Of a stretch of DNA of 64,000 nucleotides, positions 1 through 64,000 are shown one piece after another. The stretch lies in assembly GCF_011758655.1 (NCBI RefSeq), contig NZ_JAAMPA010000002.1, forward strand, positions 992,001 to 1,056,000. Direction: 5' to 3'. Origin of the DNA: Modestobacter marinus (GTDB lineage: Bacteria; Actinomycetota; Actinomycetes; Mycobacteriales; Geodermatophilaceae). Each line of letters opens with the position of its first letter. Within the stretch, counting starts at the first letter, position 1. The notes under the pieces are model-generated. The model was not told the DNA's origin. It made no database searches and saw only the letters and a program-made list of their open reading frames with translations. The position numbers and the translations under genes are program-made.

Positions 1-673
1 GGTCCAGCAGGTCGGCCGCGGCCGCCGGGGAGTGGTCGGCGACCTCGCGGGCGGTGTGGCCCAGGGCGTTCCCGCTGGCGTACTGCTCCCAGCAGCCGCG
101 GTTGCCGCAGGCACACAGCCGGCCGTCGGGCACCACGCGCATGTGGCCCCACTCGCCGGCCACGCCGTGCGAGCCCCGCTGCAGCCGGCCGTCGATGACG
201 ATGCCCCCACCGATCCCGGTGCCCAGGGTGATCATCAGCATCAGGCTGCTGCCGCGGGCCGCGCCGTAGCGGTACTCCGCCCAGGCCGCGGCGTCCGCGT
301 CGTTGCCCACCCAGAGCGGTCGCTGCAGCCGCCCGGCCAGGTCCTTGCGCAGCGCCTGGTTGCGCCAGGCCAGGTGCGGGCTGAACAGCACGGTGTCACC
401 GGTGCGGTCGAACCAGCCCGCGGCGCCGACGCCCACCCCGACCAGCGGGCCGCCGTGGCGCTCGGCGAGCTCGTCGACCACGGACGCGATGGCGTCCTCG
501 GTCGCGGTCACCGACTTGCCCGGGGTGGCCCGGCGGGCGGTGTCCAGGATGGTGCCGTCGGGGGCGACGACGCCGCCGGCGACCTTGGTGCCGCCGATGT
601 CGATGCCCAGCGCGGGCAGCTGGGCGGCCCGGCCGGCCGTGACCGGGCCTCGTGTGTCGGGGGCGGCGGTCAT
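1..673 (-). CDS. ROK-family glucokinase (partial, C-terminus cut by window edge)
   Basis: This gene encodes the N-terminal 224 residues of a ROK-family sugar kinase that would phosphorylate glucose with ATP in the cytoplasm. Visible signatures are the phosphate-binding loop GIDIGGTKVAG near residue 23, the catalytic segment WVGNDADAAAWAE, the glycine-rich LGTGIGGGIV stretch, and the ROK zinc motif with a preceding His and CACGNRGCW (three Cys), followed by EQYASG. The start ATG overlaps the stop of the upstream gene (ATGA), so it is the last visible cistron of the SRPBCC-ArsA operon. A glucokinase sits in the same neighbourhood of Streptomyces (glkA), which supports the specific name, but the substrate is inferred. 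The reading frame is intact to the window edge. Confidence 0.9.
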   Translation of the reverse strand, partial: MTAAPDTRGPVTAGRAAQLPALGIDIGGTKVAGGVVAPDGTILDTARRATPGKSVTATEDAIASVVDELAERHGGPLVGVGVGAAGWFDRTGDTVLFSPHLAWRNQALRKDLAGRLQRPLWVGNDADAAAWAEYRYGAARGSSLMLMITLGTGIGGGIVIDGRLQRGSHGVAGEWGHMRVVPDGRLCACGNRGCWEQYASGNALGHTAREVADHSPAAAADLLD

Positions 674-1317
674 GCGACGTCGATCCGCTGGACGGGGGCG
701 GGGGCCGGGTGGGTCACGGTCTCCTCGGGAGGGACTGACGCGTCCGCGGTGCGGACGTCGGGGGCAGGGGCGCCGGGCGCGGCGACACTGCCGTCCGGGT
801 TCGTGCGGGGCCGGTCGGCCGGTCGCGTGCTGGTCGGGGTGCCGGCGTCGCTGTCGGGGTGGGTGCCGGCCTGGCTGTCGGCCGGGTCCCCGGCCTGACC
901 GTCGGCGTGGGCACCGGCCGGGCTCCCGGCGTGGGTGCCGGCGTCACTGCCGGCGTGGGTGCCGGCGTCACTGCCGGCGTGGGTGCTGGCGTGGGTGCCG
1001 GCGTGGGTGCCGGCGTGGGTGCGGAGCGCGGTGGCGGCGCTGGTGAGCACGTCGGCCAGCGCGTCGACCAGGTCCGGACGGCGTCCGCGCAGCGCCGCCA
1101 GGCCCTGGCAGACCGGGCACCAGCGGCACTCGTCCGCCGGCTGCGGCCCCGCCGTCGCCGCGTCGTCCTCGGGTCGGGGGGCGGCGGGCCGTGCGGCAGG
1201 GGCGCCCAGCAGGTCGCCCAGGACGTCGGTCACGCGCGTCCCGGCCGCGTGCTCCGCGGCCAGCCCCGCTGCCAGCCGGCGCACCTGCTCGACCCAGTCG
1301 GGACCGGGTGCGGTCAC
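670..1317 (-). CDS. Hypothetical protein with CxxCxxC knuckle and THAG tetrapeptide repeats
   Basis: This 215-residue protein has no assigned function. Residues 1-95 look folded and contain a likely metal-binding ECRWCPVC motif (C64, C67, C70) followed by a helix. From about residue 100 to 163 it becomes a run of imperfect four-residue repeats (THAG/SDAG-type) encoded by a 12-bp tandem repeat, and it ends in a Pro/Ala-rich tail. The GTG start overlaps the ArsA-like gene stop (GTGA) and its own stop overlaps the ROK kinase ATG, so it is translated in the middle of a four-gene operon. A small Cys-knuckle protein at this position is conserved in other actinomycetes; the long repeat tail may be strain-specific. 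A longer upstream in-frame extension was rejected because it lies antisense-free but inside arsA in another frame. Confidence 0.75.
   Translation of the reverse strand: MTAPGPDWVEQVRRLAAGLAAEHAAGTRVTDVLGDLLGAPAARPAAPRPEDDAATAGPQPADECRWCPVCQGLAALRGRRPDLVDALADVLTSAATALRTHAGTHAGTHASTHAGSDAGTHAGSDAGTHAGSPAGAHADGQAGDPADSQAGTHPDSDAGTPTSTRPADRPRTNPDGSVAAPGAPAPDVRTADASVPPEETVTHPAPAPVQRIDVA
829..1020. repeat. 12-bp tandem repeat coding for THAG-type tetrapeptides
   Basis: About sixteen degenerate copies of a 12-bp unit (plus-strand core GTGGGTGCCGGC) lie head to tail inside the reading frame of the Cys-knuckle protein. The unit length is a multiple of three, so gain or loss of copies keeps the frame. 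Copies are most uniform between 940 and 1020 and decay towards 829. Confidence 0.85.
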
Positions 1318-2483
1318 GCCCCGCTCCCCTCGGCCGCGGCGGCGGTGGCCAGCAGCCCGGCCGGCCACTGCGCCGGGTCGGGGACGAAGCGCACCTCCAG
1401 CACTGCCCGGGCGGTGCCCGGATCGGTCAGCGACCCGCCGGAGGCCGTGCACCGGCGGAGCAGTGCGTCCAGCGCGAGCGACCGGCGCACCCCGGCCGCG
1501 GTGACCACCAGGTCGTCGGCCCAGCGGGTCAGCTCGACCTCGCCGCGGCGGGCGAAGGGCAGCGGCACGTCGAGCAGCCACTCGCCGTCCACCCGGCGCG
1601 GCACCGCCTGCGGGACCGGCTGCACCGCCGTCTCCGGCACGGCGGCGCCCAGCGCGAGCAGGTCGGCGACGCCGGCGGGCGCGACCGCGGCCTCGGCCAC
1701 TTCCTGCACCGGGTCCGTGAGCGCGCGGACCGAGTGCACCGCCTGCTCCTGCACCGCGGCCCGCCGCTGCCACCACTCCCCCGAGCCGTCCGGGAGCAGC
1801 CGGGCGACGGTGACCGAGGCGATCCGCTGACCGAGGACGCCCAGTGCGGTGGCCGCGTGCTGCAGGTGCTGGGCCGCGGCGGCATCGGGGCGCAGCACCA
1901 GGTGGACGGCGGTGCGCGCGGGGTCGGCCAGCGCCACGGCGTCGAGCAGCTCCTCCGTCGCCGCGGTGCCGGCGAGCAGCCCGGCGGTGACGCCCGCGCG
2001 GCCCGGCGTGGCGGCGGCACGCAGCGTGGCCAGCACCCGGAGCCGGGTCGGCGCGGCCTGGGCCAGCCACCAGCGCAGCGCCCCGGGGAGGCCGAGCAGC
2101 GCCGTCGCGGTCGCCGTCGGGCCGGGGTCGAGCACGACCACGTCGGCGTCCCCGTCCCGGAGGTGCCCGGCCAGGGCGGTGAGCAGGGCGAACTCGGTCA
2201 CGCCGGGGAGCGGGACGACCGAGGTCGCCGGCGGCACGGTGAGCAGCGGCAGCGCACCGGCCAGCCGGCCGACGTGCCGGTCCCACAGCTCCTCCAACGC
2301 CGGCTGGGGGGCGACGACGTCGACGGTCACCCGGTCGGCCAGCTCGGCGATCCCGGGCGGCTGCCCGGTGAGCAGCACGCACCGGGAACCGGCCGCGGCC
2401 AGCCGGGCGGCGGTGGCCGCGGCGACGGTGGAGCTGCCGGCTCCCCCGGGGCCGGTCACGAGGAGGACCTGCACGGCGCGCAT
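1314..2483 (-). CDS. ArsA-like P-loop ATPase (CpaE/Anion-pump ATPase family relative)
   Basis: This 389-residue protein resembles the ArsA/MinD-type ATPases encoded next to SRPBCC proteins in actinomycetes (Rv2184c-like position). The N-terminus has the P-loop VLLVTGPGGAGSSTVAA (residues 6-22), and 'VVVLDPGPTATATALLGLPGALR' type sequence around residue 120 fits the switch region. Unusually, both lysines of the deviant Walker A motif GKGGxGKT are replaced (GPGGAGSS), so ATP hydrolysis cannot be assumed. The ATG overlaps the SRPBCC stop by one base (TGATG) and its stop overlaps the next GTG, giving tight translational coupling. The biological role is unknown; no arsenite-pump genes are nearby, so an arsenic role is unlikely. 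Confidence 0.8.
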   Translation of the reverse strand: MRAVQVLLVTGPGGAGSSTVAAATAARLAAAGSRCVLLTGQPPGIAELADRVTVDVVAPQPALEELWDRHVGRLAGALPLLTVPPATSVVPLPGVTEFALLTALAGHLRDGDADVVVLDPGPTATATALLGLPGALRWWLAQAAPTRLRVLATLRAAATPGRAGVTAGLLAGTAATEELLDAVALADPARTAVHLVLRPDAAAAQHLQHAATALGVLGQRIASVTVARLLPDGSGEWWQRRAAVQEQAVHSVRALTDPVQEVAEAAVAPAGVADLLALGAAVPETAVQPVPQAVPRRVDGEWLLDVPLPFARRGEVELTRWADDLVVTAAGVRRSLALDALLRRCTASGGSLTDPGTARAVLEVRFVPDPAQWPAGLLATAAAAEGSGA

Positions 2484-2914
2484 CAGCCCTCGACGCGCTT
2501 CTTGAGCTCCTTGAGCGCGGTGTCGAGGATGACCTTCTCGGCCTTGCGCTTGATCATCCCGAGCATCGGGATCGAGAGGTCGATCGTGATCGAGTACGTC
2601 ACCGTGGTGCGCCCCCCGGCCTCGGCCAGGGAGTAGGAGCCGTCCTGCTGCTTCTGCATCTGGCCCTGCACCAGCGTCCAGTCGACCCGGCGGTCGCCGT
2701 CCCAGGTGTAGGCCAGGACGTAGTCGTCCTGGACCGCGCCGGCGTCGAGGACGAAGTGCACCCGGCGGGCGCGCCCGTCCGCCCCGGTCTCGAGCACGTC
2801 GACCTGCTTGGCTGCCGCCACCCACGACGGATAGGCCGGGAAGTCGGCGATCACGGCCATGACCTCGGCCGCGGACGCGTCGATGACGATCGACTGGGTG
2901 GACTGGTCAGCCAT
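2483..2914 (-). CDS. SRPBCC (polyketide cyclase/START-like) family protein
   Basis: This 143-residue protein has the SRPBCC layout: an N-terminal strand 'QSIVIDASAAEVMAVIADFPAYPSWV' type opening, central antiparallel strands (VHFVLDAGAVQDDYVLAYTW) and a long C-terminal amphipathic helix with Lys clusters. It would bind a hydrophobic ligand, identity unknown. Homologues occupy the same place beside fadD15 and an ArsA-like ATPase in mycobacteria (Rv2185c). The ATG was chosen because a -10 box TACCCT (2922-2927, minus strand) ends 7 nt before it and there is no Shine-Dalgarno sequence, the leaderless pattern seen repeatedly here. It is the first gene of the minus-strand operon running to the ROK kinase. 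Confidence 0.87.
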   Translation of the reverse strand: MADQSTQSIVIDASAAEVMAVIADFPAYPSWVAAAKQVDVLETGADGRARRVHFVLDAGAVQDDYVLAYTWDGDRRVDWTLVQGQMQKQQDGSYSLAEAGGRTTVTYSITIDLSIPMLGMIKRKAEKVILDTALKELKKRVEG

Positions 2915-3087
2915 GGGGCGGAGGGTAGTCGTTGCCCACCCTCGGTCCCCCTCCTCCCGGGCCACCTCCCCCTGCCGAGGGCCGCTCGGCTACTCCGCGT
3001 CGGCTGTGCGGACTAGATTGGCCGCGGATCCTGGTCCGGAACGGCGGGGCGACGGAGCCCCCGGCCGGGCAGGACAGAGAGGACGGC

Positions 3088-4881
3088 GTGCGCGAACTGA
3101 GCGTTCCCCCCACCGCCAGCGTGGGGCCCGATGACGCCCTGACGGACATGGTCGCCACCAACGCGGCCGAGCACCCCGACGAGGTCGGGCTGCGGCGCCA
3201 ACGGGCCGGTCAGTGGGTCGACGTCACCTACGCGGAGTTCGCCGCCGAGGTCGCCGGTGCCGCCAAGGGGCTGATCGCCGGTGGCGTGCAGGCCGGTGAC
3301 CGGGTCGGGCTGATGGCCCGCACCCGCTACGAGTGGACCGTCCTCGACTACGCCATCTGGACCGCCGGCGCCGTCGTCGTCCCGATCTACGAGACCTCCA
3401 GCCCCGACCAGGTCGCCTGGATCCTGTCCGACTCCGGTGCCCGGGCGGTCGTGGTGGAGAGCCCCGAGCACGCCGCGGCCGTCGAGTCCGTGCGGGCGGA
3501 GGCCCCCGAGCTGGGCCCGGTCTGGGTGATCGACGACGGCGGACTGGCCACCCTGACCACCGCCGGCGCCGACGTGCCCGACAGCGAGCTGGCCGCCCGC
3601 CGGGCCAGCCTCTCCGCCGACAGCCTGGCCACCCTGATCTACACCAGCGGCACCACCGGCCGGCCCAAGGGCTGCGAGCTGACCCACGCCAACTTCCTGT
3701 TCGAGATCCGCAACGGCATGACGCTGCTGAGCCGGTTCATGAACCCCGACGGCTCGCTGCTGCTGTTCATCCCGCTGGCCCACGTGCTGGCCCGGGTGCT
3801 GCAGGTGGGCGCGCTCAACACCCGCACGGTCATCGGGCACACCGCCGACATCAAAGACCTGGTGGGCGACCTCGGGCGCTTCCAGCCGACGTTCGTGCTG
3901 GCCGTGCCGCGGGTCTTCGAGAAGGTCTTCAACGGCGCCAAGGCGAAGGCGGAGGCCGACGGCAAGGGCAAGATCTTCGACCGGGCCGCCGAGGTCGCCG
4001 TCAGCTGGTCACGCGCCCAGGACACCGGCGGCCCGGGGCTGGCGCTGCGGGTGCAGCACGCCCTGTTCGACCGGCTGGTCTACGGCAAGCTGCGCGCCGC
4101 GCTCGGCGGGCGCTGTGCCGGCGCCATCTCCGGCGGTGCACCCCTGGGCGAGCGGCTCGGCCACTTCTTCCGGGGCATCGGCGTCACCATCTTCGAGGGC
4201 TACGGCCTGACCGAGACCACCGCCGCCGCCGCCGTCAACCACGACGCGGCGCTGCGCGTCGGCACCGTCGGGCGCCCGCTGCCCGGGGTCGACGCGAAGA
4301 TCGCCGACGACGGCGAGGTGCTGCTGCGCGGCGGCATCGTCATGCGCGGGTACTGGAGGAACGAGCAGGCCACCACGGAGGCCATCGACGCCGACGGCTG
4401 GTTCCACACCGGCGACATCGGTGAGCTGGACGAGCAGGGCTTCCTGCGGATCACCGGGCGGAAGAAGGAGATCCTGGTGACCGCGGGGGGCAAGAACGTC
4501 GCCCCCGCCGTGCTCGAGGACCGGCTCCGGGCGCACAAGCTGGTCAGCCAGTGCCTCGTCGTGGGCGACCAGCGGCCCTTCATCGCCGCACTGGTCACCC
4601 TGGACGTCGAGGCGCTGCCGGCCTGGCTGAAGGCGCAGGGCAAGGACGCCGACCTCAGCCCCCAGCAGCTGCGCGACGACCCGGAGCTGCTCGCCGAGCT
4701 GGACGCCGCGGTGGCCGAGGCGAACAAGGCCGTCTCGCACGCCGAGGCGATCAAGAAGTTCCGGGTGCTGGGCGACGACTTCACCGAGGAGAACGGCACC
4801 CTCACCCCCAGCCTGAAGCTCAAGCGGGCCGTGGTGATGAAGGAGTTCGGCGGCGAGGTCGAGGCCCTCTACGCGCGCTGA
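3088..4881 (+). CDS. Long-chain fatty-acid-CoA ligase (FadD15-like)
   Basis: This 597-residue AMP-forming acyl-CoA synthetase activates long-chain fatty acids with ATP and CoA. Signatures: P-loop TLIYTSGTTGRPKG at about residue 182, the adenine motif YGLTETTAAA at about 372, GWFHTGDIGELDEQGFL and RITGRKKEILVTAGGKNV near 440-475 with the C-terminal catalytic Lys region. The GTG at 3088 follows AGAGAGGACGG and matches the N-terminus expected for the family; an upstream in-frame ATG at 2932 would add a Pro-rich, implausible leader. A possible -10 box TAGATT lies at 3014-3019. It is divergent from the SRPBCC operon and convergent with the mannosyltransferase, as in the fadD15 region of mycobacteria. 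Confidence 0.92.
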   Translation: MRELSVPPTASVGPDDALTDMVATNAAEHPDEVGLRRQRAGQWVDVTYAEFAAEVAGAAKGLIAGGVQAGDRVGLMARTRYEWTVLDYAIWTAGAVVVPIYETSSPDQVAWILSDSGARAVVVESPEHAAAVESVRAEAPELGPVWVIDDGGLATLTTAGADVPDSELAARRASLSADSLATLIYTSGTTGRPKGCELTHANFLFEIRNGMTLLSRFMNPDGSLLLFIPLAHVLARVLQVGALNTRTVIGHTADIKDLVGDLGRFQPTFVLAVPRVFEKVFNGAKAKAEADGKGKIFDRAAEVAVSWSRAQDTGGPGLALRVQHALFDRLVYGKLRAALGGRCAGAISGGAPLGERLGHFFRGIGVTIFEGYGLTETTAAAAVNHDAALRVGTVGRPLPGVDAKIADDGEVLLRGGIVMRGYWRNEQATTEAIDADGWFHTGDIGELDEQGFLRITGRKKEILVTAGGKNVAPAVLEDRLRAHKLVSQCLVVGDQRPFIAALVTLDVEALPAWLKAQGKDADLSPQQLRDDPELLAELDAAVAEANKAVSHAEAIKKFRVLGDDFTEENGTLTPSLKLKRAVVMKEFGGEVEALYAR

Positions 4882-4902
4882 CGCCCGGGCTCGGCTCCGC
4901 GC

Positions 4903-6036
4903 TCAGCGCGCGGGGTCGAGCAGGTCGGCGAAGGTCGACGCGATCGTCGTCCAGGACCAGCGCTGCTCGACCCACGCACGACCGGCCGCGCCCATCGCCC
5001 GGGCGCGCACCGGGTCGTCCAGCAGGTCGGCCAGCACACCCGCGACCGCGGCGGGCGACCGCGGGTCGACGACGTGCCCGGTCACGCCCTCCCGGACGGT
5101 CTCCGGCGCCCCACCCGAGGTGCCCGCGACGACCGGCCGGCCACAGGCGGCCGCCTCCAGGAACACCATGCCCAGCCCCTCGACGTCCAGCCCCCCGCGG
5201 CGGGTGCGGCACGGCATGGCGAACACGTCGCCGGCTGCGTAGTGGGCCGGCAGCTCCTCCGGCGCCACTCCCCCGGTCAGGACGACGGAGCCGGCCAGCC
5301 CGCGGTCGGAGACGGCGCGCCGCAGCGCCGGCTCCAGCGGGCCGCCGCCCACCAGCAGCAGCTTCGCGCGCGGATGGCGGGCCAGCACCTGCGCCCAGCC
5401 CGCGACCAGCACGTCCTGGCCCTTGCGCCGCACCAGCCGGGACACGCAGGTCACCACCGGGTCGTCGCCGAGGCCGTACCGGTCCCGCACGTCCGCCCCG
5501 TCGGCGTCCGGGGTGAACCGGTCGACGTCCACCCCGGGTGAGAGCTGGGCCAGCTCGGTCCGGTCCCCGAGGGCCGGGGCCAGCCGCCCGTGGGTGTACT
5601 CGCTGATGTAGGTCAGCACGTCCAGTCCCCCGGCGATGCGCTGCAGGAGCTGCCGGGCCGCCGGCAGCGCGACCCAGCCGGTCTCGTGGCCGTGCGTGGC
5701 GCCCACGAGGTGCTCGACCCCGGACCGCCGCAGCGCCGGCGCCAGCAGGCCGAGCGGTGCCGCCGCGCCGAAGAACGCCGTCCGGCAGCCGTGCTCGCGG
5801 GCCAGCCGGGCCGCCGTCCGGGCCACGCCCGGCGTCGGCAGCAGCATGCCGGTGGGCGCCCGCACCACCGGATAGGGCAGGGCGGCGTCGTGCGCGGCGG
5901 AGCCGGGGTGGTCCGAGGCCAGCACGACCAGCGACTCCGGCGGCCGGGTGGCCAGCAGGGCGGCGACGAAGGTCTGGATGCCGCCCTGCCGCGGCGGGAA
6001 GTCGTTGGTGACGACCAGCGTGCGGCTCCCGCTCAC
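4903..6036 (-). CDS. pimB: PimB-type phosphatidylinositol mannoside mannosyltransferase (GT4)
   Basis: This 377-residue GT-B fold glycosyltransferase has the NDFPPRQGGIQTF signature at residues 11-23 typical of the actinobacterial PimB'/MgtC branch of family GT4, a nucleotide-binding VTCVSRLVRRKGQDVLV strand, and the donor-binding EGLGMVFLEAAACGRPVV motif. It would transfer mannose from GDP-mannose to a monomannosylated phosphatidylinositol at the inner membrane face. The GTG start overlaps the stop of the M48 protease gene (GTGA), so the two are co-translated. Its position next to fadD15 and the NlpC/P60 gene matches Rv2188c. Related MgtC-type enzymes accept glucuronosyl-diacylglycerol, so the acceptor is inferred from context. 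Confidence 0.85.
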   Translation of the reverse strand: MSGSRTLVVTNDFPPRQGGIQTFVAALLATRPPESLVVLASDHPGSAAHDAALPYPVVRAPTGMLLPTPGVARTAARLAREHGCRTAFFGAAAPLGLLAPALRRSGVEHLVGATHGHETGWVALPAARQLLQRIAGGLDVLTYISEYTHGRLAPALGDRTELAQLSPGVDVDRFTPDADGADVRDRYGLGDDPVVTCVSRLVRRKGQDVLVAGWAQVLARHPRAKLLLVGGGPLEPALRRAVSDRGLAGSVVLTGGVAPEELPAHYAAGDVFAMPCRTRRGGLDVEGLGMVFLEAAACGRPVVAGTSGGAPETVREGVTGHVVDPRSPAAVAGVLADLLDDPVRARAMGAAGRAWVEQRWSWTTIASTFADLLDPAR

Positions 6037-7316
6037 CGGTCCCGCACCGCGACCCAGTCGGCGGCGAAGGCGATCCGCTGCGGCACCGTGGGGTGCGAGC
6101 CGAACGCCCACTGCCAGATCGCCGGCGGATCGGGGTCGTTGAGGTTGGCGCCCCCCAGGGCCTGCTGCACCGCCACGAAGGACCCCGGGTCCTGGGTCAG
6201 CTCCAGCGCGTGCAGGTCCGCGCGCGCCTCGATGTGCCGGGAGACCAGGTTCTGCACCGGCGTCGACACCAGCGTGCCCAGCGAGAGCAACAGGAGCAGC
6301 AGGCCGACGACCGCCCCGTCCCCGGGCCCCTCCGCACCGGCCCGGCGCAGCAGCGGGGTGGAGCCGAGCAGCCAGCCCAGCAGGGCGACGCCGGCGCCGG
6401 CTCCCAGCGCACCGATCAGCGTGCCGGTGAGCACGTCGTCGTTGGCCACGTGCCCGAGCTCGTGGGCGGCGATCGACTCGATCTCCGCGTCGGGCCGCTG
6501 GTCCAGCAGCGTGTCGTAGACGACGATCCGCCGCGTGGAGCCGAAGCCGGAGACGTAGGCGTTCAGCGCGGTGGTGCGCCGGCTGGCGTCGGCGACCAGC
6601 ACGTCCTCCACCGGGGTGCCGCTGCGCTCGGCCAGCGCGATCAGCTCCGTGCGCAGCGGGCCCTCCGGCATGGACTCGAAGCGGTTGAAGGCCGGCTCGA
6701 TCACCAGGGGGTACAGGAACGACCCGAGGACGACCAGCGCGGCGGCCGCCCCACCCGCCCACGCCCACCAGGTGCGCGGAGCCCGCCGGGCGAGCGCGAC
6801 CAGGGCCAGCAGACCCAGGGCGGTCAGCCCGGCGGAGATGCCGAAGGAGGTGGCGACGTCCCGCGCCCACAGGCCCCAGCCGCGGGTGGACAGGCCGTAA
6901 CGGTGCCGGATGACCTCGCCGTAGACCGACAGCGGCAGGGTCAGCAGCCGGCCGACGAGCAGGAGGGCGATCGAGCCGAGCAGCACCTGCCACACCCAGC
7001 CACCGCCCAGCGGCCGGGCGACGGCCCGGGCGGTCGCCGCACCGGCCCGGGTGAGCCCGAAGACCGCCGAGACGACCAGGCTCAGCAGCAGCGACGTCAG
7101 CGAGGCCGGGCGCAGCGCCGCGGCGAAGGCCTCCGCCCGGGCCACCTGTTCCGGGCCGAAGGCGGCGCCCGGGTCGACGGGGGTGCGCCCGCCCGGCGGC
7201 ACGGGCAGCACGTCCCACGGCGTGGCCAGGGCGATCACCGCGACCAGCGCAGCACCGAGCACCGCGGCCACCAGCAGGGCCGCTCGGCGGGACCCGCTGG
7301 TCCCTCCCGGGCTCAT
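6033..7316 (-). CDS. M48 family metallopeptidase, Ste24/CAAX-protease-like membrane protein
   Basis: This 427-residue integral membrane protein has hydrophobic segments near residues 11-32, 72-90, 107-125, 155-178 and 185-205 and a zinc-protease signature AAHELGHVANDD with H285, E286 and H289. The third ligand is expected in the RHIEARADLHALEL helix about 70 residues later. The CAAX-protease-1 N-terminal region (YGLSTRGWGLWARD) identifies it as a Ste24-type enzyme rather than HtpX. It probably degrades or quality-controls membrane proteins; no prenylated CAAX substrate is implied. It precedes and overlaps the PimB-type gene and follows the NlpC/P60 gene by 86 bp in the same direction. Confidence 0.87.
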   Translation of the reverse strand: MSPGGTSGSRRAALLVAAVLGAALVAVIALATPWDVLPVPPGGRTPVDPGAAFGPEQVARAEAFAAALRPASLTSLLLSLVVSAVFGLTRAGAATARAVARPLGGGWVWQVLLGSIALLLVGRLLTLPLSVYGEVIRHRYGLSTRGWGLWARDVATSFGISAGLTALGLLALVALARRAPRTWWAWAGGAAAALVVLGSFLYPLVIEPAFNRFESMPEGPLRTELIALAERSGTPVEDVLVADASRRTTALNAYVSGFGSTRRIVVYDTLLDQRPDAEIESIAAHELGHVANDDVLTGTLIGALGAGAGVALLGWLLGSTPLLRRAGAEGPGDGAVVGLLLLLLSLGTLVSTPVQNLVSRHIEARADLHALELTQDPGSFVAVQQALGGANLNDPDPPAIWQWAFGSHPTVPQRIAFAADWVAVRDR

Positions 7317-7402
7317 CCGTGGGCTCTCGGACCGGACGGGAAGGGCACGGCGCCGAGCTTAGGCAGGCTGCCTGTGGCCCGGCTGGCAGGCCGGACGGCC
7401 GT

Positions 7403-8518
7403 TCAGCCGAGGAAGCGGCGCGCCCCGGCGTAGCCGGCCATGTCGACGCTGGTGACCTGCACCGGGACGCCGAAGGTCGCGGCGTGCACCATCTGCCCGC
7501 CGCCGATGTACATGCCCACGTGGCTGACCGGGCTGCGGAAGAAGACCAGGTCGCCGGGCTGGAGCTCGCTCCGGGAGACCGCCGTCCCCATCTGCGACTG
7601 GAGGCGGCTGGAGTGCGGCAGGGTCACCCCCGCAGCGGCGTAGGCGTACTGGGTCAGGCCCGAGCAGTCGAAGGCGTCCGGGCCGCCGGCCGCCCACACG
7701 TACGGGTCGCCGAGCTGCGCCATGGCGGTGTCCACGGCGACCTGCGCCGAGGAACTGGTGGCCACCACCTCCGCCGGGGCCTCGAGCACCGGCCCGGCGT
7801 GCTCCTCGACCACCTCCTGCTGCTGCACGACGGTCAGGGCGTCGTACTGCGCCTGGTAGTCGTCGACCCGGGCGGTGAGGTCGCGCTGCCGCGTGGCGAC
7901 GTCCTGCAGCGTCTGCTCGGCGGCCGCGGCGGCCGCCTCCGCCTGGGACTGCGCCTGCGCCGCCGCGGTCGCCGCCGCGGTGACCTGGGACAGGATCTCG
8001 TCCGTGTGCCCGGCGATGCTGTCCAGGGTGGTCACCTGGGAGAGGAACTCGTCCGGCGACCCACTGGTCATCAGGGCGTTGAAGCGGGACAGGTTCTCCC
8101 CGGTGAAGGCGCTGCGGGCGACCCGGCGCACCTGCTCGTCCAGGGCGGCCAGTCGCGCCTGCGCCTCGGCGACCGTCCGGGCCGCGGCGTCCGCGGCTGC
8201 CCGCTGCTGTTCCAGCGTCTCCTGCGCCTCGTTGAACTGCTCGGTGACGACCTCCAGCTCGTGGGTCGCGTCAGCGGCCAGCTGGGTGGCCTGCTCCGGG
8301 CTGGTCGCCTCGGGGACCTGGGCGCCGGGAGCTGCGGCGGCGTCGCCCGGCAGGACCGCCAGCGTCAGGCTCGCGGCGACGACCGCCACGACCCCGATGC
8401 CGAACCGACCGGCGAGACGGCCGGGACGCGCGCGCCCCGGGGTGCCGGCGGCGGCGGTCGAGCGTGCTGTCAGGGCGCGGGGCTGAGGGTTCGCCACGGG
8501 CGGCGGACTCCGTTTCAT
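7403..8518 (-). CDS. Secreted NlpC/P60 peptidoglycan endopeptidase with coiled-coil (RipA-like)
   Basis: This 371-residue exported protein has a basic N-terminus and signal segment (about residues 36-63, ending AAAAPGA), a long Ala/Gln-rich coiled coil (residues 72-240) and a C-terminal NlpC/P60 domain with catalytic C285 (AFDCSGLTQYAY), H333 (PVSHVGMYIG) and H345 (MVHAATFG). It should cleave D-Glu-mesoDAP peptide bonds in the cell wall, with the coiled coil holding the enzyme in check until needed, as known for RipA-type hydrolases. ATG 8518 was preferred to upstream in-frame codons because the signal peptide then has normal length. The 190-bp region upstream has hairpins and a perfect 10-bp inverted repeat (8680-8709) and may be regulated. 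Confidence 0.9.
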   Translation of the reverse strand: MKRSPPPVANPQPRALTARSTAAAGTPGRARPGRLAGRFGIGVVAVVAASLTLAVLPGDAAAAPGAQVPEATSPEQATQLAADATHELEVVTEQFNEAQETLEQQRAAADAAARTVAEAQARLAALDEQVRRVARSAFTGENLSRFNALMTSGSPDEFLSQVTTLDSIAGHTDEILSQVTAAATAAAQAQSQAEAAAAAAEQTLQDVATRQRDLTARVDDYQAQYDALTVVQQQEVVEEHAGPVLEAPAEVVATSSSAQVAVDTAMAQLGDPYVWAAGGPDAFDCSGLTQYAYAAAGVTLPHSSRLQSQMGTAVSRSELQPGDLVFFRSPVSHVGMYIGGGQMVHAATFGVPVQVTSVDMAGYAGARRFLG

Positions 8519-8679
8519 GCACTCGGACCACGGCGCACCACCCGGATGGGGACGGTGCGGCTGCGGTGTCCGACCGAGGCCACCCTCTGTGGTGGCTTCG
8601 TCTCGCTCAGACACGACGACCGTATGTCCGTGACCGGATCGAGACCTAGACCCGTCAAACCTCGAACCGACCCCAGGAC

Positions 8680-8709
8680 CTGACAAATCACAGGGGTGCG
8701 ATTTGTCAG
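8680..8709. promoter_or_regulatory. Perfect 10-bp inverted repeat between two genes
   Basis: CTGACAAATC at 8680-8689 and GATTTGTCAG at 8700-8709 are exact reverse complements separated by 10 bp. The repeat overlaps the stop codon of the upstream Cys-motif gene and lies 162 bp before the NlpC/P60 start. Its low GC content relative to the surroundings and the one-turn spacing of arm centres fit a protein-binding operator; a simple terminator is also possible, although no T-run follows. Confidence 0.5.
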
Positions 8710-9071
8710 CTCACGTGCCGGTCCCCGTGGGACGACGCATCCTGATGACGCAACGGCGGAACGAGCCCGAAGTCTGCCAAGGCCCGGACGGCTTGCTGCT
8801 CCACGTCGTCCCACTCGACGACCGGACGCGTCGCCTCCGTCTCGCTCCGGTCAGGGGCGCTCTCGGCCACCGCCTCCCCCGGTGCGGCAGCGGCCACCCG
8901 CACCTCCTCACCGGCCGGCACACCGGCGGACACCCCCGGTCGGCGCCGGGTGAGCGGCACGACGGTGGGCGAGCTCCCCCGCCAGTCCGGTGGGGCGCCC
9001 AGCAGGACGGTCACGACGCAGTCGTCGCAGCCCTGACCGCGGACGGTGCAGGTGTCGCAGTCGATGAGCAC
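8706..9071 (-). CDS. Conserved actinobacterial CDTC-motif protein, function unknown
   Basis: This 121-residue protein begins VLIDCDTCTVRGQGCDDCVVTVLLG, with four Cys in a C-x2-C-x6-C-x2-C arrangement (C5, C8, C15, C18) that could bind a metal. The middle is Pro/Ala-rich and the C-terminal end (VEQQAVRALADFGLVPPLR) is a conserved-looking helix. Small proteins of this type are common in actinomycetes without known function. GTG 9071 is preceded by AAGGAG at an 8-base distance; the upstream in-frame ATG at 9104 lacks a ribosome-binding site. It lies directly upstream of the NlpC/P60 gene in the same orientation, and its stop codon sits in an inverted repeat. Confidence 0.75.
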   Translation of the reverse strand: MLIDCDTCTVRGQGCDDCVVTVLLGAPPDWRGSSPTVVPLTRRRPGVSAGVPAGEEVRVAAAAPGEAVAESAPDRSETEATRPVVEWDDVEQQAVRALADFGLVPPLRHQDASSHGDRHVS

Positions 9072-9255
9072 GGCGGCTCTCCTTGTCTCCTCTGGTCCAG
9101 ACACCGCGGACCGTAGGAGCGACCACCGACAGTTCTGCCCGGCTCCCGGTCCGGGACGCCCGGGCGGGGCGTCGGCGAACCGGCCGCCTCCCCCGGGCTC
9201 GCGAGGACCGACGGCTGCGCGGCGTGGCCTCCCGGGGACTGTCGGACCCCCGACC

Positions 9256-9261
9256 TAGCGT
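9256..9261 (+). promoter_or_regulatory. -10 box TAGCGT of a leaderless transcript (DnaQ/UvrC-like gene)
   Basis: TAGCGT ends 7 nt before the GTG at 9269 and there is no Shine-Dalgarno sequence in between, so transcription probably starts at the first base of the start codon. The same geometry is found at many other starts in this window. Confidence 0.55.
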
Positions 9262-9268
9262 CCGCCCC

Positions 9269-11221
9269 GTGCCGCCCGTACCCGTCCCGCCGTCAGCACA
9301 GCGACCTACGCCCCCGGCGGTCCTCCCGCCCGGCGCCGGCCCGTCCCGGTGGCGGCAGGTGGCGCTGCCGAGCGGTCACCGCACTCAGGAGGAGCCACGG
9401 TTCCACCAGGCGACGATCGACGACCTGGGCACCCAGCTGGCCGGCGTCACCTTCGTGGTCGTCGACCTGGAGACCACCGGGGGCTCGCCGAAGGACAGCG
9501 CGATCACCGAGATCGGGGCGGTCAAGGTCCGCGGCGGCCAGGTGCTCGGCGAGTTCCAGACCCTGGTCGACCCCGGTCACGAGATCCCGCCCTACATCAG
9601 CGTGCTGACCGGGATCACCTCGATGATGGTGGCCGCCGCGCCGCGGATCGACGCGGTGCTGCCCGCCTTCCTGGAGTTCGCCCGCGGCGCCGTCCTCGTG
9701 GCGCACAACGCCCCCTTCGACCTGGGCTTCCTCAAGGCGGCCTGCGAGGAGAGCGGGGTGCTGTGGCCGGCGTTCGCCTCGGTCGACACCGCCGTCCTGG
9801 CCCGCCGGCTGCTCACCCGCGACGAGGTGCCCAACTGCAAGCTGGCCACCCTCGCGCCCTACTTCTCCACCTCCACCCAGCCCTGCCACCGCGCACTGGA
9901 CGACGCCCGCGCGACCGTCGACGTCCTGCACGGGCTCTTCGAGCGCCTCGGGCCGCTGGGCATCACCTCGCTGGAGGAGCTGACCGGGCTGACCCGCCAG
10001 GTCGACCCGCAGCGCCGCCGCAAGCGCCACCTCGCCGAGCACGTCCCCTCCGGTCCCGGGGTGTACGTCTTCCGCGGCCCGGGCGACGAACCGCTCTACG
10101 TCGGCACGTCCGGCGACCTCCGCAGCAGGGTGCGCAGCTACTTCTCCGCCGGTGAGCAGCGCAGCCGGATGACCGAGATGATCACCCTCGCCGAGCGCAT
10201 CGAGGCACTGCCGTGCGCGCACGACCTGGAGGCCGCCGTCCGGGAGCTCCGGCTGATCGCCGAGCACAAGCCCCGGTACAACCGGCGTTCCCGGTTCCCC
10301 GAGCGCGCGCTGTGGGTCCGGCTGACCGACGAGCCGTTCCCCCGACTGTCGGTGGTGCGCCGGGTGCGGCCGGCTGCCGGCGCGTTCCTCGGCCCCTTCC
10401 CCGACCGGCGGGCCGCCGACGCCGCCGTCGCCGCCGTGCACGAGTCCCTGCCACTGCGGCAGTGCACCTCCCGCCTGTCGCTGACCGTGCTGGGCAGTGC
10501 CTGCGCCCTGGCCGGGATGGGCCGGTGCGGGGCGCCGTGCACCGGCGACCAGACCCGGGAGGAGTACGCCTCGATCGCCGCCGTGTTCCGGGCGGCCGTC
10601 GAGTCCGACCCCCGCGACCTGGTCGCGCCGTTGCTGCACCGGGTCGAGCGGCTGGCCGAGGAGGGCCGGTACGAGGAGGCAGCCGTGCTGCGCGACCGGG
10701 TGGCCGTGCTCGTCCGGGCGGTGCGGCGCCGGCAGCGCCTGGAGTCGCTGGCCACCGTCCCGGAACTGGTCCTCGCCCGACCCGACGGCGCCGGGGGCTG
10801 GCAGCTGGCGGTGGTCCGCCGTGGCCGGCTGGTCGCGGCCGGCGTCGCCGAGCGGGGGCGGTCCGTCCGCGGCCACCTGGCCGACCTGCGCGCCACCGCC
10901 GAGACCCCGACCGGCCCGGACGACGAGCTGGCCGCCTCCGTCGACGAGACGGAGCTGGTGCTGCGCTGGATGGAGAAGCCCGGCACCCGCCTCGTCGACC
11001 TGACCGGCACGCTGGCCAGCCGCACCCCCGGCACGGGTGGGTACAGCGGTTTCCTCGCCCAGGTGGACGCCGGCCGCGCCGACCGGGACCCCTTCGCCGA
11101 CACCCGGTCGCTCAGCACCCGCAGCCAGCCGGACCGGGTCACCCCGGGCGCCCCGGCGACCGGCGGGCGCACTCCCGGACGGCGCGGCCGGGTCGCGACC
11201 GGGCTAGCATCCCGGGCGTGA
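9269..11221 (+). CDS. DEDD exonuclease / UvrC-like GIY-YIG fusion protein
   Basis: This 650-residue protein joins a DnaQ-type 3'-5' exonuclease domain (VVVDLETTGG, D66/E68; 'AHNAPFDLGFLKAAC'; C-terminal H-x4-D in CHRALDDARATVD) with a UvrC-type GIY-YIG nuclease domain (GPGVYVFRGPGDEPLYVGTS, about residues 262-281) and a UVR-like helix pair (EEGRYEEAAVLRDRVAVL, about 465). The UvrC RNase-H and helix-hairpin-helix parts are absent. It corresponds to the mycobacterial Rv2191 type, presumed to act in DNA repair; the exact substrate is unknown. The GTG start at 9269 follows a -10 box without a ribosome-binding site. Codons upstream to 9083 are open but give a low-complexity Arg-rich extension, which I judge non-coding. 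Confidence 0.88.
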   Translation: MPPVPVPPSAQRPTPPAVLPPGAGPSRWRQVALPSGHRTQEEPRFHQATIDDLGTQLAGVTFVVVDLETTGGSPKDSAITEIGAVKVRGGQVLGEFQTLVDPGHEIPPYISVLTGITSMMVAAAPRIDAVLPAFLEFARGAVLVAHNAPFDLGFLKAACEESGVLWPAFASVDTAVLARRLLTRDEVPNCKLATLAPYFSTSTQPCHRALDDARATVDVLHGLFERLGPLGITSLEELTGLTRQVDPQRRRKRHLAEHVPSGPGVYVFRGPGDEPLYVGTSGDLRSRVRSYFSAGEQRSRMTEMITLAERIEALPCAHDLEAAVRELRLIAEHKPRYNRRSRFPERALWVRLTDEPFPRLSVVRRVRPAAGAFLGPFPDRRAADAAVAAVHESLPLRQCTSRLSLTVLGSACALAGMGRCGAPCTGDQTREEYASIAAVFRAAVESDPRDLVAPLLHRVERLAEEGRYEEAAVLRDRVAVLVRAVRRRQRLESLATVPELVLARPDGAGGWQLAVVRRGRLVAAGVAERGRSVRGHLADLRATAETPTGPDDELAASVDETELVLRWMEKPGTRLVDLTGTLASRTPGTGGYSGFLAQVDAGRADRDPFADTRSLSTRSQPDRVTPGAPATGGRTPGRRGRVATGLASRA

Positions 11222-11508
11222 TCACCGCCATCGTGATGATCGATGCCGCCACCGACTCGATCGCCGAGGTGGCCGAGGCGATCGCCGCGCTGCCCGGGGT
11301 CAGCGAGGTCTACTCCGTCGCCGGCGACGTCGACCTGGTCGCGCTCGTCCGGGTGCACGAGTTCGAGGAGATCGCCCAGGTCATCGCCGGGCGGATCAAC
11401 AAGGTTCCCGGCGTCGTCGACACGGCCACCCACATCGCCTTCCGCGCCTACTCACGGCACGACCTGGAGGCCGCGTTCTCGATCGGCTTCGAGTCGACCG
11501 ACCAGTAG
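11218..11508 (+). CDS. Lrp/AsnC ligand-binding-domain protein (RAM domain only)
   Basis: This 96-residue protein ([41 protein letters not shown] in part) is a stand-alone RAM/ACT-like effector domain of the Lrp/AsnC family without a DNA-binding domain. Such proteins oligomerise and bind amino acids or modulate full-length Lrp regulators; the ligand here is unknown. The GTG overlaps the stop of the DEDD/GIY-YIG gene (GTGA). A separate -10 box TAGCAT (11205-11210) ends 7 nt upstream, so it may be made both by coupling and from its own leaderless transcript. It faces trpD convergently. Confidence 0.85.
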
Positions 11509-11586
11509 GTCACCCCGGCTCGTCAGGTCACCCCTGCACCGTTCCCGGCGCTCGCGCTGCTCCCGGCCGGAAGGTGACCGGGTCCG

Positions 11587-12633
11587 TCAGCCGCGGGCTG
11601 CGCGGCTGACCCGCACCCAGTCGGCCAGCTTCGCGGCCGCCCTGCCGTCGTCCACGGCGGCTGCTGCGCGTTCCAGCCCGGCACCCAGCGCGTCGTGCAG
11701 CCGGGCGCCGCGCGGGTCGAACGCGGCGAGGGCCCCGGCCGCGTTGAGCAGCACCGCGTCCCGGACCGGCCCCGGCTCACCGGCCACCAGCCGACGGACC
11801 ACCTCGGCGTTGACCTCGGGACCGCCGCCGCGGAGGGCGCCCGGCGCGGACACCGGGATGCCGAGGGCCGTCGGGTCCAGCCGCTCGGCCACGACCTCGC
11901 CGTCACGCACGACCCACACCGCCGAGGTGGTGCTGGTGGTGAGCTCGTCGAGCCCGTCGTCCCCCCGGAAGACCAGCGCACGGGTGCCCCGGTCGGCGAG
12001 CACCTGGGCCAGCACCGGGGCCATCCGGGTGTCCGCACAGCCGATCGCAGCCGCCACCGGGCGAGCCGGGTTCGTCAGCGGGCCCAGGAAGTTGAAGACC
12101 GTGCCGATCCCCAGCTCCCGCCGCGGCGCGGCCGCGTGCCGCATCCCGGGGTGGAAGACCGGGGCGAAGAAGAAGCCGATCCCCGCCTCCCGCACGCACT
12201 GCGCGACCGCGGGGGCAGGCAGGTCGATGACCACCCCGAGCGCCTCGAGGACGTCGGCGGTGCCCGAGGCCGACGACGCGGCCCGGTTGCCGTGCTTGGC
12301 CACCGGGACACCGGCCGCGGCGGTGACGATGGCGGCCATCGTCGAGATGTTCACCGTCTGGGCACCGTCGCCGCCCGTGCCGACGATGTCGACGCAGTCC
12401 ACCGGCAGCTGCACCGGGGTCGCCTGGTCCAGCATCGTCGCGGCGAGCCCGGCGACCTCCTCCGGCGACTCCCCCTTGGCCCGCAGGGCCACCACGAAGC
12501 CGGCGACCTGGGCCGGGGTCGCCTCCCCGGTCATCACCTGGCGCATCGCCCAGCGGGTGTCCTCGGCGGCGAGGTGCTCGCCCCGGGTGAGTCGGGTGAG
12601 CAGGCCGGGCCAGGTCGGGATGGCGGACGTCAT
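11587..12633 (-). CDS. trpD: Anthranilate phosphoribosyltransferase
   Basis: This 348-residue enzyme transfers phosphoribose from PRPP to anthranilate, the second step of tryptophan synthesis from chorismate. Family motifs are complete: [18 protein letters not shown] for PRPP/Mg binding, [21 protein letters not shown] for anthranilate and phosphate contacts, [15 protein letters not shown], and [11 protein letters not shown]. Length is typical. It starts 4 bp after the stop of a receiver-like gene and so forms a two-gene operon with it, away from any other trp gene. The isolated position between the respiratory genes and the UvrC-like gene matches Rv2192c. Confidence 0.96.
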
Positions 12634-12637
12634 CTGG

Positions 12638-13060
12638 TCAGCGACGGACGGCCGGGCGCTGCGCTGCCCGGTCGCGGAGCAGCCCAGCGACGACCTCGGG
12701 GGCGGTCAGCGGGTCGATCGGGTAGGCCAGCGTGGCGTCGGCCATCGACCAGTGGGCCAGCCAGCGGTCCGCCTGCCGGGCGATCAGCACCACCAGCTGC
12801 GGGCAGTCGGCGATCTCGTGCTTGAGCTGGCGGCTGATCCCCATGCCGCCGGTCGGCTGGGCCTCGCCGTCCAGCACGCAGAGGTCGACGCCCCCGCGGT
12901 CGACGGCGGCGACCACCTCGTCGGCGGTGGCGCACTCCAGGTACGTGACCGGCCCCACTCCGGGAGCCGGCGCGCTGCCCAGGGCCGTCCGGACGGCGGT
13001 GCGGACCTCGGCCCGCTGGCTGAAGACCAGCACGGTGGCCGGTACGGCGTCGGGGCTCAC
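12638..13060 (-). CDS. Receiver-like (pseudo-response-regulator) protein upstream of trpD
   Basis: This 140-residue protein has a Rossmann-like receiver layout: [18 protein letters not shown] at the N-terminus, DLCVLDGEA with a possible phosphoacceptor Asp near residue 73, and [18 protein letters not shown] at the C-terminus. The invariant lysine of true receivers (KP loop) is missing, and the N-terminal acidic pair is absent, so phosphorylation is doubtful. There is no output domain. The GTG is placed 7 nt after a -10 box TAGGCT (13068-13073, minus strand), a leaderless start. trpD follows after 4 bp, suggesting a shared function or merely shared transcription. I do not know a characterised homologue. 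Confidence 0.7.
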
Positions 13061-13183
13061 CCGCGCGAGCCTAGTGCCCGCAGGCGGAGGGGAGGGAAGG
13101 CGACGTGCCGGACCCCCCGGAGGTGGCCGGAGCGGGTGCGCCACGCCCACGTACCCCACGTCGTGGGGCGGCTGTCCCGATGC

Positions 13184-13189
13184 CATGAT
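13184..13189 (+). promoter_or_regulatory. Likely -10 box (CATGAT) of leaderless ctaE transcript
   Basis: CATGAT ends 6 nt before GTG 13196. The 135-bp gap to the divergent receiver-like gene therefore carries two leaderless promoters back to back (the other is TAGGCT at 13068-13073). Confidence 0.45.
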
Positions 13190-13195
13190 GAGCGG

Positions 13196-13810
13196 GTGAC
13201 AACGGCCCCCGTGGCGAGCAGCACCTTCGACACCTCGCGGGTGCACTCCCTGACCCGACCGAACATGGTCAGCGTCGGCACGATCGTCTGGCTCGCCAGT
13301 GAGCTGATGTTCTTCGCCGGCCTGTTCGCCATGTACTTCACCGCCCGCGCCCGCGCCGAGGACGGCTGGCCGCCGGAGCCGACCGAGCTGAACGTGCCGT
13401 ACGCGCTGACCTTCACGCTGATCCTGGTCGCCTCGTCGGTGACCTGTCAGTACGGCGTCTTCGCAGCTGAGATCGGCAACGTCTACGGCCTGCGGCGCTG
13501 GTTCACCATCACGTTCGTGATGGGGCTCGTCTTCGTGCTGGGCCAGATGTGGGAGTACCGCACCCTGGTCGTCGACCACGGCACGACCATCTCCTCCTCG
13601 GCCTACGGGTCGGTGTTCTACCTGACGACGGGCTTCCACGCCCTGCACGTGATCGGTGGCCTTATAGCCTTCGTCTTCGTGCTCATTCGGTCCACCATGG
13701 GCCGTTTCACCCCTGCCCAGGCGACCTCCGCGATCGTGGTGTCCTACTACTGGCACTTCGTCGACGTCGTGTGGGTGGGCCTGTTCATCACGATCTACCT
13801 GATCAAGTAG
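13196..13810 (+). CDS. ctaE: Cytochrome c oxidase subunit III
   Basis: This 204-residue membrane protein is the aa3-type oxidase subunit III. It has five hydrophobic segments and the family residues in [18 protein letters not shown], the acidic [14 protein letters not shown] helix, [13 protein letters not shown] and [20 protein letters not shown]. The subunit stabilises proton uptake and the active site of the oxidase in the cytoplasmic membrane. GTG 13196 is chosen because it follows a -10-like CATGAT by 6 nt. qcrC starts 8 bp after its stop, so ctaE-qcrC-qcrA-qcrB form one operon, the arrangement typical of the actinobacterial bcc-aa3 supercomplex. Confidence 0.95.
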
Positions 13811-13818
13811 GGAACCGG

Positions 13819-14700
13819 GTGTCCACCACGAACGCCTCGTCCGAAGCCCCTCTCGAGGGCGGTCGCCGCGGGCTGCTGCGCCGCCGGCCGGCCGTCGGCA
13901 CGCCGGCCGCCGCCGCCCGTGACCGGCGCCGCTCCAAGCAGCGCCGCCGCCTGGCCAACGTGGCCGGGTTGATGGCCGCCCTGATCCTGACCGGGATCGG
14001 CTACTCCGCTCTCGCGCCGGGCGCCAGCGCCGCCGACGAGCTGACGGAGAGCGAGTCCGTCGCGGTCGAGGCCGGCCGCGAGCTGTACACCCTCAGCTGC
14101 ATCACCTGCCACGGCTCCAACCTCCAGGGCGTGGAGGACCGCGGCCCGTCGCTCATCGGCGTCGGGTCGGCCTCGGTCTACTTCCAGGTCTCCACCGGGC
14201 GCATGCCGCTGGTCCGCCAGGAGGCCCAGGCGCCCGAGCACCCGGTGATGTTCACCGAGGCGGAGATCGCCCAGCTGATGGCCTACGTCCAGGCCAACGG
14301 CGGCGGCCCGACCGTCCCGTCGGGCGACCTGCGCGACGGCGAGCTGGCCGAGGGCGGCGAGCTGTTCCGGCTCAACTGCGCCTCCTGCCACAACTTCGTC
14401 GGTGAGGGCGGCGCGCTCTCCTCCGGCAAGCGGGCGCCGTCCCTGGACGGCGTCACCGACGCGCAGATCTACGCGGCCATGCTGACCGGCCCGGAGAACA
14501 TGCCGGTGTTCGGCGACAACCAGCTGACGCCGGAGGAGAAGCGCTCGATCATCGACTACGTGCAGACGATCCAGGACCAGGCCGACCCCGGTGGCGCCGC
14601 GATCGGCCGCGCCGGTCCGGTCGCCGAGGGCCTGGTCATCTGGGTCGCCGGTGTCGGCGCCCTGCTGTTCGGGATCTTCTGGATGGGGACGAAGGCGTGA
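13819..14700 (+). CDS. qcrC: Menaquinol-cytochrome c reductase diheme cytochrome c subunit
   Basis: This 293-residue protein carries two c-type haem sites, CITCH (C94-H98) and CASCH (C187-H191), with an N-terminal membrane anchor (about residues 50-72) and a C-terminal transmembrane helix ([20 protein letters not shown] end). In actinobacteria this diheme cytochrome cc replaces soluble cytochrome c and hands electrons from the bc complex to CtaC. The GTG start gives a normal basic N-terminal region. Its stop overlaps the qcrA GTG (GTGA). Confidence 0.96.
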   Translation: MSTTNASSEAPLEGGRRGLLRRRPAVGTPAAAARDRRRSKQRRRLANVAGLMAALILTGIGYSALAPGASAADELTESESVAVEAGRELYTLSCITCHGSNLQGVEDRGPSLIGVGSASVYFQVSTGRMPLVRQEAQAPEHPVMFTEAEIAQLMAYVQANGGGPTVPSGDLRDGELAEGGELFRLNCASCHNFVGEGGALSSGKRAPSLDGVTDAQIYAAMLTGPENMPVFGDNQLTPEEKRSIIDYVQTIQDQADPGGAAIGRAGPVAEGLVIWVAGVGALLFGIFWMGTKA

Positions 14701-15806
14701 GCACGACGGACAAGCACCCCGGTTCGGCCGGCAGCGACACCGCCGGTCCCGCCCACGGCGGGCCGGACGACGACTACTCGCCGGCACAGCTGGCGGCCAT
14801 GGACCGCACGGAGCTGGACCGGCTGGGTGCCCGCTACGACGGCGTGGAGGTGCTCCACGTCGAGCCCGGCCCCGTGCCCGGTTCGGCCGTGGAGAAGCAG
14901 GCCACCCGCCAGGTGACCATGTGGTTCGCCCTCGGCGCGATCTTCGCCGTGGCCTTCCTGGTCGTCTACGCCGGCTCCGGCTGGTTCCTCCCCAGCTGGG
15001 AGTGGGAGGTGGGGGCGGATGCCTGGAGTGCCTTCTTCACCCCGCTCCTCGGCCTGACGATGGGCCTGTCGCTGCTGTGCATCGGCATCGGCCTGGTCCA
15101 GTACGTCAAGAAGCTCCTGCCGCACGAGACGGCGGTCCAGGACAAGCACGACGGCTCGCACTTCGACCGGGTGACCACCGGGGCGACCCTGATGAGCGGC
15201 CTGGACAAGTCCGGGCTCCCCCGCCGCAAGCTGCTCCTGGGCACGCTCGGCGCGATGGGCGCTGCGGCCGGCGCCATGATCATCGCCCCGCTCGGCGGGC
15301 TGATCAAGAATCCGAACACCGGCAACCCGCTCGGTACCACCTCGTGGGCCGAAGGGGTCCGTCTCCTGCGCGACGACGGCACCCCGATCCGTCCCGGCGA
15401 CCAGCAGCCGGGCTCCCTGGAGACGGTCTTCCCGGCCGTCGAGGGCGGCAACCGGCAGGCCGACGCGGCCACGATGCTGATCCGGCTGCGTCCGGAGCAG
15501 CAGCTCAGCGACGAGCCCCGGGAAGGCCAGGCGGACTTCTCCTACGGCGACTACGTCGCCTACTCGAAGATCTGCACGCACGCCGGCTGCCCGGTGTCCC
15601 TCTACGAGCAGGAGACGGGCCGCATCCTCTGCCCGTGCCACCAGTCGCAGTTCCTGGTGACCGCCGGGGCGAAGCCGGTCTTCGGCCCGGCGACCCGCGC
15701 GCTCCCCCAGCTGCCCATCACGGTCGACGACGAGGGCTACTTCGTGGCACGGAGCGACTACATTGAGGCAGTCGGCCCCACCTACTGGAACCGGGAACGG
15801 ATCTGA
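14697..15806 (+). CDS. qcrA: Menaquinol-cytochrome c reductase Rieske iron-sulfur subunit
   Basis: This 369-residue protein has three N-terminal membrane segments (about 79-100, 117-138 and 180-200), as in actinobacterial QcrA, and a C-terminal Rieske domain with CTHAGCP (C293, H295) and CPCHQSQF (about 312-319) that bind the 2Fe-2S cluster. It takes electrons from menaquinol and passes them to QcrC. A twin-Arg-like [11 protein letters not shown] segment precedes the last helix, consistent with Tat-dependent insertion known for such proteins. GTG 14697 overlaps qcrC; its TGA shares a base with the qcrB ATG (TGATG). Confidence 0.96.
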
Positions 15807-17488
15807 TGGCCACCACCACGGCGGCGCCTGGTGCGCCGACGAGCAAGATCGGGCAAGCAGCCCTCGAGGTCGACGACCGGCTGATCGTCGCCGGTCCGCT
15901 GCGCCGGACCCTGAACAAGGTCTTCCCCGACCACTGGTCCTTCCTGCTCGGGGAGATCGCGCTCTACTCGTTCGTCATCCTGCTGCTCTCCGGCACGTAC
16001 CTGACGTTCTTCTACGACGCCACCATGCAGGAGGTCGTCTACGAGGGCGTCTACGCACCGCTGCGGGGCGTGGAGATGTCGGCCGCCTACGAGTCGACGC
16101 TCGGGCTCTCCTTCGACGTCCGCGGCGGTCTGCTGATCCGGCAGATCCACCACTGGGCCGCCCTGCTGTTCGTGGCCTCGATCGTCATCCACCTGCTGCG
16201 GATCTTCTTCACCGGCGCCTTCCGGCGTCCGCGTGAGACCAACTGGCTGATCGGCGTCGTGCTGCTGGTCCTGGCGCTGCTCATGGGCGTCACCGGCTAC
16301 TCCCTCCCCGACGACCTGCTGTCGGGCACGGGCCTCCGGATCATCAGCGCGATCATCCTGTCGCTGCCGGTCATCGGCACCTGGGCGCACTGGGCGGTCT
16401 TCAACGGCGACTACGTCGGCATGGACATCATCGGACGGTTCTACATCGTCCACGTGCTGATCATCCCGGCGATCCTGCTGGCGCTGATCGCTGCGCACCT
16501 GCTGATCCTGGTCAAGCAGAAGCACACGCAGTTCCCGGGTGCCGGTCGCACCGAGCACAACGTGGTCGGGAACCGGCTTTTCCCCGCGTTCGCCGGGAAG
16601 GCGACCGCACTGTTCTTCATCGTCTTCGGGCTGTGCGCCGCCCTGGGCGGTCTGGTGCAGATCAACCCGATCTGGCTGTGGGGCCCGTACAACCCGGCAC
16701 AGGTGTCGGCCGGTTCGCAGCCGGACTGGTACATCGGCTTCCTCGACGGGTCGACCCGGCTCTTCCCGGCCTGGGACATCAACCTCCCCGGCGACTACAC
16801 GATCCCGGCCCTGTTCTGGCCCACGGTCGTCGGCGCCGGCCTGATGTTCACCGTGCTCGCGCTCTACCCGATGATCGAGCGCAAGCTCACCGGGGACACT
16901 GCATCGCACCACCTGCTGCAGCGCCCCCGCGACGTCCCCGTCCGGACGTCGGTGGGCGCGATGGCCCTCACGTTCTACGTGGTCCTGTGGATCTCGGGTG
17001 GCAACGACCTGATCGCCGACAAGTTCGACATCAGCCTCAACGCCATGACCTGGTTCGGTCGGATCGGGTGCCTGGTGCTCCCGCCGTTCGCCTACTGGAT
17101 GACCTACCGCCTGTGCCTGGGGCTCCAGCGGCACGACCGCGAGGTGCTCGAGCACGGCATCGAGACCGGGGTCATCCGCCGGCTCCCCAGCGGGGAGTTC
17201 ATCGAGGTGCACCAGCCCCTCGGCCCGGTGGACGAGCACGGCCACGGCCAGCTGGCCTACGGCGGTGCCTCGGTGCCCAAGCGGATGAACCAGGTCGGCG
17301 GTGCACGCCGGGCGATCAAGGGCTTCTTCAAGCCGATCGAGGAGCCGGCGGAGGTGCAGCGGCAGGCAGAGCTGGAGGCCCGCGGCCTCGAGGCAGAGCA
17401 GGCCGACCGTCACTCCCTCACCTCCGGGCGCCCCTCCGAGGGGGGTCGGCCCTCCGAGGGTGGACGGCCGCAGGCTCCGCGCGACTGA
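15806..17488 (+). CDS. qcrB: Menaquinol-cytochrome c reductase cytochrome b subunit
   Basis: This 560-residue membrane protein is the di-haem b subunit that oxidises menaquinol. Family features include [26 protein letters not shown] and [27 protein letters not shown] with the paired haem-ligand histidines on helices II and IV, PLNP-like '[19 protein letters not shown]', and the long actinobacterial C-terminal extension. The tail ends in a low-complexity SEGGRP duplication (DNA about 17431-17472). It is the last gene of the ctaE-qcrCAB operon and is followed within 15 bp by a strong hairpin. The subunit is the known target of Q203-type inhibitors in mycobacteria. Confidence 0.96.
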
Positions 17489-17502
17489 TCGACGAGCACC
17501 AC

Positions 17503-17542
17503 CAGCAGGGCCCCGACGGCATCGTCCGTCGGGGCCCTGCTG
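17503..17542. terminator. 17-bp perfect hairpin after qcrB
   Basis: Arms 17503-17519 and 17526-17542 are exact reverse complements (core GGGCCCCGACGG) around a 6-nt loop. It lies 14 bp after the qcrB stop. No long T-run follows, only CTTTCC. Confidence 0.8.
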
Positions 17543-17713
17543 CTTTCCGCCCGCTCCTCCGTCGCACAGCACGGCGTCGGACGAGTCGAGGCAGGACCCC
17601 GGTTTGCGCTGAGACAGCGGCCGGGGCCGCCGCGGCCGTCCCACAGGGCTGCTGACCGACCCGGAGCGGTTCCTTCTGCGCCCGCTCATCGGACCCATGA
17701 GGCCGCTCGTTCA

Positions 17714-17962
17714 CTGCCGGTCGAGCCGGCATCACAGGCCGCCCTCCCGCCGGTCGAGCCAGCCCCACAGGCCGCCCTGCCGCCGGTGGAGGCGGACCCC
17801 CACAGGCCGCTCCCCTGCCGCCGGTCGAGCCAGCCCCACAGGCCGCCCTGCCGCCGGTGGAGGCGGACCCCCACAGGCCGCTCCCCTGCCGCCGGTCGAG
17901 CCGAGCTGACCCCCACAGGCCGTCCCTGCTGCCGGTCGAGCCGGCGTCACGGGCTGCTCCCG
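17714..17962. repeat. Tandem repeat block A (33-40 bp units, includes a 71-bp exact duplication)
   Basis: Seven units share the pattern CGCCGGT-CGAGC ... CCCACAGGCCG ... CCTGC. Two alternating unit types of 33 and 38 bp make a 71-bp composite at 17748-17818 that is repeated exactly at 17819-17889. Flanking copies at 17714, 17890 and 17930 are more diverged. Confidence 0.85.
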
Positions 17963-18519
17963 CGACTCGCAGTGGGGGTGGCGTTGAGGGCGGTCGCCTG
18001 TCGGCTGCCGACGAGGGCAGTGACCGGCACGTCGTCACCCAGCCGCGTCACCGCGATCGGGCTGAGCGCCCTTCGCAGCCCGTCGTGGAACTGACGTCGC
18101 CACACTCACCGGCGGGACGTCCGCGTCCAGCGCCCGGTACGGGACGCCGACCAACGCCGTCGACGCCGGCCTGGTGCGGCGCTCGGGCTCGGCCACCGGA
18201 ACCGTTCCCCGAAGGCGGCCAGATGACCCTGAGGCTCCCCGCGGGCCGCCGCGTCGCGAGCGCAGCCGGCAGTCAGCGGACGACCGGACCAGTCGGCCAG
18301 GAAGGCGTTGCGCACCCCGGCGACTCGGCCTTGTCCGGCACCCGTGCCGGTAGGCGTGGCGACAGACCTGCTCGGTGCCCGCGCCAGCGGGACGCCCATG
18401 GCACTCGTCTCAGTGACGAGCTGGACCAGAGGCTGGCGGGCGGCCTCGGGACATCACGGCGGTACCGCCAGCGGTGCGACGCAGCCAGACCGTGAGAGCT
18501 GGGCATGGCGCGCTCCGGA

Positions 18520-18744
18520 CTGCCGTGTCGCGAGGGTCGCGGCGTCCCGTACAGGGTGCCCCCGGCTGCCGTCGCGAGAGTCGCGGCGTCGCGTACAGGA
18601 TGCCCCCGGCTGCCGGCGCGAGAGCGCCACGGCAAGCCGGTCAGGGTGCCTCCTGCTGCCGTCGCGCGAACGCCACGGCAAGCCGGTCAGGGTGCTTCTT
18701 GCTGCCGCGCGAGCGCACGGCAAGCCGGTCAGGGTGCGTGCCGG
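18520..18744. repeat. Tandem repeat block B (about 44-bp units)
   Basis: Five imperfect units share CTGCCG-TCGCGAGAG and a second half that switches from GTACAGGGTGCCCCCGG (first two) to ACGGCAAGCCGGTCAGGGTGC (last three). The change in the second half shows that two repeat variants have expanded side by side. Confidence 0.75.
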
Positions 18745-18791
18745 GTGCCGCCTCCCCCGGCCGGCCACAGCCGTTCGGGGGCACGACGCAG

Positions 18792-18824
18792 AGCGGGGCT
18801 CCTCCCACTGGGAGGAGCCCCGCT
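18792..18824. terminator. 15-bp perfect hairpin after ctaF
   Basis: AGCGGGGCTCCTCCC at 18792-18806 and its exact complement at 18810-18824 enclose a 3-nt loop. On the minus strand it lies 22 bp after the ctaF stop. Confidence 0.8.
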
Positions 18825-18846
18825 GAGCGGTGCAGTGCGGTGTCGA

Positions 18847-19248
18847 TCAGCTGTGCGCGTTCTGCCCGACGTAGTACTCGAAGAGCAGGCCACCGATGGT
18901 CACGATGAGCGCGACGGCCCCGATGATGACCAGCCACGGGTACCAGAAGGCGAGCGCCAGGCCCATGATCCCGGCGGAGAACGCGAGCCCGAACGGCCAG
19001 TAGCTGGCCGGGCTGAAGAAGCCCAGCTCACCGGCGCCGTCGGCGATCTCGGAGTCCTTGCGGTCCTCGGGGCGGGCGTCGATGCGACGGCTCACGAACC
19101 AGAAGAAGCCACCGATCAGGGCGGTGAGGCCACCGGACAGCGCGAGCGCCGTGGTCCCGATGGGCTCCCGGGCCCAGACGCCGTAGACCACGGCGGTCAC
19201 GAGGCAGAAGACCGTGATCAAGTTGAAGATGAGCGCTTCGACCTTCAC
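18847..19248 (-). CDS. ctaF: Cytochrome c oxidase subunit IV (actinobacterial CtaF)
   Basis: This 133-residue protein has four hydrophobic helices (about 5-25, 33-52, 85-102, 105-125) and the actinobacterial subunit IV pattern, including MKVEALIFNLITVF at the N-terminus, FFWFVSRRIDARPEDR after helix two, and GFFSPASYWPF before helix three. It is an accessory subunit of the aa3 oxidase. The gene starts 33 bp after ctaC on the same strand. No ctaD (subunit I) lies between or near them, so the catalytic subunit must be encoded elsewhere. Confidence 0.93.
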   Translation of the reverse strand: MKVEALIFNLITVFCLVTAVVYGVWAREPIGTTALALSGGLTALIGGFFWFVSRRIDARPEDRKDSEIADGAGELGFFSPASYWPFGLAFSAGIMGLALAFWYPWLVIIGAVALIVTIGGLLFEYYVGQNAHS

Positions 19249-19281
19249 GGCCGTCCCTCCAGCTGGTGCGGGGTGATCGGG

Positions 19282-20172
19282 TCAGTCATCCGAGGCCACC
19301 GCCTGCTCGCGCTGGGGCGCGAACGGCTGCGTGGAGACCGCGTTGCCCGGCTCGTCGATGAGCACCAGGGCGTCGTAGACCGACAGCCCCTCCTCGCGCG
19401 CCGCGAGGTAGTCCTCGTACGCCTCGGGCGAGACCGAACGCAGCTCGAAGTTCATGAACGCGTGGTAGGTGCCGCACAGCTCGGCGCAGCGGCCGACGTA
19501 GGCCCCCTCCTCGCGGACGGTGACCTCGAAGACGTTGTCCCGGCCGTTGTCCTGGCCCGGGATGATGTCGAGCTTGAACAGGAACTCCGGCACCCAGAAG
19601 GAGTGGATGACGTCGGCCGAGTTGAGCTCGAAGCGGATCGTCTGGTCGGTGGGGACCACCAGGATCGGGATCTCCGTGCTGGTGCCGACCGTCGACACGG
19701 CCTCACCGCCCGCGGTCTCCGTCTCGGGGTAGACGAACTGCCAGTTCCACTTGAATGCGTTGACCTGCACCGTGACGTCGGGGTCATCGCTGACGTCCCG
19801 GACCTCGTTCTGGGTGTTCACGGTGAAGAAGAAGAGCACCGCGATGATCAGGAACGGGATGATCGTGTAGACGACCTCGAGCGGGAGGTTGTAGGCCGTC
19901 TGCCGGGGCAGCTCGTCCCCGCGCTTCCGGTACCGGATGGTCGCGTAGGCGATGAGCGCCCACACCGCGATGCCGACCACCAGGGCGGCGATCGTCGAAC
20001 CGATCCACAGGTCGTGCATGCGCTCGGCCTGGTCGGTGATGCCCTCGGGCCAGCCCCAACTGAGCCAACTGCCCGTGACGTCGCACCCGCTGAGCGTCAG
20101 CGCTCCCAGGAGACCGAGCCCGGCGACCTTCGCCAGCTTGCTGCGTCGAGCCACTGCCCGCTGCCTCCTCAT
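19282..20172 (-). CDS. ctaC: Cytochrome c oxidase subunit II
   Basis: This 296-residue lipoprotein is the CuA-carrying subunit II. A signal segment ends in a lipobox LTLSGC (C30), two transmembrane helices follow (about 49-70 and 92-113), and the periplasmic-side cupredoxin domain has GRCAELCGTYHAFM with C229, C233, H237 and M240 plus the upstream ligand in SADVIHSFWVPE. It accepts electrons from QcrC. ATG 20172 has GCGGGGG upstream and gives the lipobox a normal position; 26 more codons upstream are open. A possible -10 (TAGTCT at 20262-20267, minus strand) lies upstream. ctaF follows in the operon. Confidence 0.95.
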   Translation of the reverse strand: MRRQRAVARRSKLAKVAGLGLLGALTLSGCDVTGSWLSWGWPEGITDQAERMHDLWIGSTIAALVVGIAVWALIAYATIRYRKRGDELPRQTAYNLPLEVVYTIIPFLIIAVLFFFTVNTQNEVRDVSDDPDVTVQVNAFKWNWQFVYPETETAGGEAVSTVGTSTEIPILVVPTDQTIRFELNSADVIHSFWVPEFLFKLDIIPGQDNGRDNVFEVTVREEGAYVGRCAELCGTYHAFMNFELRSVSPEAYEDYLAAREEGLSVYDALVLIDEPGNAVSTQPFAPQREQAVASDD

Positions 20173-20462
20173 CCCCCGCGTGACGACGCCACGCGGTCTC
20201 ACCGGCGGGTGCTCCTCGGTTGCCCGACGGGCTTCGCCCACCCCGACCACAGTCTCGCCGAGACTAGCCGACCCCGCCCGTCGTCCCGGGGGCGGGAGGA
20301 CCGTCCCGGCGGGTCGCCCGGGGAGGCCGGCCGGACACCCCCGGCGCAGTCCACCGGCGGGCCGCGGGCCGGAGGTCCGCCGGGCGGTACGGGCACCGAC
20401 GTGCTCCGGGCCACGCCGCGGGCGACGGCCCGCCGTCGGTCCCGGCGGTTACAGTCGCGGGC

Positions 20463-20828
20463 GTGTACCGACGCCTGCTCAGCCCCGGGTGGCTCTTCAT
20501 GCACCTGGTCGTGGTGGCGCTCTTCGTGATGACGTTCTTCCTCGGCTACTGGCAGCTGACCAAGGCCGAGGCCGGCGGCGGTGCCGTCAACTGGAGCTAC
20601 GCCCTCCAGTGGCCGCTGTACGGGTTCATGGGCCTGGGCTTCTACCTCAAGATGTGCAAGGACGAGCTCGCCCGCGACCCTGCGGACGACGAGCCCGGCG
20701 CCTCCCTGGTGCTGTACCAGCGGCCGCGGATCGACACCACGGGCGACCCGGAGCTGGCGGCCTACAACGCCTACCTCGCCGAGCTCAACGAGAAGGCACT
20801 CCGGCCGCGGAGCGACAGTGACCGCTGA
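20463..20828 (+). CDS. Small membrane protein resembling the N-terminus of SURF1
   Basis: This 121-residue protein has an N-terminal helix (SPGWLFMHLVVVALFVMTFFLGYWQLTKAEAG) with the G-x-WQL pattern that opens SURF1-type oxidase assembly factors, a second short hydrophobic segment, and a soluble C-terminal half with YQRPRIDTTGDPELAAYNAYLAEL. The rest of SURF1 is missing, so the resemblance is only at the first helix. Its place beside ctaC is consistent with oxidase biogenesis, but that is inference. GTG 20463 follows the -10 box TACAGT (20450-20455) by 7 nt and looks leaderless. It overlaps the next gene by 11 bp. Confidence 0.75.
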   Translation: MYRRLLSPGWLFMHLVVVALFVMTFFLGYWQLTKAEAGGGAVNWSYALQWPLYGFMGLGFYLKMCKDELARDPADDEPGASLVLYQRPRIDTTGDPELAAYNAYLAELNEKALRPRSDSDR

Positions 20829-21192
20829 CCGGGCCACGGCCCCGTCCCGGCTGCCGCGCGCCCTCGCCCGCCGGGTCGGACAGGACGTCCCCGCGGCACT
20901 GACCCGCTACCGGGTCATGGCCTGGATCGTCAGCGTCCTGCTGATCGCCCTGGTGCTGGTCGCCGTCCCGCTCAAGTACCTGGCCGACGTCACCGGCCCG
21001 GTGTCGGTCATCGGCACCGCGCACGGCTGGCTCTACGCGATCTTCTTCGTGACCGCCTGCGACCTGGCGCTCCGCGCCCGGTGGTCGATCAAGGGCTCGG
21101 TGCTCGTCCTCGTGGCGGGCACCATCCCGATCCTGTCCTTCGTCGCCGAGCGGATCGCCACCCGCAAGACCCGCGCCGGCGAGCGCGTCTGA
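20818..21192 (+). CDS. DUF3817-type integral membrane protein
   Basis: This 124-residue protein has three hydrophobic helices. The pattern RYRVMAWIVSVLLIALVLVAVPLKYL, then GTAHGWLYAIFFVTACDLALRARWS, then a third helix ending FVAERIATRK matches the DUF3817 family; the central HGWLY segment is the most typical part. Function is unknown. The GTG start at 20818 lies inside the end of the preceding gene, so translation is coupled, and asnB follows after 50 bp. Confidence 0.82.
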   Translation: MTADRATAPSRLPRALARRVGQDVPAALTRYRVMAWIVSVLLIALVLVAVPLKYLADVTGPVSVIGTAHGWLYAIFFVTACDLALRARWSIKGSVLVLVAGTIPILSFVAERIATRKTRAGERV

Positions 21193-21242
21193 CCACGGGG
21201 CTCCCCGCCCCCGCCCTCCCCCACCTCCTGGAGACCTCCCGC

Positions 21243-23177
21243 ATGTGCGGCCTGCTGGCCTACCTGTCCACCGACGCCGAACGGGTCGACGAGCAGACGG
21301 TCTCCGGGGTGCAGCACGCGCTGCGCTGCCTGCGCCACCGCGGTCCCGACGACCGCGAGCTCTGGTCGGACGCGCACGCGGTGCTCGGCTTCAACCGGCT
21401 GGCGTTCATCGACATCGAGGGCAGCCCGCAGCCGATGCCCTACGCCGAGGGCCGGTACCGGATCGTCTTCAACGGCGAGATCTACAACTACCTGGAGCTG
21501 CGCGAGGAGCTCAAGGCCGCCGGCGCGACGTTCGCCACCGAGGGCGACACCGAGGCGATCGTCGCCGGCTACCACCTGTGGGGCGAGGCGATCGTGCCGC
21601 GACTGCGGGGCATGTTCGCGTTCGTCATCTGGGACACCGAGACCGGGACGGCGTTCGGCGCCCGCGACGCCTTCGGCATCAAGCCGCTGTTCACCGCCCG
21701 CCTGGCCGACGGCGGCCTGGTCTTCAGCTCGGAGAAGAAGGCCCTGCTGGAGCTGCTCGGCGGCACCCCCGGCGCCGGCGGCGTCGACGCGGCCTCGCTG
21801 CAGCACTACCTGACCCTGCAGTACGTCCCCGAGCCCGCCACGATGCACCGGGGCATCCGGCGGATCGAGAGCGGCACGAGCTTCACCGTCGTCGACGGCG
21901 AACTGCACACCTCCCGCTGGTTCCACCCGAGGTTCCGGCCCACGCCGGTGACCCCGGGCGGCGAGCAGGCGCTGTTCGACCGGATCGCCGAGGTGCTCGA
22001 CGACTCGGTGGCCAAGCACATGCGCGCCGACGTCACCGTCGGGTCGTTCCTCTCCAGCGGCATCGACTCCACGGCCGTCGCGGCGCTGGCGCACAAGTAC
22101 AACCAGGACCTGGTGACCTTCACCGTCGGCTTCCAGCGCGAGGCCACCTCGGAGGTGGACATCGCCGCCGAGTCGGCGGCGATCCTGGGGGTCCGGCACG
22201 TCCCGGTCGAGATCACCGCGCAGGAGTTCGCCGACGCGATCCCCGCGGTCGTCTGGTACCTGGACGACCCGGTCGCCGACCCGGCGCTCGTGCCGCTGTA
22301 CTTCGTCGCCCGCGAGGCCCGCAAGCACGTCAAGGTCGTGCTCTCCGGTGAGGGCGCCGACGAGCTGTTCGGCGGCTACACGATCTACCGGGAGCCCCTC
22401 AGCCTCGCCTGGGCGTCGACGCTGCCGGCCGCCGGCCGGCGGGCACTGGGCGGGCTGTCCCGGCTGGTGCCCGAGGGGGTGCGCGGTCAGGACCTGCTGC
22501 GCCGTGCGTCGATCCCGCTCGAGGAGCGGTACTACGGAAACGCCCGCAACCTCAACGCCGACGAGCTGCTGCAGCTGCTGCCCGGGCGGGACCCGGACCT
22601 CTCGCACGTCACGGTCACCGAGGCGCTCTACCGGCAGACCCGCGAGGCCGGCTACGACGACGTGACGGCGATGCAGTACGTCGACCTGTTCACCTGGCTG
22701 CGCGGGGACATCCTGGTCAAGGCCGACAAGATGACGATGGCCAACTCCCTGGAGCTGCGGGTCCCGTTCCTGGACCCCGAGGTCTTCGCCCTGGCCAGCA
22801 GCTTGCCGCTGGAGATGCGGGTGCCCCGGCGCGGGGACGCCACGAAGTACGCGCTGCGTCAGGCCATGCGGCAGATCGTCCCGCCGAAGATCATGAACCG
22901 GCGCAAGCTCGGCTTTCCGGTGCCGACGGCGGAGTTCCTGGCCGGCCCGCTGCACGAGTGGGCCCGGGCGATCGTGAAGGACAGCCAGACCGACGAGTGG
23001 CTGGACCGCGACCACGTGCTCGGCCTGCTGGACCGGCTGCGCGACGCCGACGTGCCGAGCAAGCGGATCGCCCGGCAGGTGTGGGAGGTGCTGGTCTTCA
23101 TGGTCTGGCACGGCATCTTCGTCGAGGAACGGATCACCCCGGAGATCCCCGAGCCGGTGTACCCGGTCCGGCTGTGA
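21243..23177 (+). CDS. asnB: Asparagine synthase (glutamine-hydrolysing)
   Basis: This 644-residue class II glutamine amidotransferase makes asparagine from aspartate, ATP and glutamine, or amidates cell-wall diaminopimelate in relatives. The start is fixed by the N-terminal nucleophile: MCGLLAY puts Cys2 at the processed N-terminus. The glutaminase domain shows RHRGPDD, NGEIYNY and the synthetase domain shows the PP-loop SFLSSGIDSTAVAAL (about residue 270) and SGEGADELFGGY. GGAGA lies 9 nt upstream of the ATG. The neighbourhood (ctaC on one side, an IscA-type gene on the other) matches Rv2201. A lipoprotein gene overlaps its stop. Confidence 0.94.
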   Translation: MCGLLAYLSTDAERVDEQTVSGVQHALRCLRHRGPDDRELWSDAHAVLGFNRLAFIDIEGSPQPMPYAEGRYRIVFNGEIYNYLELREELKAAGATFATEGDTEAIVAGYHLWGEAIVPRLRGMFAFVIWDTETGTAFGARDAFGIKPLFTARLADGGLVFSSEKKALLELLGGTPGAGGVDAASLQHYLTLQYVPEPATMHRGIRRIESGTSFTVVDGELHTSRWFHPRFRPTPVTPGGEQALFDRIAEVLDDSVAKHMRADVTVGSFLSSGIDSTAVAALAHKYNQDLVTFTVGFQREATSEVDIAAESAAILGVRHVPVEITAQEFADAIPAVVWYLDDPVADPALVPLYFVAREARKHVKVVLSGEGADELFGGYTIYREPLSLAWASTLPAAGRRALGGLSRLVPEGVRGQDLLRRASIPLEERYYGNARNLNADELLQLLPGRDPDLSHVTVTEALYRQTREAGYDDVTAMQYVDLFTWLRGDILVKADKMTMANSLELRVPFLDPEVFALASSLPLEMRVPRRGDATKYALRQAMRQIVPPKIMNRRKLGFPVPTAEFLAGPLHEWARAIVKDSQTDEWLDRDHVLGLLDRLRDADVPSKRIARQVWEVLVFMVWHGIFVEERITPEIPEPVYPVRL

Positions 23178-23503
23178 CCGGCCGCCGGCGAGCCGGCCTG
23201 GTCGTCGCCGCACTCGCGGCGGCCGGGCTGCTCGCCGGCTGTTCCGGGGACGACGGCGCATGCCCGGACGACCCGGGCGCCTGCGCCACCACACCGCCGT
23301 CCCCCGCGACGACGTCGGGCACCGAGCCCAGCCTCAGCGCCGGCCACCTCGAGTCCCGCACGCCGTCCGTCGACCCGTCCGCGATCCCGGTCCCGTCCCC
23401 GACGCCGGTCCCCGGGACGCTGGTCCCCGAGACGCTGACCCCGCCCGCCCCGGCGCCGTCCGGCGGGCTGCCGATCCCGGTCCCCTCGGGCTCGGTCGAC
23501 TGA
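23174..23503 (+). CDS. Small putative lipoprotein, Pro/Ser/Thr-rich
   Basis: This 109-residue protein has a short basic start, a hydrophobic segment and a lipobox GLLAGC (C23), so it should be lipid-anchored outside the membrane. The rest (about 85 residues) is low-complexity, with Val-Pro and Thr-Pro repeats and two extra Cys just after the anchor. No domain is recognisable. Its GTG overlaps the asnB stop (GTGA), which supports real translation. Function unknown. Confidence 0.65.
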   Translation: MTGRRRAGLVVAALAAAGLLAGCSGDDGACPDDPGACATTPPSPATTSGTEPSLSAGHLESRTPSVDPSAIPVPSPTPVPGTLVPETLTPPAPAPSGGLPIPVPSGSVD

Positions 23504-23546
23504 GCGGGACCCCGCGCGGCAGCGGGAGATCCGGCCTGAGACGCGA

Positions 23547-23582
23547 CGAGGCCCGGACCCCCCTCAGGGGGACCGGGCCTCG
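23547..23582. terminator. Bidirectional hairpin between lipoprotein gene and iscA-type gene
   Basis: CGAGGCCCGGACCCCC and GGGGGACCGGGCCTCG pair along 16 bp with one mismatch around a short loop, between two convergent stops. Confidence 0.75.
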
Positions 23583-23600
23583 TGGTCGATCAGGCGACGA

Positions 23601-23957
23601 TCAGTGGAAGCTGTCGCCGCAGGCGCAGGAACCGCCGGCGTTCGGGTTGTCGATCGTGAAGCCCTGCTTCTCGATGGTGTCGACGAAGTCGATCGTCGCG
23701 CCGCTGAGGTACGGGATGCTCATCCGGTCGACGATCACCTCGACGCCACCGAACTCGAAGGTCTGGTCGCCGTCGAGGAAGCGCTCGTCGAAGAACAGCT
23801 GGTAGCGGAGACCCGAGCAACCACCCGGCTGCACCGCGATCCGCAGCCGCAGGTCGTCGCGACCCTCCTGCTCCAGCAGCGTCTTCACCTTGAGGGCGGC
23901 GGGGTCGCTGAGGATGACGCCGGTGGCGCCGGGGGCCTGCGTGTCCTGCACGGTCAT
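23601..23957 (-). CDS. A-type iron-sulfur carrier protein (IscA/ErpA/HesB family)
   Basis: This 118-residue protein has the three conserved Cys of A-type carriers: GGCSGLRYQLFF and the C-terminal CACGDSF pair. It would bind or transfer an Fe-S cluster during maturation of targets such as the Rieske protein or LipA encoded nearby, which is inference. ATG 23957 is preceded by GGGAGG at a normal distance. Its position next to asnB corresponds to Rv2204c. ErpA is the closest functional label, but IscA cannot be excluded. Confidence 0.9.
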   Translation of the reverse strand: MTVQDTQAPGATGVILSDPAALKVKTLLEQEGRDDLRLRIAVQPGGCSGLRYQLFFDERFLDGDQTFEFGGVEVIVDRMSIPYLSGATIDFVDTIEKQGFTIDNPNAGGSCACGDSFH

Positions 23958-24148
23958 GTCGTGGTCCTCCCACACTCGAGGGTGTCCTGCTCGGCCCGCC
24001 ACGGAGGGCGGGCTCTCAGAACGGCCAACACCGCCGTGGCGGAGCTGCTTCCCACTGTACGGCGCGAACGCCGCCCGGGGCGGTGCGCACACCGCTCGCC
24101 GGGGGGACACCCCCGGCCGCGGGACCCTGGTGGGGCCCGCCGTCCACG

Positions 24149-24154
24149 TAGACT
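24149..24154 (+). promoter_or_regulatory. -10 box TAGACT of leaderless DUF3043 transcript
   Basis: TAGACT ends 7 nt before GTG 24162 and no ribosome-binding site is present. Confidence 0.55.
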
Positions 24155-24161
24155 CGCCGTC

Positions 24162-24806
24162 GTGAAGCTCCGCCTGCCCGGCCGCCGCCCCGCCTCCGAC
24201 CCGGCGGCGGACGCCGCCACCACCGTCACCTTGCACGGGTCGACGGCGGTCACGACCGCGCACGGGCCGACAGCTGTCGGCACGGCGGGCAAGGGCCGCC
24301 CCACCCCGCGCCGCAACGAGGCCCAGGGACGGCGCAGTGGGCCGGTGCCGCCGCCGCCGACCACGCGCAAGGAGGCCTACAAGCGGATGCGCGAGCAGCA
24401 GGCCGCCGGGCGCGGGAGTGCCCGGGCCGCCGCCGCCCGTGGTGACGACAGCTCCCTCCCCGCCCGCGACCGCGGCCCGGTGCGCCGGCTGGTCCGCGAC
24501 GTCGTCGACGCCCGCCGCAACGCCGGCAGCTTCTTCCTGGGCGTGGCCGCCCTGGTGCTGGTCGGCTACTTCATCCCCGTCCCGGCCGTGCAGAGCTACA
24601 CGGTGTTCGTCTGGTTCGCCTTCTTCCTGGTGATCATCGGCGACTCGTTCCTCCTGGGCCGCCGGATCAAGGCGAAGGTCACCGAGCGCTTCCCGAACAC
24701 CGACCAGAAGATGCGCAGCCTGGTCTGGTACGGCGTCAGCCGGGCCACGATGATCCGCCGCTGGCGCTTCCCGAAGCCGCAGGTGCCGCTAGGCGCCGAG
24801 GTCTGA
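24162..24806 (+). CDS. DUF3043 membrane protein
   Basis: This 214-residue protein has a long, basic, disordered N-terminal part (residues 1-115; TRKEAYKRMREQQAAGRG) and two transmembrane helices (about 125-142 and 147-165), followed by RRIKAKVTERFPNTDQKMRSLVWYGVSRATMIRRWRFPKP. The conserved KEAYKRM and the post-membrane block are characteristic of DUF3043, found in most actinomycetes (Rv2206). Function is unknown. The start follows a -10 box by 7 nt (leaderless). A hairpin (24814-24865) follows the stop. Confidence 0.87.
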   Translation: MKLRLPGRRPASDPAADAATTVTLHGSTAVTTAHGPTAVGTAGKGRPTPRRNEAQGRRSGPVPPPPTTRKEAYKRMREQQAAGRGSARAAAARGDDSSLPARDRGPVRRLVRDVVDARRNAGSFFLGVAALVLVGYFIPVPAVQSYTVFVWFAFFLVIIGDSFLLGRRIKAKVTERFPNTDQKMRSLVWYGVSRATMIRRWRFPKPQVPLGAEV

Positions 24807-24813
24807 AAAAGGA

Positions 24814-24865
24814 CCCTCCTGTCCCCCACCCCTCGCTCCGCTCGGGGCGGGCCCCTACAGGAGGG
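24814..24865. terminator. Hairpin flanked by A5 between DUF3043 and aldo/keto reductase genes
   Basis: CCCTCCTGT at 24814-24822 pairs with ACAGGAGGG at 24857-24865, with further GC pairing inside. AAAAA precedes it at 24806-24810, so it would work best as a terminator in the minus direction and may also end plus-strand transcripts. Confidence 0.6.
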
Positions 24866-24895
24866 CCGAACGGATTGTTGAGCACTGCTAACGAC

Positions 24896-24901
24896 TACGG
24901 T
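24896..24901 (+). promoter_or_regulatory. -10 box TACGGT of leaderless aldo/keto reductase transcript
   Basis: TACGGT ends 6 nt before GTG 24908. A weak -35-like TTGTTG is at 24875-24880, 15 bp upstream. Confidence 0.5.
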
Positions 24902-24907
24902 CGAACG

Positions 24908-25891
24908 GTGCAGACACGACGCCTCGGCCGTTCCGGCCTGACCATCTCCGAGATCGCCTACGGCAACTGGCTGACCCACGGCAGCCAGGTCGAGGAGGAC
25001 GCCGCCCACGCCTGTGTGCGCGCCGCTCTCGACGTGGGGATCACCACGTTCGACACCGCCGACGTCTACGCCGGCACGAAGGCCGAGTCGGTCCTGGGGC
25101 GTGCGCTGGCCGGCCAGCGCCGCGAGGGCCTGGAGATCTTCACCAAGGTCTACTGGCCGACCGGCCCGGGGGCCAACGACCGCGGCCTGTCCCGCAAGCA
25201 CATCACCGAGAGCTGCAACGCGTCGCTGAAGCGGCTGCAGACCGACTACGTCGACCTCTACCAGGCCCACCGGTACGACTCCTCGGTGCCGCTGGAGGAG
25301 ACGATGACCGCCTTCGCCGACCTCGTGCGGCAGGGCAAGGTCCTCTACCTGGGCGTCTCGGAGTGGCGGGCGGAGGAGATCGCCGCCGCCGCCGAGCTGG
25401 CCCGCGAGCTCAAGGTGCAGCTGATCAGCAACCAGCCGCAGTACTCGATGCTCTGGCGGGTGATCGAGGCCGAGGTCGTGCCCACCAGCGAGGAGGCGGG
25501 CCTCTCCCAGATCGTCTGGTCGCCGCTGGCGCAGGGCGTGCTCACCGGCAAGTACCTGCCCGGCCAGCAGCCGCCGGCCGACAGCCGCGGCGGGCACGCC
25601 ACCGCGGGCGGCTCGATGCAGAGCTACCTGGACGACGAGGTGCTCACCCGCGTCCAGGAGCTCCGGCCCATCGCCGACGACCTCGGGCTGTCGATGGCGC
25701 AGCTGGCGATCGCCTGGGTGCTGCAGAACCGGAACGTGGCCGCGGCGATCATCGGCGCCAGCCGGCCCGAGCAGGTGCACGACAACGTGGCGGCCGCCGG
25801 CGTCCAGCTGCCGGCCGAGGTGATGAGCCGCATCGACGCGGCGCTGGGCGACGTCGTCGAGCGCGACCCCGCCAAGACCTCCCGGGGCTGA
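24908..25891 (+). CDS. Aldo/keto reductase (KCNAB/YghZ-like)
   Basis: This 327-residue (beta/alpha)8 NADPH-dependent oxidoreductase shows RRLGRSGLTISEIAYGNW at the N-terminus, the catalytic Asp/Tyr region FDTADVYAGTKAESVLGRAL, 'QTDYVDLYQAHRYD' and the NADP-binding IIGASRPEQVHDNV near the C-terminus. It resembles potassium-channel beta-subunit-like reductases; the natural substrate is unknown. GTG 24908 was selected over an upstream TTG because it matches family N-termini and sits behind a -10 box. It is a single-gene unit ending at a hairpin. Confidence 0.9.
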   Translation: MQTRRLGRSGLTISEIAYGNWLTHGSQVEEDAAHACVRAALDVGITTFDTADVYAGTKAESVLGRALAGQRREGLEIFTKVYWPTGPGANDRGLSRKHITESCNASLKRLQTDYVDLYQAHRYDSSVPLEETMTAFADLVRQGKVLYLGVSEWRAEEIAAAAELARELKVQLISNQPQYSMLWRVIEAEVVPTSEEAGLSQIVWSPLAQGVLTGKYLPGQQPPADSRGGHATAGGSMQSYLDDEVLTRVQELRPIADDLGLSMAQLAIAWVLQNRNVAAAIIGASRPEQVHDNVAAAGVQLPAEVMSRIDAALGDVVERDPAKTSRG

Positions 25892-25922
25892 CGGAGGACC
25901 CGTCCTCCTCCGGACGGGCGGG

Positions 25923-25953
25923 AGGGGCAGGCGCCGGTCGGGCGCCCGCCCCT
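25923..25953. terminator. GC-rich hairpin between convergent genes
   Basis: AGGGGCAGGCGCC pairs with GGGCGCCCGCCCCT (one mismatch) between the aldo/keto reductase stop and the stop of the opposing 70-residue gene. Confidence 0.55.
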
Positions 25954-25955
25954 GG

Positions 25956-26168
25956 TCAGCTGGCCGCCAGGCCCATCGGGCCGTAGACCCGCTCGCCGTC
26001 CTCCTGCAGCGTCACGGTGGCGACCCCGCGGTCCAGCAGGTCGCGCCAGGCCTCCCCCAGCCAGGACTCCGCGTCGCCCTGGTTGTCGCACTCGGGCACC
26101 TCCACCCCGAGCGTGGCAGGGTCGATCGGCGTCCCCGAGGGGTCTTCCAGCTGCCAGGTCCAGCTCAT
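25956..26168 (-). CDS. Small conserved hypothetical protein (70 aa)
   Basis: This 70-residue acidic protein (MSWTWQLEDPSGTPIDPATLG... ending VYGPMGLAAS) looks like a compact soluble domain with Trp-rich opening and a DAESWLGEAWRDLLDRGV helix. Similar short proteins are widespread in actinomycetes with no known role. The ATG lies 6 nt after the -10 box TAGCCT (26175-26180, minus strand) with no ribosome-binding site, fitting a leaderless transcript. It is a single-gene unit. Confidence 0.75.
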   Translation of the reverse strand: MSWTWQLEDPSGTPIDPATLGVEVPECDNQGDAESWLGEAWRDLLDRGVATVTLQEDGERVYGPMGLAAS

Positions 26169-26246
26169 GGCGGCAGGCTAGCCATCTCGCGCCCCCAGGG
26201 CAGCCCCGGACCGCGCGAGACCGCGCCGGCCGCACCCACGATCTTG

Positions 26247-26271
26247 GTTTACGGGGTAAGCCCCCGGGCAT
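26247..26271 (+). promoter_or_regulatory. SigF/SigB-type promoter upstream of DUF3618 gene
   Basis: GTTT at 26247-26250 (preceded by G, so GGTTT) and GGGCAT at 26266-26271 are 15 bp apart. This matches the general-stress consensus GTTT-N15-17-GGGTAT of mycobacterial SigF and Streptomyces SigB with one mismatch. The expected start is about 26278, some 34 nt before the first start codon. Confidence 0.5.
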
Positions 26272-26311
26272 GGTGAGGCCACCATCCACGCCCGACACCG
26301 CGGAGTCACAG

Positions 26312-26359
26312 ATGAGCCAGCCCACCACGGGCGCCGGCGTTCGCCGAGCCCCCCGATGA
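26312..26359 (+). CDS. 15-codon ORF translationally coupled to DUF3618 gene
   Basis: ATG at 26312 has GGAG at 26302-26305 and encodes MSQPTTGAGVRRAPR. Its TGA overlaps the ATG of the DUF3618 gene (ATGA). The start resembles the first residues of phage-holin-like membrane proteins that often precede DUF3618 genes in actinomycetes, so it may be the remnant of such a gene or a coupling ORF. Function unproven. Confidence 0.35.
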   Translation: MSQPTTGAGVRRAPR

Positions 26360-27099
26360 CCGGCGCCGACGAGACCGGGTCGGGCCGCCCTGCCGGCGCC
26401 AACGAGCCCGACGCGATCCGTGCCGACATCGAACAGACCCGCGAGCACCTCAGCCGCACGGTCGACGAACTGGGCCACCGGCTCGACGTCCCAGCCCGCG
26501 CCCAGGAGCGCGTCGACCAGGCCAAGAGCTCGGCGCTGGAGACCGCCAACCGGACAAAGGACACCGCCGTCGAGACGTACCGGGAGAACCCGCCGGCCGT
26601 CGTCGGTGGCGGCGTGGCCGTCCTGACCGCGGTCATCGGGTTGCTGACCTGGCGCCGTCGCCGCCGGCGGACCGCCGAGGAACGGGCTGCGGCCAAGCAG
26701 GCCGCCCGTCGGGAGGCTGCGGCCAAGAAGGCGGCCGAGCAGTCGGCCAAGCGCGCCGGCAAGAAGCGGGCGGCGGCCCGCAAGGAGGCCGCCAAGCGCG
26801 CGGAGGCCCGCCGGAAGGCCGCCGCCACCCGCCGGAAGGCCGCCGCCACCCGCCGGAAGGCCGCCGCCACGGCCCTGGCCGCGCGCACGCGCACGGCCAC
26901 GGGCCAGCTGTCCGCGCGGCAGCAGGCCGCCGCGAAGCAGCTGTCCGCGAGCCAGCGGGCCGCCGCCGCCCGTCTCCGGGCCGGCGAGCGCGTCGCGGTG
27001 GCGCAGGTCTCGGCCACCCAGCGGGCCGCCGCCCGGCGCCTGCCTCGCCGTCGCTCCGGCTGGCGGCGGAGGCTGGCCGAGCTGAGCTCCCGCCGGTGA
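26356..27099 (+). CDS. DUF3618 membrane protein with Lys/Ala-rich tail
   Basis: This 247-residue protein starts with a DUF3618 region (DAIRADIEQTREHLSRTVDELGHRLDVPARAQERVD, about residues 20-55), then one transmembrane helix (PPAVVGGGVAVLTAVIGLLTW, about 78-99) and a long, strongly basic, Ala/Lys/Arg helix. The tail includes a tandem AATRRK repeat (three exact 18-bp DNA units around 26818-26868). The tail could bind nucleic acid or cell-wall polymers, but this is speculation. A SigF/SigB-like promoter lies upstream. The start overlaps a 15-codon ORF. A hairpin follows. Confidence 0.8.
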   Translation: MTGADETGSGRPAGANEPDAIRADIEQTREHLSRTVDELGHRLDVPARAQERVDQAKSSALETANRTKDTAVETYRENPPAVVGGGVAVLTAVIGLLTWRRRRRRTAEERAAAKQAARREAAAKKAAEQSAKRAGKKRAAARKEAAKRAEARRKAAATRRKAAATRRKAAATALAARTRTATGQLSARQQAAAKQLSASQRAAAARLRAGERVAVAQVSATQRAAARRLPRRRSGWRRRLAELSSRR

Positions 27100-27117
27100 G
27101 CCCCGTCTGAGCGAACG

Positions 27118-27153
27118 GTCCCCCTGCCGGCCGGTCCCGGCCCGCAGGGGGAC
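27118..27153. terminator. Hairpin after DUF3618 gene
   Basis: GTCCCCCTGC at 27118-27127 pairs exactly with GCAGGGGGAC at 27144-27153; the loop contains a further GGCCGG/CCGGCC stem. Confidence 0.7.
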
Positions 27154-27204
27154 GTCGTAGGTCCACCGATCCACCCGCACGCCCGAGACAAGGGGACCAG
27201 ACCG

Positions 27205-28371
27205 ATGGTCGACAACGGCCGGCCCGGCAGCGCCGTGGACAACATCCGCACGCGGGTGCAGGAGAAGGCCGAACGGCGGGCCGCCATGCGCGCTGCCGAG
27301 GCCCGCGAGGCCGGACGCGACGGCGGGGCCAGCGGCGCCTCCTCCGCGGCCGTCGTCCGCGGCGAGCAGCGGGAGGCCGCCCGCCCGGCGCCGGAGGTGC
27401 CCGAGTCCGAGGAGATGCCGGGCATCCACGCCGACAAGCCCACGGAGATCCCGCCCCGCGGCTGGGTCCAGGTCCTCAAGCGGTCCTGGGCGGAGAACAA
27501 CGCCGACAACATGCCGATCATCGCCGCCGGCGTGGCCTTCTTCGCCTTCCTCTCCATCTTCCCGGCGCTGATCGCCACCATCTCGATCTACGGCCTCGTC
27601 GCCTCCCCCGAGCAGGTCAGCACGCAGATCGAGTCGCTGTCCGACCAGCTCCCGGAGAGCGCGCAGAGCATCCTCACCGAGCAGCTGACCGCCATCACCA
27701 GCAACGCCGGTGGCGCGCTGACCTTCGGGCTGATCGCCTCGGTGCTCGGCGCGCTGTGGACGGCGTCCGGCGGGGTGAACAACCTGGTGAAGGCGGTGAA
27801 CATCGCCTACGACGAGGTCGAGACCCGCAACTTCCTCAAGCTCCGCGCGCTGTCCCTGGCGCTCACCCTGGGCGCGATCGTGTTCGTGCTGCTCACCTTC
27901 GCGCTCATCGCCGTGGTCCCGGTCGTGCTCGACGTCCTGCCCCTGGGCGGCGTCGGCACGGTCCTCGCCCAGGTCGTGCGCTGGGTGCTCCTGCTGGCCG
28001 TGGTGATCGGCTCGCTGGCCGTCGTGTACCGGGTCGCCCCGGACCGGGACGCCCCGAAGCTCCGCTGGGTGAGCCTCGGGTCGTTGGTGGTCACCGTCGT
28101 CTGGGCGGTCGTCAGCGTCGCGTTCAGCTTCTACGTCAACAACTTCGGCAGCTACAACGAGACCTACGGGGCCATCGCCGGCGTCATCGTGCTGATGCTG
28201 TGGCTGTACCTGACCTGCTACCTGGTGCTGCTGGGCGCGGAGATCAACGCCGAGACCGAGCACCAGACGGCCAAGGACACCACGCAGGGCGAGCCGCAGC
28301 CCATGGGCAAGCGGGACGCCGTGGTCGCCGACGAGGTGCCCGACCCACCCGTGCCGGCCAAGTCCAAGTGA
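27205..28371 (+). CDS. YihY/BrkB-family inner membrane protein
   Basis: This 388-residue protein has a 90-residue charged N-terminal region and about six transmembrane helices (from NNADNMPIIAAGVAFFAFLSIFPALIA onward). The YihY signature includes AAGVAFFAFLSIFPAL, 'LGALWTASGGVNNLVKAVNIAYDE' and a C-terminal IVLMLWLYLTCYLVLLGAEINAE. The role is unclear; the family is no longer regarded as RNase BN. AAGGGGA lies 9 nt before the ATG. It follows the DUF3618 gene in the same direction but beyond a hairpin, and is convergent with gcvT with only 16 bp between stops. Confidence 0.88.
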   Translation: MVDNGRPGSAVDNIRTRVQEKAERRAAMRAAEAREAGRDGGASGASSAAVVRGEQREAARPAPEVPESEEMPGIHADKPTEIPPRGWVQVLKRSWAENNADNMPIIAAGVAFFAFLSIFPALIATISIYGLVASPEQVSTQIESLSDQLPESAQSILTEQLTAITSNAGGALTFGLIASVLGALWTASGGVNNLVKAVNIAYDEVETRNFLKLRALSLALTLGAIVFVLLTFALIAVVPVVLDVLPLGGVGTVLAQVVRWVLLLAVVIGSLAVVYRVAPDRDAPKLRWVSLGSLVVTVVWAVVSVAFSFYVNNFGSYNETYGAIAGVIVLMLWLYLTCYLVLLGAEINAETEHQTAKDTTQGEPQPMGKRDAVVADEVPDPPVPAKSK

Positions 28372-28387
28372 CCGGCCCGCGGGTGGC

Positions 28388-29506
28388 TCAGCGCACGTGC
28401 GAGGCGACGAACGGCGGCCGGCGGACGACGACCGCCTGAGGCCGTCCCCGGACGTCGACCGCGACCTCCGCCCCCTCGGCGACCCCGGCGGACCGGTCCA
28501 GCAGAGCCAGGGCGATCCCGGTCCGCAGGGTCGGGGAGAACGTGCCGCTGGTGACCTCGCCGATCCGCGAGCCGTCGGTGCCGAGCACCACCATTCCGGG
28601 CCGGGGGATGCCGCGGCCGGGTGCCTGCAGCCCCCACAGCTGACGGGCCGGGCCGGCCTCCTTCTCCGCCAGCAGCGCCTCGCGCCCCCAGAACGCGCTC
28701 TTGCCCCAGCCCACGGCCCACCCGGACCGCGCCTGGTTGGGGGTGATGTCCCGGGACAGCTCGTGGCCGTGCAGCGGGTACCCCATCTCGGTGCGCAGCG
28801 TGTCCCGGGCGCCGAGCCCGCACGGGCGGATCTGCTCGGGTACGCCGGCGGCCAGCAGGGCGTCCCACAGCTGCCCGGCCCGCTCCGCGGCGACCAGCAG
28901 CTCGTACCCGTGCTCGCCGGTGTACCCGGTGCGGCACACGGTGATCTCGTCGCCACCGGAGCCGGGCGTCTCGGCGAACGACATGTACGGCAGCTCACCG
29001 GGCAGGCCGACGGCGGCCAGCACCTCGGGTGAGCGCGGTCCCTGCAGGGCCAGCACGGCGACCTCGGTGTGCCGGTCGGTGACGGTGACCCCCGCCGGCG
29101 CCTCGGCCGAGAGCCGGGCCAGCACGTCGGCCGCGTTCGCCGCGTTGGGCACGAGCAGCACGTCGTCCGGCCCGTGCAGGTAGGCGATCAGGTCGTCGAC
29201 CACGCCGCCGGCCTGCGGCTGGCCGTCGGCGACACAGCACAGCGTGTACTGGGCCTGCCCGGGGCCGATCTTGCCCAGGTCGTTGGTCAGGCAGGAGTTC
29301 ACGAAGTCCGCGGCCCCCGGGCCACGCACCGTCGCGGTGCCCAGGTGCGAGACGTCGAACAGCCCGACACCCTCCCGGACCGCGGTGTGCTCGGCCAGCA
29401 CGCCGCCACCGGTGTACTCGATCGGCATGGACCAGCCGCCGAAGTCGGCGAACTTGGCGCCCGCGGCGACGTGACGGTCCTGCAGGGGCGAGGTCAGGGG
29501 GCTCAC
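28388..29506 (-). CDS. gcvT: Glycine cleavage system aminomethyltransferase (T protein)
   Basis: This 372-residue tetrahydrofolate-dependent T protein releases ammonia from the aminomethyl-lipoyl arm of the H protein and forms methylene-THF. Motifs: [13 protein letters not shown] near the N-terminus, '[13 protein letters not shown]', [26 protein letters not shown] and the [18 protein letters not shown] segment. GTG 29506 is 7 nt after the -10 box TAGCGT (29514-29519, minus strand) and lacks a ribosome-binding site. The 68-bp gap to divergent pepA therefore holds two leaderless promoters. No gcvH or gcvP is in the window. The order beside pepA matches Rv2211c. Confidence 0.94.
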
Positions 29507-29574
29507 CGCCAGCACGCTAGTGGTCGGGACCTGCCGGTCGTACGCCGTCCTCACCACCTCCTTACGATCGACGG
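29507..29574. promoter_or_regulatory. Compact divergent promoter region for gcvT and pepA
   Basis: Within 68 bp there are two outward -10 boxes: TAGCGT on the minus strand (29514-29519) ending 7 nt before the gcvT GTG, and TACGAT on the plus strand (29563-29568) ending 6 nt before the pepA GTG. Neither gene has room for a leader. Confidence 0.6.
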
Positions 29575-31092
29575 GTGCCGCCTACGATCTCCGCCACCGA
29601 CCGCCCGCTCGAGAAGCTGACCGCCGACGCCGTCGTCGTCGGTGTCGGCAAGGGCCCGGCCGGCCTGCTGTCCACGCCCGGCGCCGACGCGGTCGACCGG
29701 CTCCTCGGTGGCCGGCTCCTCGCCGCGCTGGCCGACCTCGGCGCCCGCGGGGCCGAGGACGAGGTCACCAAGCTGCCCACCTTCGGCCAGGGCCCGTTCC
29801 CGGTCGTGGCCGTGGCCGGGCTGGGTGCCCCGCAGGCCGACGGCTCGTACCCGGCGGAGGCGGTCCGCCGCGCCGCGGGTGCCGCCAGCCGCGCACTGAC
29901 CGGCCGCAGCTCCCTGGTCAGCCTGCTCGCCGCCGTGGGCGGCGCGCCGGACGCCGACCGGCTGCACGCCGTCGGCGAGGGCTCGCTGCTGGGCGCGTAC
30001 GAGTTCACCGCCTACAAGTCCGACCTCCCGGCCGACCGTCCCACCCCGCCGTCGGCGGTGGAGCTCGTCGTGCCCGACGCCGGCGCCGCCAAGGCGCCGC
30101 TGGCCCGCGTGCGCGCGGTCGCCGACGCCGTCGCCCTGGTCCGCGACCTGGTCAACTCCCCGCCGAACGACCTGTACCCGGCCGAGCTCGCCGCGCGTGG
30201 CGCGGCCGCAGGCAAGAAGGCCGGGCTGTCGGTCGAGGTGCTCGACGAGAAGGCCCTGTCGGCCGGCGGGTACGGGGGCATCCTCGCCGTCGGCGGCGGT
30301 TCGGCGCGCGGCCCGCGGCTGCTGCGCCTGGAGTACAAGGGCAAGAAGGCCAGGACGAGCGTCGCGCTGGTCGGCAAGGGCATCACCTTCGACAGCGGCG
30401 GCATCTCGATCAAGCCCGCCGCCAAGATGGAGGACATGAAGAGCGACATGGCCGGCGCCGCGGCCGTGATCGCCACCGTCTGCCTGGTCGCCGAGCTCGG
30501 CCTCCCCGTCGACGTGACCGCCACCGTGCCGATCGCCGAGAACATGCCCAGTGGCACCGCCTACCGCCCGGCCGACGTGGTCACCTTCCGCAACGGCAGG
30601 AAGGCGGAGATCACCAACACCGACGCCGAGGGCCGCGTGGTGCTCGCCGACGCCATCTGCCGCGCCGTCGAGGACTCCCCCGCCCACCTGCTGGAGACCT
30701 CCACGCTGACCGGTGCGCAGCTGGTCGCCCTGGGCACCCGCACCGCCGGCGTGATGGGCAGCGACGACCTGCGGGACGCCGTCGTGGCGGCCAGCCTGCG
30801 CAGCGGGGAGCCGATGTGGGCGATGCCGCTGCCACCGGAGCTGCGGCGCGGGCTGGACTCCCCGATCGCGGACCTGGTGAACGCCAACGCCGACCGGATG
30901 GGCGGGATGCTGGTGGGCGGGCACTTCCTGTCCGAGTTCGTCCCCGCCGGCCTGCCCTGGGCGCACATCGACGTCGCCGGCCCGGCGTACAACACCGGGT
31001 CCCCGTGGGGCTACACGCCCAAGGGCGGCACCGGCGTCCCGGTCCGCACCCTGCTCGCCACGATCGAGGACCTCATCGCCGACGCCGGCTGA
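29575..31092 (+). CDS. pepA: Leucyl aminopeptidase (M17)
   Basis: This 505-residue cytosolic metallo-aminopeptidase removes N-terminal residues from peptides. The M17 signature [14 protein letters not shown] is present, with metal ligands in [16 protein letters not shown] (Lys and Asp), [10 protein letters not shown] and the catalytic Arg in the DAEGR motif. The C-terminal domain is full length. GTG 29575 follows -10 box TACGAT by 6 nt and is probably leaderless. A GC-rich hairpin lies 15 bp beyond the stop. The position next to gcvT matches mycobacterial pepB (Rv2213). Confidence 0.95.
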
Positions 31093-31106
31093 CCGACCCT
31101 GCGCAG

Positions 31107-31141
31107 GCGGGCCCCGGCGAGCACCATCGCCAGGGGCCCGC
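31107..31141. terminator. Hairpin between pepA and opposing small gene
   Basis: GCGGGCCCC at 31107-31115 pairs exactly with GGGGCCCGC at 31133-31141, with additional GCGA/TCGC pairing inside; it serves two convergent genes. Confidence 0.7.
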
Positions 31142-31160
31142 CCGCCCGGCGGGGCCCCCG

Positions 31161-31520
31161 CTACAGCTTGTCGTCGTCCCGCTGCCGGGAGCTCCAGTCG
31201 CGCATGCGCTGGGGATAGCCGGTGATCTGCGCGTCGTAGACCGGGACGGCGAGGTCCCGGGACAGCCTGCGGGCGGTCTCCGGGCCGTCGATCCGCCGAC
31301 GCGTCCACTCCCCGTCGGCGGCGACCAGCAGGATCGTCGTCTCGGTCACCGCGGTGCGGGGCTCGACGTAGCCCTCGACGCCCCGCCGGGTGGCGACGAA
31401 CTGCTCCAGGTGGCTCAGGTCCGCCGACCCGGACGCGCGGTCGAGCGTGCCGCGCCGGCCACGGCCGGCCGCTCCGGCTCCCCTGCCCCCGCGCCCCCGC
31501 AACCGGTCGATCAGCCCCAT
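31161..31520 (-). CDS. Conserved hypothetical actinobacterial protein (119 aa)
   Basis: This 119-residue protein has a basic Gly/Arg-rich N-terminus (MGLIDRLRGRGGRG) and a compact core: LSHLEQFVATRRGVEGYVEPRTAVTETTILLVAADGEWTRRRI then the Pro/Tyr-rich segment VPVYDAQITGYPQRMRDW. Close relatives between pepA and lpdA-type genes occur throughout actinomycetes and are sometimes labelled oxidoreductase without support. Function unknown. GGAGG precedes the ATG; the 65 codons upstream that are also open lack such a signal. It ends in TAG. Confidence 0.78.
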   Translation of the reverse strand: MGLIDRLRGRGGRGAGAAGRGRRGTLDRASGSADLSHLEQFVATRRGVEGYVEPRTAVTETTILLVAADGEWTRRRIDGPETARRLSRDLAVPVYDAQITGYPQRMRDWSSRQRDDDKL

Positions 31521-31680
31521 CGCACTGCCTCCGTCCTCGCCGGCCACGGACTGCACCGCGACGCCATTGCACGGAGCAACGGAGCATCCGAACGCGCCGT
31601 TCCCGGGAGTGGCAGGATGGGCACGCGCAGGATCGACGTGCCCGGAGAAGCTCCGGGCCACCCAGCACTGAGGAGCAGCC

Positions 31681-33063
31681 GTGAGCGCACCGACCACCCC
31701 CGCTGACCTGGTCATCCTCGGTGGTGGCTCGGGTGGCTATGCCGCCGCACTCCGGGCCGCCGAGCTGGGCATGTCCGTCGTCCTGATCGAGCGCGACAAG
31801 GTGGGCGGCACCTGCCTGCACCGCGGCTGCATCCCCACCAAGGCCCTGCTGCACACCGCCGAGGTCGCCGACAACGCCCGCGAGGGCGAGCAGTTCGGCG
31901 TCAAGTCGACCCTCTCGGGCATCGACATGGACGGGGTGAACGCCTACAAGGACGGCGTCATCTCCAAGAACCACAAGGGCCTGCAGGGCCTGATCAAGAG
32001 CCGCGGCATCAACTACGTCAGCGGCGAGGGCCGGCTGGTCTCCCCGACCGCCGTCCAGGTCGGCGACCAGACCTTCGAGGGCAAGCACGTGCTGCTGGCC
32101 ACCGGGTCCTACGCCCGCTCCCTGCCCGGCATCGAGATCGACGGCACCAAGGTCATCACCAGCGACCACGCGCTGAAGCTCGACCGGGTACCGACCTCGG
32201 CGATCATCCTCGGCGGCGGCGTGATCGGCTGCGAGTTCGCCAGCGCCTGGAAGTCCTTCGGCGTCGACGTGACCATCGTCGAGGGCCTGCCGCACCTCGT
32301 CCCGCTGGAGGACGAGTCGTCCTCCAAGCTGCTGGAGCGCGCCTTCCGCCGCCGCAAGATCGACTTCTCCCTGGGCAGCCGGGTGGCCGGCGTGCAGACC
32401 ACCGCCGACGGCGTGAAGGTCTCCCTGGAGAACGGCAAGGACTACGAGGCCGAGCTCGTGCTCGTCGCCGTCGGCCGCGGCCCGGTGAGCGAGGGCCTGG
32501 GCTACGAGGAGGCCGGCGTCGCCATGGAGCGCGGCTACGTCCTGGTCGACGAGTACTGCCAGACCAACGTGCCGACGATCTCCGCCGTCGGCGACCTGAT
32601 CCCCACCCTCCAGCTGGCCCACGTGGGCTTCGGCGAGGGGATCCTGGTGGCCGAGCGCCTCGCCGGCCTGCCGGTCGTGCCGATCGACTACGCGGGCGTC
32701 CCGCGCGTCACCTACTCCGAGCCCGAGGTCGCCTCCGTCGGCCTGACCGAGGCCCAGGCGAAGGAGAAGCACGGCGAGGTCGAGGTCGCCACCTACGACC
32801 TGGCCGGCAACGGCCGGGCCGCGATCCTGAAGACGGCCGGGGCGGTCAAGCTGATCCGCGTCGCCGGGAACGGGTCGGTCGTCGGGGTGCACATGGTCGG
32901 CAGCCGGGTGGGCGACATGATCGCCGAGGCCCAGCTGGTCTACAACTGGGAGGCCCTGCCGGAGGAGGTCGCCCAGCTGATCCACCCGCACCCGACGCTG
33001 AGCGAGGCCCTCGGCGAGGCGGCGCTGGTCCTGGCCGGCAAGCCGCTGCACGCGCACAGCTGA
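31681..33063 (+). CDS. lpdA: Dihydrolipoyl dehydrogenase (E3)
   Basis: This 460-residue FAD enzyme reoxidises dihydrolipoamide with NAD+ for 2-oxoacid dehydrogenases and the glycine cleavage system. It has the N-terminal FAD motif LVILGGGSGGYAAA, the redox disulfide GGTCLHRGCIPTK (C45, C50), the NAD motif AIILGGGVIGCEFAS, and the C-terminal His-Glu pair in LIHPHPTLSEALGEA. The GTG follows GAGGAGC. The E2 gene follows after 81 bp on the same strand, so E3-E2 are likely co-transcribed. This is the standalone E3 without a fused lipoyl domain. Confidence 0.95.
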   Translation: MSAPTTPADLVILGGGSGGYAAALRAAELGMSVVLIERDKVGGTCLHRGCIPTKALLHTAEVADNAREGEQFGVKSTLSGIDMDGVNAYKDGVISKNHKGLQGLIKSRGINYVSGEGRLVSPTAVQVGDQTFEGKHVLLATGSYARSLPGIEIDGTKVITSDHALKLDRVPTSAIILGGGVIGCEFASAWKSFGVDVTIVEGLPHLVPLEDESSSKLLERAFRRRKIDFSLGSRVAGVQTTADGVKVSLENGKDYEAELVLVAVGRGPVSEGLGYEEAGVAMERGYVLVDEYCQTNVPTISAVGDLIPTLQLAHVGFGEGILVAERLAGLPVVPIDYAGVPRVTYSEPEVASVGLTEAQAKEKHGEVEVATYDLAGNGRAAILKTAGAVKLIRVAGNGSVVGVHMVGSRVGDMIAEAQLVYNWEALPEEVAQLIHPHPTLSEALGEAALVLAGKPLHAHS

Positions 33064-33144
33064 CGCACCACCCGCTCGGCACCACCTGCCCGACCAGCAC
33101 CATCCGTTCAACACCACCCCACGACCTGAGGAGACCTGCCTTCG

Positions 33145-34989
33145 ATGCCGACGTCCGTCACCATGCCCGCCCTGGGCGAGAGCGTCACCGAGGGCACGGT
33201 CACCCGCTGGCTGAAGCAGGAGGGTGAGCAGGTCGAGGTCGACGAGCCCCTCCTGGAGGTGTCCACCGACAAGGTGGACACCGAGATCCCCTCTCCGGCG
33301 GCCGGGGTGCTCACCAAGATCGTCGTCGCCGAGGACGAGACCGTGGAGGTCGGCGCCGAGCTGGCGGTGATCGGTGGCGGGGACGACGGCGACGCCGGCG
33401 CCCCGGCCGAGGAGGCCCCTGCGCAGGAGTCCCCGGCCGAGGATGAGCCCGCCCAGGAGGAGCCCGCCGAGGAGGCACCTGCCGAGCAGGCGGCCCCCGC
33501 GGCAGCCGAGCAGGACGGCGACTCCGGCGGCGACGGTGGCGGCGAGGGCACGTCGGTGACGATGCCGGCGCTGGGCGAGAGCGTCACCGAGGGCACGGTC
33601 ACCCGCTGGCTGAAGCAGGAGGGCGACCAGGTCGAGGTCGACGAGCCCCTCCTGGAGGTCTCCACCGACAAGGTGGACACCGAGATCCCCTCCCCCGTCG
33701 CGGGTGTGCTCACCAAGATCGTGGTGGCCGAGGACGAGACCGTGGAGGTCGGCGCCGAGCTGGCCGTCATCGGTGGCTCGGGTGGCGGTGCCGCGAAGGC
33801 CGAGTCCGCGCCGAAGGCGGAGCCCGCACCCAAGGCAGAGCCCGCCCCGAAGCCGGAGGAGCCGAAGGCCGAGGCGGCGCCGAAGGCCGACCAGCCGACC
33901 CCGGCCGAGGCCAACACCGACAGCGGCCAGCCCGGCGCGGACTACGGCTCGGGCGGGACCATGCCGACCCAGTCGCCCACCGACCAGCCCTCCCCCGCGG
34001 AGGCCGTCGCCCCGGCTTCCAAGCCCGCGCCCGCCTCGGCACCCGACGGCGGCGGCGCCTACGTCACCCCGCTGGTCCGCCGGCTGGCTGCCGAGCAGGG
34101 CGTCGACCTGGCCTCGGTCACCGGCACCGGTGTCGGCGGCCGGATCCGCAAGCAGGACGTCCTCGCGGCGGCGGAGGAGTCCAAGAAGCCGGCCGCTGCC
34201 CCGGCCGCCGCTTCCTCCGGCGGTGCCCGCACCCCCTCGCCGGCCGCGACACCGGACTCCTCGCTCCGCGGCAACACGGAGAAGCTGTCCCGGCTGCGCA
34301 CCGTCATCGCCAAGCGGATGGTCGAGTCGCTGCAGATCAGCGCGCAGCTCACCACCGTGGTCGAGGCGGACGTCACCCGGATCGCGAACCTGCGCAACCA
34401 GGTGAAGAACGACTTCGCCGCCCGCGAGGGCGTCAAGCTGTCGTTCCTGCCGTTCTTCGCCAAGGCCGCGGTCGAGGCCCTGAAGGCGCACCCGGTGGTG
34501 AACTCCTCGGTCGACCTGGAGGCCGGGACGGTCACCTACCACGACGCCGAGAACCTGGGCATCGCCGTGGACACCGAGCGCGGCCTGCTGGTGCCGGTCA
34601 TCCGCGGTGCCGGTGACCTGAACGTGCCCGGCATCGCCCGGAAGATCGCCGACCTCGCCGAGCGGACCCGCACCAACAAGGTCACGCCGGACGAGCTGGG
34701 TGGCGGCACGTTCACGCTGACCAACACCGGCAGCCGGGGCGCCCTGTTCGACACCCCGATCATCAACCAGCCCCAGGTCGCCATCCTGGGCGTCGGTTCG
34801 GTGGTGAAGCGCCCCGTGGTGGTGCAGGACCCGGAGCTCGGCGAGGTGATCGCCGTCCGGTCGATGGTCTACCTCGCCCTGAGCTACGACCACCGGATCG
34901 TCGACGGCGCCGACGCCGCCCGGTTCCTCACCACGGTGCGGGAGCGGCTCGAGGGCGGGCAGTTCCAGGGCGACCTGGGCATCTCCTGA
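33145..34989 (+). CDS. sucB: 2-oxoacid dehydrogenase E2 acyltransferase with two lipoyl domains (SucB/DlaT)
   Basis: This 614-residue E2 carries two lipoyl domains (residues about 1-77 with K43, and 134-210 with K176, both in the DKVD context), Ala/Pro/Lys linkers, a peripheral subunit-binding domain ([17 protein letters not shown] onward, about 306-342) and the catalytic acyltransferase core with [16 protein letters not shown] near 580. In actinobacteria this protein serves pyruvate dehydrogenase, and is often annotated as the succinyltransferase, so the acyl specificity is not fixed by sequence. GAGGAGA lies 12 nt upstream of the ATG. lpdA is directly upstream and lipA/lipB, which install its cofactor, are downstream. 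The two lipoyl domains are nearly identical in DNA. Confidence 0.93.
33151..33780. repeat. Direct repeat of about 230 bp inside sucB (lipoyl domains 1 and 2)
   Basis: Segments starting at 33151 and 33550 (offset 399 bp) align without gaps for roughly 230 bp. I count about 18 differences, nearly all at third codon positions, including a run of more than 50 identical bases around CTGGGCGAGAGCGTCACC. Confidence 0.85.
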
Positions 34990-34998
34990 TCCAGCGAT

Positions 34999-35028
34999 GA
35001 AGGGCCCCGGCTCCGGCCGGGGCCCTTC
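34999..35028. terminator. 12-bp perfect hairpin after sucB
   Basis: GAAGGGCCCCGG at 34999-35010 pairs exactly with CCGGGGCCCTTC at 35017-35028 around a 6-nt loop, 10 bp after the stop. Confidence 0.8.
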
Positions 35029-35076
35029 GTCGTCTCCCCCGGTGCTGGTCTGCGCGCTGATCTGAAGGAGCACTCG

Positions 35077-35982
35077 ATGAAGGTGGCGGTCACCGGGTCC
35101 TCCGGGCTGATCGGATCTGCGCTCGTCCGGTCGCTGGTGACCGACGGGCACGAGGTCCTGCGGCTGGTCCGCCGCACCCCGCGCACCGCGGACGAGCACC
35201 GCTGGGAGCCGGCGCACCGCCGCCTGCCCGACGGCCTCCTGGACGACGTGGACGCCGTGGTGAACCTCGCGGGCGTCGGGGTCGGTGACCGGCGCTGGAC
35301 GGAGAAGCACAAGCAGCAGGTGCTGGACAGCCGGGTCGACAGCACGACCACGGTGAGCCAGGCCCTCGCCGAGGCAGCCGCAGCCGAGCCCGGTCGTGAC
35401 CGGGTGCTGCTGTCGGCGTCCGCCGTGGGCTGGTACGGCGACACCGGCGAGCGGGTGGTCGACGAGACGGTCCCGGCCGGCGAGGACTTCCTGGCCCGGG
35501 TCTGCGTCGCATGGGAGGCGGCGACCGCACCGGCGGCCGCCGCCGGGGTCCGGGTGGCGTCCCTGCGCACCGGGCTCGTCCTCGGCCCGGGGGGCCTGCT
35601 GGGGCGACTGCTCCCGCTGTTCCGCCTCGGACTGGGCGGCAAGCTCGCCTCGGGCCGGCAGTACATGCCCTGGATCAGCCTGCAGGACGAGGTGGACGCG
35701 ATCCGGTTCCTGCTCACCGCGCCGGTGTCCGGCCCGGTCAACCTGACCGCGCCCAGCCCGGCCACCAACGCGGAGTTCACCGCGGCGCTCGCTGAGGTCG
35801 TGCACCGGCCGGCGGTGTTCACCGTGCCCGGGTTCGCGCTGCGGTTGGCCCTCGGCGAGTTCGCCGACGTCGGGGTGCTGGCCGGCCAGCGCGCCGTCCC
35901 CGAGGTGCTGCGGTCGGCCGGGTTCGAGTTCACGCACGAGGACCTCCGGGCGGCACTGCAGGCCGCCGTCGCCGCCCGCTGA
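35077..35982 (+). CDS. TIGR01777-family epimerase (NAD-dependent sugar-epimerase-like SDR)
   Basis: This 301-residue extended short-chain dehydrogenase begins with the dinucleotide motif VAVTGSSGLIGSALV and contains the family signatures VVNLAGVGVGDRRWTEKHKQQV, SASAVGWYGDTG, and RTGLVLGPGGLLGRLLPLFRLGLGG, then the C-terminal DUF1731 region (VPGFALRLALGE). The substrate is unknown. AAGGAG lies 8 nt before the ATG. It follows the sucB terminator and corresponds to Rv2216. It is convergent with the kinase across a repeat island. Confidence 0.92.
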   Translation: MKVAVTGSSGLIGSALVRSLVTDGHEVLRLVRRTPRTADEHRWEPAHRRLPDGLLDDVDAVVNLAGVGVGDRRWTEKHKQQVLDSRVDSTTTVSQALAEAAAAEPGRDRVLLSASAVGWYGDTGERVVDETVPAGEDFLARVCVAWEAATAPAAAAGVRVASLRTGLVLGPGGLLGRLLPLFRLGLGGKLASGRQYMPWISLQDEVDAIRFLLTAPVSGPVNLTAPSPATNAEFTAALAEVVHRPAVFTVPGFALRLALGEFADVGVLAGQRAVPEVLRSAGFEFTHEDLRAALQAAVAAR

Positions 35983-36339
35983 CCTCCTGGCCCCACTGCG
36001 GCCCGCCGCACGCACGACTTCTGGGCAGGGCTGCACGCCACCGTCACGACCGTTCACCTCCGGGATCCGCTGCGGTCCCCGCCACCGCCGGTCTGCCTCC
36101 GAGCCGCACTGCGGCTCGTCATCACCGCCGGTCTGCCTCCGAGCCGCACTGCGGCTCGTCATCACCGCCGGCTCACCCACCGGCCGCCCTGCGGCGCCGT
36201 CATCGTCGCCACTCCACCTCGAGACCGCCCCGGGCTCGCCAACGCCCGCCACTTCACCTCGAGGCCGCGCTCCGGCCATCCGTCGCAGACCGCTCACCGC
36301 CAGGCGGCTCTGCAGGCCACCGTGCCGCTCGCTCATCCC
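35983..36339. repeat. Repeat island C between convergent epimerase and kinase genes (about 40-bp units)
   Basis: This 357-bp gap has no gene. From about 36050 to 36335 it consists of seven or so imperfect units of about 40 bp (CACCTCGAGGCCGCC-CTGCGGC-CGTCATCACCGCCGGTC type). Two neighbouring units, 36083-36122 and 36123-36162, are identical. Each contains a small palindrome such as GAGCCGC-ACT-GCGGCTC, so the transcript would fold into serial hairpins. Confidence 0.8.
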
Positions 36340-38019
36340 TCACCCGGCCAGCCGGGCATCGGCGATGCGCCAACCGGACGCCGTGCGCGCCAAGACCAGC
36401 TGCACGGTGGCCTCGCCGCGGGCGGGCACCTCGGCGACCACCGGGGCGCCCGGCGCGTCGGCGCGGAGCACCCGATAGTCCGGCAGCTCGTCGACCACCT
36501 GCACGTCGAACCGGGTCGGCCCCTGGGCCGTCACCTCGACGAGGCGGACCAGCCGGGGCGCGAAGCCGTCGAGCCGCTGACCGGCCGCGACCAGCTGCGC
36601 CACCTGGTCGGTGTCGCGGGACAGCGATGCGCTGTCGGGCGCGTGCACCTCCGCCAGCGCCGTCGGGTCGGCGTCGGTGAACGCCGTGGTCCGCCGGTGG
36701 TAGAGGTCGGTGAGCACCGCCACCCACTCGGCGTCCCCGGCCGGCGTCGCGGTGCGGTCGGCCGGCGATGCCTCCCCGCCACCCACTGGGTCCCCCGGGT
36801 CGGTCGGTGCCGCGGACGGAGACCCAGGAGGGGCGACGCTGCTCGTCGCAGCGGGGCCTGCGGCCTGGGCCGGGTCACCCCCCGACCCACCCCAGCCTTC
36901 CCCCAGCCAGACCACGCCGGCCAGCGCTGCGGCGAGGGCGACCGCGACGAGGGAGACCGTCGCCGTTCGACGGACCGCGCTCCGGACCAGTGGACCCACA
37001 CCCACCTCCCCGCCTCCCCGTGCGGCGGCGACCCGGTCACCGAGCCGCGCCCGGACCTGCGCCCAACGCCCCTCGGGGACCGGGACCGCATGGGCGGCCC
37101 GCGGTCGCCGGCCCGGCACCTGGTGGGTCAGCTCCGTCCGTGGGCCCCCGCCGGTGGCGCCGAGCTCACCGTCGGGCACGCCGGCCACCGGGAGGCGGAC
37201 CGGCTCGGGCCGGCAGGCGTGGCGGAGGTCGAGGGCAAACGCCGCGGCAGACCCTCGCAGGTGCGGCTCCGCCGAGAGCCCCCGCAGGACGACGCGCACC
37301 AGCTCCTCCGGTGCGTCGGGGGCGAGGAGCGCGAGATCGGGCAGGTCTCCGGTGGCGGCCACGGTGAGGGTGCCGGCCGGGTCCGCCGCGTTCCAGGGTG
37401 CGATGCCGGTGAGCGCGTGGAAGGCCGCTGCCGCGGCACCGAAGACGTCCGACGCCGGCCCGGGCGCACCGCCGCGCGCCACCACCGGGTCGACGTACGC
37501 CGGAGTCACCTCCGCCCGTGCGGTGTCGCCGACCAGCCGGGCGGTGCCCAGGTCGGTGAGCACGGGGCGCCCCTCGTCGGTGAACACGACGTTGCCCGGC
37601 GACAGGTCGCCGTGCACGACCCCCCGCTCGTGGGCGTGGGCCAGCGCAGCCGCCACCGGGGCCACCGTGGTGACCACCTCGCCCGGGCGCAGCCGCCCGC
37701 GCCGGGCCAGCAGCGCCGCCAGGCTGCCGCCGGCGAGCAGGTCGAGCACCAGCGCCACCTGGGCCGGGCCGTCGCGGACCTCCCGGCGGACGACGTGGTG
37801 CAGCCGGACCAGGTGCGGGTGGTCGAGCTCGCCGAGCAGCCGCGCCTCGCGTTCCTGGCGTTCCGGGTCACCACGCACCAGCACCTTGACCGCCACCGGC
37901 GGGCCGCCGGACCGTGGCCGGGCCCGCCACACCTGCCCCGAGCCGCCCCGGCCCAGCAGCTCCTCGAGGACGTAGCCGGGCACGACGGGTGCCGCCGACG
38001 GGGAGGGCTGCGCAGGCAT
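36340..38019 (-). CDS. Transmembrane Ser/Thr protein kinase-like protein with NTF2-like outer domain
   Basis: This 559-residue protein has an N-terminal kinase domain (glycine loop LLGRGGSGQVW, residues 21-31; VAVK, K45; HGDLSPGN with D138 and N143; TDLG with D156), a Pro/Arg-rich juxtamembrane region, one transmembrane helix (about 365-390), a Ser/Pro linker and a C-terminal 120-residue domain that resembles the SnoaL/NTF2-like fold (DADPTALAEVHAPDS; VQLVLARTASGWRIADARLAG). The catalytic loop has HGD instead of HRD, so regulation by activation-loop phosphorylation is less certain. The ATG lies 6 nt after the -10 box TACCGT (38026-38031, minus strand). No PASTA repeats are present; the outside domain may be a sensor, as an inference. 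Confidence 0.83.
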   Translation of the reverse strand: MPAQPSPSAAPVVPGYVLEELLGRGGSGQVWRARPRSGGPPVAVKVLVRGDPERQEREARLLGELDHPHLVRLHHVVRREVRDGPAQVALVLDLLAGGSLAALLARRGRLRPGEVVTTVAPVAAALAHAHERGVVHGDLSPGNVVFTDEGRPVLTDLGTARLVGDTARAEVTPAYVDPVVARGGAPGPASDVFGAAAAAFHALTGIAPWNAADPAGTLTVAATGDLPDLALLAPDAPEELVRVVLRGLSAEPHLRGSAAAFALDLRHACRPEPVRLPVAGVPDGELGATGGGPRTELTHQVPGRRPRAAHAVPVPEGRWAQVRARLGDRVAAARGGGEVGVGPLVRSAVRRTATVSLVAVALAAALAGVVWLGEGWGGSGGDPAQAAGPAATSSVAPPGSPSAAPTDPGDPVGGGEASPADRTATPAGDAEWVAVLTDLYHRRTTAFTDADPTALAEVHAPDSASLSRDTDQVAQLVAAGQRLDGFAPRLVRLVEVTAQGPTRFDVQVVDELPDYRVLRADAPGAPVVAEVPARGEATVQLVLARTASGWRIADARLAG

Positions 38020-38137
38020 GCCGGGACGGTAGAGCCGACGGCCGATGCCCCGCTGCGCCCGTCCACAGGCTCCGGCCGGGTCCACAGCTGCAGTGGCGGG
38101 CAGGACGGGTTCCTGCGGGAGCGCCTAGGTTCGGGAC

Positions 38138-39415
38138 ATGCCACCGCCACCCCGTGCCGAGGTCGTCGTGGTCGGCGCGGGCCTGGCGGGCCTCAGCGCG
38201 GCCACCCGGCTGGCGGCGGCCGGCTGCGACGTCCACGTGCTCGACGCCGCCCAGCACCCGGGCGGTCGGCTGGCGACCGCGCGGGTCGACGGCTTCCTGG
38301 TCGACCGCGGCTTCCAGGTGTTCAACACCGGCTACCCCCGCGCCGCCGACCTCGACCTGCCGGCGCTCGACCTGGGCTGGTTCTGGACGGGTGCCGTGGT
38401 GCGGGTCGACGGTCGCGCCCACCGGGTCGTCGACCCCCGCGAGCACCCGGGCACCGTCGCGGGCACGCTGCGGGCGCCGTTGGGCGGTCCGCACCGGCTG
38501 GCCGCGCTCGGGGCGTTCTCCGCCCGGGCCGGCTACGCACCGGCGTCCCGGCTGCTGGAGGCGCGGGAACGCACCGCCGCAGAGGCGCTGCGCAGCGCCG
38601 GCATCGGCGAGCAGGCCCTGGAGGTGTTCCTGCGGCCGTTCCTCGCGGGCGTGCTCCTGGAGGACCGGCTGGAGACCTCCAGCCGCTACCTGGACCTGGT
38701 CTGGCGCAGCTTCGTCCGGGGCCGGGTAGGTCTCCCCTCCGCCGGGATGCAGGCGATCGGCGAGCAGCTCGCCGGCCGGCTGCCCGCCGACCGGGTGCAC
38801 CTGGGAGTCCGCGTGACGGGCGTCGGAGGCGGGGCGGTGCACACCGACGCCGGGACCACGACCGCCGACGCCGTCGTGGTGGCGACCGACCCCGACACCG
38901 CAGCGGTCCTGCTCCCCGGGCTCGAGGCGTCGGCGCCCCGGCAGGTGACCACCCACCTGCACGTGCTGGCCGAGTCGCCGTGGCCCTCGCCGCTGATCGT
39001 GCTCGGCCAGCCCGGCGGGCGGCTGGTGAACAGCGCGGTGGTCTCCGACGCCCAGCCGGCCTACAGCCCCGACGGCCGGGCGCTCGTCGCCAGCTCGACC
39101 CTGGCGCCGACCCGGGAGGCCGACGTCCGTGAAGAGGTGGCCCGGCTGCACGGCGTTCCCAGCACTGAGCTGGCGCACCTCACCACGGTGACGGTGACCG
39201 GCGCACAACCGGCGGCCACTCCCCCGCTGCAGCACCGTCGCCCCGTCGACCTGGGCGAGGGGTTGTTCGTCTGCGGCGACCACCGCGACACCCCGTCCAT
39301 CCAGGGCGCGATGGCCAGCGGAGCCCGCACCGCCCGGGCCGTGCTCCGGCGGCTCGGGACGTCGTCGTCCACGGTGACCGATCCGGAGCCGGCCGAAGAG
39401 GACCGGCGCCCGTGA
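38138..39415 (+). CDS. FAD-dependent oxidoreductase (protoporphyrinogen/amine-oxidase-like)
   Basis: This 425-residue flavoprotein has the N-terminal FAD motif VVVVGAGLAGLSAATRLAAAG, the second flavin contact DAAQHPGGRLATARVDGFLVDRGFQVF, and the C-terminal VCGDHRDTPSIQGAMASGARTA segment that closes the FAD site. It belongs to the amine oxidase/phytoene desaturase superfamily; substrate unknown. The ATG follows the -10 box TAGGTT (38126-38131) by 6 nt and has no ribosome-binding site. It diverges from the kinase, and only 118 bp separate the two leaderless starts. A GTGACC repeat follows its stop. Confidence 0.88.
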   Translation: MPPPPRAEVVVVGAGLAGLSAATRLAAAGCDVHVLDAAQHPGGRLATARVDGFLVDRGFQVFNTGYPRAADLDLPALDLGWFWTGAVVRVDGRAHRVVDPREHPGTVAGTLRAPLGGPHRLAALGAFSARAGYAPASRLLEARERTAAEALRSAGIGEQALEVFLRPFLAGVLLEDRLETSSRYLDLVWRSFVRGRVGLPSAGMQAIGEQLAGRLPADRVHLGVRVTGVGGGAVHTDAGTTTADAVVVATDPDTAAVLLPGLEASAPRQVTTHLHVLAESPWPSPLIVLGQPGGRLVNSAVVSDAQPAYSPDGRALVASSTLAPTREADVREEVARLHGVPSTELAHLTTVTVTGAQPAATPPLQHRRPVDLGEGLFVCGDHRDTPSIQGAMASGARTARAVLRRLGTSSSTVTDPEPAEEDRRP

Positions 39416-39470
39416 CCGCCGACCCCGTGACCACCGCCCCCGTGACCCGCGACCCCGTGACCACCGACCT
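39412..39470 (+). repeat. GTGACC-type 15-bp repeat after flavin oxidase gene
   Basis: Four to five copies of a 14-16 bp unit containing CCCCGTGACC occur in tandem. The phase gives a possible 39-codon frame of VTxDP repeats starting with GTGA overlap at 39412, but it is low-complexity and its stop falls in the lipB -10 box, so I treat it as a DNA repeat. Confidence 0.5.
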
Positions 39471-39528
39471 GCGACCGCGCCGGGCAGGCCGGCCCGGCGA
39501 CCAGGCGCGCGTGCGGCGGTCCGCGGCA

Positions 39529-39534
39529 TAGGGT
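39529..39534 (+). promoter_or_regulatory. -10 box TAGGGT of leaderless lipB transcript
   Basis: TAGGGT ends 7 nt before the ATG of lipB at 39542, with no Shine-Dalgarno sequence between them. Confidence 0.55.
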
Positions 39535-39541
39535 CGACGGC

Positions 39542-40183
39542 ATGAGCGAGCTGGTCGTCGTCCGAGCCGGTCTGGTCCCCTACGAGGAGGCCTGGGCGCA
39601 GCAGCGGGAACTGCACGAGCAGCGCGTCGCCGGCACCGGTCCGGACACGATGCTGCTGCTGGAGCACCCCCCGGTCTACACCGCGGGCAAGCGGACCGAA
39701 CCGCAGGAGCGTCCCTTCGACGGCACCCCGGTCATCGACGTCGACCGCGGCGGCAAGATCACCTGGCACGGCCCCGGCCAGCTGGTCGGGTACCCGATCG
39801 TCGCGCTGCCGGACCCGGTCGACGTGGTCGCCCACGTCCGCCGGATGGAGCGGGCCCTGATGGAGGTCTGCGGGAGCTTCGGCCTGGCCACCGAGCAGGT
39901 CGAGGGGCGCAGCGGCGTCTGGGTCCGGGCCGACGAGCGCGGGCCCGACCGGAAGATCGCCGCGATCGGGGTCCGGGTCGCCCGTGGCGTGACGATGCAC
40001 GGTTTCGCACTGAACTGCGACCCGGACATGGCCGCCTTCACCAACATGGTCCCGTGCGGCATCCCCGACGCCGGGGCCACCTCACTGAGCGTGGAGCTCG
40101 GCCGCGACGTGACCGTCGCCGAGGTCATCGACCCGGTCGAGGCCGCGATGCGCCGCGCGCTCACCCGCACCGCCGTCGGATGA
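39542..40183 (+). CDS. lipB: Octanoyl-[ACP]:protein N-octanoyltransferase
   Basis: This 213-residue enzyme moves octanoate from acyl-carrier protein to lipoyl-domain lysines, the first step of lipoate synthesis. It has the signature [19 protein letters not shown], the catalytic Lys in [10 protein letters not shown] and the catalytic Cys in [15 protein letters not shown]. Length is typical. The start is placed behind a -10 box (leaderless). It overlaps the next gene by ATGA. Unlike in mycobacteria, lipA does not follow directly but lies 8.6 kb away. Confidence 0.96.
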
Positions 40184-40566
40184 CCCGGCTGCCGACGAGC
40201 CGCTACGTCAGCCTCACCACCTTCCGGCGCACCGGTGAGGCCGTGCCCACCCCGGTCTGGGCCGCGCCCGACGGCGACGCCTTGGTCGTCTGGACCCGCG
40301 CGGACTCCGGCAAGGTGAAGCGGCTGCGGCACACCAGCCGGGTCACCGTGGCCCCGTGCGACATGCGCGGCCGGCTCGAGGGTCCGGCGGTCGACGGTGT
40401 CGCCGAGTTCCTCGACCGGTCCGAGTGGCCCCGTGCCCGAGCCGCCCTCGCCCGGCGCTACGGCTGGCAGTGGCGGATCAGCTACGGCACCTCCCGCATC
40501 GCGGCACGCATCACGCACCGCGGCCGGGAACGCCAGACGATGATCCGGATCACCCCCGCCGGCTGA
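40180..40566 (+). CDS. PPOX-class F420-dependent enzyme (TIGR03666-like)
   Basis: This 128-residue split beta-barrel protein resembles F420-binding members of the pyridoxamine-oxidase-like superfamily: [50 protein letters not shown] and the C-terminal [21 protein letters not shown]. The KVKRLR segment is the usual phosphate-contacting part. The substrate is unknown. The ATG overlaps the lipB stop, so the pair is co-translated. A very strong hairpin (40694-40733) lies between it and leuS. Confidence 0.87.
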
Positions 40567-40693
40567 CCCGCCCGGCCCAACGCACGCCCGCGGGCACAGA
40601 GTGCGCCAGACGAAGACCGGGGTCACCCGCCGGTCGATCCGCTGCCCCGCCCGGGCACGCTCACCGTGCCGGAAGGCGTCCCCCCGCACCAAC

Positions 40694-40733
40694 GACTGTC
40701 CTCCCGCACCAGCGTTGGTGCGGGAGGACAGTC
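40694..40733. terminator. 18-bp perfect bidirectional hairpin between PPOX gene and leuS
   Basis: GACTGTCCTCCCGCACCA at 40694-40711 and its exact complement at 40716-40733 enclose a GCGT loop. The gene ends on either side are convergent. A partial extra copy of CCCCGCACCAACGACTG precedes it. Confidence 0.85.
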
Positions 40734-40777
40734 TTCGATCAGGTCACCTGATCACTGCTGGGCCCGGCCGAGGGCGG

Positions 40778-43675
40778 TCAGCCGAGGACGAAGTTGACCA
40801 GCCGGCCCGGGACCGCGACGACCCGGCGCACGGTGGCGCCGGCGAGGTGTCCGGCGATCCGCTCGTCCGCCCGGGCCGCCGCCTCCAGCGCCGCGGCGTC
40901 CGCGTCCGCCGGCACGGCCACCTGGGCCCGCACCTTGCCGTTGACCTGCACGGCGACCTGGACGGTGTCGTCGACCAGCCACCGCTCCTCGGCGACCGGG
41001 AACGGCGCCCACGCCACGGAGTCGGCGTGCCCCAGCCGGGCCCACAGCTCCTCGGCCAGGTGCGGGGCCAGCGGGGCGACCAGCAGCACCAGCGGCTCGG
41101 CGACCGACCGGGGCACCGGCGTCCCCGGCGGGCAGGCCGAGGTCAGGTGGTTGGTCAGCTCGGTGATCCGGGCGATGGCGATGTTGAACCGCAGCGTCGT
41201 CATGCCGTCGCGCACGGCCTCGATCGCCCGGTGCAGGGCCCGCGAGGTCTCGTCGTCCGGCTCGACGTCGGCGGCGCGCACGGCGCCGGACTCCTCGTCG
41301 ACCACCACCCGCCAGAGCCGCTGCAGCAGCCGCTGGGACCCGACCGCGGCCTTGGTCTCCCACGGCCGCGACTGGTCCAGCGGGCCGGTGGACATCTCGT
41401 ACACCCGGAAGGTGTCCGCCCCGAACATCGCGATCATCTCGTCCGGCGTGACGACGTTCTTCAGGCTCTTGCCCATCTTCCCGTACTCACGGGTGACCGG
41501 TGCGCCCTCGTACAGGTACTGCCCGTCCCGCTCGACCACCTCGGCCGCCGGCACGTGGAAGCCGCGCTCGTCGGTGTACGCGTAGGCCGAGATGTAGCCC
41601 TGGTTCACCAGCCGGCGGAACGGCTCCTCGCTGGAGACGTGCCCCAGGTCGAACAGCACCTTGTGCCAGAACCGCGCGTACAGCAGGTGCAGCACGGCGT
41701 GCTCGACCCCACCGACGTACAGGTCGACGCCGCCGACGTCGCCGGGCTCCCGCGGGCCCATCCAGTAGGCCTCCAGCTCCGGGTCGACGAAGCGCTCGTC
41801 GTCCGCCGGGTCCAGGTAGCGCAGGTAGTACCAGCACGAGCCGGCCCAGTTGGGCATCGTGTTGGTCTCGCGCCGGTAGCTGCGCGGCCCGTCGCCCAGG
41901 TCCAGGGTGACCGTCGTCCACTCGGTGGCCCGGGACAGCGGCGGCTCGGGCTTGGAGTCGGCCTCGTCGTCGGCGAACGTCTTGGGCGAGTAGTCGTCGA
42001 CGTCGGGCAGCAGCACCGGCAGCATCGACTCGGGGACGGCGATCGGCAGGTCGGCGTCCTCCCCGTCGGCGGCGTAGACGATCGGGAACGGCTCACCCCA
42101 GTAGCGCTGCCGGCTGAACAGCCAGTCGCGCAGCTTGTAGGTCGTCGTCGCCTCGCCGGAGCCGTTCGCGACCAGCCACTCGGTGACCCGCGCGATCGCG
42201 GCGGCCTTGTCCAGCCCGTCCAGCGACAGCTGCTCGTTCGAGCTGTTGATCATCGGACCGGTGCCGGTGTACGCACCGCCGTCGAAGTCGGCCGGCGGCT
42301 GCACGGTCCGGACGACGGGCAGCCCGAACTCCTGCGCGAAGTCCCAGTCGCGCGGGTCCTCGCCGGGGACCGCCATGATCGCGCCGGTGCCGTAGCCGGT
42401 CAGCACGTAGTCGGCGATGAACACCGGCAGGTCGGCCCCGGTCAGCGGGTTGCGGGCGGTGGCGCCCAGCCAGACCCCGGTCTTCTCCCGGCCCTCGGCC
42501 TGCCGGTCCAGCTCCGACCGGCGGGAGGCCTGCCGCTGGTAGGCGGCGACGGCCTCGGCGGGGGTGGCGGCACCGGCCGTCCACCGGGGGTCGGTGCCCT
42601 CGGGCCACTGGGCGGCGGTCAGCGCGCCGACCAGCGGGTGCTCGGGAGCGAGCACCAGGTAGGTGGCGCCGAACAGGGTGTCCGGCCGGGTGGTGAAGAC
42701 CTCGACCGTCTCGCCCGCCACCGCGAAGCGGACGCGGGCGCCGGTCGAGCGGCCGATCCAGTTGCGCTGCATCTGCTTCAGCGAGTCCGACCAGTCCAGC
42801 CGGTCGAGGTCGGTCAGCAGCCGCTCGGCGTAGGAGGTGATCCGCATCATCCACTGGGTCAGCGGGCGGCGGAACACCGGGAAGTTGCCCCGCTCGGACC
42901 TGCCGTCCGGGGTGACCTCCTCGTTGGACAGCACGGTGCCCAGCCCGGGGCACCAGTTCACCGGCGCCTCGTGCCGGTAGGCCAGCCGGTGCGCGTCGAC
43001 GACGCGACGGCGCTCCACGGGGGTCAGCTCCGCCCAGGTGCGCCCCTCGGGCAGCGTGCCGTCGGCCGGCTGCCGGGTGCCGGCGTCCAGCTCGGTGACC
43101 AGCTCGGTGATCGGGCGTGCCTTGCCCGCCTCCGGGTCGAACCAGGCCTCGAAGACCTGCCGGAAGATCCACTGGGTCCACTTGTAGTAGCCCGGGTCGA
43201 TCGTGGCGAAGGTGCGGCGGGTGTCGTGGTCGACGCCGAGGCGCCGCAGCTGGGCGCTGATCGCGGCGATGTTGGCCTCGGTGGTGACCCGCGGGTGCTG
43301 CCCGGTCTGCACGGCGTACTGCTCGGCGGGCAGGCCGAAGGCGTCGTAGCCCATCGGGTGCAGCACGTTGTGCCCGTCCATCCGCAGGAAGCGGCTGGTC
43401 ACGTCGGTGCCCAGGTAGCCCAGCGGGTGCCCGACGTGCAGCCCGGCGCCCGAGGGGTACGGGAACATGTCCATCAGGAAGGCCTTGGGCCGGTCGGCGA
43501 CCCGGTCGAAGCCCTCGCTCAGCCGGCCGACCGGATTGGGCGTGTGGAACGTGCCCTCGGCCGCCCACCGGTCCTGCCAGGCGAGCTCGATCTGCTGCGC
43601 CAGGGCCGGCGTGTACCGGTGTGGCGGCACCCCGTCGGCGGTGGGTTCGGTGTTCTGGCTGGCCGTCTGGCTCAT
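40778..43675 (-). CDS. leuS: Leucyl-tRNA synthetase
   Basis: This 965-residue class Ia synthetase charges tRNA-Leu. The HIGH motif is HVGH in [18 protein letters not shown], the KMSKS loop is KMGKS in [10 protein letters not shown], and the CP1 editing domain has [18 protein letters not shown]. The C-terminal anticodon-binding and tail domains are complete. ATG 43675 was chosen because GGGAG lies 8 nt upstream; a GTG five codons earlier overlaps that signal. Upstream is an apparent leucine-responsive attenuator with a leader peptide. leuS is not part of this neighbourhood in mycobacteria. Confidence 0.96.
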
Positions 43676-43713
43676 CGTCGGTGCTCCCACGGGAAGGATC
43701 TGGCGGCGGACAG

Positions 43714-43740
43714 AAAAAGACCCCTCACTCAGGAGGGGTC
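43714..43740 (-). terminator. Intrinsic terminator (attenuator) in the leuS leader
   Basis: On the minus strand GACCCCTC (43740-43733) pairs exactly with GAGGGGTC (43726-43719) around a 6-nt loop and is followed at once by TTTTT (43718-43714). It lies 38 bp before the leuS start codon, inside the transcript leader. Most other hairpins in this window lack such a T-run, so this one is a convincing Rho-independent terminator placed to control leuS. Confidence 0.8.
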
Positions 43741-43776
43741 GCCGTGCTGGTCTGCTCGAGGTCAGATCAGCACGGC
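43741..43776 (-). promoter_or_regulatory. Competing leader hairpin upstream of the leuS attenuator
   Basis: GCCGTGCTG (43776-43768) pairs exactly with CAGCACGGC (43749-43741). The 5' arm overlaps the last codons and stop of the leader peptide and the 3' arm abuts the terminator stem, so ribosome position on the peptide should decide which structures form. Confidence 0.6.
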
Positions 43777-43802
43777 TCGGGAAGCAGGAGTCCGCCGGTC
43801 AC
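43767..43802 (-). CDS. leuS leader peptide (11 aa, three consecutive Leu codons)
   Basis: A GTG at 43802 opens an 11-codon frame [11 protein letters not shown] with consecutive CTC, CTG and CTT leucine codons, stopping at TGA (43767-43769). A -10 box TAGGAT (43810-43815, minus strand) ends 7 nt before the GTG, so the transcript is predicted to start with the peptide's own start codon. This is the classic layout of ribosome-mediated attenuation: a ribosome stalled for lack of charged tRNA-Leu would change folding of the downstream hairpins and let RNA polymerase pass to leuS. Leader-peptide attenuation is known for actinobacterial amino-acid operons. Function here is inferred from layout. Confidence 0.7.
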
Positions 43803-43809
43803 GCAGCCG

Positions 43810-43815
43810 ATCCTA
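43810..43815 (-). promoter_or_regulatory. -10 box TAGGAT of the leuS leader transcript
   Basis: TAGGAT ends 7 nt before the leader-peptide GTG, the same spacing as for the leaderless genes elsewhere in this window. No good -35 element is visible in the GC-rich upstream sequence. Confidence 0.55.
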
Positions 43816-44164
43816 GCGCGCGGCCGCACCCCCCACCTCGACGTCGGGGCCGATCAGCCCGTAGCCTGCACTGGCTCGACTGCGGACGGGCGAGGAACTC
43901 CCGCGGGGACGGCCCCAGCAGGACGACCACTGCCCGCACGCACCGGGACGTCGAGGTCCCCCGGAACCCAGCAGCGCCGCGCGGCACGCGGCAGCGCGGA
44001 CCGGAGGACGGCCCCGGTGCCGGCCGGGTGCACGCCGCCCCACCCGTGCCGCTGCACCCGCGTGCAGCGCACGACCCCGGAGGCGGCCCGCAGGGGCAGC
44101 ACCCGCCGCCGGCCGGTCGCCGAGCACACGCACGGTCGAGCCGACCGACGGAGGAGGAGCGAGC
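43816..44164. other. Intergenic region between leuS leader and CDP-glycerol transferase genes
   Basis: This 349-bp divergent gap holds no convincing gene. Frames through it are Arg/Pro-rich and lack start signals. It must contain the promoter for the plus-strand glycerophosphotransferase genes, but I cannot pick out a clear -35/-10 pair. A GAGGAGGAG ribosome-binding site ends it at 44152-44160. Confidence 0.5.
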
Positions 44165-44254
44165 ATGAGAGAACGCCCAGGACCCGACCGGGTCACGCGG
44201 TGCCCCCGGCACCGGGCGACCCTGCCCTCCGCCGTCCCGGCCCGCCGACGGTGA
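44165..44254 (+). CDS. 29-codon ORF with strong ribosome-binding site, coupled to glycerophosphotransferase
   Basis: ATG 44165 follows GGAGGAGGAG at an ideal distance, the strongest such site in the window. It encodes a basic 29-residue peptide starting MRERPGPDRV. Its TGA overlaps the GTG of the downstream transferase gene (GTGA). It may be a real small protein or serve to deliver ribosomes to the next start. No homologue is known to me. Confidence 0.4.
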   Translation: MRERPGPDRVTRCPRHRATLPSAVPARRR

Positions 44255-45378
44255 AGGTCGTCTTCAACAGCTTCGGCGGCCGGTACAACGACAACCCGCG
44301 GGCCATCTACGAGGCCCTCGTCGCCCGGGGCACCGAGATGGACGCCGTCTGGCTGGCCCGTCCGGACCTGCGGGCGGACTTCCCGGCCGGCGTGCAGACC
44401 GTGGAGACCTGGGGCCCCGACGCCCGGGCGGCCGTGGAGTCCGCCGACGTCATCGTCTCCAACGACGGCATCTCCCGGGAGTGGGACAAGCAGCCCACGA
44501 CGACCTACCTGCAGACCTGGCACGGGACGCCGCTCAAGCGGCTGCACCGGGACGCGGTGTGGGCCCCGGAGGGCCGGCTGGAGCTGGTCATGCAGGACAT
44601 CGCCCGGTGGGACCACCTGCTCTCCCCCAACGCGGCGAGCACCCCGCACCTGCGCAGCGCCTTCGGCTTCACCGGCCCGGTGCACGAGACGGGCTACCCG
44701 CGCAACGACGTGCTCAGCGCGCCCGACCGCGACCGCCGGCGGGCCCGGGTGCGCGCCGCGCTGGGGATCGCCGACCACGTCACCGCCGTGCTCTACGCCC
44801 CGACCTGGCGCGACGACCTCGTGCTCGCCGACGACGGCCCGGCGCACACGTTCCCGGTCGACCTCGGCGACCTCGCCCGCGGCCTGGGTCCGGACCACGT
44901 GCTGCTGGTCCGGCTGCACGCGATGGTGTCCGACCGGCTGGAGGTCCAGGGCACGGCCCCGTTGCTCGACGTCTCCCGGCACCCCGACATCAGCGAGCTG
45001 TACCTGGCCGCCGACGTCCTGGTCACCGACTACTCCTCGACGATGTTCGACTTCGCCGTCACCGGGAAGCCGATCGTCCACTTCACCTACGACCTCGAGC
45101 ACTACCGCGACGACCTGCGCGGCTTCTACTTCGACCTGGCCGAGATCGCACCGGGCCCGCTGCTGACCACCAGCGAGCAGGTGCTGACGGCGATCGCCGG
45201 GCTCGGCGGGCGTCCATGGATGCCCACCGAGCGGTACAACCGGTTCCGGGAGCGCTTCTGCTCCCTGGAGGACGGCGCCGCCACCGAACGGGTCCTCCAG
45301 CTGTTCTTCCCCACCGACGGCCACCCCGGCCGGCCGGGCGACACCCCCGTGCCAACGAACGACGAACCGAGGAGATGA
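44251..45378 (+). CDS. CDP-glycerol glycerophosphotransferase family protein
   Basis: This 375-residue GT-B-like enzyme has the TagB/TagF-type signatures TYLQTWHGTPLKRL, VLYAPTWRDD and VLVTDYSSTMFDFAVTGKPIVHFTYDL. Such enzymes add glycerol- or ribitol-phosphate units to teichoic-acid-like polymers at the inner membrane face. GTG 44251 gives the usual KVVFNSFGGRYNDNPRAIYEAL N-terminus; an alternative GTG at 44200 is in frame. A nucleotidyltransferase gene follows at once, which suggests a small module that makes an activated polyol phosphate or sugar and polymerises it. The exact polymer is unknown. The pair is absent from the equivalent mycobacterial region. Confidence 0.87.
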   Translation: MKVVFNSFGGRYNDNPRAIYEALVARGTEMDAVWLARPDLRADFPAGVQTVETWGPDARAAVESADVIVSNDGISREWDKQPTTTYLQTWHGTPLKRLHRDAVWAPEGRLELVMQDIARWDHLLSPNAASTPHLRSAFGFTGPVHETGYPRNDVLSAPDRDRRRARVRAALGIADHVTAVLYAPTWRDDLVLADDGPAHTFPVDLGDLARGLGPDHVLLVRLHAMVSDRLEVQGTAPLLDVSRHPDISELYLAADVLVTDYSSTMFDFAVTGKPIVHFTYDLEHYRDDLRGFYFDLAEIAPGPLLTTSEQVLTAIAGLGGRPWMPTERYNRFRERFCSLEDGAATERVLQLFFPTDGHPGRPGDTPVPTNDEPRR

Positions 45379-45380
45379 GC

Positions 45381-46187
45381 ATGCGCACTGCTGACCCGAT
45401 CCTGACCGGGGGCCGCGATCAGCGGTCGCGTCCCCGGGTCGCCGTCCGCCCCGCCGCACCGCAGGTGGTCGTGCTGGCCGCCGGCATGGGCACCCGGCTG
45501 GGCCGCAAGCTGCCCAAGCCGCTCACCCCGCTGATGGACGGCCGCAGCATCATGCAGCAGCAGCTGGACGGCATCCGCACCGTCTTCGGCGACGCCACCC
45601 CGATCACCGCGGTGGTGGGCTACCGGGCCAAGGCGGTCATGCGCGCCCAGCCGGACCTGCTGTTCGCGTTCAACCCCGACTTCGCCGTCACCAACACCTC
45701 ACAGAGCCTGCTCCGCGCGCTGCGCACCTCGCAGCCCGGCGGCGTCCTCTGGCTGAACGGCGACGTGGTGTTCGACCCGGCGGTGCTCGACCACGCCGCC
45801 CCGCTGGTGCACGCCGACGAGAGCTTCGTGTGCGTGGACACCTCCACCGTCGCCGACGAGGAGGTCAAGTACACCCTCGACGCCGACGGGTTCGTCCGCG
45901 AGCTGTCCAAGACCGTGACCGGCGGCCTCGGCGAGGCGGTCGGGATCAACTACGTCTCCGGGTCGGACAAGGCCGCGCTGATCGAGCAGCTCACCGCGTG
46001 CGAGGCCGCCGACTACTTCGAGCGCGGCATGGAGCTGGCGATCCAGCGGTCGGGCGTCCGCTTCCGGCCGCTGGACATCTCCCGGTTCTCCGCGGTGGAG
46101 GTCGACTTCGACGACGACCTGCAGCGGGCGAACACCTGGCTGGGCTCCCGGGCGGCCCTCGAGCCGCTCGCCTCCGAGCTGCGCTGA
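45381..46187 (+). CDS. NTP-transferase (sugar/polyol-phosphate nucleotidyltransferase-like)
   Basis: This 268-residue protein has the nucleotidyltransferase signature VVVLAAGMGTRLGRKLPKPLTPL near residue 27-49 and the metal-binding LWLNGDVVFDP around residue 128. LicC-type cytidylyltransferases and GlmU-like uridylyltransferases share this fold, so the nucleotide and substrate are not determined. Coupling to a CDP-glycerol transferase family gene makes a CTP-using enzyme plausible. ATG 45381 was chosen because GAGGAG ends 6 nt upstream; an ATG at 45375 overlaps the previous stop but touches that signal. A GC-rich hairpin follows. Confidence 0.82.
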   Translation: MRTADPILTGGRDQRSRPRVAVRPAAPQVVVLAAGMGTRLGRKLPKPLTPLMDGRSIMQQQLDGIRTVFGDATPITAVVGYRAKAVMRAQPDLLFAFNPDFAVTNTSQSLLRALRTSQPGGVLWLNGDVVFDPAVLDHAAPLVHADESFVCVDTSTVADEEVKYTLDADGFVRELSKTVTGGLGEAVGINYVSGSDKAALIEQLTACEAADYFERGMELAIQRSGVRFRPLDISRFSAVEVDFDDDLQRANTWLGSRAALEPLASELR

Positions 46188-46222
46188 GGCAACTGCGCTG
46201 AGACGACTGCGCTGAAGGGCCC

Positions 46223-46255
46223 GGCGCCCCGTCCGCCACGCGCGGGCGGGGCGCC
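46223..46255. terminator. Hairpin between nucleotidyltransferase and opposing oxidoreductase genes
   Basis: GGCGCCCCGTCCGC at 46223-46236 pairs with GCGGGCGGGGCGCC (one mismatch) at 46242-46255. Just upstream, CTGCGCTGA occurs three times in 38 bp around the stop codon. Confidence 0.7.
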
Positions 46256-46262
46256 GTGCCGT

Positions 46263-47192
46263 TCAGGTCAGCTGCGGGGCCACCTCGGCGGCCACCAGAT
46301 CCAGGTGGTCCAGGTCGGCCAGGTCCAGCACCTGCAGGTAGACCCGGCCCGCCCCGGCCTCGGCGTACCGGCCCAGGATGTCGACCGCCTCGGCCGGCGT
46401 GCCGGCCACCCCGTGGGCCCGCAGGTCCGCGACGTCCCGGCCGATGGCCGCGGCCCGTCGGGCCAGCTCGGACTCGTCCCGGCCGACGCACAGCACCAGC
46501 GCGGAGCTGTAGACCAGCTCACCGGGGTCGCGGCCGGCCTCGGTGCAGGCCTCCCGGACACCGGCGAAGAGCCGGGCGTTCTCCTCCGCCGAGGCGAAGG
46601 GCACGTTGAACTCGGCCGCGTACCGCGCCGCCAGCCGCGGGGTGCGCTTCTTCCCGCTGCCGCCGATCAGGATGGGGACGCCGCCGGGCTGCACCGGCTT
46701 GGGCAGCGCCGGCGAGCCGGTCAGCTGGTAGTGCTCACCGGCGAAGTCGAAGGTCTCCCCCGCCGGGGTGTTCCACAGCCCGCTGATGACGGCGACCTGC
46801 TCCTCGTACCGGTCGAACCGCTCCCCCAGCTCCGGAAAAGGGATGCCGTAGGCGCGGTGCTCGGCGGCGAACCACCCCGAGCCGATGCCCAGCTCCACCC
46901 GCCCGCCGCTCATCTGGTCGACCTGCGCCACCGAGATGGCCAGCGGGCCGGGCAGCCGGAAGGTCGCCGCGGTCATCAGGGTGCCGAGCCGGATCCGGGA
47001 CGTCTCCCGGGCCAGGCCGGCCAGGGTGACCCAGGCGTCGGTCGGGCCGGGCAGCCCGTCCCCGCCCATGGTCAGGTAGTGGTCGGAGCGGAAGAAGGCG
47101 TCGAAACCGGTCTCCTCGGTGCGCCGGGCCACCGCGAGCAGGTCGTCGTAGGTGGCGCCCATCTGGGGTTCGGTGAAGATCCGTAGCTGCAC
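46263..47192 (-). CDS. LLM-class (F420-dependent) oxidoreductase
   Basis: This 309-residue luciferase-like TIM-barrel protein probably uses coenzyme F420. Signatures are TGFDAFFRSDHYLTMGGD, GRVELGIGSGWFAAEHRAYGIPFPELGERFDRYEE and the C-terminal GVAGTPAEAVDILGRYAEAGAGRVYLQ. The F420-family label follows from similarity to actinobacterial members; the substrate is unknown. GTG 47192 follows a weak -10-like CAGACT by 7 nt and may be leaderless. It stands alone on the minus strand. Confidence 0.9.
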   Translation of the reverse strand: MQLRIFTEPQMGATYDDLLAVARRTEETGFDAFFRSDHYLTMGGDGLPGPTDAWVTLAGLARETSRIRLGTLMTAATFRLPGPLAISVAQVDQMSGGRVELGIGSGWFAAEHRAYGIPFPELGERFDRYEEQVAVISGLWNTPAGETFDFAGEHYQLTGSPALPKPVQPGGVPILIGGSGKKRTPRLAARYAAEFNVPFASAEENARLFAGVREACTEAGRDPGELVYSSALVLCVGRDESELARRAAAIGRDVADLRAHGVAGTPAEAVDILGRYAEAGAGRVYLQVLDLADLDHLDLVAAEVAPQLT

Positions 47193-47289
47193 CCGGCCGA
47201 GTCTGCCAGCGGCGCGGCCGCTCGATCCGGGCCTCTCACCGACTGCGGAGGGGGTTCGGGGTGTGCCCGTGCTCGCCAGCGGGCAGGAT

Positions 47290-47305
47290 GATCGCTGAAG
47301 CGATC
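47290..47305. promoter_or_regulatory. 16-bp palindrome GATCGCT-GA-AGCGATC before helical membrane protein gene
   Basis: The arms are exact and only 2 nt apart. It lies 17 bp upstream of the GTG at 47323 and just before its GGAGGTG ribosome-binding site, so it could be an operator or an RNA hairpin affecting translation. Confidence 0.35.
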
Positions 47306-47322
47306 AACTCGGAGGTGCTGGA

Positions 47323-48669
47323 GTGTTCCGCAAGAAGAGCTCGACAGAGGTCATCGGGACCGAGTTGCAAGAGGGGTTCGCCCACATCGGCGCGGCGGTC
47401 ACCGAGGCCCGTCGGGCGACGGCGGAGCAGCTCGCCCCGCAGGTGGCGGCCGCGGCCAAGGCGGCGCAGACCACCTACGCCGCTGACGTCGCCCCCCGCG
47501 TCGAGGCGGCCGTGGCCGCCCTCGCCCCGCAGCTGGACGCCGCCCGGGAGGTGCTGGTCCCGCGGCTGGAGGCGGCACAGAAGAACCTCGCGCCCCGCAT
47601 CGACGCGGCGCAGAAGGCCTACGAGAAGGACCTCGTCCCGCGTCTGGACGCGGCCAGCCGGGCCGCGCGGGCCAACCTGGAGATCGCGGTGGCCACCGCG
47701 ATCCCACGGATCGAGGCCGCCCGTGAGGCGAGCGGTCCGGCGTTCGACGCCGCCGCCAAGTCCGCGCGGGCGAACCTGGAGGCGGCGATCGCCGCCGCGG
47801 CACCCCGGATCGAGGCCGCTCGCGGCGCAGCCGGCCCCGCGCTGGACAACGCCCGCGCCGGCCTGGTCGGCGGTGTGGAGGCGGCTCGGGCCCAGCTGGA
47901 CGCCCGGAGCACGGAGCTCGCCGCCACCGCCGCGACCCTCGGTGCGGCCACCGCCAAGCAGGGCGACAAGGTCCGTCAGGACGCCGCTGCCGCCGCCGAC
48001 GCCGCGCGGGCGCAGGCTGCGCTGCGGGTCGCCGCGATGCGCGCTGCGGCGGAGACCAACCGCAAGGCCGCCGGCAAGAAGGCCGACAAGCTCGGCAAGA
48101 AGGCCGACAAGCTGTCCAAGAAGGCGGCCAAGCGGCGCACCGAGCTGGAGAAGGCCGCCGCCCGGGCCCGCAAGGAGGCCGGCAAGCGCACGGCGAAGAC
48201 CGTCACGACGGTCAAGCGGCGCGTCGGCGTCGAGCCGGAGCCCCGTCGCTGGCCGTGGGTGGTCGGCGTCCTCGCCGTCCTCGCCGCGGTCGCCGTGGTG
48301 CTGCGCAAGAAGAACGCGAGCGACCCCTGGACCCCGGCGCCCACCGGCGACGGCCCCGTGCCCAGTTACCGAGAGGACCCCGTGCCCACGTCCCCGAGCA
48401 CCCCCGCAGGCGGAACCGAGAGCCCTGAGGCCCAGGGCAAGACGGTCTCCACGGCCGAGACGGCCCCCTCGGACTCCAGCCCCACCGACACCGACGTCGG
48501 CGCGCTGACCGCCCAGCCGGCCTCCGGGCCCGGTGAGCCGAGCAACCAGTCGACGCCGGAGCCGGCGAGCAGCACCCTGAACGACCCGGACACCCCGGTG
48601 GCCACCGCCGGGCCCGACGGTGAGAACACCGGCGGCCCGGACGGCACGCCCGGCAACACCCGCGGCTGA
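47323..48669 (+). CDS. Repetitive amphipathic-helix protein with one transmembrane helix, unknown function
   Basis: This 448-residue protein has no recognised family. Residues about 25-230 are built from 11- and 22-residue-like amphipathic helical repeats ([40 protein letters not shown]), reminiscent of apolipoprotein or LEA-type helices. A basic Lys/Ala stretch (240-295) precedes one transmembrane helix ([20 protein letters not shown], about 308-327), then a 120-residue Ser/Thr/Pro-rich acidic tail. GGAGGTG lies 5 nt before the GTG. The order suggests a cytoplasmic membrane-surface-binding part and a disordered outside part; this is inference. A hairpin follows. Confidence 0.75.
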
Positions 48670-48688
48670 TCCCAGCCGCACCGCCTCA

Positions 48689-48722
48689 GGAGGGGGCCCA
48701 GCCAGCCGGCTGGGCCCCCTCC
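48689..48722. terminator. 15-bp perfect hairpin upstream of lipA
   Basis: GGAGGGGGCCCAGCC at 48689-48703 pairs exactly with 48708-48722 around an AGCC loop; it ends the preceding gene. Confidence 0.8.
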
Positions 48723-48753
48723 GTCGTCCCGGGGCAGCCCGGCAGGGCGGGAG

Positions 48754-48759
48754 TACCGT
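48754..48759 (+). promoter_or_regulatory. -10 box TACCGT of leaderless lipA transcript
   Basis: TACCGT ends 7 nt before the lipA ATG at 48767. Confidence 0.5.
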
Positions 48760-48766
48760 GCTGGAC

Positions 48767-49768
48767 ATGAGCTTGGGCATGGAGGAGGCAGCCACGACTG
48801 CAGGGCCGGAGGCCCCGGCGACGTCCTCGCCGATCGAGCCGGCGGGCCGCAAGCTGTTGCGGCTGGAGGTCCGCAACAGCCAGACGCCGATCGAGCGCAA
48901 GCCCGAGTGGATCAAGACCAAGCTCAAGACGGGGCCGGAGTACACCGAGCTCAAGTCGCTGGTCAAGCGCGAGGGCCTGCACACGGTGTGCGAGGAGGCC
49001 GGCTGTCCCAACATCTACGAGTGCTGGGAGGACCGGGAGGCCACCTTCCTCATCGGCGGTGACCAGTGCACCCGGCGCTGCGACTTCTGCCAGATCGACA
49101 CCGGCAAGCCGGCCGACTTCGACGCCGACGAGCCCCGCCGGGTCGCTGAGAGCGTGGCCACGATGGGCCTGCGCTACGCCACCATCACCGGCGTCGCCCG
49201 CGACGACCTGCCCGACGGCGGCGCGTGGCTGTACGCCGAGACGGTGCGCCAGATCCACGAGCAGATCCCCGGCTGCGGCGTCGAGCTCCTCATCCCCGAC
49301 TTCAACGCCGAGCCCGACCAGCTGGCCGAGGTGTTCTCCTCCCGGCCGGAGGTGCTGGCCCACAACGTCGAGACGGTGCCGCGCATCTTCAAGCGGATCC
49401 GCCCCGGCTTCCGCTTCGAGCGCTCGCTGGCGGTGATCACCGCGGCCCGCGAGGCCGGCCTGGTCACCAAGTCCAACCTGATCCTGGGCATGGGCGAGGA
49501 GCCGCACGAGGTCGTGGAGACCATGCAGGCACTGCACGACGCCGGCTGCGACCTGCTGACCATCACCCAGTACCTGCGGCCCAGCGTCCGGCACCACCCG
49601 GTGGTCCGGTGGGTCAAGCCCGACGAGTTCGTCGGGTTCGCCGCCGAGGCCGAGCGGATCGGCTTCCCCGGCGTCCTGGCCGGTCCGCTGGTGCGCAGCT
49701 CCTACCGCGCCGGCCGGCTCTACCAGCAGGCCGCCGAGGCCCGCGGGCTCACCGTCACCACCGCCTGA
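48767..49768 (+). CDS. lipA: Lipoyl synthase
   Basis: This 333-residue radical-SAM enzyme inserts two sulfurs into octanoyl groups on lipoyl domains. It carries both clusters: the auxiliary 4Fe-4S motif [12 protein letters not shown] and the radical-SAM motif CTRRCDFC, plus the C-terminal RSSYRA serine that ligates the auxiliary cluster. Length and start match the family; the ATG lies 7 nt after a -10 box without ribosome-binding site. DUF4191 and RDD genes follow as in Rv2218-Rv2219A, while lipB is separated by the leuS/glycerophosphotransferase insertion. Confidence 0.97.
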
Positions 49769-49836
49769 GCCCGGCGGGCCGCTGCCGGCGGCCCGCCGAG
49801 TCCACGAGTGGCACGGGGGCAGCCGGTCCCGGCGAC

Positions 49837-49842
49837 TATCGT
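49837..49842 (+). promoter_or_regulatory. -10 box TATCGT of leaderless DUF4191 transcript
   Basis: TATCGT ends 7 nt before the ATG at 49850, and no ribosome-binding site is present. Confidence 0.55.
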
Positions 49843-49849
49843 GGGCGGC

Positions 49850-50722
49850 ATGGCACGCAGCAGGTCCACCGACACCTCCGCCCCCGCCGGCGCCGCGGGG
49901 CGCGGTCCGGCCGGCGCCCCGCCCGGGCGCGGCAGCAAGGGCTCGACCGCGGTCGGCGCCGCTGCCGCAGGGGGCACGGGCCGGCGCAGCAAGGCACCGA
50001 AGGCCCCCAAGCTGGGCAAGGACGGCCAGCCGAAGGTCTCCCGGCTGGCCAAGCTGAAGGGCCAGGCCGGGATGATTCGGCAGGCCTACTCGATGACCTA
50101 CCGGAACGACCCCAAGCTGCCCTGGGTGATGCTCATCGCCTTCGTGGTGGTGGCCGGCGTGGTCGAGCTGGTCGGCATCCTGCTCAGTTCCCCGTTCCTC
50201 TTCCTGCCCTTCGCCGTCCTGCTCGGTCTGCTGGCGGCGCTGATCGTCTTCGGCCGCCGGGCGCAGGGCTCGGCCTACCGGCAGGTCGAGGGTCGGCCGG
50301 GTGCTGCCTCGTGGGTCCTGGAGGGCATGCGCGGTGACTGGCGGGTCAGCTCCGGCGTCGCGGGCAACCGTGAGCTGGACTCCGTCCACCGGGTGCTCGG
50401 CCGCCCGGGCATCGTGCTGGTGGGCGAGGGCAACCCGCAGCGGGTCCGGAGCCTCATCGCGGCGGAGAAGCGCCGGATCGCCAAGGTCGTCGGGGATGCG
50501 CCGATCTACGACGTCACGGTCGGCGACGGCGAGGGCCAGGTTCCGCTGAAGAAGCTGAGCGCCCACGTGATGAAGCTGCCCCGCAACCTCTCCGGCGGTG
50601 AGGTGAACGCGCTGGGCAAGCGGATGTCGGCGCTGGGCGGCGCGCGCCCGCCGGTGCCCGGGGGTCCGCTCCCCGGTGGCCGGCAGATGTCGGTCAGCCA
50701 GCGCCAGGTCCGCCGCCGCTGA
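49850..50722 (+). CDS. DUF4191 membrane protein
   Basis: This 290-residue protein has a basic disordered N-terminus (residues 1-75), the conserved LKGQAGMIRQAYSMTYRNDPKLPW segment, two transmembrane helices (about 98-115 and 120-140) and a soluble C-terminal domain with RRAQGSAYRQVEGRPGAASWVLEGMRG and GRPGIVLVGEG. These are hallmarks of DUF4191, found after lipA across actinomycetes (Rv2219). Function is unknown. The start appears leaderless. An 18-bp hairpin follows. Confidence 0.9.
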   Translation: MARSRSTDTSAPAGAAGRGPAGAPPGRGSKGSTAVGAAAAGGTGRRSKAPKAPKLGKDGQPKVSRLAKLKGQAGMIRQAYSMTYRNDPKLPWVMLIAFVVVAGVVELVGILLSSPFLFLPFAVLLGLLAALIVFGRRAQGSAYRQVEGRPGAASWVLEGMRGDWRVSSGVAGNRELDSVHRVLGRPGIVLVGEGNPQRVRSLIAAEKRRIAKVVGDAPIYDVTVGDGEGQVPLKKLSAHVMKLPRNLSGGEVNALGKRMSALGGARPPVPGGPLPGGRQMSVSQRQVRRR

Positions 50723-50739
50723 CCGCACGCAGACCCCCC

Positions 50740-50777
50740 ACGACGCCCCGGCCGCTGCCCAGCGGCCGGGGCGTCGT
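50740..50777. terminator. 18-bp perfect hairpin after DUF4191 gene
   Basis: ACGACGCCCCGGCCGCTG at 50740-50757 pairs exactly with 50760-50777 with only a 2-nt loop. It runs into a degenerate repeat of CGTGCGTCCGGGG units (50771-50835). Confidence 0.8.
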
Positions 50778-50862
50778 GCGTCCGGGGGTCGTGTGTCCTG
50801 GGTCGTGCGTCCGGGGCGGTGCGTCCTGGGGCGGTGCCGGCCGCTCGTGACCGGGGGTGCGG

Positions 50863-50883
50863 CCATGACCTGTGGGGTCATGG
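50863..50883. promoter_or_regulatory. Palindrome CCATGACC-N5-GGTCATGG upstream of small membrane gene
   Basis: The 8-bp arms are exact. The site is 77 bp before the start of the small membrane protein gene and near an XRE regulator gene downstream, so it is a candidate operator for that regulator. No other copy was noticed by eye in the window. Confidence 0.45.
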
Positions 50884-50959
50884 ACGGCGGGCCGCGGAGG
50901 GGCGACGGTGGTCGTGGCCGGAGGACCGGCCTCGTCAGCTCCCTCGAGAGGACACCGCC

Positions 50960-51355
50960 ATGACCACCACCACGCTCCCCCGGACCGGCTCGGCCCCGTC
51001 GGCACCGGCCCGCCTGCTCCAGCTCGACGGCGCCCTCTGCGCCACGGTGGGACTGGTCATGGGGACCGCCGCCGGCCCGGTCGCCGAGCTCCTCGGCACC
51101 GACGCGACCGGCGTCGTCCGCGCCGTGGGCATCGCCTTGGCGCTGTACGCCGCCGGCCTCCTCGTGAGCTCCCGCACCCGCTGGGCCCGACCGGTGCTGC
51201 GTGCCGTCGCGATCGGGAACCTCGGCTGGGAGGTGGCCAGCCTGGCCGTCGCCGTGCTCGCCGACCTGAGCACCACGGGGCGGGTCCTGGTCGCCGCCCA
51301 GGGCCTGGCCGTCGGCGCGCTCGCCCTCGTCCAGCTCCGGACCGGCCGACGGTGA
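50960..51355 (+). CDS. Small integral membrane protein (131 aa)
   Basis: This 131-residue protein has four hydrophobic helices (about 20-42, 50-68, 78-98, 104-122) with short polar turns (SSRTRWARP), similar in layout to many uncharacterised actinobacterial four-helix membrane proteins. No catalytic motif is visible. GAGAGGA precedes the ATG. The gene is followed after 64 bp by an XRE-family regulator in the same direction, and a palindrome lies upstream, so the two may form a regulated unit. Confidence 0.7.
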   Translation: MTTTTLPRTGSAPSAPARLLQLDGALCATVGLVMGTAAGPVAELLGTDATGVVRAVGIALALYAAGLLVSSRTRWARPVLRAVAIGNLGWEVASLAVAVLADLSTTGRVLVAAQGLAVGALALVQLRTGRR

Positions 51356-51419
51356 GCGGGACGCCGGCCCCCGGGTCGACCGCGTCCTCCCCCGTCCCGC
51401 CGGGTCCTGGCTGCCTCCG

Positions 51420-52217
51420 GTGACGACGACCTCCCCGCCGTCCGCCGCCGGCGCGCTGCTCCGGGAGTGGCGGGAGCAGCGACGGCTGAGCCAGCTGGAC
51501 CTGGCCGCCGTGACGGGGACGTCCACGCGGCACCTGTCCTGTGTCGAGACGGGGAGGTCCCGCCCGAGCCGTCAGCTGGTCCTCAGGCTCGGCGAGGGCC
51601 TGCAGATGCCGCTGTCGGAGCAGAACCGGGTCCTGCTCGCCGCCGGGTACGCGCCGGAGTACCAGGACGCCCGGCGCGACGCCGCGGCCACCCGGTACCT
51701 GCTCGAGGTCCTCGACCTGGCGCTGGCCGCGCACGACCCGTGGCCGGCGCTGGTCATCGACGCGCACTTCGACGTCGTCGCGATGAACGCCGCCGTCGAG
51801 CGGCTGATGACCCTGGTCGACCCGGAGCTGCTCGATCCGCCGGTCAACGTCGTCCGGGTGATGCTGCACCCGCGCGGGCTCGCGGACCGGGTGGTGAACT
51901 ACGGCGCCTGGCGGGCGCACCTCCTGCGGCAGGTCCGGCGACATGCCGCAGCCGATCCGTCGGTCGACCTGCAGGCCCTGCTCACCGAGGCGTCCGGCTA
52001 CCCGGACCGGGCCCCGGCCACGCCGGCGCACGCCGGTGCGACGTTCGCCCTGCCGCTCGAGCTGCGGGTCGACGGCGCCGTCCTGCGGACGTACAGCACC
52101 GTCGCCACGTTCGGCACCCCGCTGGACGTCGCCGCCAGCGAGCTCGCCATCGAGACGTTCCTGCCGGCGGACGAGACGACCCGGCGGTGGTTCGCCGAGG
52201 CGGCCGCCGGGACGTGA
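51420..52217 (+). CDS. XRE-family regulator with MmyB-like ligand-binding domain
   Basis: This 265-residue regulator has an N-terminal helix-turn-helix (LLREWREQRRLSQLDLAAVTGTSTRHLSCVETGRSRPS, about 12-50) and a C-terminal MmyB-like PAS-type domain (WPALVIDAHFDVVAMNAAVERL, then 'VVNYGAWRAHLLRQVRRHAAADPSVDLQALL'). Relatives often bind fatty acids or other hydrophobic ligands and control neighbouring genes. The GTG start has no strong ribosome-binding site. Probable target is the adjacent membrane-protein gene, by proximity only. It is convergent with the RDD gene, 3 bp apart. Confidence 0.88.
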   Translation: MTTTSPPSAAGALLREWREQRRLSQLDLAAVTGTSTRHLSCVETGRSRPSRQLVLRLGEGLQMPLSEQNRVLLAAGYAPEYQDARRDAAATRYLLEVLDLALAAHDPWPALVIDAHFDVVAMNAAVERLMTLVDPELLDPPVNVVRVMLHPRGLADRVVNYGAWRAHLLRQVRRHAAADPSVDLQALLTEASGYPDRAPATPAHAGATFALPLELRVDGAVLRTYSTVATFGTPLDVAASELAIETFLPADETTRRWFAEAAAGT

Positions 52218-52220
52218 GGG

Positions 52221-52643
52221 TCAGCGGTCCCGGATGACCGCGGTGCCGGTCCACCGGTCGTGCAGGCCACGACCGTCGACGTCGACGACGAGCGCCGGCA
52301 CCAGCAGCACGAGCAGCCCGGTGCGCGCGACCGCACGCCACAGGGCGACCCGCTGCTCCGGCTCCGGGTGGGCCAGCCGCAGGCCGAGCAGGCGCATGCC
52401 CGGCGTCTGACCGGCCAGCACCAGGAAGACCACGGTGATCAGCGCGAAGGACAGCAGGCTCCAGTTGCGGGGCAGCTCCGGCGCGGTGAACAGGCCGGCG
52501 ACCAGCGCCGCGGCCAGCGCGTCGACGAGGAAGGCGACGACCCGCTGCCCGAAGGAGGCGAGTGAGCCGGGTCCGTCACCGGGCAGCCCCAGTGCCGCGC
52601 CGCGGGCGCGCTCCTGAGAGGGTTGAGCGTCGTCCCTGGCCAC
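52221..52643 (-). CDS. RDD-family membrane protein
   Basis: This 140-residue protein has three hydrophobic helices and the RDD family pattern: [22 protein letters not shown] (R and D of RDD in helix one), [14 protein letters not shown], and the C-terminal [11 protein letters not shown]. Function is not established; some relatives are proposed transporters. GTG 52643 follows the -10 box TACGCT (52650-52655, minus strand) by 6 nt and appears leaderless. It diverges from glnA and corresponds to Rv2219A. Confidence 0.87.
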
Positions 52644-52757
52644 TCCACCAGCGTATGTCCTGTCCGACGCCGTGCGGTTCAGACGTCGGCCGTCCAGGCG
52701 CCCGCCGGTGGGGTGGGCAGCGGGCGACCGCCCTCTCCGCGACACGCCGGAGACGGT

Positions 52758-52795
52758 GTTACCGCGACGAAACACCGGAGACACCCCGGAGCAAC
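52758..52795 (+). promoter_or_regulatory. GlnR box upstream of glnA
   Basis: Four half-sites occur at exact 11-bp steps: GTTAC (52758), GAAAC (52769), GACAC (52780) and GCAAC (52791). This is the known actinobacterial GlnR operator gTnAC-n6-GaAAC repeated twice; the first pair is a perfect match and the second is weaker. It sits just upstream of a likely -10 (TAACTT, 52806-52811), a position suited to activation under nitrogen limitation. Confidence 0.75.
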
Positions 52796-52805
52796 TCCCC
52801 GCTCG

Positions 52806-52811
52806 TAACTT
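52806..52811 (+). promoter_or_regulatory. Probable glnA -10 box TAACTT
   Basis: TAACTT lies 10 bp after the GlnR box and about 35 bp before the start codon; the predicted leader of about 28 nt contains the ribosome-binding site GGAGGA. Confidence 0.45.
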
Positions 52812-52845
52812 GCTGTCGAGCTGGCCGTCCATTCCCGGAGGATCG

Positions 52846-54279
52846 ATGTTCAACAGTCCCGAAGAGGTCACCGCCTACATCCGCGACAACGACGTGAAGT
52901 TCGTCGACGTCCGGTTCTGCGATCTCCCTGGCGTCATGCAGCACTTCACCATCCCCGCGGAGACGTTCGGGCCTGACACCTTCGCCGACGGCCTGGGCTT
53001 CGACGGCTCGTCCATCCGCGGGTTCCAGGCGATCAACGAGTCCGACATGCTGCTGCTGCCCGACGCGAGCAGCGCGTACGTCGACCCGTTCCGCATCCAC
53101 AAGACGCTGAACATCAACTTCTTCATCCACGACCCGATCACGCGTGAGGCCTACAGCCGCGACCCGCGCAACGTGGCGAAGAAGGCCGAGGCCTACCTGG
53201 CGGCCAGCGGCATCGCCGACACCGCGTACTTCGGCCCCGAGGCCGAGTTCTACGTGTTCGACTCGGTGCGGCACAACACCTCGATCAACGAGGGCTACTA
53301 CCACATCGACGCGGTCGAGGGGTCCTGGAACTCGGGCTCGCTCACCGGCGAGAACGGCGGCCCCAACCTGGGCTACAAGACCCGGCCCAAGGGCGGGTAC
53401 TTCCCGGTCGAGCCCTACGACCACCAGAGCGACCTGCGCTCGACGATGATGGTCAACCTGGCCAACGCCGGGCTCGAGCTCGAGCGCGGTCACCACGAGG
53501 TCGGCACCGGCGGCCAGGCCGAGATCAACTACAAGTTCGACACGCTGCTGCGCTCGGCCGACAGCCTGATGCTCTTCAAGTACATCGTGAAGAACACCGC
53601 GTGGGCGGCCGGCAAGTCCGCGACCTTCATGCCGAAGCCGCTCTACGGCGACAACGGCTCGGGCATGCACTGCCACCAGAGCCTCTGGAAGGACGGCGAG
53701 CCGCTCTTCCACGCCGAGACCGGTTACGCGGGGCTGTCCGACATGGCCCGGCACTACATCGGCGGCCTCCTGGCCCACGCCCCGTCGCTGCTGGCCTTCA
53801 CCAACCCGACGGTGAACAGCTACCACCGTCTGGTGCCGGGCTACGAGGCGCCGATCAACCTGGTCTACTCCGCCCGCAACCGCTCGGCCTGCTGCCGCAT
53901 CCCGATCTCCGGCGACAGCCCGAAGGCCAAGCGCATCGAGTTCCGCGTGCCCGACCCGTCGGCCAACCCCTACCTCGCCTTCTCGGCGATGATGATGGCC
54001 GGCCTCGACGGCATCAAGAACAAGATCGAGCCGCCGGCCCCGGTGGACAAGGACCTCTACGAGCTGCCGCCCGAGGAGGCCCTGGGCATCGAGAAGGTGC
54101 CGGCGTCCCTCGACGCGGTGCTCGACCGGCTCGAGGTCGACCACGACTACCTGCTCGACGGTGGCGTGTTCACCTCCGACCTGATCGAGACCTGGATCGA
54201 GTACAAGCGGGAGAACGAGATCGACCCGATCCGGCTCCGCCCGCACCCGCACGAGTTCGCGATGTACTACGACATCTGA
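52846..54279 (+). CDS. glnA: Glutamine synthetase type I
   Basis: This 477-residue enzyme joins ammonia to glutamate with ATP. Core motifs are complete: [18 protein letters not shown], the metal and glutamate site in [15 protein letters not shown], and NRSACCRIP. The GSI-beta adenylylation tyrosine is present (Y405 in DLYELPPEE), so the enzyme should be switched off by GlnE, whose gene lies at the right edge of the window. GGAGGATCG precedes the ATG. A GlnR box controls the promoter. A 20-bp hairpin follows. It corresponds to glnA1 (Rv2220). Confidence 0.97.
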
Positions 54280-54313
54280 TCCGCGGGGCCGTTCGCGGCC
54301 CTGACCAGATCGA

Positions 54314-54357
54314 ACAGCGCAGCCCCCGTCCGGTCTCCCGGACGGGGGCTGCGCTGT
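54314..54357. terminator. 20-bp perfect hairpin after glnA
   Basis: The arms 54314-54333 and 54338-54357 (core AGCCCCCGTCCGG) are exact complements around a TCTC loop, 34 bp beyond the stop. It is the longest perfect hairpin seen in the window and also ends the opposing EAL gene. Confidence 0.85.
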
Positions 54358-54379
54358 CCCAGGGTCATCCCCCGGGCGC

Positions 54380-55618
54380 TCACCCGGCCGGTGCGGGCAC
54401 CGCCGGGTCCTCTGCCGCGGTGCGGGCGCGCGGGACCTGCACCGGCGGTGCGGCGACCGCGGCACCGGGGTGCTCCGGGCGGCCGAAGTGCCAGCCCTGC
54501 CCGAGGTCCACCCCGAGCCCGCGCAGCGCCGCGGCCTCCGGCGCCGTCTCGACGCCCTCGGCCACGACGCTGGCGCCGCAGCCGTGCCCGAACTCGACCA
54601 GGGACGAGACGAGCCGGGTCAGCACCGGGTCGACGTCGACGCCGGAGACGATGCTGCGGTCCAGCTTGATGACGTCCGGTGCGGTGATGACGATGTGCCG
54701 CAGCGAGGAGAACCCGGCGCCGACGTCGTCGATGGCCAGTCGCAACCCGCGGGCACGCATCGGGCCGAGCACCGCGGCCAACGCGTCGTAGTCGGCCACC
54801 TGGTCGTGTTCGGAGAGCTCCAGCAGCACCCGCTCCAGCGGCAACGTCGCCATCAGTGCCGCGAACTCCGGCTGCACCAGCGTCGCCGGGGAGATGTTCA
54901 TGGCGACGTACCCCTCGACGACGTCCAGGTGCTCAGCCGCCCGGCGCAGCGCCAGCAGCTCCAGTTCGTGCCCCAGTCCGACGCTGTGCGCCTCCTCGAA
55001 GCAGACGTCCGGCGCCTTGCCCCACGACGCCGGGAACCGGCTGAGCGCCTCGGAGCCGACCCGGCGACCGGTGACCAGATCGACGATGGGCTGGAGGACG
55101 ACGACCGGGCCACCGTCGGCGAGCACCGGTTCGAGCCGGCCGAGCAGCTCGCCCCGCCGCTCCCGCTCACGCACCGTGGGCTCGACGATGACCGCCGCGG
55201 CCGAGGCGAGGACGGTCATCAGCGACTGGTCCCGCTTGGTCAGCCCCTTGTCCGAGGTGAGGCCGGCGGCGCAGAAGGTGCCGTAGAGCTCGCCGTCGCT
55301 GAGCACCACGGGGACCGAGACGTAGCTGCGGATCCTCGGCAGCCGGGCCGCCGGCAGCGACATCGCCACCGGGTGCTGCCGGACGTCGGGGATGACCGCG
55401 GGCAGCCGGCCGTCGAGGACGGCCTGGCAGAAGGAGGTCTCCTGACGCTGCTGGTTGCCCTCCTGGAACAGGAAGGGCACCGAGGACTCGACGACCTCCA
55501 AGTGCTGGGTGGTGCCGTCCAGCCGGCTGAGGAACGCCACGGACAGCTGCAGCGAGTCCTTGGCGGTCCGCAGCAGCTCGGCGACCTGCTGGTCGGCGTC
55601 CGACCGTCTCTTCTTCAC
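54380..55618 (-). CDS. GAF-EAL protein, likely cyclic-di-GMP phosphodiesterase
   Basis: This 412-residue cytoplasmic protein has an N-terminal GAF domain (residues about 8-150; VPVVLSDGELYGTFCAAG) and a C-terminal EAL domain (165-385). The EAL motif is EALSRF, followed by the metal/catalytic residues in VAMNISP, LLELSEHD, IDDVGAGFSSL, IKLDRS, VAEGVET and GQGWHFGRP, so hydrolysis of c-di-GMP is expected. The GAF ligand is unknown. GTG 55618 follows GAGGAG. It is a single gene, convergent with glnA; no diguanylate cyclase is in the window. Confidence 0.9.
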   Translation of the reverse strand: MKKRRSDADQQVAELLRTAKDSLQLSVAFLSRLDGTTQHLEVVESSVPFLFQEGNQQRQETSFCQAVLDGRLPAVIPDVRQHPVAMSLPAARLPRIRSYVSVPVVLSDGELYGTFCAAGLTSDKGLTKRDQSLMTVLASAAAVIVEPTVRERERRGELLGRLEPVLADGGPVVVLQPIVDLVTGRRVGSEALSRFPASWGKAPDVCFEEAHSVGLGHELELLALRRAAEHLDVVEGYVAMNISPATLVQPEFAALMATLPLERVLLELSEHDQVADYDALAAVLGPMRARGLRLAIDDVGAGFSSLRHIVITAPDVIKLDRSIVSGVDVDPVLTRLVSSLVEFGHGCGASVVAEGVETAPEAAALRGLGVDLGQGWHFGRPEHPGAAVAAPPVQVPRARTAAEDPAVPAPAG

Positions 55619-55738
55619 GCGCTCTCCTCGTGGCCTGTGCCGGTCCCATCGACAGGTCCCGGCCCGAGCTGAAGCGCCTCACCCGAATTCGTCACAGCGG
55701 TGCATGCCGACCCACCCGTGGCGGGCACTGGAGCCGTC

Positions 55739-56572
55739 ATGGACCTGCCGATCGGAGAGACCCAGCTCGTCCCCGTGGGGGACACCGCCATGAACGTCTG
55801 GACCGCCGGGGACGACGGACCCACGGTCCTGCTCGTCCACGGCATCCCGACCAACCACCGCCTCTGGTGGGACGTCGTCCCGGCCGTGGCCGAGCGGGCC
55901 AGGGTGCTGGCCGTCGACATGGCCGGCTACGGCGACTCCCCCGCACCCGACGGGCAACCGGTGGACCTCGCTGCCCAGGCCGCGCGCCTGCTGGACCTGC
56001 TCGACGCCCTCGGCCTCGACCGGGTCGTCGTGGTGGGGCACGACCTCGGGGGCGGGGTGGCCCAGATCCTGGCCACGACGGCGAGCGACCGGGTCGCCGG
56101 CCTGGGGGTCGTGGACGGCGTCTGCTACGACGCGTGGCCGGTGCCGCTGGTGCGCGCGATGAAGGCCGGCTGGCCGCTGGTCCGGCAGCTGCCCCCTTCC
56201 GCCCTCGGCACGGCGTTGCGGCCGGCGTTGCGCACGCTGTTCGCCCACCAGGAGCGTGCGGCGCCCTTCCTGGACCGGTTCGTCGAGCCGTGGGAGCGAC
56301 CGGACGGACCCCGGCTGCTGAGCCGGCACCTGCGCTCGCTCGACTCCGTCTACACCCAGACCGTCGCCCCGTTCCTGTCCCGTCTGACCGTCCCGGCCGA
56401 GGTGGTCTGGGGTCGGCAGGACCACCAGATGAAGCCCGAGCACGGCCAGCGGCTGGCCGACGACCTGCCGGGCGCGCGGCTCACCTGGGTCGACGACGCC
56501 AGCCACTTCGTGCCCGCCGACCGCCCCGACGTGGTCGCGGAGGCAGTGCTGCGGCTGGTCGACCGCGCGTGA
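55739..56572 (+). CDS. Alpha/beta hydrolase with Asp nucleophile (epoxide hydrolase/haloalkane dehalogenase-like)
   Basis: This 277-residue hydrolase shows the oxyanion motif HGIPTNHRLWW, nucleophile elbow VVGHDLGGGVAQ in which Asp occupies the nucleophile position, an acid in WGRQDHQM and the catalytic His in DASHFVPADRP. An Asp nucleophile and the cap region fit epoxide hydrolases, dehalogenases or related C-C hydrolases rather than serine esterases. The ATG at 55739 has GGAG 7 nt upstream; a GTG at 55700 is an in-frame alternative. It stands alone and ends at a hairpin. Confidence 0.87.
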   Translation: MDLPIGETQLVPVGDTAMNVWTAGDDGPTVLLVHGIPTNHRLWWDVVPAVAERARVLAVDMAGYGDSPAPDGQPVDLAAQAARLLDLLDALGLDRVVVVGHDLGGGVAQILATTASDRVAGLGVVDGVCYDAWPVPLVRAMKAGWPLVRQLPPSALGTALRPALRTLFAHQERAAPFLDRFVEPWERPDGPRLLSRHLRSLDSVYTQTVAPFLSRLTVPAEVVWGRQDHQMKPEHGQRLADDLPGARLTWVDDASHFVPADRPDVVAEAVLRLVDRA

Positions 56573-56591
56573 CCCGCTGAGGTCCTGGACT

Positions 56592-56623
56592 GCCCGGCCC
56601 GGCCCCGCGGGGACGGGCCGGGC
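56592..56623. terminator. Hairpin between hydrolase and AMIN-like genes
   Basis: GCCCGGCCCGGCCCC pairs with GGGGACGGGCCGGGC (one mismatch) with a 2-nt loop, between convergent stops. Confidence 0.7.
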
Positions 56624-56638
56624 GGGCGCCGGTCAGCC

Positions 56639-58192
56639 TCAGGACCCGGCCGTGATGTCCAGGGTGTGCACCATGTGGTCCATGACCCGGACGTTCCGCT
56701 CGTAGTCGAACTCCGGCAGCCCCACCGTGTTCACCACCAGCGTGGCCGGGCCGTCGGGTCCGTCCGCGCCCAGGTCGATCGCGTAGGTGGTGACCGGGGT
56801 GCCCTCCGGCCACAGGCCCTCGCCGCTCGAGGTGCGCTGGATCCGCACGCCCTGCCGCCCGTCGACGATGGTGCCGCTCCGGCTCTCCTCCGCGCCTTGA
56901 CCAGGCGCGCTCACCCGGTCGTAGGGCACCGGCTCCACCGACGCGGCGATCGGGGCCGTCCGCACGTCGGTCCCGGAGACCAGCGTGAACGGCTCCGGTG
57001 CGAACCGCGAGCAGGGCGGCAGCACGTCACCGCTGTTGGTCGACCACGACCCCGGGTAGCTCAGCGCGAAGCCGTCGGGGTGCTCGCACCGGCTGCCGAG
57101 ATCCACCGGCGGCCGCCCCTCCTGGGCCAGCACGTCGACGACGACCCGCTGCGGCGAGGACAGCCGGGAGACCGCGAACGGCCGCTCGGCGTCGAGCCCG
57201 GCGAAGAAGGTGTACTGGCCCTCGTACAGGGTGTCCTCCACCAGCGACTGCACGGTCGAGGCCCCGGGCAGCTGCCGGCGGTCGGGGCCGTCCCAGGGCT
57301 GCACACCGGCCGGGGCGTCGCCGGGCAGGACGATGTTGGTCAGCGTCATGCCGAGGACGGCCTCCCCCGGGACGTCGATCGGCGCACCCGAGCCCTGGGC
57401 CCGGGGGTCGTCGGTGTAGCCGATCCGCCAGCCGGCCTCCCCCTCACCGGCGACCTCGAAGACGATCCGGTCGAACCCGGGGTGGGCACCCAGCCGGACG
57501 TCGGTGACCACCACCGGGGCGCCCGCGCCGGCGACCACGGAGTCGGCGGTGTCCCCGGCCCCGATCGGCTCGACCCCCTGCGCCGGCTCGTGGAGCACGT
57601 CCACGACCAGCCGGGTCGGCTCCTCGAGCACCGCCACGCCGAAGGGCACGCGCTGCTGCAGCCCGATCGTCCAGGCCAGCTGCCCCTCGAAGTCGCCGGT
57701 CCGGACGACCTCCGTGACGACACCGTCCCCGGACGGGGCGACCCGGTCGGGCCCGGTGTAGGTCTCCCGGGGCTCGTCGCCGGACAGGTCCACGCCGCTG
57801 GCCGGTGCGGCCCGGACCTCCAGGAACGCGGCACCCGGCACCGGGACCTCGGCGCCGGAGCCGTCCTCGGTGATCGGCGGCTCGACGTAGGACACCCGGT
57901 AGCTGGGGACCCGGTCGCCCGCGAACTCCAGGACCACCCGGTCGAACCCGTCGTGCCGGGCCGTCCGGACGTCGGTCAGGTGGGCCGTCGGCCCGGTCAC
58001 GGCCGGGAAGTCCCCCGCCTGCACCGGGCCGGTGCTGGGTGTCCCCACGGGGGTGAGGGCGGTCTGGGGTGCCGGCGAGGCAGCGAGTGGCACCGGGGCG
58101 GGTGGTCCGGCCGGCGGGGCGGCGGTGGCACCGCCGACCAGGCCGGTGGCCCCCAGCAACAGCGAGGACGAGAGTGCGAGGAAGGTGTTCAC
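56639..58192 (-). CDS. Secreted protein with two AMIN-like domains
   Basis: This 517-residue exported protein has a signal peptide (about 1-25, ending [10 protein letters not shown]), a Pro-rich linker and two related beta domains: [30 protein letters not shown] (about 73-205) and [30 protein letters not shown] (about 228-360). Both match the AMIN-like pattern seen in actinobacterial secreted proteins. The C-terminal 150 residues ([16 protein letters not shown] onward) form a third, LpqN/PsbP-like looking part. It probably acts in the cell envelope, perhaps binding wall polymers; this is inference. GTG 58192 gives a normal signal peptide. Confidence 0.8.
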
Positions 58193-58460
58193 GAGGCAGA
58201 CCCCGTTCCGGTCGCGCGTGTTCTCCTGGCCCTGTGACCCTTGCCACTGTCAGGGCCGTCAAACGTCCGTGGCCGAGTCGTCCGCCGCCGCAGTGAGCCG
58301 GCCGACCGGGGGTGCACGATCGGGTTGCCCGCTCGGCTCAACTGCCGCACCGCCGTGCCGATGTCCTCGGTGGACTGCGCCGACCGCTGCTGGGGCCGGG
58401 CAGCACAGCACGCCGGTCGCGTCCCCGCCGACCGGCGACGGCCGGCGATGGAGGACACGG

Positions 58461-60020
58461 ATGAGGCGGCGCACCAGCACCCCGGTCGCGAGCACGATGG
58501 ACACCGGGCAGATGCCCCGGGACGTCGAGGCGGTGGAGGCCGTGATCGCCCGGCTGGAGCAGGGCGTCACCGACGAGGCCCACGCGCACCGGCTCATCCT
58601 CGAGACGCTCGTCCAGGAGCTCGGCATCGGCTACGGCGGGGTGTGGCTGGCCGGCGACGGCGGCACCTTCCAGCTGACCCACGAGTCCGGTGCCCTGGCC
58701 CCCGCCATCGCCGCGCAGTTCGGGGCCCAGGCGCTGCAGATGACCGCCGCCGACGGCTACGGCGGCGAGGCGATCCGGAACAAGAGGACGCTGGTGACCG
58801 ACGCCGGCAGCGACCCGCGGAAGTGCCTGCGCTGGGCCGCAGCGTCCAGCGCCGGCGCCACCGCCGGGTGCATCGTGCCGTTGGTGGAGAGCGGCCGGGT
58901 CGTCGCGCTCTACGAGTACTACAACGACGGCGAGCTGCCCTTCTTCGGTGCCCGCCAGGGCAAGTGGGACTCCCTGAGCCGCCTGCTCACCCACGCCCGC
59001 CGGTCCGCGCTGGGCAGGGCCGAGCTGCAGGAGACCCTCGACGACCGGGTCGCGGTCACCACGGTCGTCACCGAGCTGAGCGCGGCCCGCGACCAGCAGG
59101 CCGCCCTGCGGATCGCGCTGGACACCGTGCGGGAGGCCTTCGGCTGGGCGTACGGCTCCTACTGGGCACTCGACGAGAACGCGAAGGTGCTGCGCTTCCA
59201 GCAGGAGTCCGGTTCGGCCGGTGAGGAGTTCCGCAAGGTCACCCTGGCCGCGAGCTTCGCCGAGGGGGTCGGCCTGTCCGGGCGCACCTGGCGGTCCCGG
59301 GACCTCTTCTTCGTCCGCGACATCGGCGAGATGACCGACTGCGTCCGCGCCCCCGCGGCCCAGCGCGCCGGGGTCAGGTCCGGGGTGTGCTTCCCGCTGA
59401 TGGTCGGCGGCCGGGTCATCGGCACGATGGACTTCTTCGTCACCAGGACGATCGAGCTGTCGGAGTCCCGCCGCTCGGCGCTGCGCAACGTCCAGCAGCT
59501 GGTCTCCCAGCGGCTGGACGTGCTGCGCCGCACGGAGGAGTCGGCCGAGAACGCCCGCGAGCTGCTGGACACGGTGTCCCGGCTCCGCGAGGCCGCCGGT
59601 GACGCCGGCCGGGTCGCCGAGAGCGCGGTCAGCCAGGCGTCCACGATGACCAGCGAGGTCGAGGCGCTGGACGAGGCCTCGGCAGCGGTCGGCGAGGTCA
59701 TCCGGATCATCTCCGGCATCGCCGACCAGACCAACCTGCTCGCGCTGAACGCCACGATCGAGGCGGCCCGCGCCGGCGAGCTGGGCAAGGGCTTCGCGGT
59801 CGTGGCCAGCGAGGTCAAGGACCTCGCCCGGGAGACCGCCAACGCCACGCAGCGGGTGTCCGACCAGATCGCCGGGATCCAGGCGAGCAGCCGGGCGGTG
59901 GCCGACGGCATCCACACCACCGGGGAGATCATCGGCCAGCTGGACGCCGTCCAGGCCCGGATCGGTGAGGTGCTGGAGGAGCAGGCCCGGATGGCCTCCG
60001 CCTTCGACGAGCACGTCTGA
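58461..60020 (+). CDS. Soluble chemoreceptor-like protein: two GAF domains plus MCP signalling helix
   Basis: This 519-residue protein has two GAF domains (about 30-170 and 195-345) and a C-terminal methyl-accepting chemotaxis signalling helix with the tip sequence [21 protein letters not shown] and [14 protein letters not shown]. There is no transmembrane helix or HAMP domain, so it is cytoplasmic, and the coiled coil is short. The first GAF has [16 protein letters not shown] and might bind haem or a small ligand. GGAGG lies 6 nt before ATG 58461. No cheA, cheW or flagellar gene is in the window. Target unknown. Confidence 0.87.
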
Positions 60021-60033
60021 CCTCGCAGCGCCC

Positions 60034-60067
60034 CGGACCCCGCACCTCCCCGGAGGTGCGGGGTCCG
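60034..60067. terminator. 16-bp perfect hairpin after chemoreceptor-like gene
   Basis: CGGACCCCGCACCTCC at 60034-60049 pairs exactly with 60052-60067, with a 2-nt loop, 14 bp after the stop. Confidence 0.8.
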
Positions 60068-60138
60068 TCAGCAGATGGCACACGACCCATCGGCTCTCGG
60101 AGGTTCCGGACGGCGTCCGGCTGGGCACGGTCCACCCC

Positions 60139-61152
60139 ATGCGCCTACCCAAGCCCCGGGGCCCCGTCAGCGCCGCGCTGAGCGCGGACCTCCTCGCCGG
60201 GTCGACCCTGAGCACCCGCACGCTCGCCGCCGCCGAGGGGCTGGCGGCGTCGGCGACCGAGCCGCTGACCGACGACGACCTCCAGCTGACCCTCGCCATC
60301 TGCTACGAGCTGCACTACCGCGGCTTCGACGGGGTGGACGACGCCTGGGAGTGGGACCCGGAGCTGCTGCGGCTGCGTGCCCTGCTCGAGCAGCGGCACC
60401 TCGCGGCGCTGCGGGAGCTGGTCACCCCGGTCGAGGTCACCGACGAGCCGGTCGACCAGCAGCTCACCGCGGTGATCGCCGCCGACGACGGGCCGTCGCT
60501 GTCGAGGTACCTGGCCAAGCACGGCACCCGCGAGCAGTGGCGGGAGTACCTCACGCTGCGGTCGGTCTACCACCTCAAGGAGGGCGACCCGCACACCTGG
60601 GCCATCCCGCGGATCAGCGGTCGGGCCAAGGCGGCGATGGTGGAGATCCAGGCCGACGAGTACGGCGGCGGGTCGGCCGAGCGCATGCACAGCCAGCTGT
60701 TCGCCGGGATGATGGCCGACCTCGGCCTGGACACCGGCTACGGCGCGCTCTGGGACGACGCGCCCGCGGTGGCGTTCACCTCGGTCAACACCATGTCGCT
60801 GTTCGGGCTGCACCGCCGGTTCCGCGGGGCGTGCCTGGGCCACCTGACCGCAGTGGAGATGACCTCCTCGGAGCCCAGCCGCCGGTACTCCTCCGGGCTG
60901 CGGCGCCTCGGGTTCGGCGAGGGGACCAGCGTCTTCTACGACGAGCACGTGGAGGCCGACGCGGTGCACGAGCAGATCGCGTCGGTCGACATGTGCGGCT
61001 CGCTGGTCGCCGAGGACCCGTCGCTGGCCGCCGACGTCCTGTTCGGCGCCCAGTGCTCGCTGGCCCTGGACGGTCTGACCGCCGAGCACCTGCTCGGCGC
61101 GTGGGAGGCCGGCCGCTCGGGCCTCCGCCGGGACGAGCCGGTCGCCGCCTGA
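60139..61152 (+). CDS. Iron-containing redox enzyme family (heme-oxygenase-like diiron) protein
   Basis: This 337-residue all-helical protein matches the HDO-type 'iron-containing redox enzyme' family: LLRLRALLEQRHLAALREL, then AAMVEIQADEYGGGSAERMHSQLFAGMM with the E-x-x-x-D/E and H ligands, and FYDEHVEADAVHEQIA near the C-terminus, which complete a potential diiron site. Related enzymes cleave or oxidise amino-acid or fatty-acid derived substrates; this one has no known substrate. The ATG is preceded by a possible -10 (CACGGT, 60126-60131) with 7-nt spacing. A hairpin separates it from the secreted propeller gene. Confidence 0.85.
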   Translation: MRLPKPRGPVSAALSADLLAGSTLSTRTLAAAEGLAASATEPLTDDDLQLTLAICYELHYRGFDGVDDAWEWDPELLRLRALLEQRHLAALRELVTPVEVTDEPVDQQLTAVIAADDGPSLSRYLAKHGTREQWREYLTLRSVYHLKEGDPHTWAIPRISGRAKAAMVEIQADEYGGGSAERMHSQLFAGMMADLGLDTGYGALWDDAPAVAFTSVNTMSLFGLHRRFRGACLGHLTAVEMTSSEPSRRYSSGLRRLGFGEGTSVFYDEHVEADAVHEQIASVDMCGSLVAEDPSLAADVLFGAQCSLALDGLTAEHLLGAWEAGRSGLRRDEPVAA

Positions 61153-61153
61153 G

Positions 61154-61188
61154 GCAGGACCCCCCTCGCCGCGGCGAGGGGGTCCTGC
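61154..61188. terminator. Hairpin between diiron enzyme and beta-propeller genes
   Basis: GCAGGACCCCC-CTCGCC pairs with GGCGAGGGGGTCCTGC with one bulged base; both flanking genes end here. Confidence 0.75.
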
Positions 61189-61190
61189 GC

Positions 61191-62465
61191 TCAGCGCAGT
61201 CCGAAGACCGACAGGGTGCCGTCGTCCTCGTTGCTGGTCACGAACAGGCCACGCGAGGGGATGGCGAGCAGCCCCTCGGGTGCGTCTCCGACGGGCAGCA
61301 CCTGGCGCAGCTCCGGGGCCGCGTCCCGGTCGGTGTCGTAGACCAGGACGGCGTCACCGCGCTCGGCGCCGATGAAGGTGTAGTCGACGCCCCGGATGCG
61401 GGCCACCTCGGCGCCCTCGAACTCCGCGCCCTTGTCGTCGCTGCGCCCGTCGGGGTACGCGCCGGCAGCGGCGAGCGCCCGCTCGGCGGAGCCGCCGCTG
61501 CTGTAGAGCACGGCGCCGTCCTGGGCGAACACCGTCCAGCCGCGGCCGCCGCTGGGCTCCTCGGCCAGGTCACCCTCGTCGGCGGTGACCAGGTTGCCGC
61601 GCAGCGTCCACTGCACCGTGTCCGGCTCGCGGGGTGCGACCAGCGGGTCGTCGAAGGCGACGACGTCGTCGTCGGCGGTGTCGGCGTCGGCGCGGGTGAC
61701 CGTGCCGGCGGAGAAGGAGCTCACCACCCGGCGGCGGGCCAGGTCGACCAGCGCGACGGCGTTGTTCTCCTGGAGGGTGACGGCGGCGATGTCCCGGCCG
61801 TCGACGTCGACGTACTCCGGCTCCGGGTCCGCGGCGAACAGCGCGCCGGGCAGGCCGGTCAGCTCGACCCGGCCGACGGTCCACGCGCCGACCGGGCCAC
61901 GGAGGTCGACCACGGAGAGGAAGCCGGCCGGCAGCTGCGGCAGGCCCCCCTCCACGTCGCCGACCTCGATGTCCTCGTCGCGCTGGTTCTCGATGGCGAT
62001 GGCCGCGAAGACGCCGCTGGGGCCGATGTCGATCGAGTCGGGCTGCCCGCTCAGGTCGATGGTGCGCACGACGGCGCGCCGCGGCAGGTCGACGACCGCC
62101 AGGTGACCCGAGGGGCGGGTCAGGTCGGTGGTGGTGTCGACCGCGACCAGGGCGTACCGCGCGCTGGGCGTGATGGTCACCGAGGTCGGCGAGCCGCCCA
62201 CGTCGACCACGCCGCGCTGGCGGGGTGCGCTGGGGTCGCTCAGGTCGACCAGCCCGACCCGGCCGAGCTCGGAGTCGGTGTAGACGACCGTCCGCCCGTC
62301 CGGCGTGGCGGAGATGATCTCGGCCACCTCGCCGGTCACCGCGAAGGTGGCCAGCGGCGCGAAGGTGCGCGGCGGGGCGGCGGCGGCGGGGCCCGCGGCG
62401 GCGAGCAGGGCCAGGGCGCCCAGGGAGAGCACGGCGGTGACGGGACGGAGCGGACGACGGAGCAC
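61191..62465 (-). CDS. Secreted beta-propeller protein (YncE/choice-of-anchor-like)
   Basis: This 424-residue exported protein has a signal peptide (about 1-29, LALLAAAGPAAAAPP) and repeating blades such as AEIISATPDGRTVVYTDSELGRVGLVDLSD, SVTITPSARYALVAVDTT and YTFIGAERGDAVLVYD, the pattern of YncE-like or choice-of-anchor propellers. 'EPEYVDVDGRDIAAVTLQENNAVALVDL' resembles secreted phytase-like/LVIVD proteins. No catalytic site is evident, and function is unknown. The GTG is preceded by GAGGTGG close to the start. It is in a single-gene unit convergent with the diiron gene. Confidence 0.8.
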   Translation of the reverse strand: MLRRPLRPVTAVLSLGALALLAAAGPAAAAPPRTFAPLATFAVTGEVAEIISATPDGRTVVYTDSELGRVGLVDLSDPSAPRQRGVVDVGGSPTSVTITPSARYALVAVDTTTDLTRPSGHLAVVDLPRRAVVRTIDLSGQPDSIDIGPSGVFAAIAIENQRDEDIEVGDVEGGLPQLPAGFLSVVDLRGPVGAWTVGRVELTGLPGALFAADPEPEYVDVDGRDIAAVTLQENNAVALVDLARRRVVSSFSAGTVTRADADTADDDVVAFDDPLVAPREPDTVQWTLRGNLVTADEGDLAEEPSGGRGWTVFAQDGAVLYSSGGSAERALAAAGAYPDGRSDDKGAEFEGAEVARIRGVDYTFIGAERGDAVLVYDTDRDAAPELRQVLPVGDAPEGLLAIPSRGLFVTSNEDDGTLSVFGLR

Positions 62466-62572
62466 GGGCCACCTCGGGTGTTCGGGTCAGGGTCTCCGAT
62501 GACCTTGGTGCGCCCGGACGGCCGGCAGGTGGCCCGCCGGCGAACGCACCGTGACCCCGGGGTGGCGTCCGC

Positions 62573-62935
62573 TCAGGCCGGGGGCCGGTGCCCGTCGTCG
62601 GACTCGCGGCCGGCCTCCTGGAACAGCCGGGCAGCCGGCCGGGGGCGGGACGGCGCACTGCCGGAGTGGAAGCCGGCGCGCTTGTGGGTGCCGTCGCAGA
62701 AGGGCTTGATCCCCGACTTCCCGCACCGGCACAGCGCGACCGTCCGGCGGCCCGGGTCGATCTCCTGGCCGTCGGTGTCGACCAGCCGGAAGTCGCCGCG
62801 GACGATCAGCGGGCCGTCCCGATAGGGCGTGATGGTCGCCGTCGGCTCGTCGGCCGGGGGCTCCTCGCGCACCCGGGCGTCGGTCACGTCGGCGGGGTCG
62901 TCGGACACGGGGACCGGGCTCTCATCGGTGGGCAC
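62573..62935 (-). CDS. CDGSH-type iron-sulfur protein
   Basis: This 120-residue protein carries the CDGSH 2Fe-2S motif CRCGKSGIKPFCDGTHK with the C-x-C-x9-C-x3-H ligand set, preceded by a conserved strand region (TITPYRDGPLIVRGDFRLVDTDGQEI). Such proteins transfer electrons or clusters. The N-terminal 40 residues are acidic and disordered. GTG 62935 follows a weak -10-like CACCAT by 6 nt; an in-frame TTG further upstream would add 11 residues. It lies downstream of glnE in the same direction, 116 bp away. Confidence 0.87.
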   Translation of the reverse strand: MPTDESPVPVSDDPADVTDARVREEPPADEPTATITPYRDGPLIVRGDFRLVDTDGQEIDPGRRTVALCRCGKSGIKPFCDGTHKRAGFHSGSAPSRPRPAARLFQEAGRESDDGHRPPA

Positions 62936-63051
62936 CGGTCGATGGTGCCCGGGACCGGTCGTGCTCAACCGACCGCCCCGCCCGCCGGGCGTCCAGCCGC
63001 TCGGCCCGGCCGACGGGCGGCTCCCCGCCCGGGCCCTCGCGGCCGGAGTGC

Positions 63052-64000
63052 TCAGCCCTCGTCGGTCCGGCCGTAGAAGACGTGCTCCACGACCGTGCGC
63101 GCGTGCCGGGTGACCCGCCGTACTCGTCCAGGAACTGCCCGGCGTCGGTCTCCGGCCCGTACCCGCAGGCCCGGGCCACCCCGCTCAGCTCCAGCCCCTG
63201 CCGGGGCAGCTGGTCACCCGGCCGGCCCCGGACCAGGAAGACGGCGTTGCGCGCCCGGCTGGCCAGCTCCCACGCCGCCCGCAGCGCGTCCCGCTGCTCG
63301 GTTCCAGCAGGCCCGCCTCCGCCAGCGCGGCCAGGGCCGGCACCGTGCCGGTGACCCGCAGCCCCGGGTGCGCCGCGGCGTGCTGGAGCTGCAGCAGCTG
63401 CGCGGTCCACTCCACGTCGGCCAGCCCGCCCCGGCCCAGCTTGGTGTGCGTGGCCGGGTCGGCGCCCCGGGGCAGCCGCTCGCTGTCCACCCGGGCCTTG
63501 ACCCGGCGGATCTCGGCCACCTGCTCGGCCGACAGCCCCTCGCCGGGTACCGGAGCGGGTCGACCGAGGGCGACGAACTCCCGGCCCAGCGCCTCGTCGC
63601 CGGCCCACCGCTCGGCACGCAGCAGGGCCTGCACCTCCCAGGTGGACACCCAGTCGCTCGTAGTACTCGGCGAAGGCGCTGCAGGCTCCGCGACAATCGC
63701 GCCCTGCCGCCCTCGGGGCGCAGGTTGGCGTCCACCTCGAAGGGCCGGGTCGGGCGCGGGGTTCGCTCAGCAGCCGGCGCAGCGCGTGCGCGATGGCGGT
63801 GGCGGCCGAGGTGGCCCGCCCCTCGTCCCCGCCCGGCGACGACGGTGCACGAACAGGGACGTCGGCGGTCCGAGCCGTAGCCCATCTCCGGCGCCGCCCA
63901 GCCGGCCCATCCCGATGACCGCCACGTCGACCGGGACGTCGTTCCACCGCCAGCCCGGTCTCGGCGGCCCAGCTGCGCACGGCGGCGTCCAGACCGGCGC
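63052..64000 (-). pseudogene. glnE: glnE C-terminal region, multiply frameshifted (partial; possible sequencing errors)
   Basis: This stretch encodes the C-terminal adenylyltransferase part of GlnE, which modifies GlnA, but the frame breaks at least five or six times. Recognisable pieces in different frames are VAVIGMGRLGGAG, MGYGSD, FEVDANLRPEG, FAEYYER, VSTWEVQALLRAERWAGDEAL, IRRVKARVDSERLPRGADPATHTKLGRGGLADVEW, DALRAAWELASRARNAVFLVRGRPGDQLP and the end HVFYGRTDEG with TGA at 63052. Single-base changes near 63120, 63300, 63655 and 63680 would restore the reading. The intact 110-residue stretch between breaks, and the normal third-position GC, suggest sequence errors near a contig end rather than old decay. 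An intact glnE is expected because glnA keeps its modification tyrosine. Confidence 0.8.

Follow-up and report, generated by a model that had tools for sequence, protein, structure and literature searches.

We find that leuS of Modestobacter marinus is preceded by a short leader that is probably a ribosome-mediated transcription attenuator of leuS, and that would respond to leucine. The leader lies on the minus strand of the window, i.e., the whole 64,000-nucleotide stretch analysed here (contig NZ_JAAMPA010000002.1, positions 992,001 to 1,056,000), and comprises a small frame with three consecutive Leu codons, a hairpin (A) across the end of that frame, and an intrinsic terminator hairpin (T). 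Leaders of this kind are already known from Streptomyces, and the way in which T is prevented from forming looks unusual.

Layout and distribution of the leader

Re-reading of the sequence confirmed, exactly to the base, the layout proposed in the first-pass annotation: TAGGAT, 7 nt, a GTG frame of 11 codons, a 9-bp hairpin, and an 8-bp terminator with T5, all ahead of leuS (Table 1). Numbered with GTG 43802 as nt 1, the Leu codons occupy nt 13-21, A nt 27-62, T nt 63-84 and T5 nt 85-89, and the 5′ arm of A, which begins 5 nt past the Leu run, contains the stop codon of the leader. RNAfold of the window leader gives both A and T (z = -5.5, with 0 of 200 shuffles as stable). The CCCCTCN6GAGGGG shape has a single location in the genome of 5.1 Mb, but this rarity alone says little, since matches to the reversed pattern are nearly as rare (two forward and two reverse). 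No clear -35 box was seen by eye upstream of TAGGAT, and the -10 spacing suggests a transcription start on the GTG or immediately beside it. The gene downstream is identified as leuS by the NCBIfam profile TIGR00396 (score 868 bits, cut-off 548), and the closest LeuS among the named genomes is that of Modestobacter caceresii, with 93% identity in the best segment.

Table 1. Features of the leuS leader region, with positions in the window
Feature	Position	Strand	Basis
-10 box TAGGAT	43810..43815	minus	Sequence; TAnnnT 6 or 7 nt ahead of the start codon in 147/147 parsed leaders
Leader ORF, probably leaderless; GTG 43802-43800, 11 codons + TGA	43767..43802	minus	Sequence
Control codons CTC CTG CTT (Leu-Leu-Leu)	43782..43790	minus	Conserved Leu codons in leaders
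Hairpin A, GCCGTGCTG/CAGCACGGC, 9 bp + inner 4 bp	43741..43776	minus	RNAfold, leader parsing, alignment
Intrinsic terminator hairpin T, GACCCCTC-CTGAGT-GAGGGGTC, flush with A	43719..43740	minus	RNAfold, leader parsing, alignment
U-tract of T (T5)	43714..43718	minus	Sequence
P0 long-range helix, 5′ strand CGGCGGAC, codons 2-5	43790..43797	minus	Fold; permutation tests
P0 3′ strand GTCCGCCG, directly past the U-tract	43704..43711	minus	Fold; permutation tests
leuS probable Shine-Dalgarno GGGAG, 8 nt ahead of ATG 43675	43684..43688	minus	Sequence
leuS, leucine--tRNA ligase; ATG 43675 (mechanical ORF start = GTG 43690)	40778..43675	minus	TIGR00396

Conservation of the Leu codons and the terminator in relatives had been set beforehand as a test of the proposed attenuator, and our searches demonstrated that the Leu run, A and T are kept through the family Geodermatophilaceae and beyond. 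A DNA similarity search with 181 bases found the leader in 105 of 112 genomes of this family; of the seven genomes that it missed, the six with a leuS start all proved to carry this leader once the sequence ahead of that gene was inspected, and for the remaining one (G082, 73% complete) no leuS start was obtained. A covariance model built from A and T, trained on both Streptomyces and family members and applied at E <= 0.01, matched 165 of the 393 class genomes, representing 60 of 123 genera, and gave no match in 228, including 20 listed genomes of family f2 from the same order. Seventy matched loci were fetched (the 30 best matches and 40 picked for variety), and 63 of these precede leuS, with the adjacent LeuS identified by tblastn in 62 cases and by eye in one more (L202).

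The other seven fetched matches, from family f17 (L238, L251, L253, L257, L258, L267 and L268), precede citramalate synthase and have Ile-rich leaders, for example MPSSLIIIARRAG (GTG read as M). The Ile run lies 4-5 nt from A, and A lies 0 nt from T in 7 of 7, T having been sought only close to A. The assignment to citramalate synthase comes from the downstream frames; two of the seven were compared with NCBIfam, and TIGR00977 was the best profile for these, scoring under the full-length cut-off as the queries comprised only 120 residues. These leaders would form an isoleucine attenuator of cimA, the start codon assigned being provisional in several.

Our detailed comparison used 147 parsed leaders, including that of the window: 114 from the family, with some genomes represented twice, and 33 from Streptomyces and Amycolatopsis. 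Probable duplicate genomes are present among them (e.g., L006/L147, L007/L128, L047/L146 and L189/L194). The parser allowed 4-9 nt between TAnnnT and the start codon, and required such a -10 box for the 33 leaders outside the family; the distance was 6 nt in 87 leaders and 7 nt in 60. Start codons were GTG in 109 and ATG in 38, and stop codons TGA in 141, TAA in five and TAG in one. The survey of named loci covered those outside L050-L084 (a range of mostly other phyla) together with L066 and L077, and 9 of 47 named leuS loci gave no leader by parser (L008, L014, L017, L028, L038, L040, L044, L046 and L048), although in L008 a leader is visible by eye. Rows excluded were L159 and L197, where no leader was parsed, and L009 and L173, where the terminator pattern was unmatched. 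L197 has a poorer LeuS match and is probably a paralogue, and in L159 (genome G004, one of the 105 found by DNA similarity) the leader frame is shifted by 1 nt with A and T intact, through either decay or a sequencing error. Among the 70 fetched loci the parser returned nothing for 14, seven of them the citramalate synthase matches, and spacing was measured in 51 of the other 56. In L106, Leu-Glu-Leu-Phe stands in place of the Leu run.

Conservation of the codons, the hairpins and their spacing

In the 97 family leaders with LLL, the first and second positions of the Leu codons are invariant and the third positions vary. Because the Leu codons change synonymously, and because start codons interchange with one another as do stop codons, the leader frame is, by inference from selection, probably translated. 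The position of the stop codon is variable, lying between -2 and +23 nt from the start of A across 51 leaders. For example, in L245, L247, L248, L249 and L262 the stop comes one codon after the Leu run, and the CCGC of the arm of A, which elsewhere encodes Pro-Arg, is still kept; in L244, L250 and L256 the frame continues beyond the usual stop. This retention of CCGC behind early stops suggests that the usual end of the peptide, Pro-Arg or Pro-Cys, serves the RNA rather than the peptide, so that Leu would be maintained as codons and the arm of A as RNA. CTT is the final codon of the Leu run in 85 of 108 family leaders, in 29 of 32 leaders of other families, and in 34 of 34 in a second group (the 33 from outside the family and L194, a repeat from the family). 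Among the 256 Leu codons of six ORFs in the window, of which leuS alone was checked as a gene, CTT does not occur, and this rare codon seems to be kept as the last control codon.

In a 62-row alignment, 98.8% of the cells of A and T are paired, and three pairs show changes on both sides (15 cells): two of the nine in A, where 99.3% of cells are paired, and one of the eight in T, where 98.2% are. None of 500 shuffles reached the observed number of paired cells, of cells with both-sided changes, or the covariation score, and 25 and 28 of 500 reached the observed number of both-sided pairs and of pair types, respectively. The covariation support for A and T is modest, because the arms hardly vary. 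In this alignment of family, Streptomyces and Amycolatopsis leaders, the loop of T (43726-43732; CTGnGnG) is also nearly invariant, which is unexpected for a terminator loop. When the last G of the T stem is counted as -10, positions -1/+1 are T/G in all 113 family leaders that were measured out of the 114, and T/T in 33 of 33 leaders outside the family. The elemental pause consensus is G-10 Y-1 G+1, which the bases after T in family leaders appear to resemble.

The spacing between these parts is nearly fixed, while the span of A ranges from 20 to 75 nt. The Leu run lies 5 nt from A in 120 of the 147 leaders, and A ends 2 nt from CCCCTC, i.e., flush with the full T stem, in 128. In 18 leaders A extends one or two bases (four in L162) into the outermost pairs of T, and in L090 it ends 6 nt ahead of CCCCTC. 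The 51 further leaders, from unlike lineages except that two are family repeats, gave 5 nt between Leu run and A in 34, 0 nt between A and T in 34, and an overlap of A with T by one base in four. We rely on these distances and discarded a count of no further outward pair at the base of A in 147 of 147, because the helix was drawn at its longest and the count therefore follows from the method.

Prevention of the terminator

Folding the whole leader at equilibrium, with the ribosome masked, placed T in nearly every state and likewise failed to discriminate for E. coli trp. Since it was uninformative, we replaced it by folding RNA that ends before the 3′ arm of T, with the span of the ribosome masked, and scored the pairing of the 5′ arm of T in all 147 leaders. 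The same test was applied to the thr, leu, trp and his attenuators of E. coli K-12, where pairing in the stalled leaders was 0.66-1.0 for thr, 0.75 for leu and 0.83 for trp, compared to 0.01-0.03 at the stop codon. The his leader was not discriminated (0.69-0.74 compared to 0.74), hence three of four controls were positive. In the leuS leaders, mean pairing was 0.07, 0.15 and 0.25 with the ribosome at the first, second and third Leu codon, 0.34 at the stop codon and 0.26 without a ribosome, and pairing of the arm exceeded one half in none of the 147 leaders stalled at any of the three Leu codons, compared to 11 leaders with the ribosome on the stop codon and 13 without a ribosome. Thus, the E. 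coli trp, thr and leu leaders share with the leuS leaders the control codons, the terminator and the opposition of a stalled to a finished ribosome, but in predicted folds they lock the 5′ arm of T when stalled, whereas the leuS leaders do not. Pairing of the 3′ arm of A with the loop of T was considered and rejected, because although 93.5% of cells are paired, the helix has 4 bp and stalling does not favour it.

Base-pair competition is therefore absent from the predicted folds, despite the overlap of one or two bases in some leaders. The leader does have the classical run of cognate codons ahead of a synthetase gene, and on these predictions it would work like an attenuator, yet not one of the classical type, since the folds contain no antiterminator. 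The first-pass annotation had called the region a leucine attenuator without naming an antiterminator; the conserved Leu run, A and T ahead of leuS support this, and no antiterminator that acts by base pairing was found to complete it.

In the mechanism we propose, RNA polymerase would start at or beside the GTG and a ribosome would load on the bare 5′ end. With ample Leu-tRNA, the ribosome would reach the stop codon and cover the 5′ arm of A, T would form, and leuS would not be transcribed; with scarce Leu-tRNA, it would wait on the Leu codons, A would fold, T would fail, and leuS would be transcribed. How A prevents T is the more tentative part. We suggest, as something possible rather than probable, that it does so by steric docking with no antiterminator: A, of variable length, would abut both the stalled ribosome and T, holding the ribosome against the base of T, so that T could not close in the exit channel of the polymerase. 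The arrangement would be modular, serving Leu codons ahead of leuS and Ile codons ahead of citramalate synthase. The front edge of a ribosome lies some 15 nt beyond the first base of the P site. With the ribosome waiting on the first Leu codon, this edge would stand at about nt 25-28, where A begins, and A ends where T begins; on the stop codon the front would be at about nt 46, keeping A open and leaving about 16 nt of slack in which T forms. We favour docking because the spacing from Leu run to A to T is nearly fixed while the span of A and the stop codon are variable, and because no base-paired antiterminator is predicted. Against it, docking depends on this general footprint figure, a ribosome that waits on the third Leu codon would cover 5 bp of A, the reach of A into the outermost pairs of T in 18 of 147 leaders does not fit, and the fixed spacing could partly reflect shared descent.

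A classical two-state switch, with A as an antiterminator competing with T for the same bases, is what the Streptomyces leuS prediction of 2005 implies, and that paper labels leuS leaders as classical attenuators with antiterminator and terminator hairpins (PMC1262725). Likewise, the C. glutamicum ilvBNC attenuator resembles our leader in having a leader peptide, control codons and two touching hairpins before the structural genes, but there the adjoining hairpin bases overlap by three nucleotides, GCC, and compete, and a third hairpin is present (PMC11857589), whereas here A is flush with T in 128 of the 147 leaders. The overlaps noted above (18 of 147 leaders, and one base in 4 of 51) and the weak 4-bp helix between the 3′ arm of A and the loop of T, with one covarying pair, also lean towards such a switch. 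However, 128 of 147 leaders have A flush with T and L090 has it 6 nt short, and pairing of the 5′ arm of T is lower at the Leu codons than at the stop, i.e., in the wrong direction and opposite to E. coli thr, leu and trp. We consider a two-state switch unlikely, and docking remains the reading we prefer.

In folded read-through RNA of the window, the first leader codons pair with a segment past the U-tract, forming a helix that we call P0. When partners were swapped among 60 family leaders, the leaders' own partners paired better in two windows next to T (z -6.2 and -5.2, 0 of 1000 each), as they did in a stricter set of 36 (z -4.7 and -4.1). Control windows (nine around or after T, three upstream and eight other 5′ windows) gave z from -3.4 to +1.6, the window at -3.4 overlapping the same 5′ strand of P0. 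Permutation within genera gave z -4.9 and -4.5 (0 of 1000), with controls from -2.6 to +2.0, two of them at 7 and 10 of 1000. The register of P0 varies between clades, and outside the family the signal is not clearly seen: for 33 leaders from Streptomyces and kin, the corresponding window scored z +0.5 and its neighbour -2.2 (19 of 1000), and for 33 leaders of other families z was -1.9 (33 of 1000), against -1.7 for a control. Formation of P0 in the read-through fold (57 of 60) was rejected as evidence, since swapped partners pair too (279 of 300). Because its 3′ strand follows the termination point, P0 marks read-through RNA only; that it hides the start of the leader or shields the 5′ end are guesses.

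Control could instead act mainly after transcription, with P0 governing re-translation of the leader, mRNA stability or translation of leuS, and T serving as a partly leaky brake. The preference for own over swapped partners within the family would fit this. Set against it are the location of the 3′ strand beyond the U-tract, the lack of a clear P0 outside the family although the attenuator is there, and a Shine-Dalgarno region of leuS with no covarying partner in seven leader windows (98 of 109 leaders, 11 having lacked an assigned start; in L085, GTG 43690 was used as the start and not the ATG). This makes mainly post-transcriptional control quite improbable. A second small frame past the U-tract (NTG-TCC-GCC...) was examined and rejected, as it opens with CTG in 44 of 109 leaders and can stand in any frame (0, 1 or 2) with respect to leuS, the leuS start being assigned for only 38 of 109.

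It is extremely improbable that the frame is untranslated and T is a constitutive terminator or a product of chance: beyond the small size of the frame (11 codons) nothing was found in favour of this, whereas the frame and its Leu codons are conserved with synonymous change and interchanging start and stop codons, and the putative neighbouring gene upstream appears to lie on the opposite strand (ORF 43621-45378, +, from the ORF list), so that T would end no upstream gene. As judged from these comparisons, the conservation, the covariation of A and T, and the restriction of Leu codon changes to third positions exceed what chance would give. A T-box was also considered and rejected, as no Rfam family, T-box included, matches the 64-kb window at gathering score.

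Relation to known leaders

T-boxes control aminoacyl-tRNA synthetase genes through tRNA charging, and the leuS leader serves the same class of gene, but here sensing would be by the ribosome. The attenuator leaders of E. coli trp, thr and leu start from a Shine-Dalgarno sequence. The first-pass annotation held that a leaderless leader peptide is unusual for an attenuator, and this does not stand: in a 2021 RNA-seq study of S. lividans, seven of eight leader peptides are called leaderless (PMC8079986), and mycobacteria are reported to have leaderless Cys leaders. A probably leaderless peptide before leuS is itself supported, both by the 6-7 nt between -10 box and start codon in all 147 leaders and by the relative reported as leaderless in S. 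lividans.

The window leader has the traits of a Streptomyces-type leuL, namely a short Leu-run frame right before leuS, a hairpin across the peptide end, and a terminator with a U-tract. Attenuators of leuS were predicted in S. coelicolor and S. avermitilis in the 2005 paper (PMC1262725). In S. lividans TK24, the 2021 study gives leuL2 (MRAVRLLLSEPR) ahead of leuS as a leaderless three-Leu leader with a hairpin and an intrinsic terminator with U-stretch (PMC8079986); the leader of the window, which is probably leaderless, has the same parts. It differs from leuL2 in the sequence of its 11-residue peptide, its GTG start and a shorter loop of A. Our fetched Streptomyces loci have the order and spacing of the window leader, and a single covariance model spans the leaders of both groups, both being in its training set; P0 has support in the family of the window, but in Streptomyces no clear sign of it was seen. 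A run of control codons ahead of a terminator does not by itself prove attenuation, since codon substitution left regulation unchanged in Streptomyces ilvB, according to the 2005 paper (PMC1262725).

Full-text searches returned nothing, in the passages they covered, on a leuS leader in Geodermatophilaceae, on docking as a mechanism of this leader, or on attenuation of citramalate synthase through Ile codons. A comparative paper of 2010 reportedly treats attenuators of synthetase operons and may cover some of these findings.

Through our analysis the leuS leader, so far reported for a few Streptomyces, is traced to 60 of the 123 genera sampled in the class. The element has no matching Rfam family in the window, and a covariance model and a list of its parts are now provided. 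The analysis also raises the question of how a ribosome could keep the terminator from forming when, in most leaders, terminator and upstream hairpin have no base in common. If docking holds, searches for competing hairpins would miss such attenuators.
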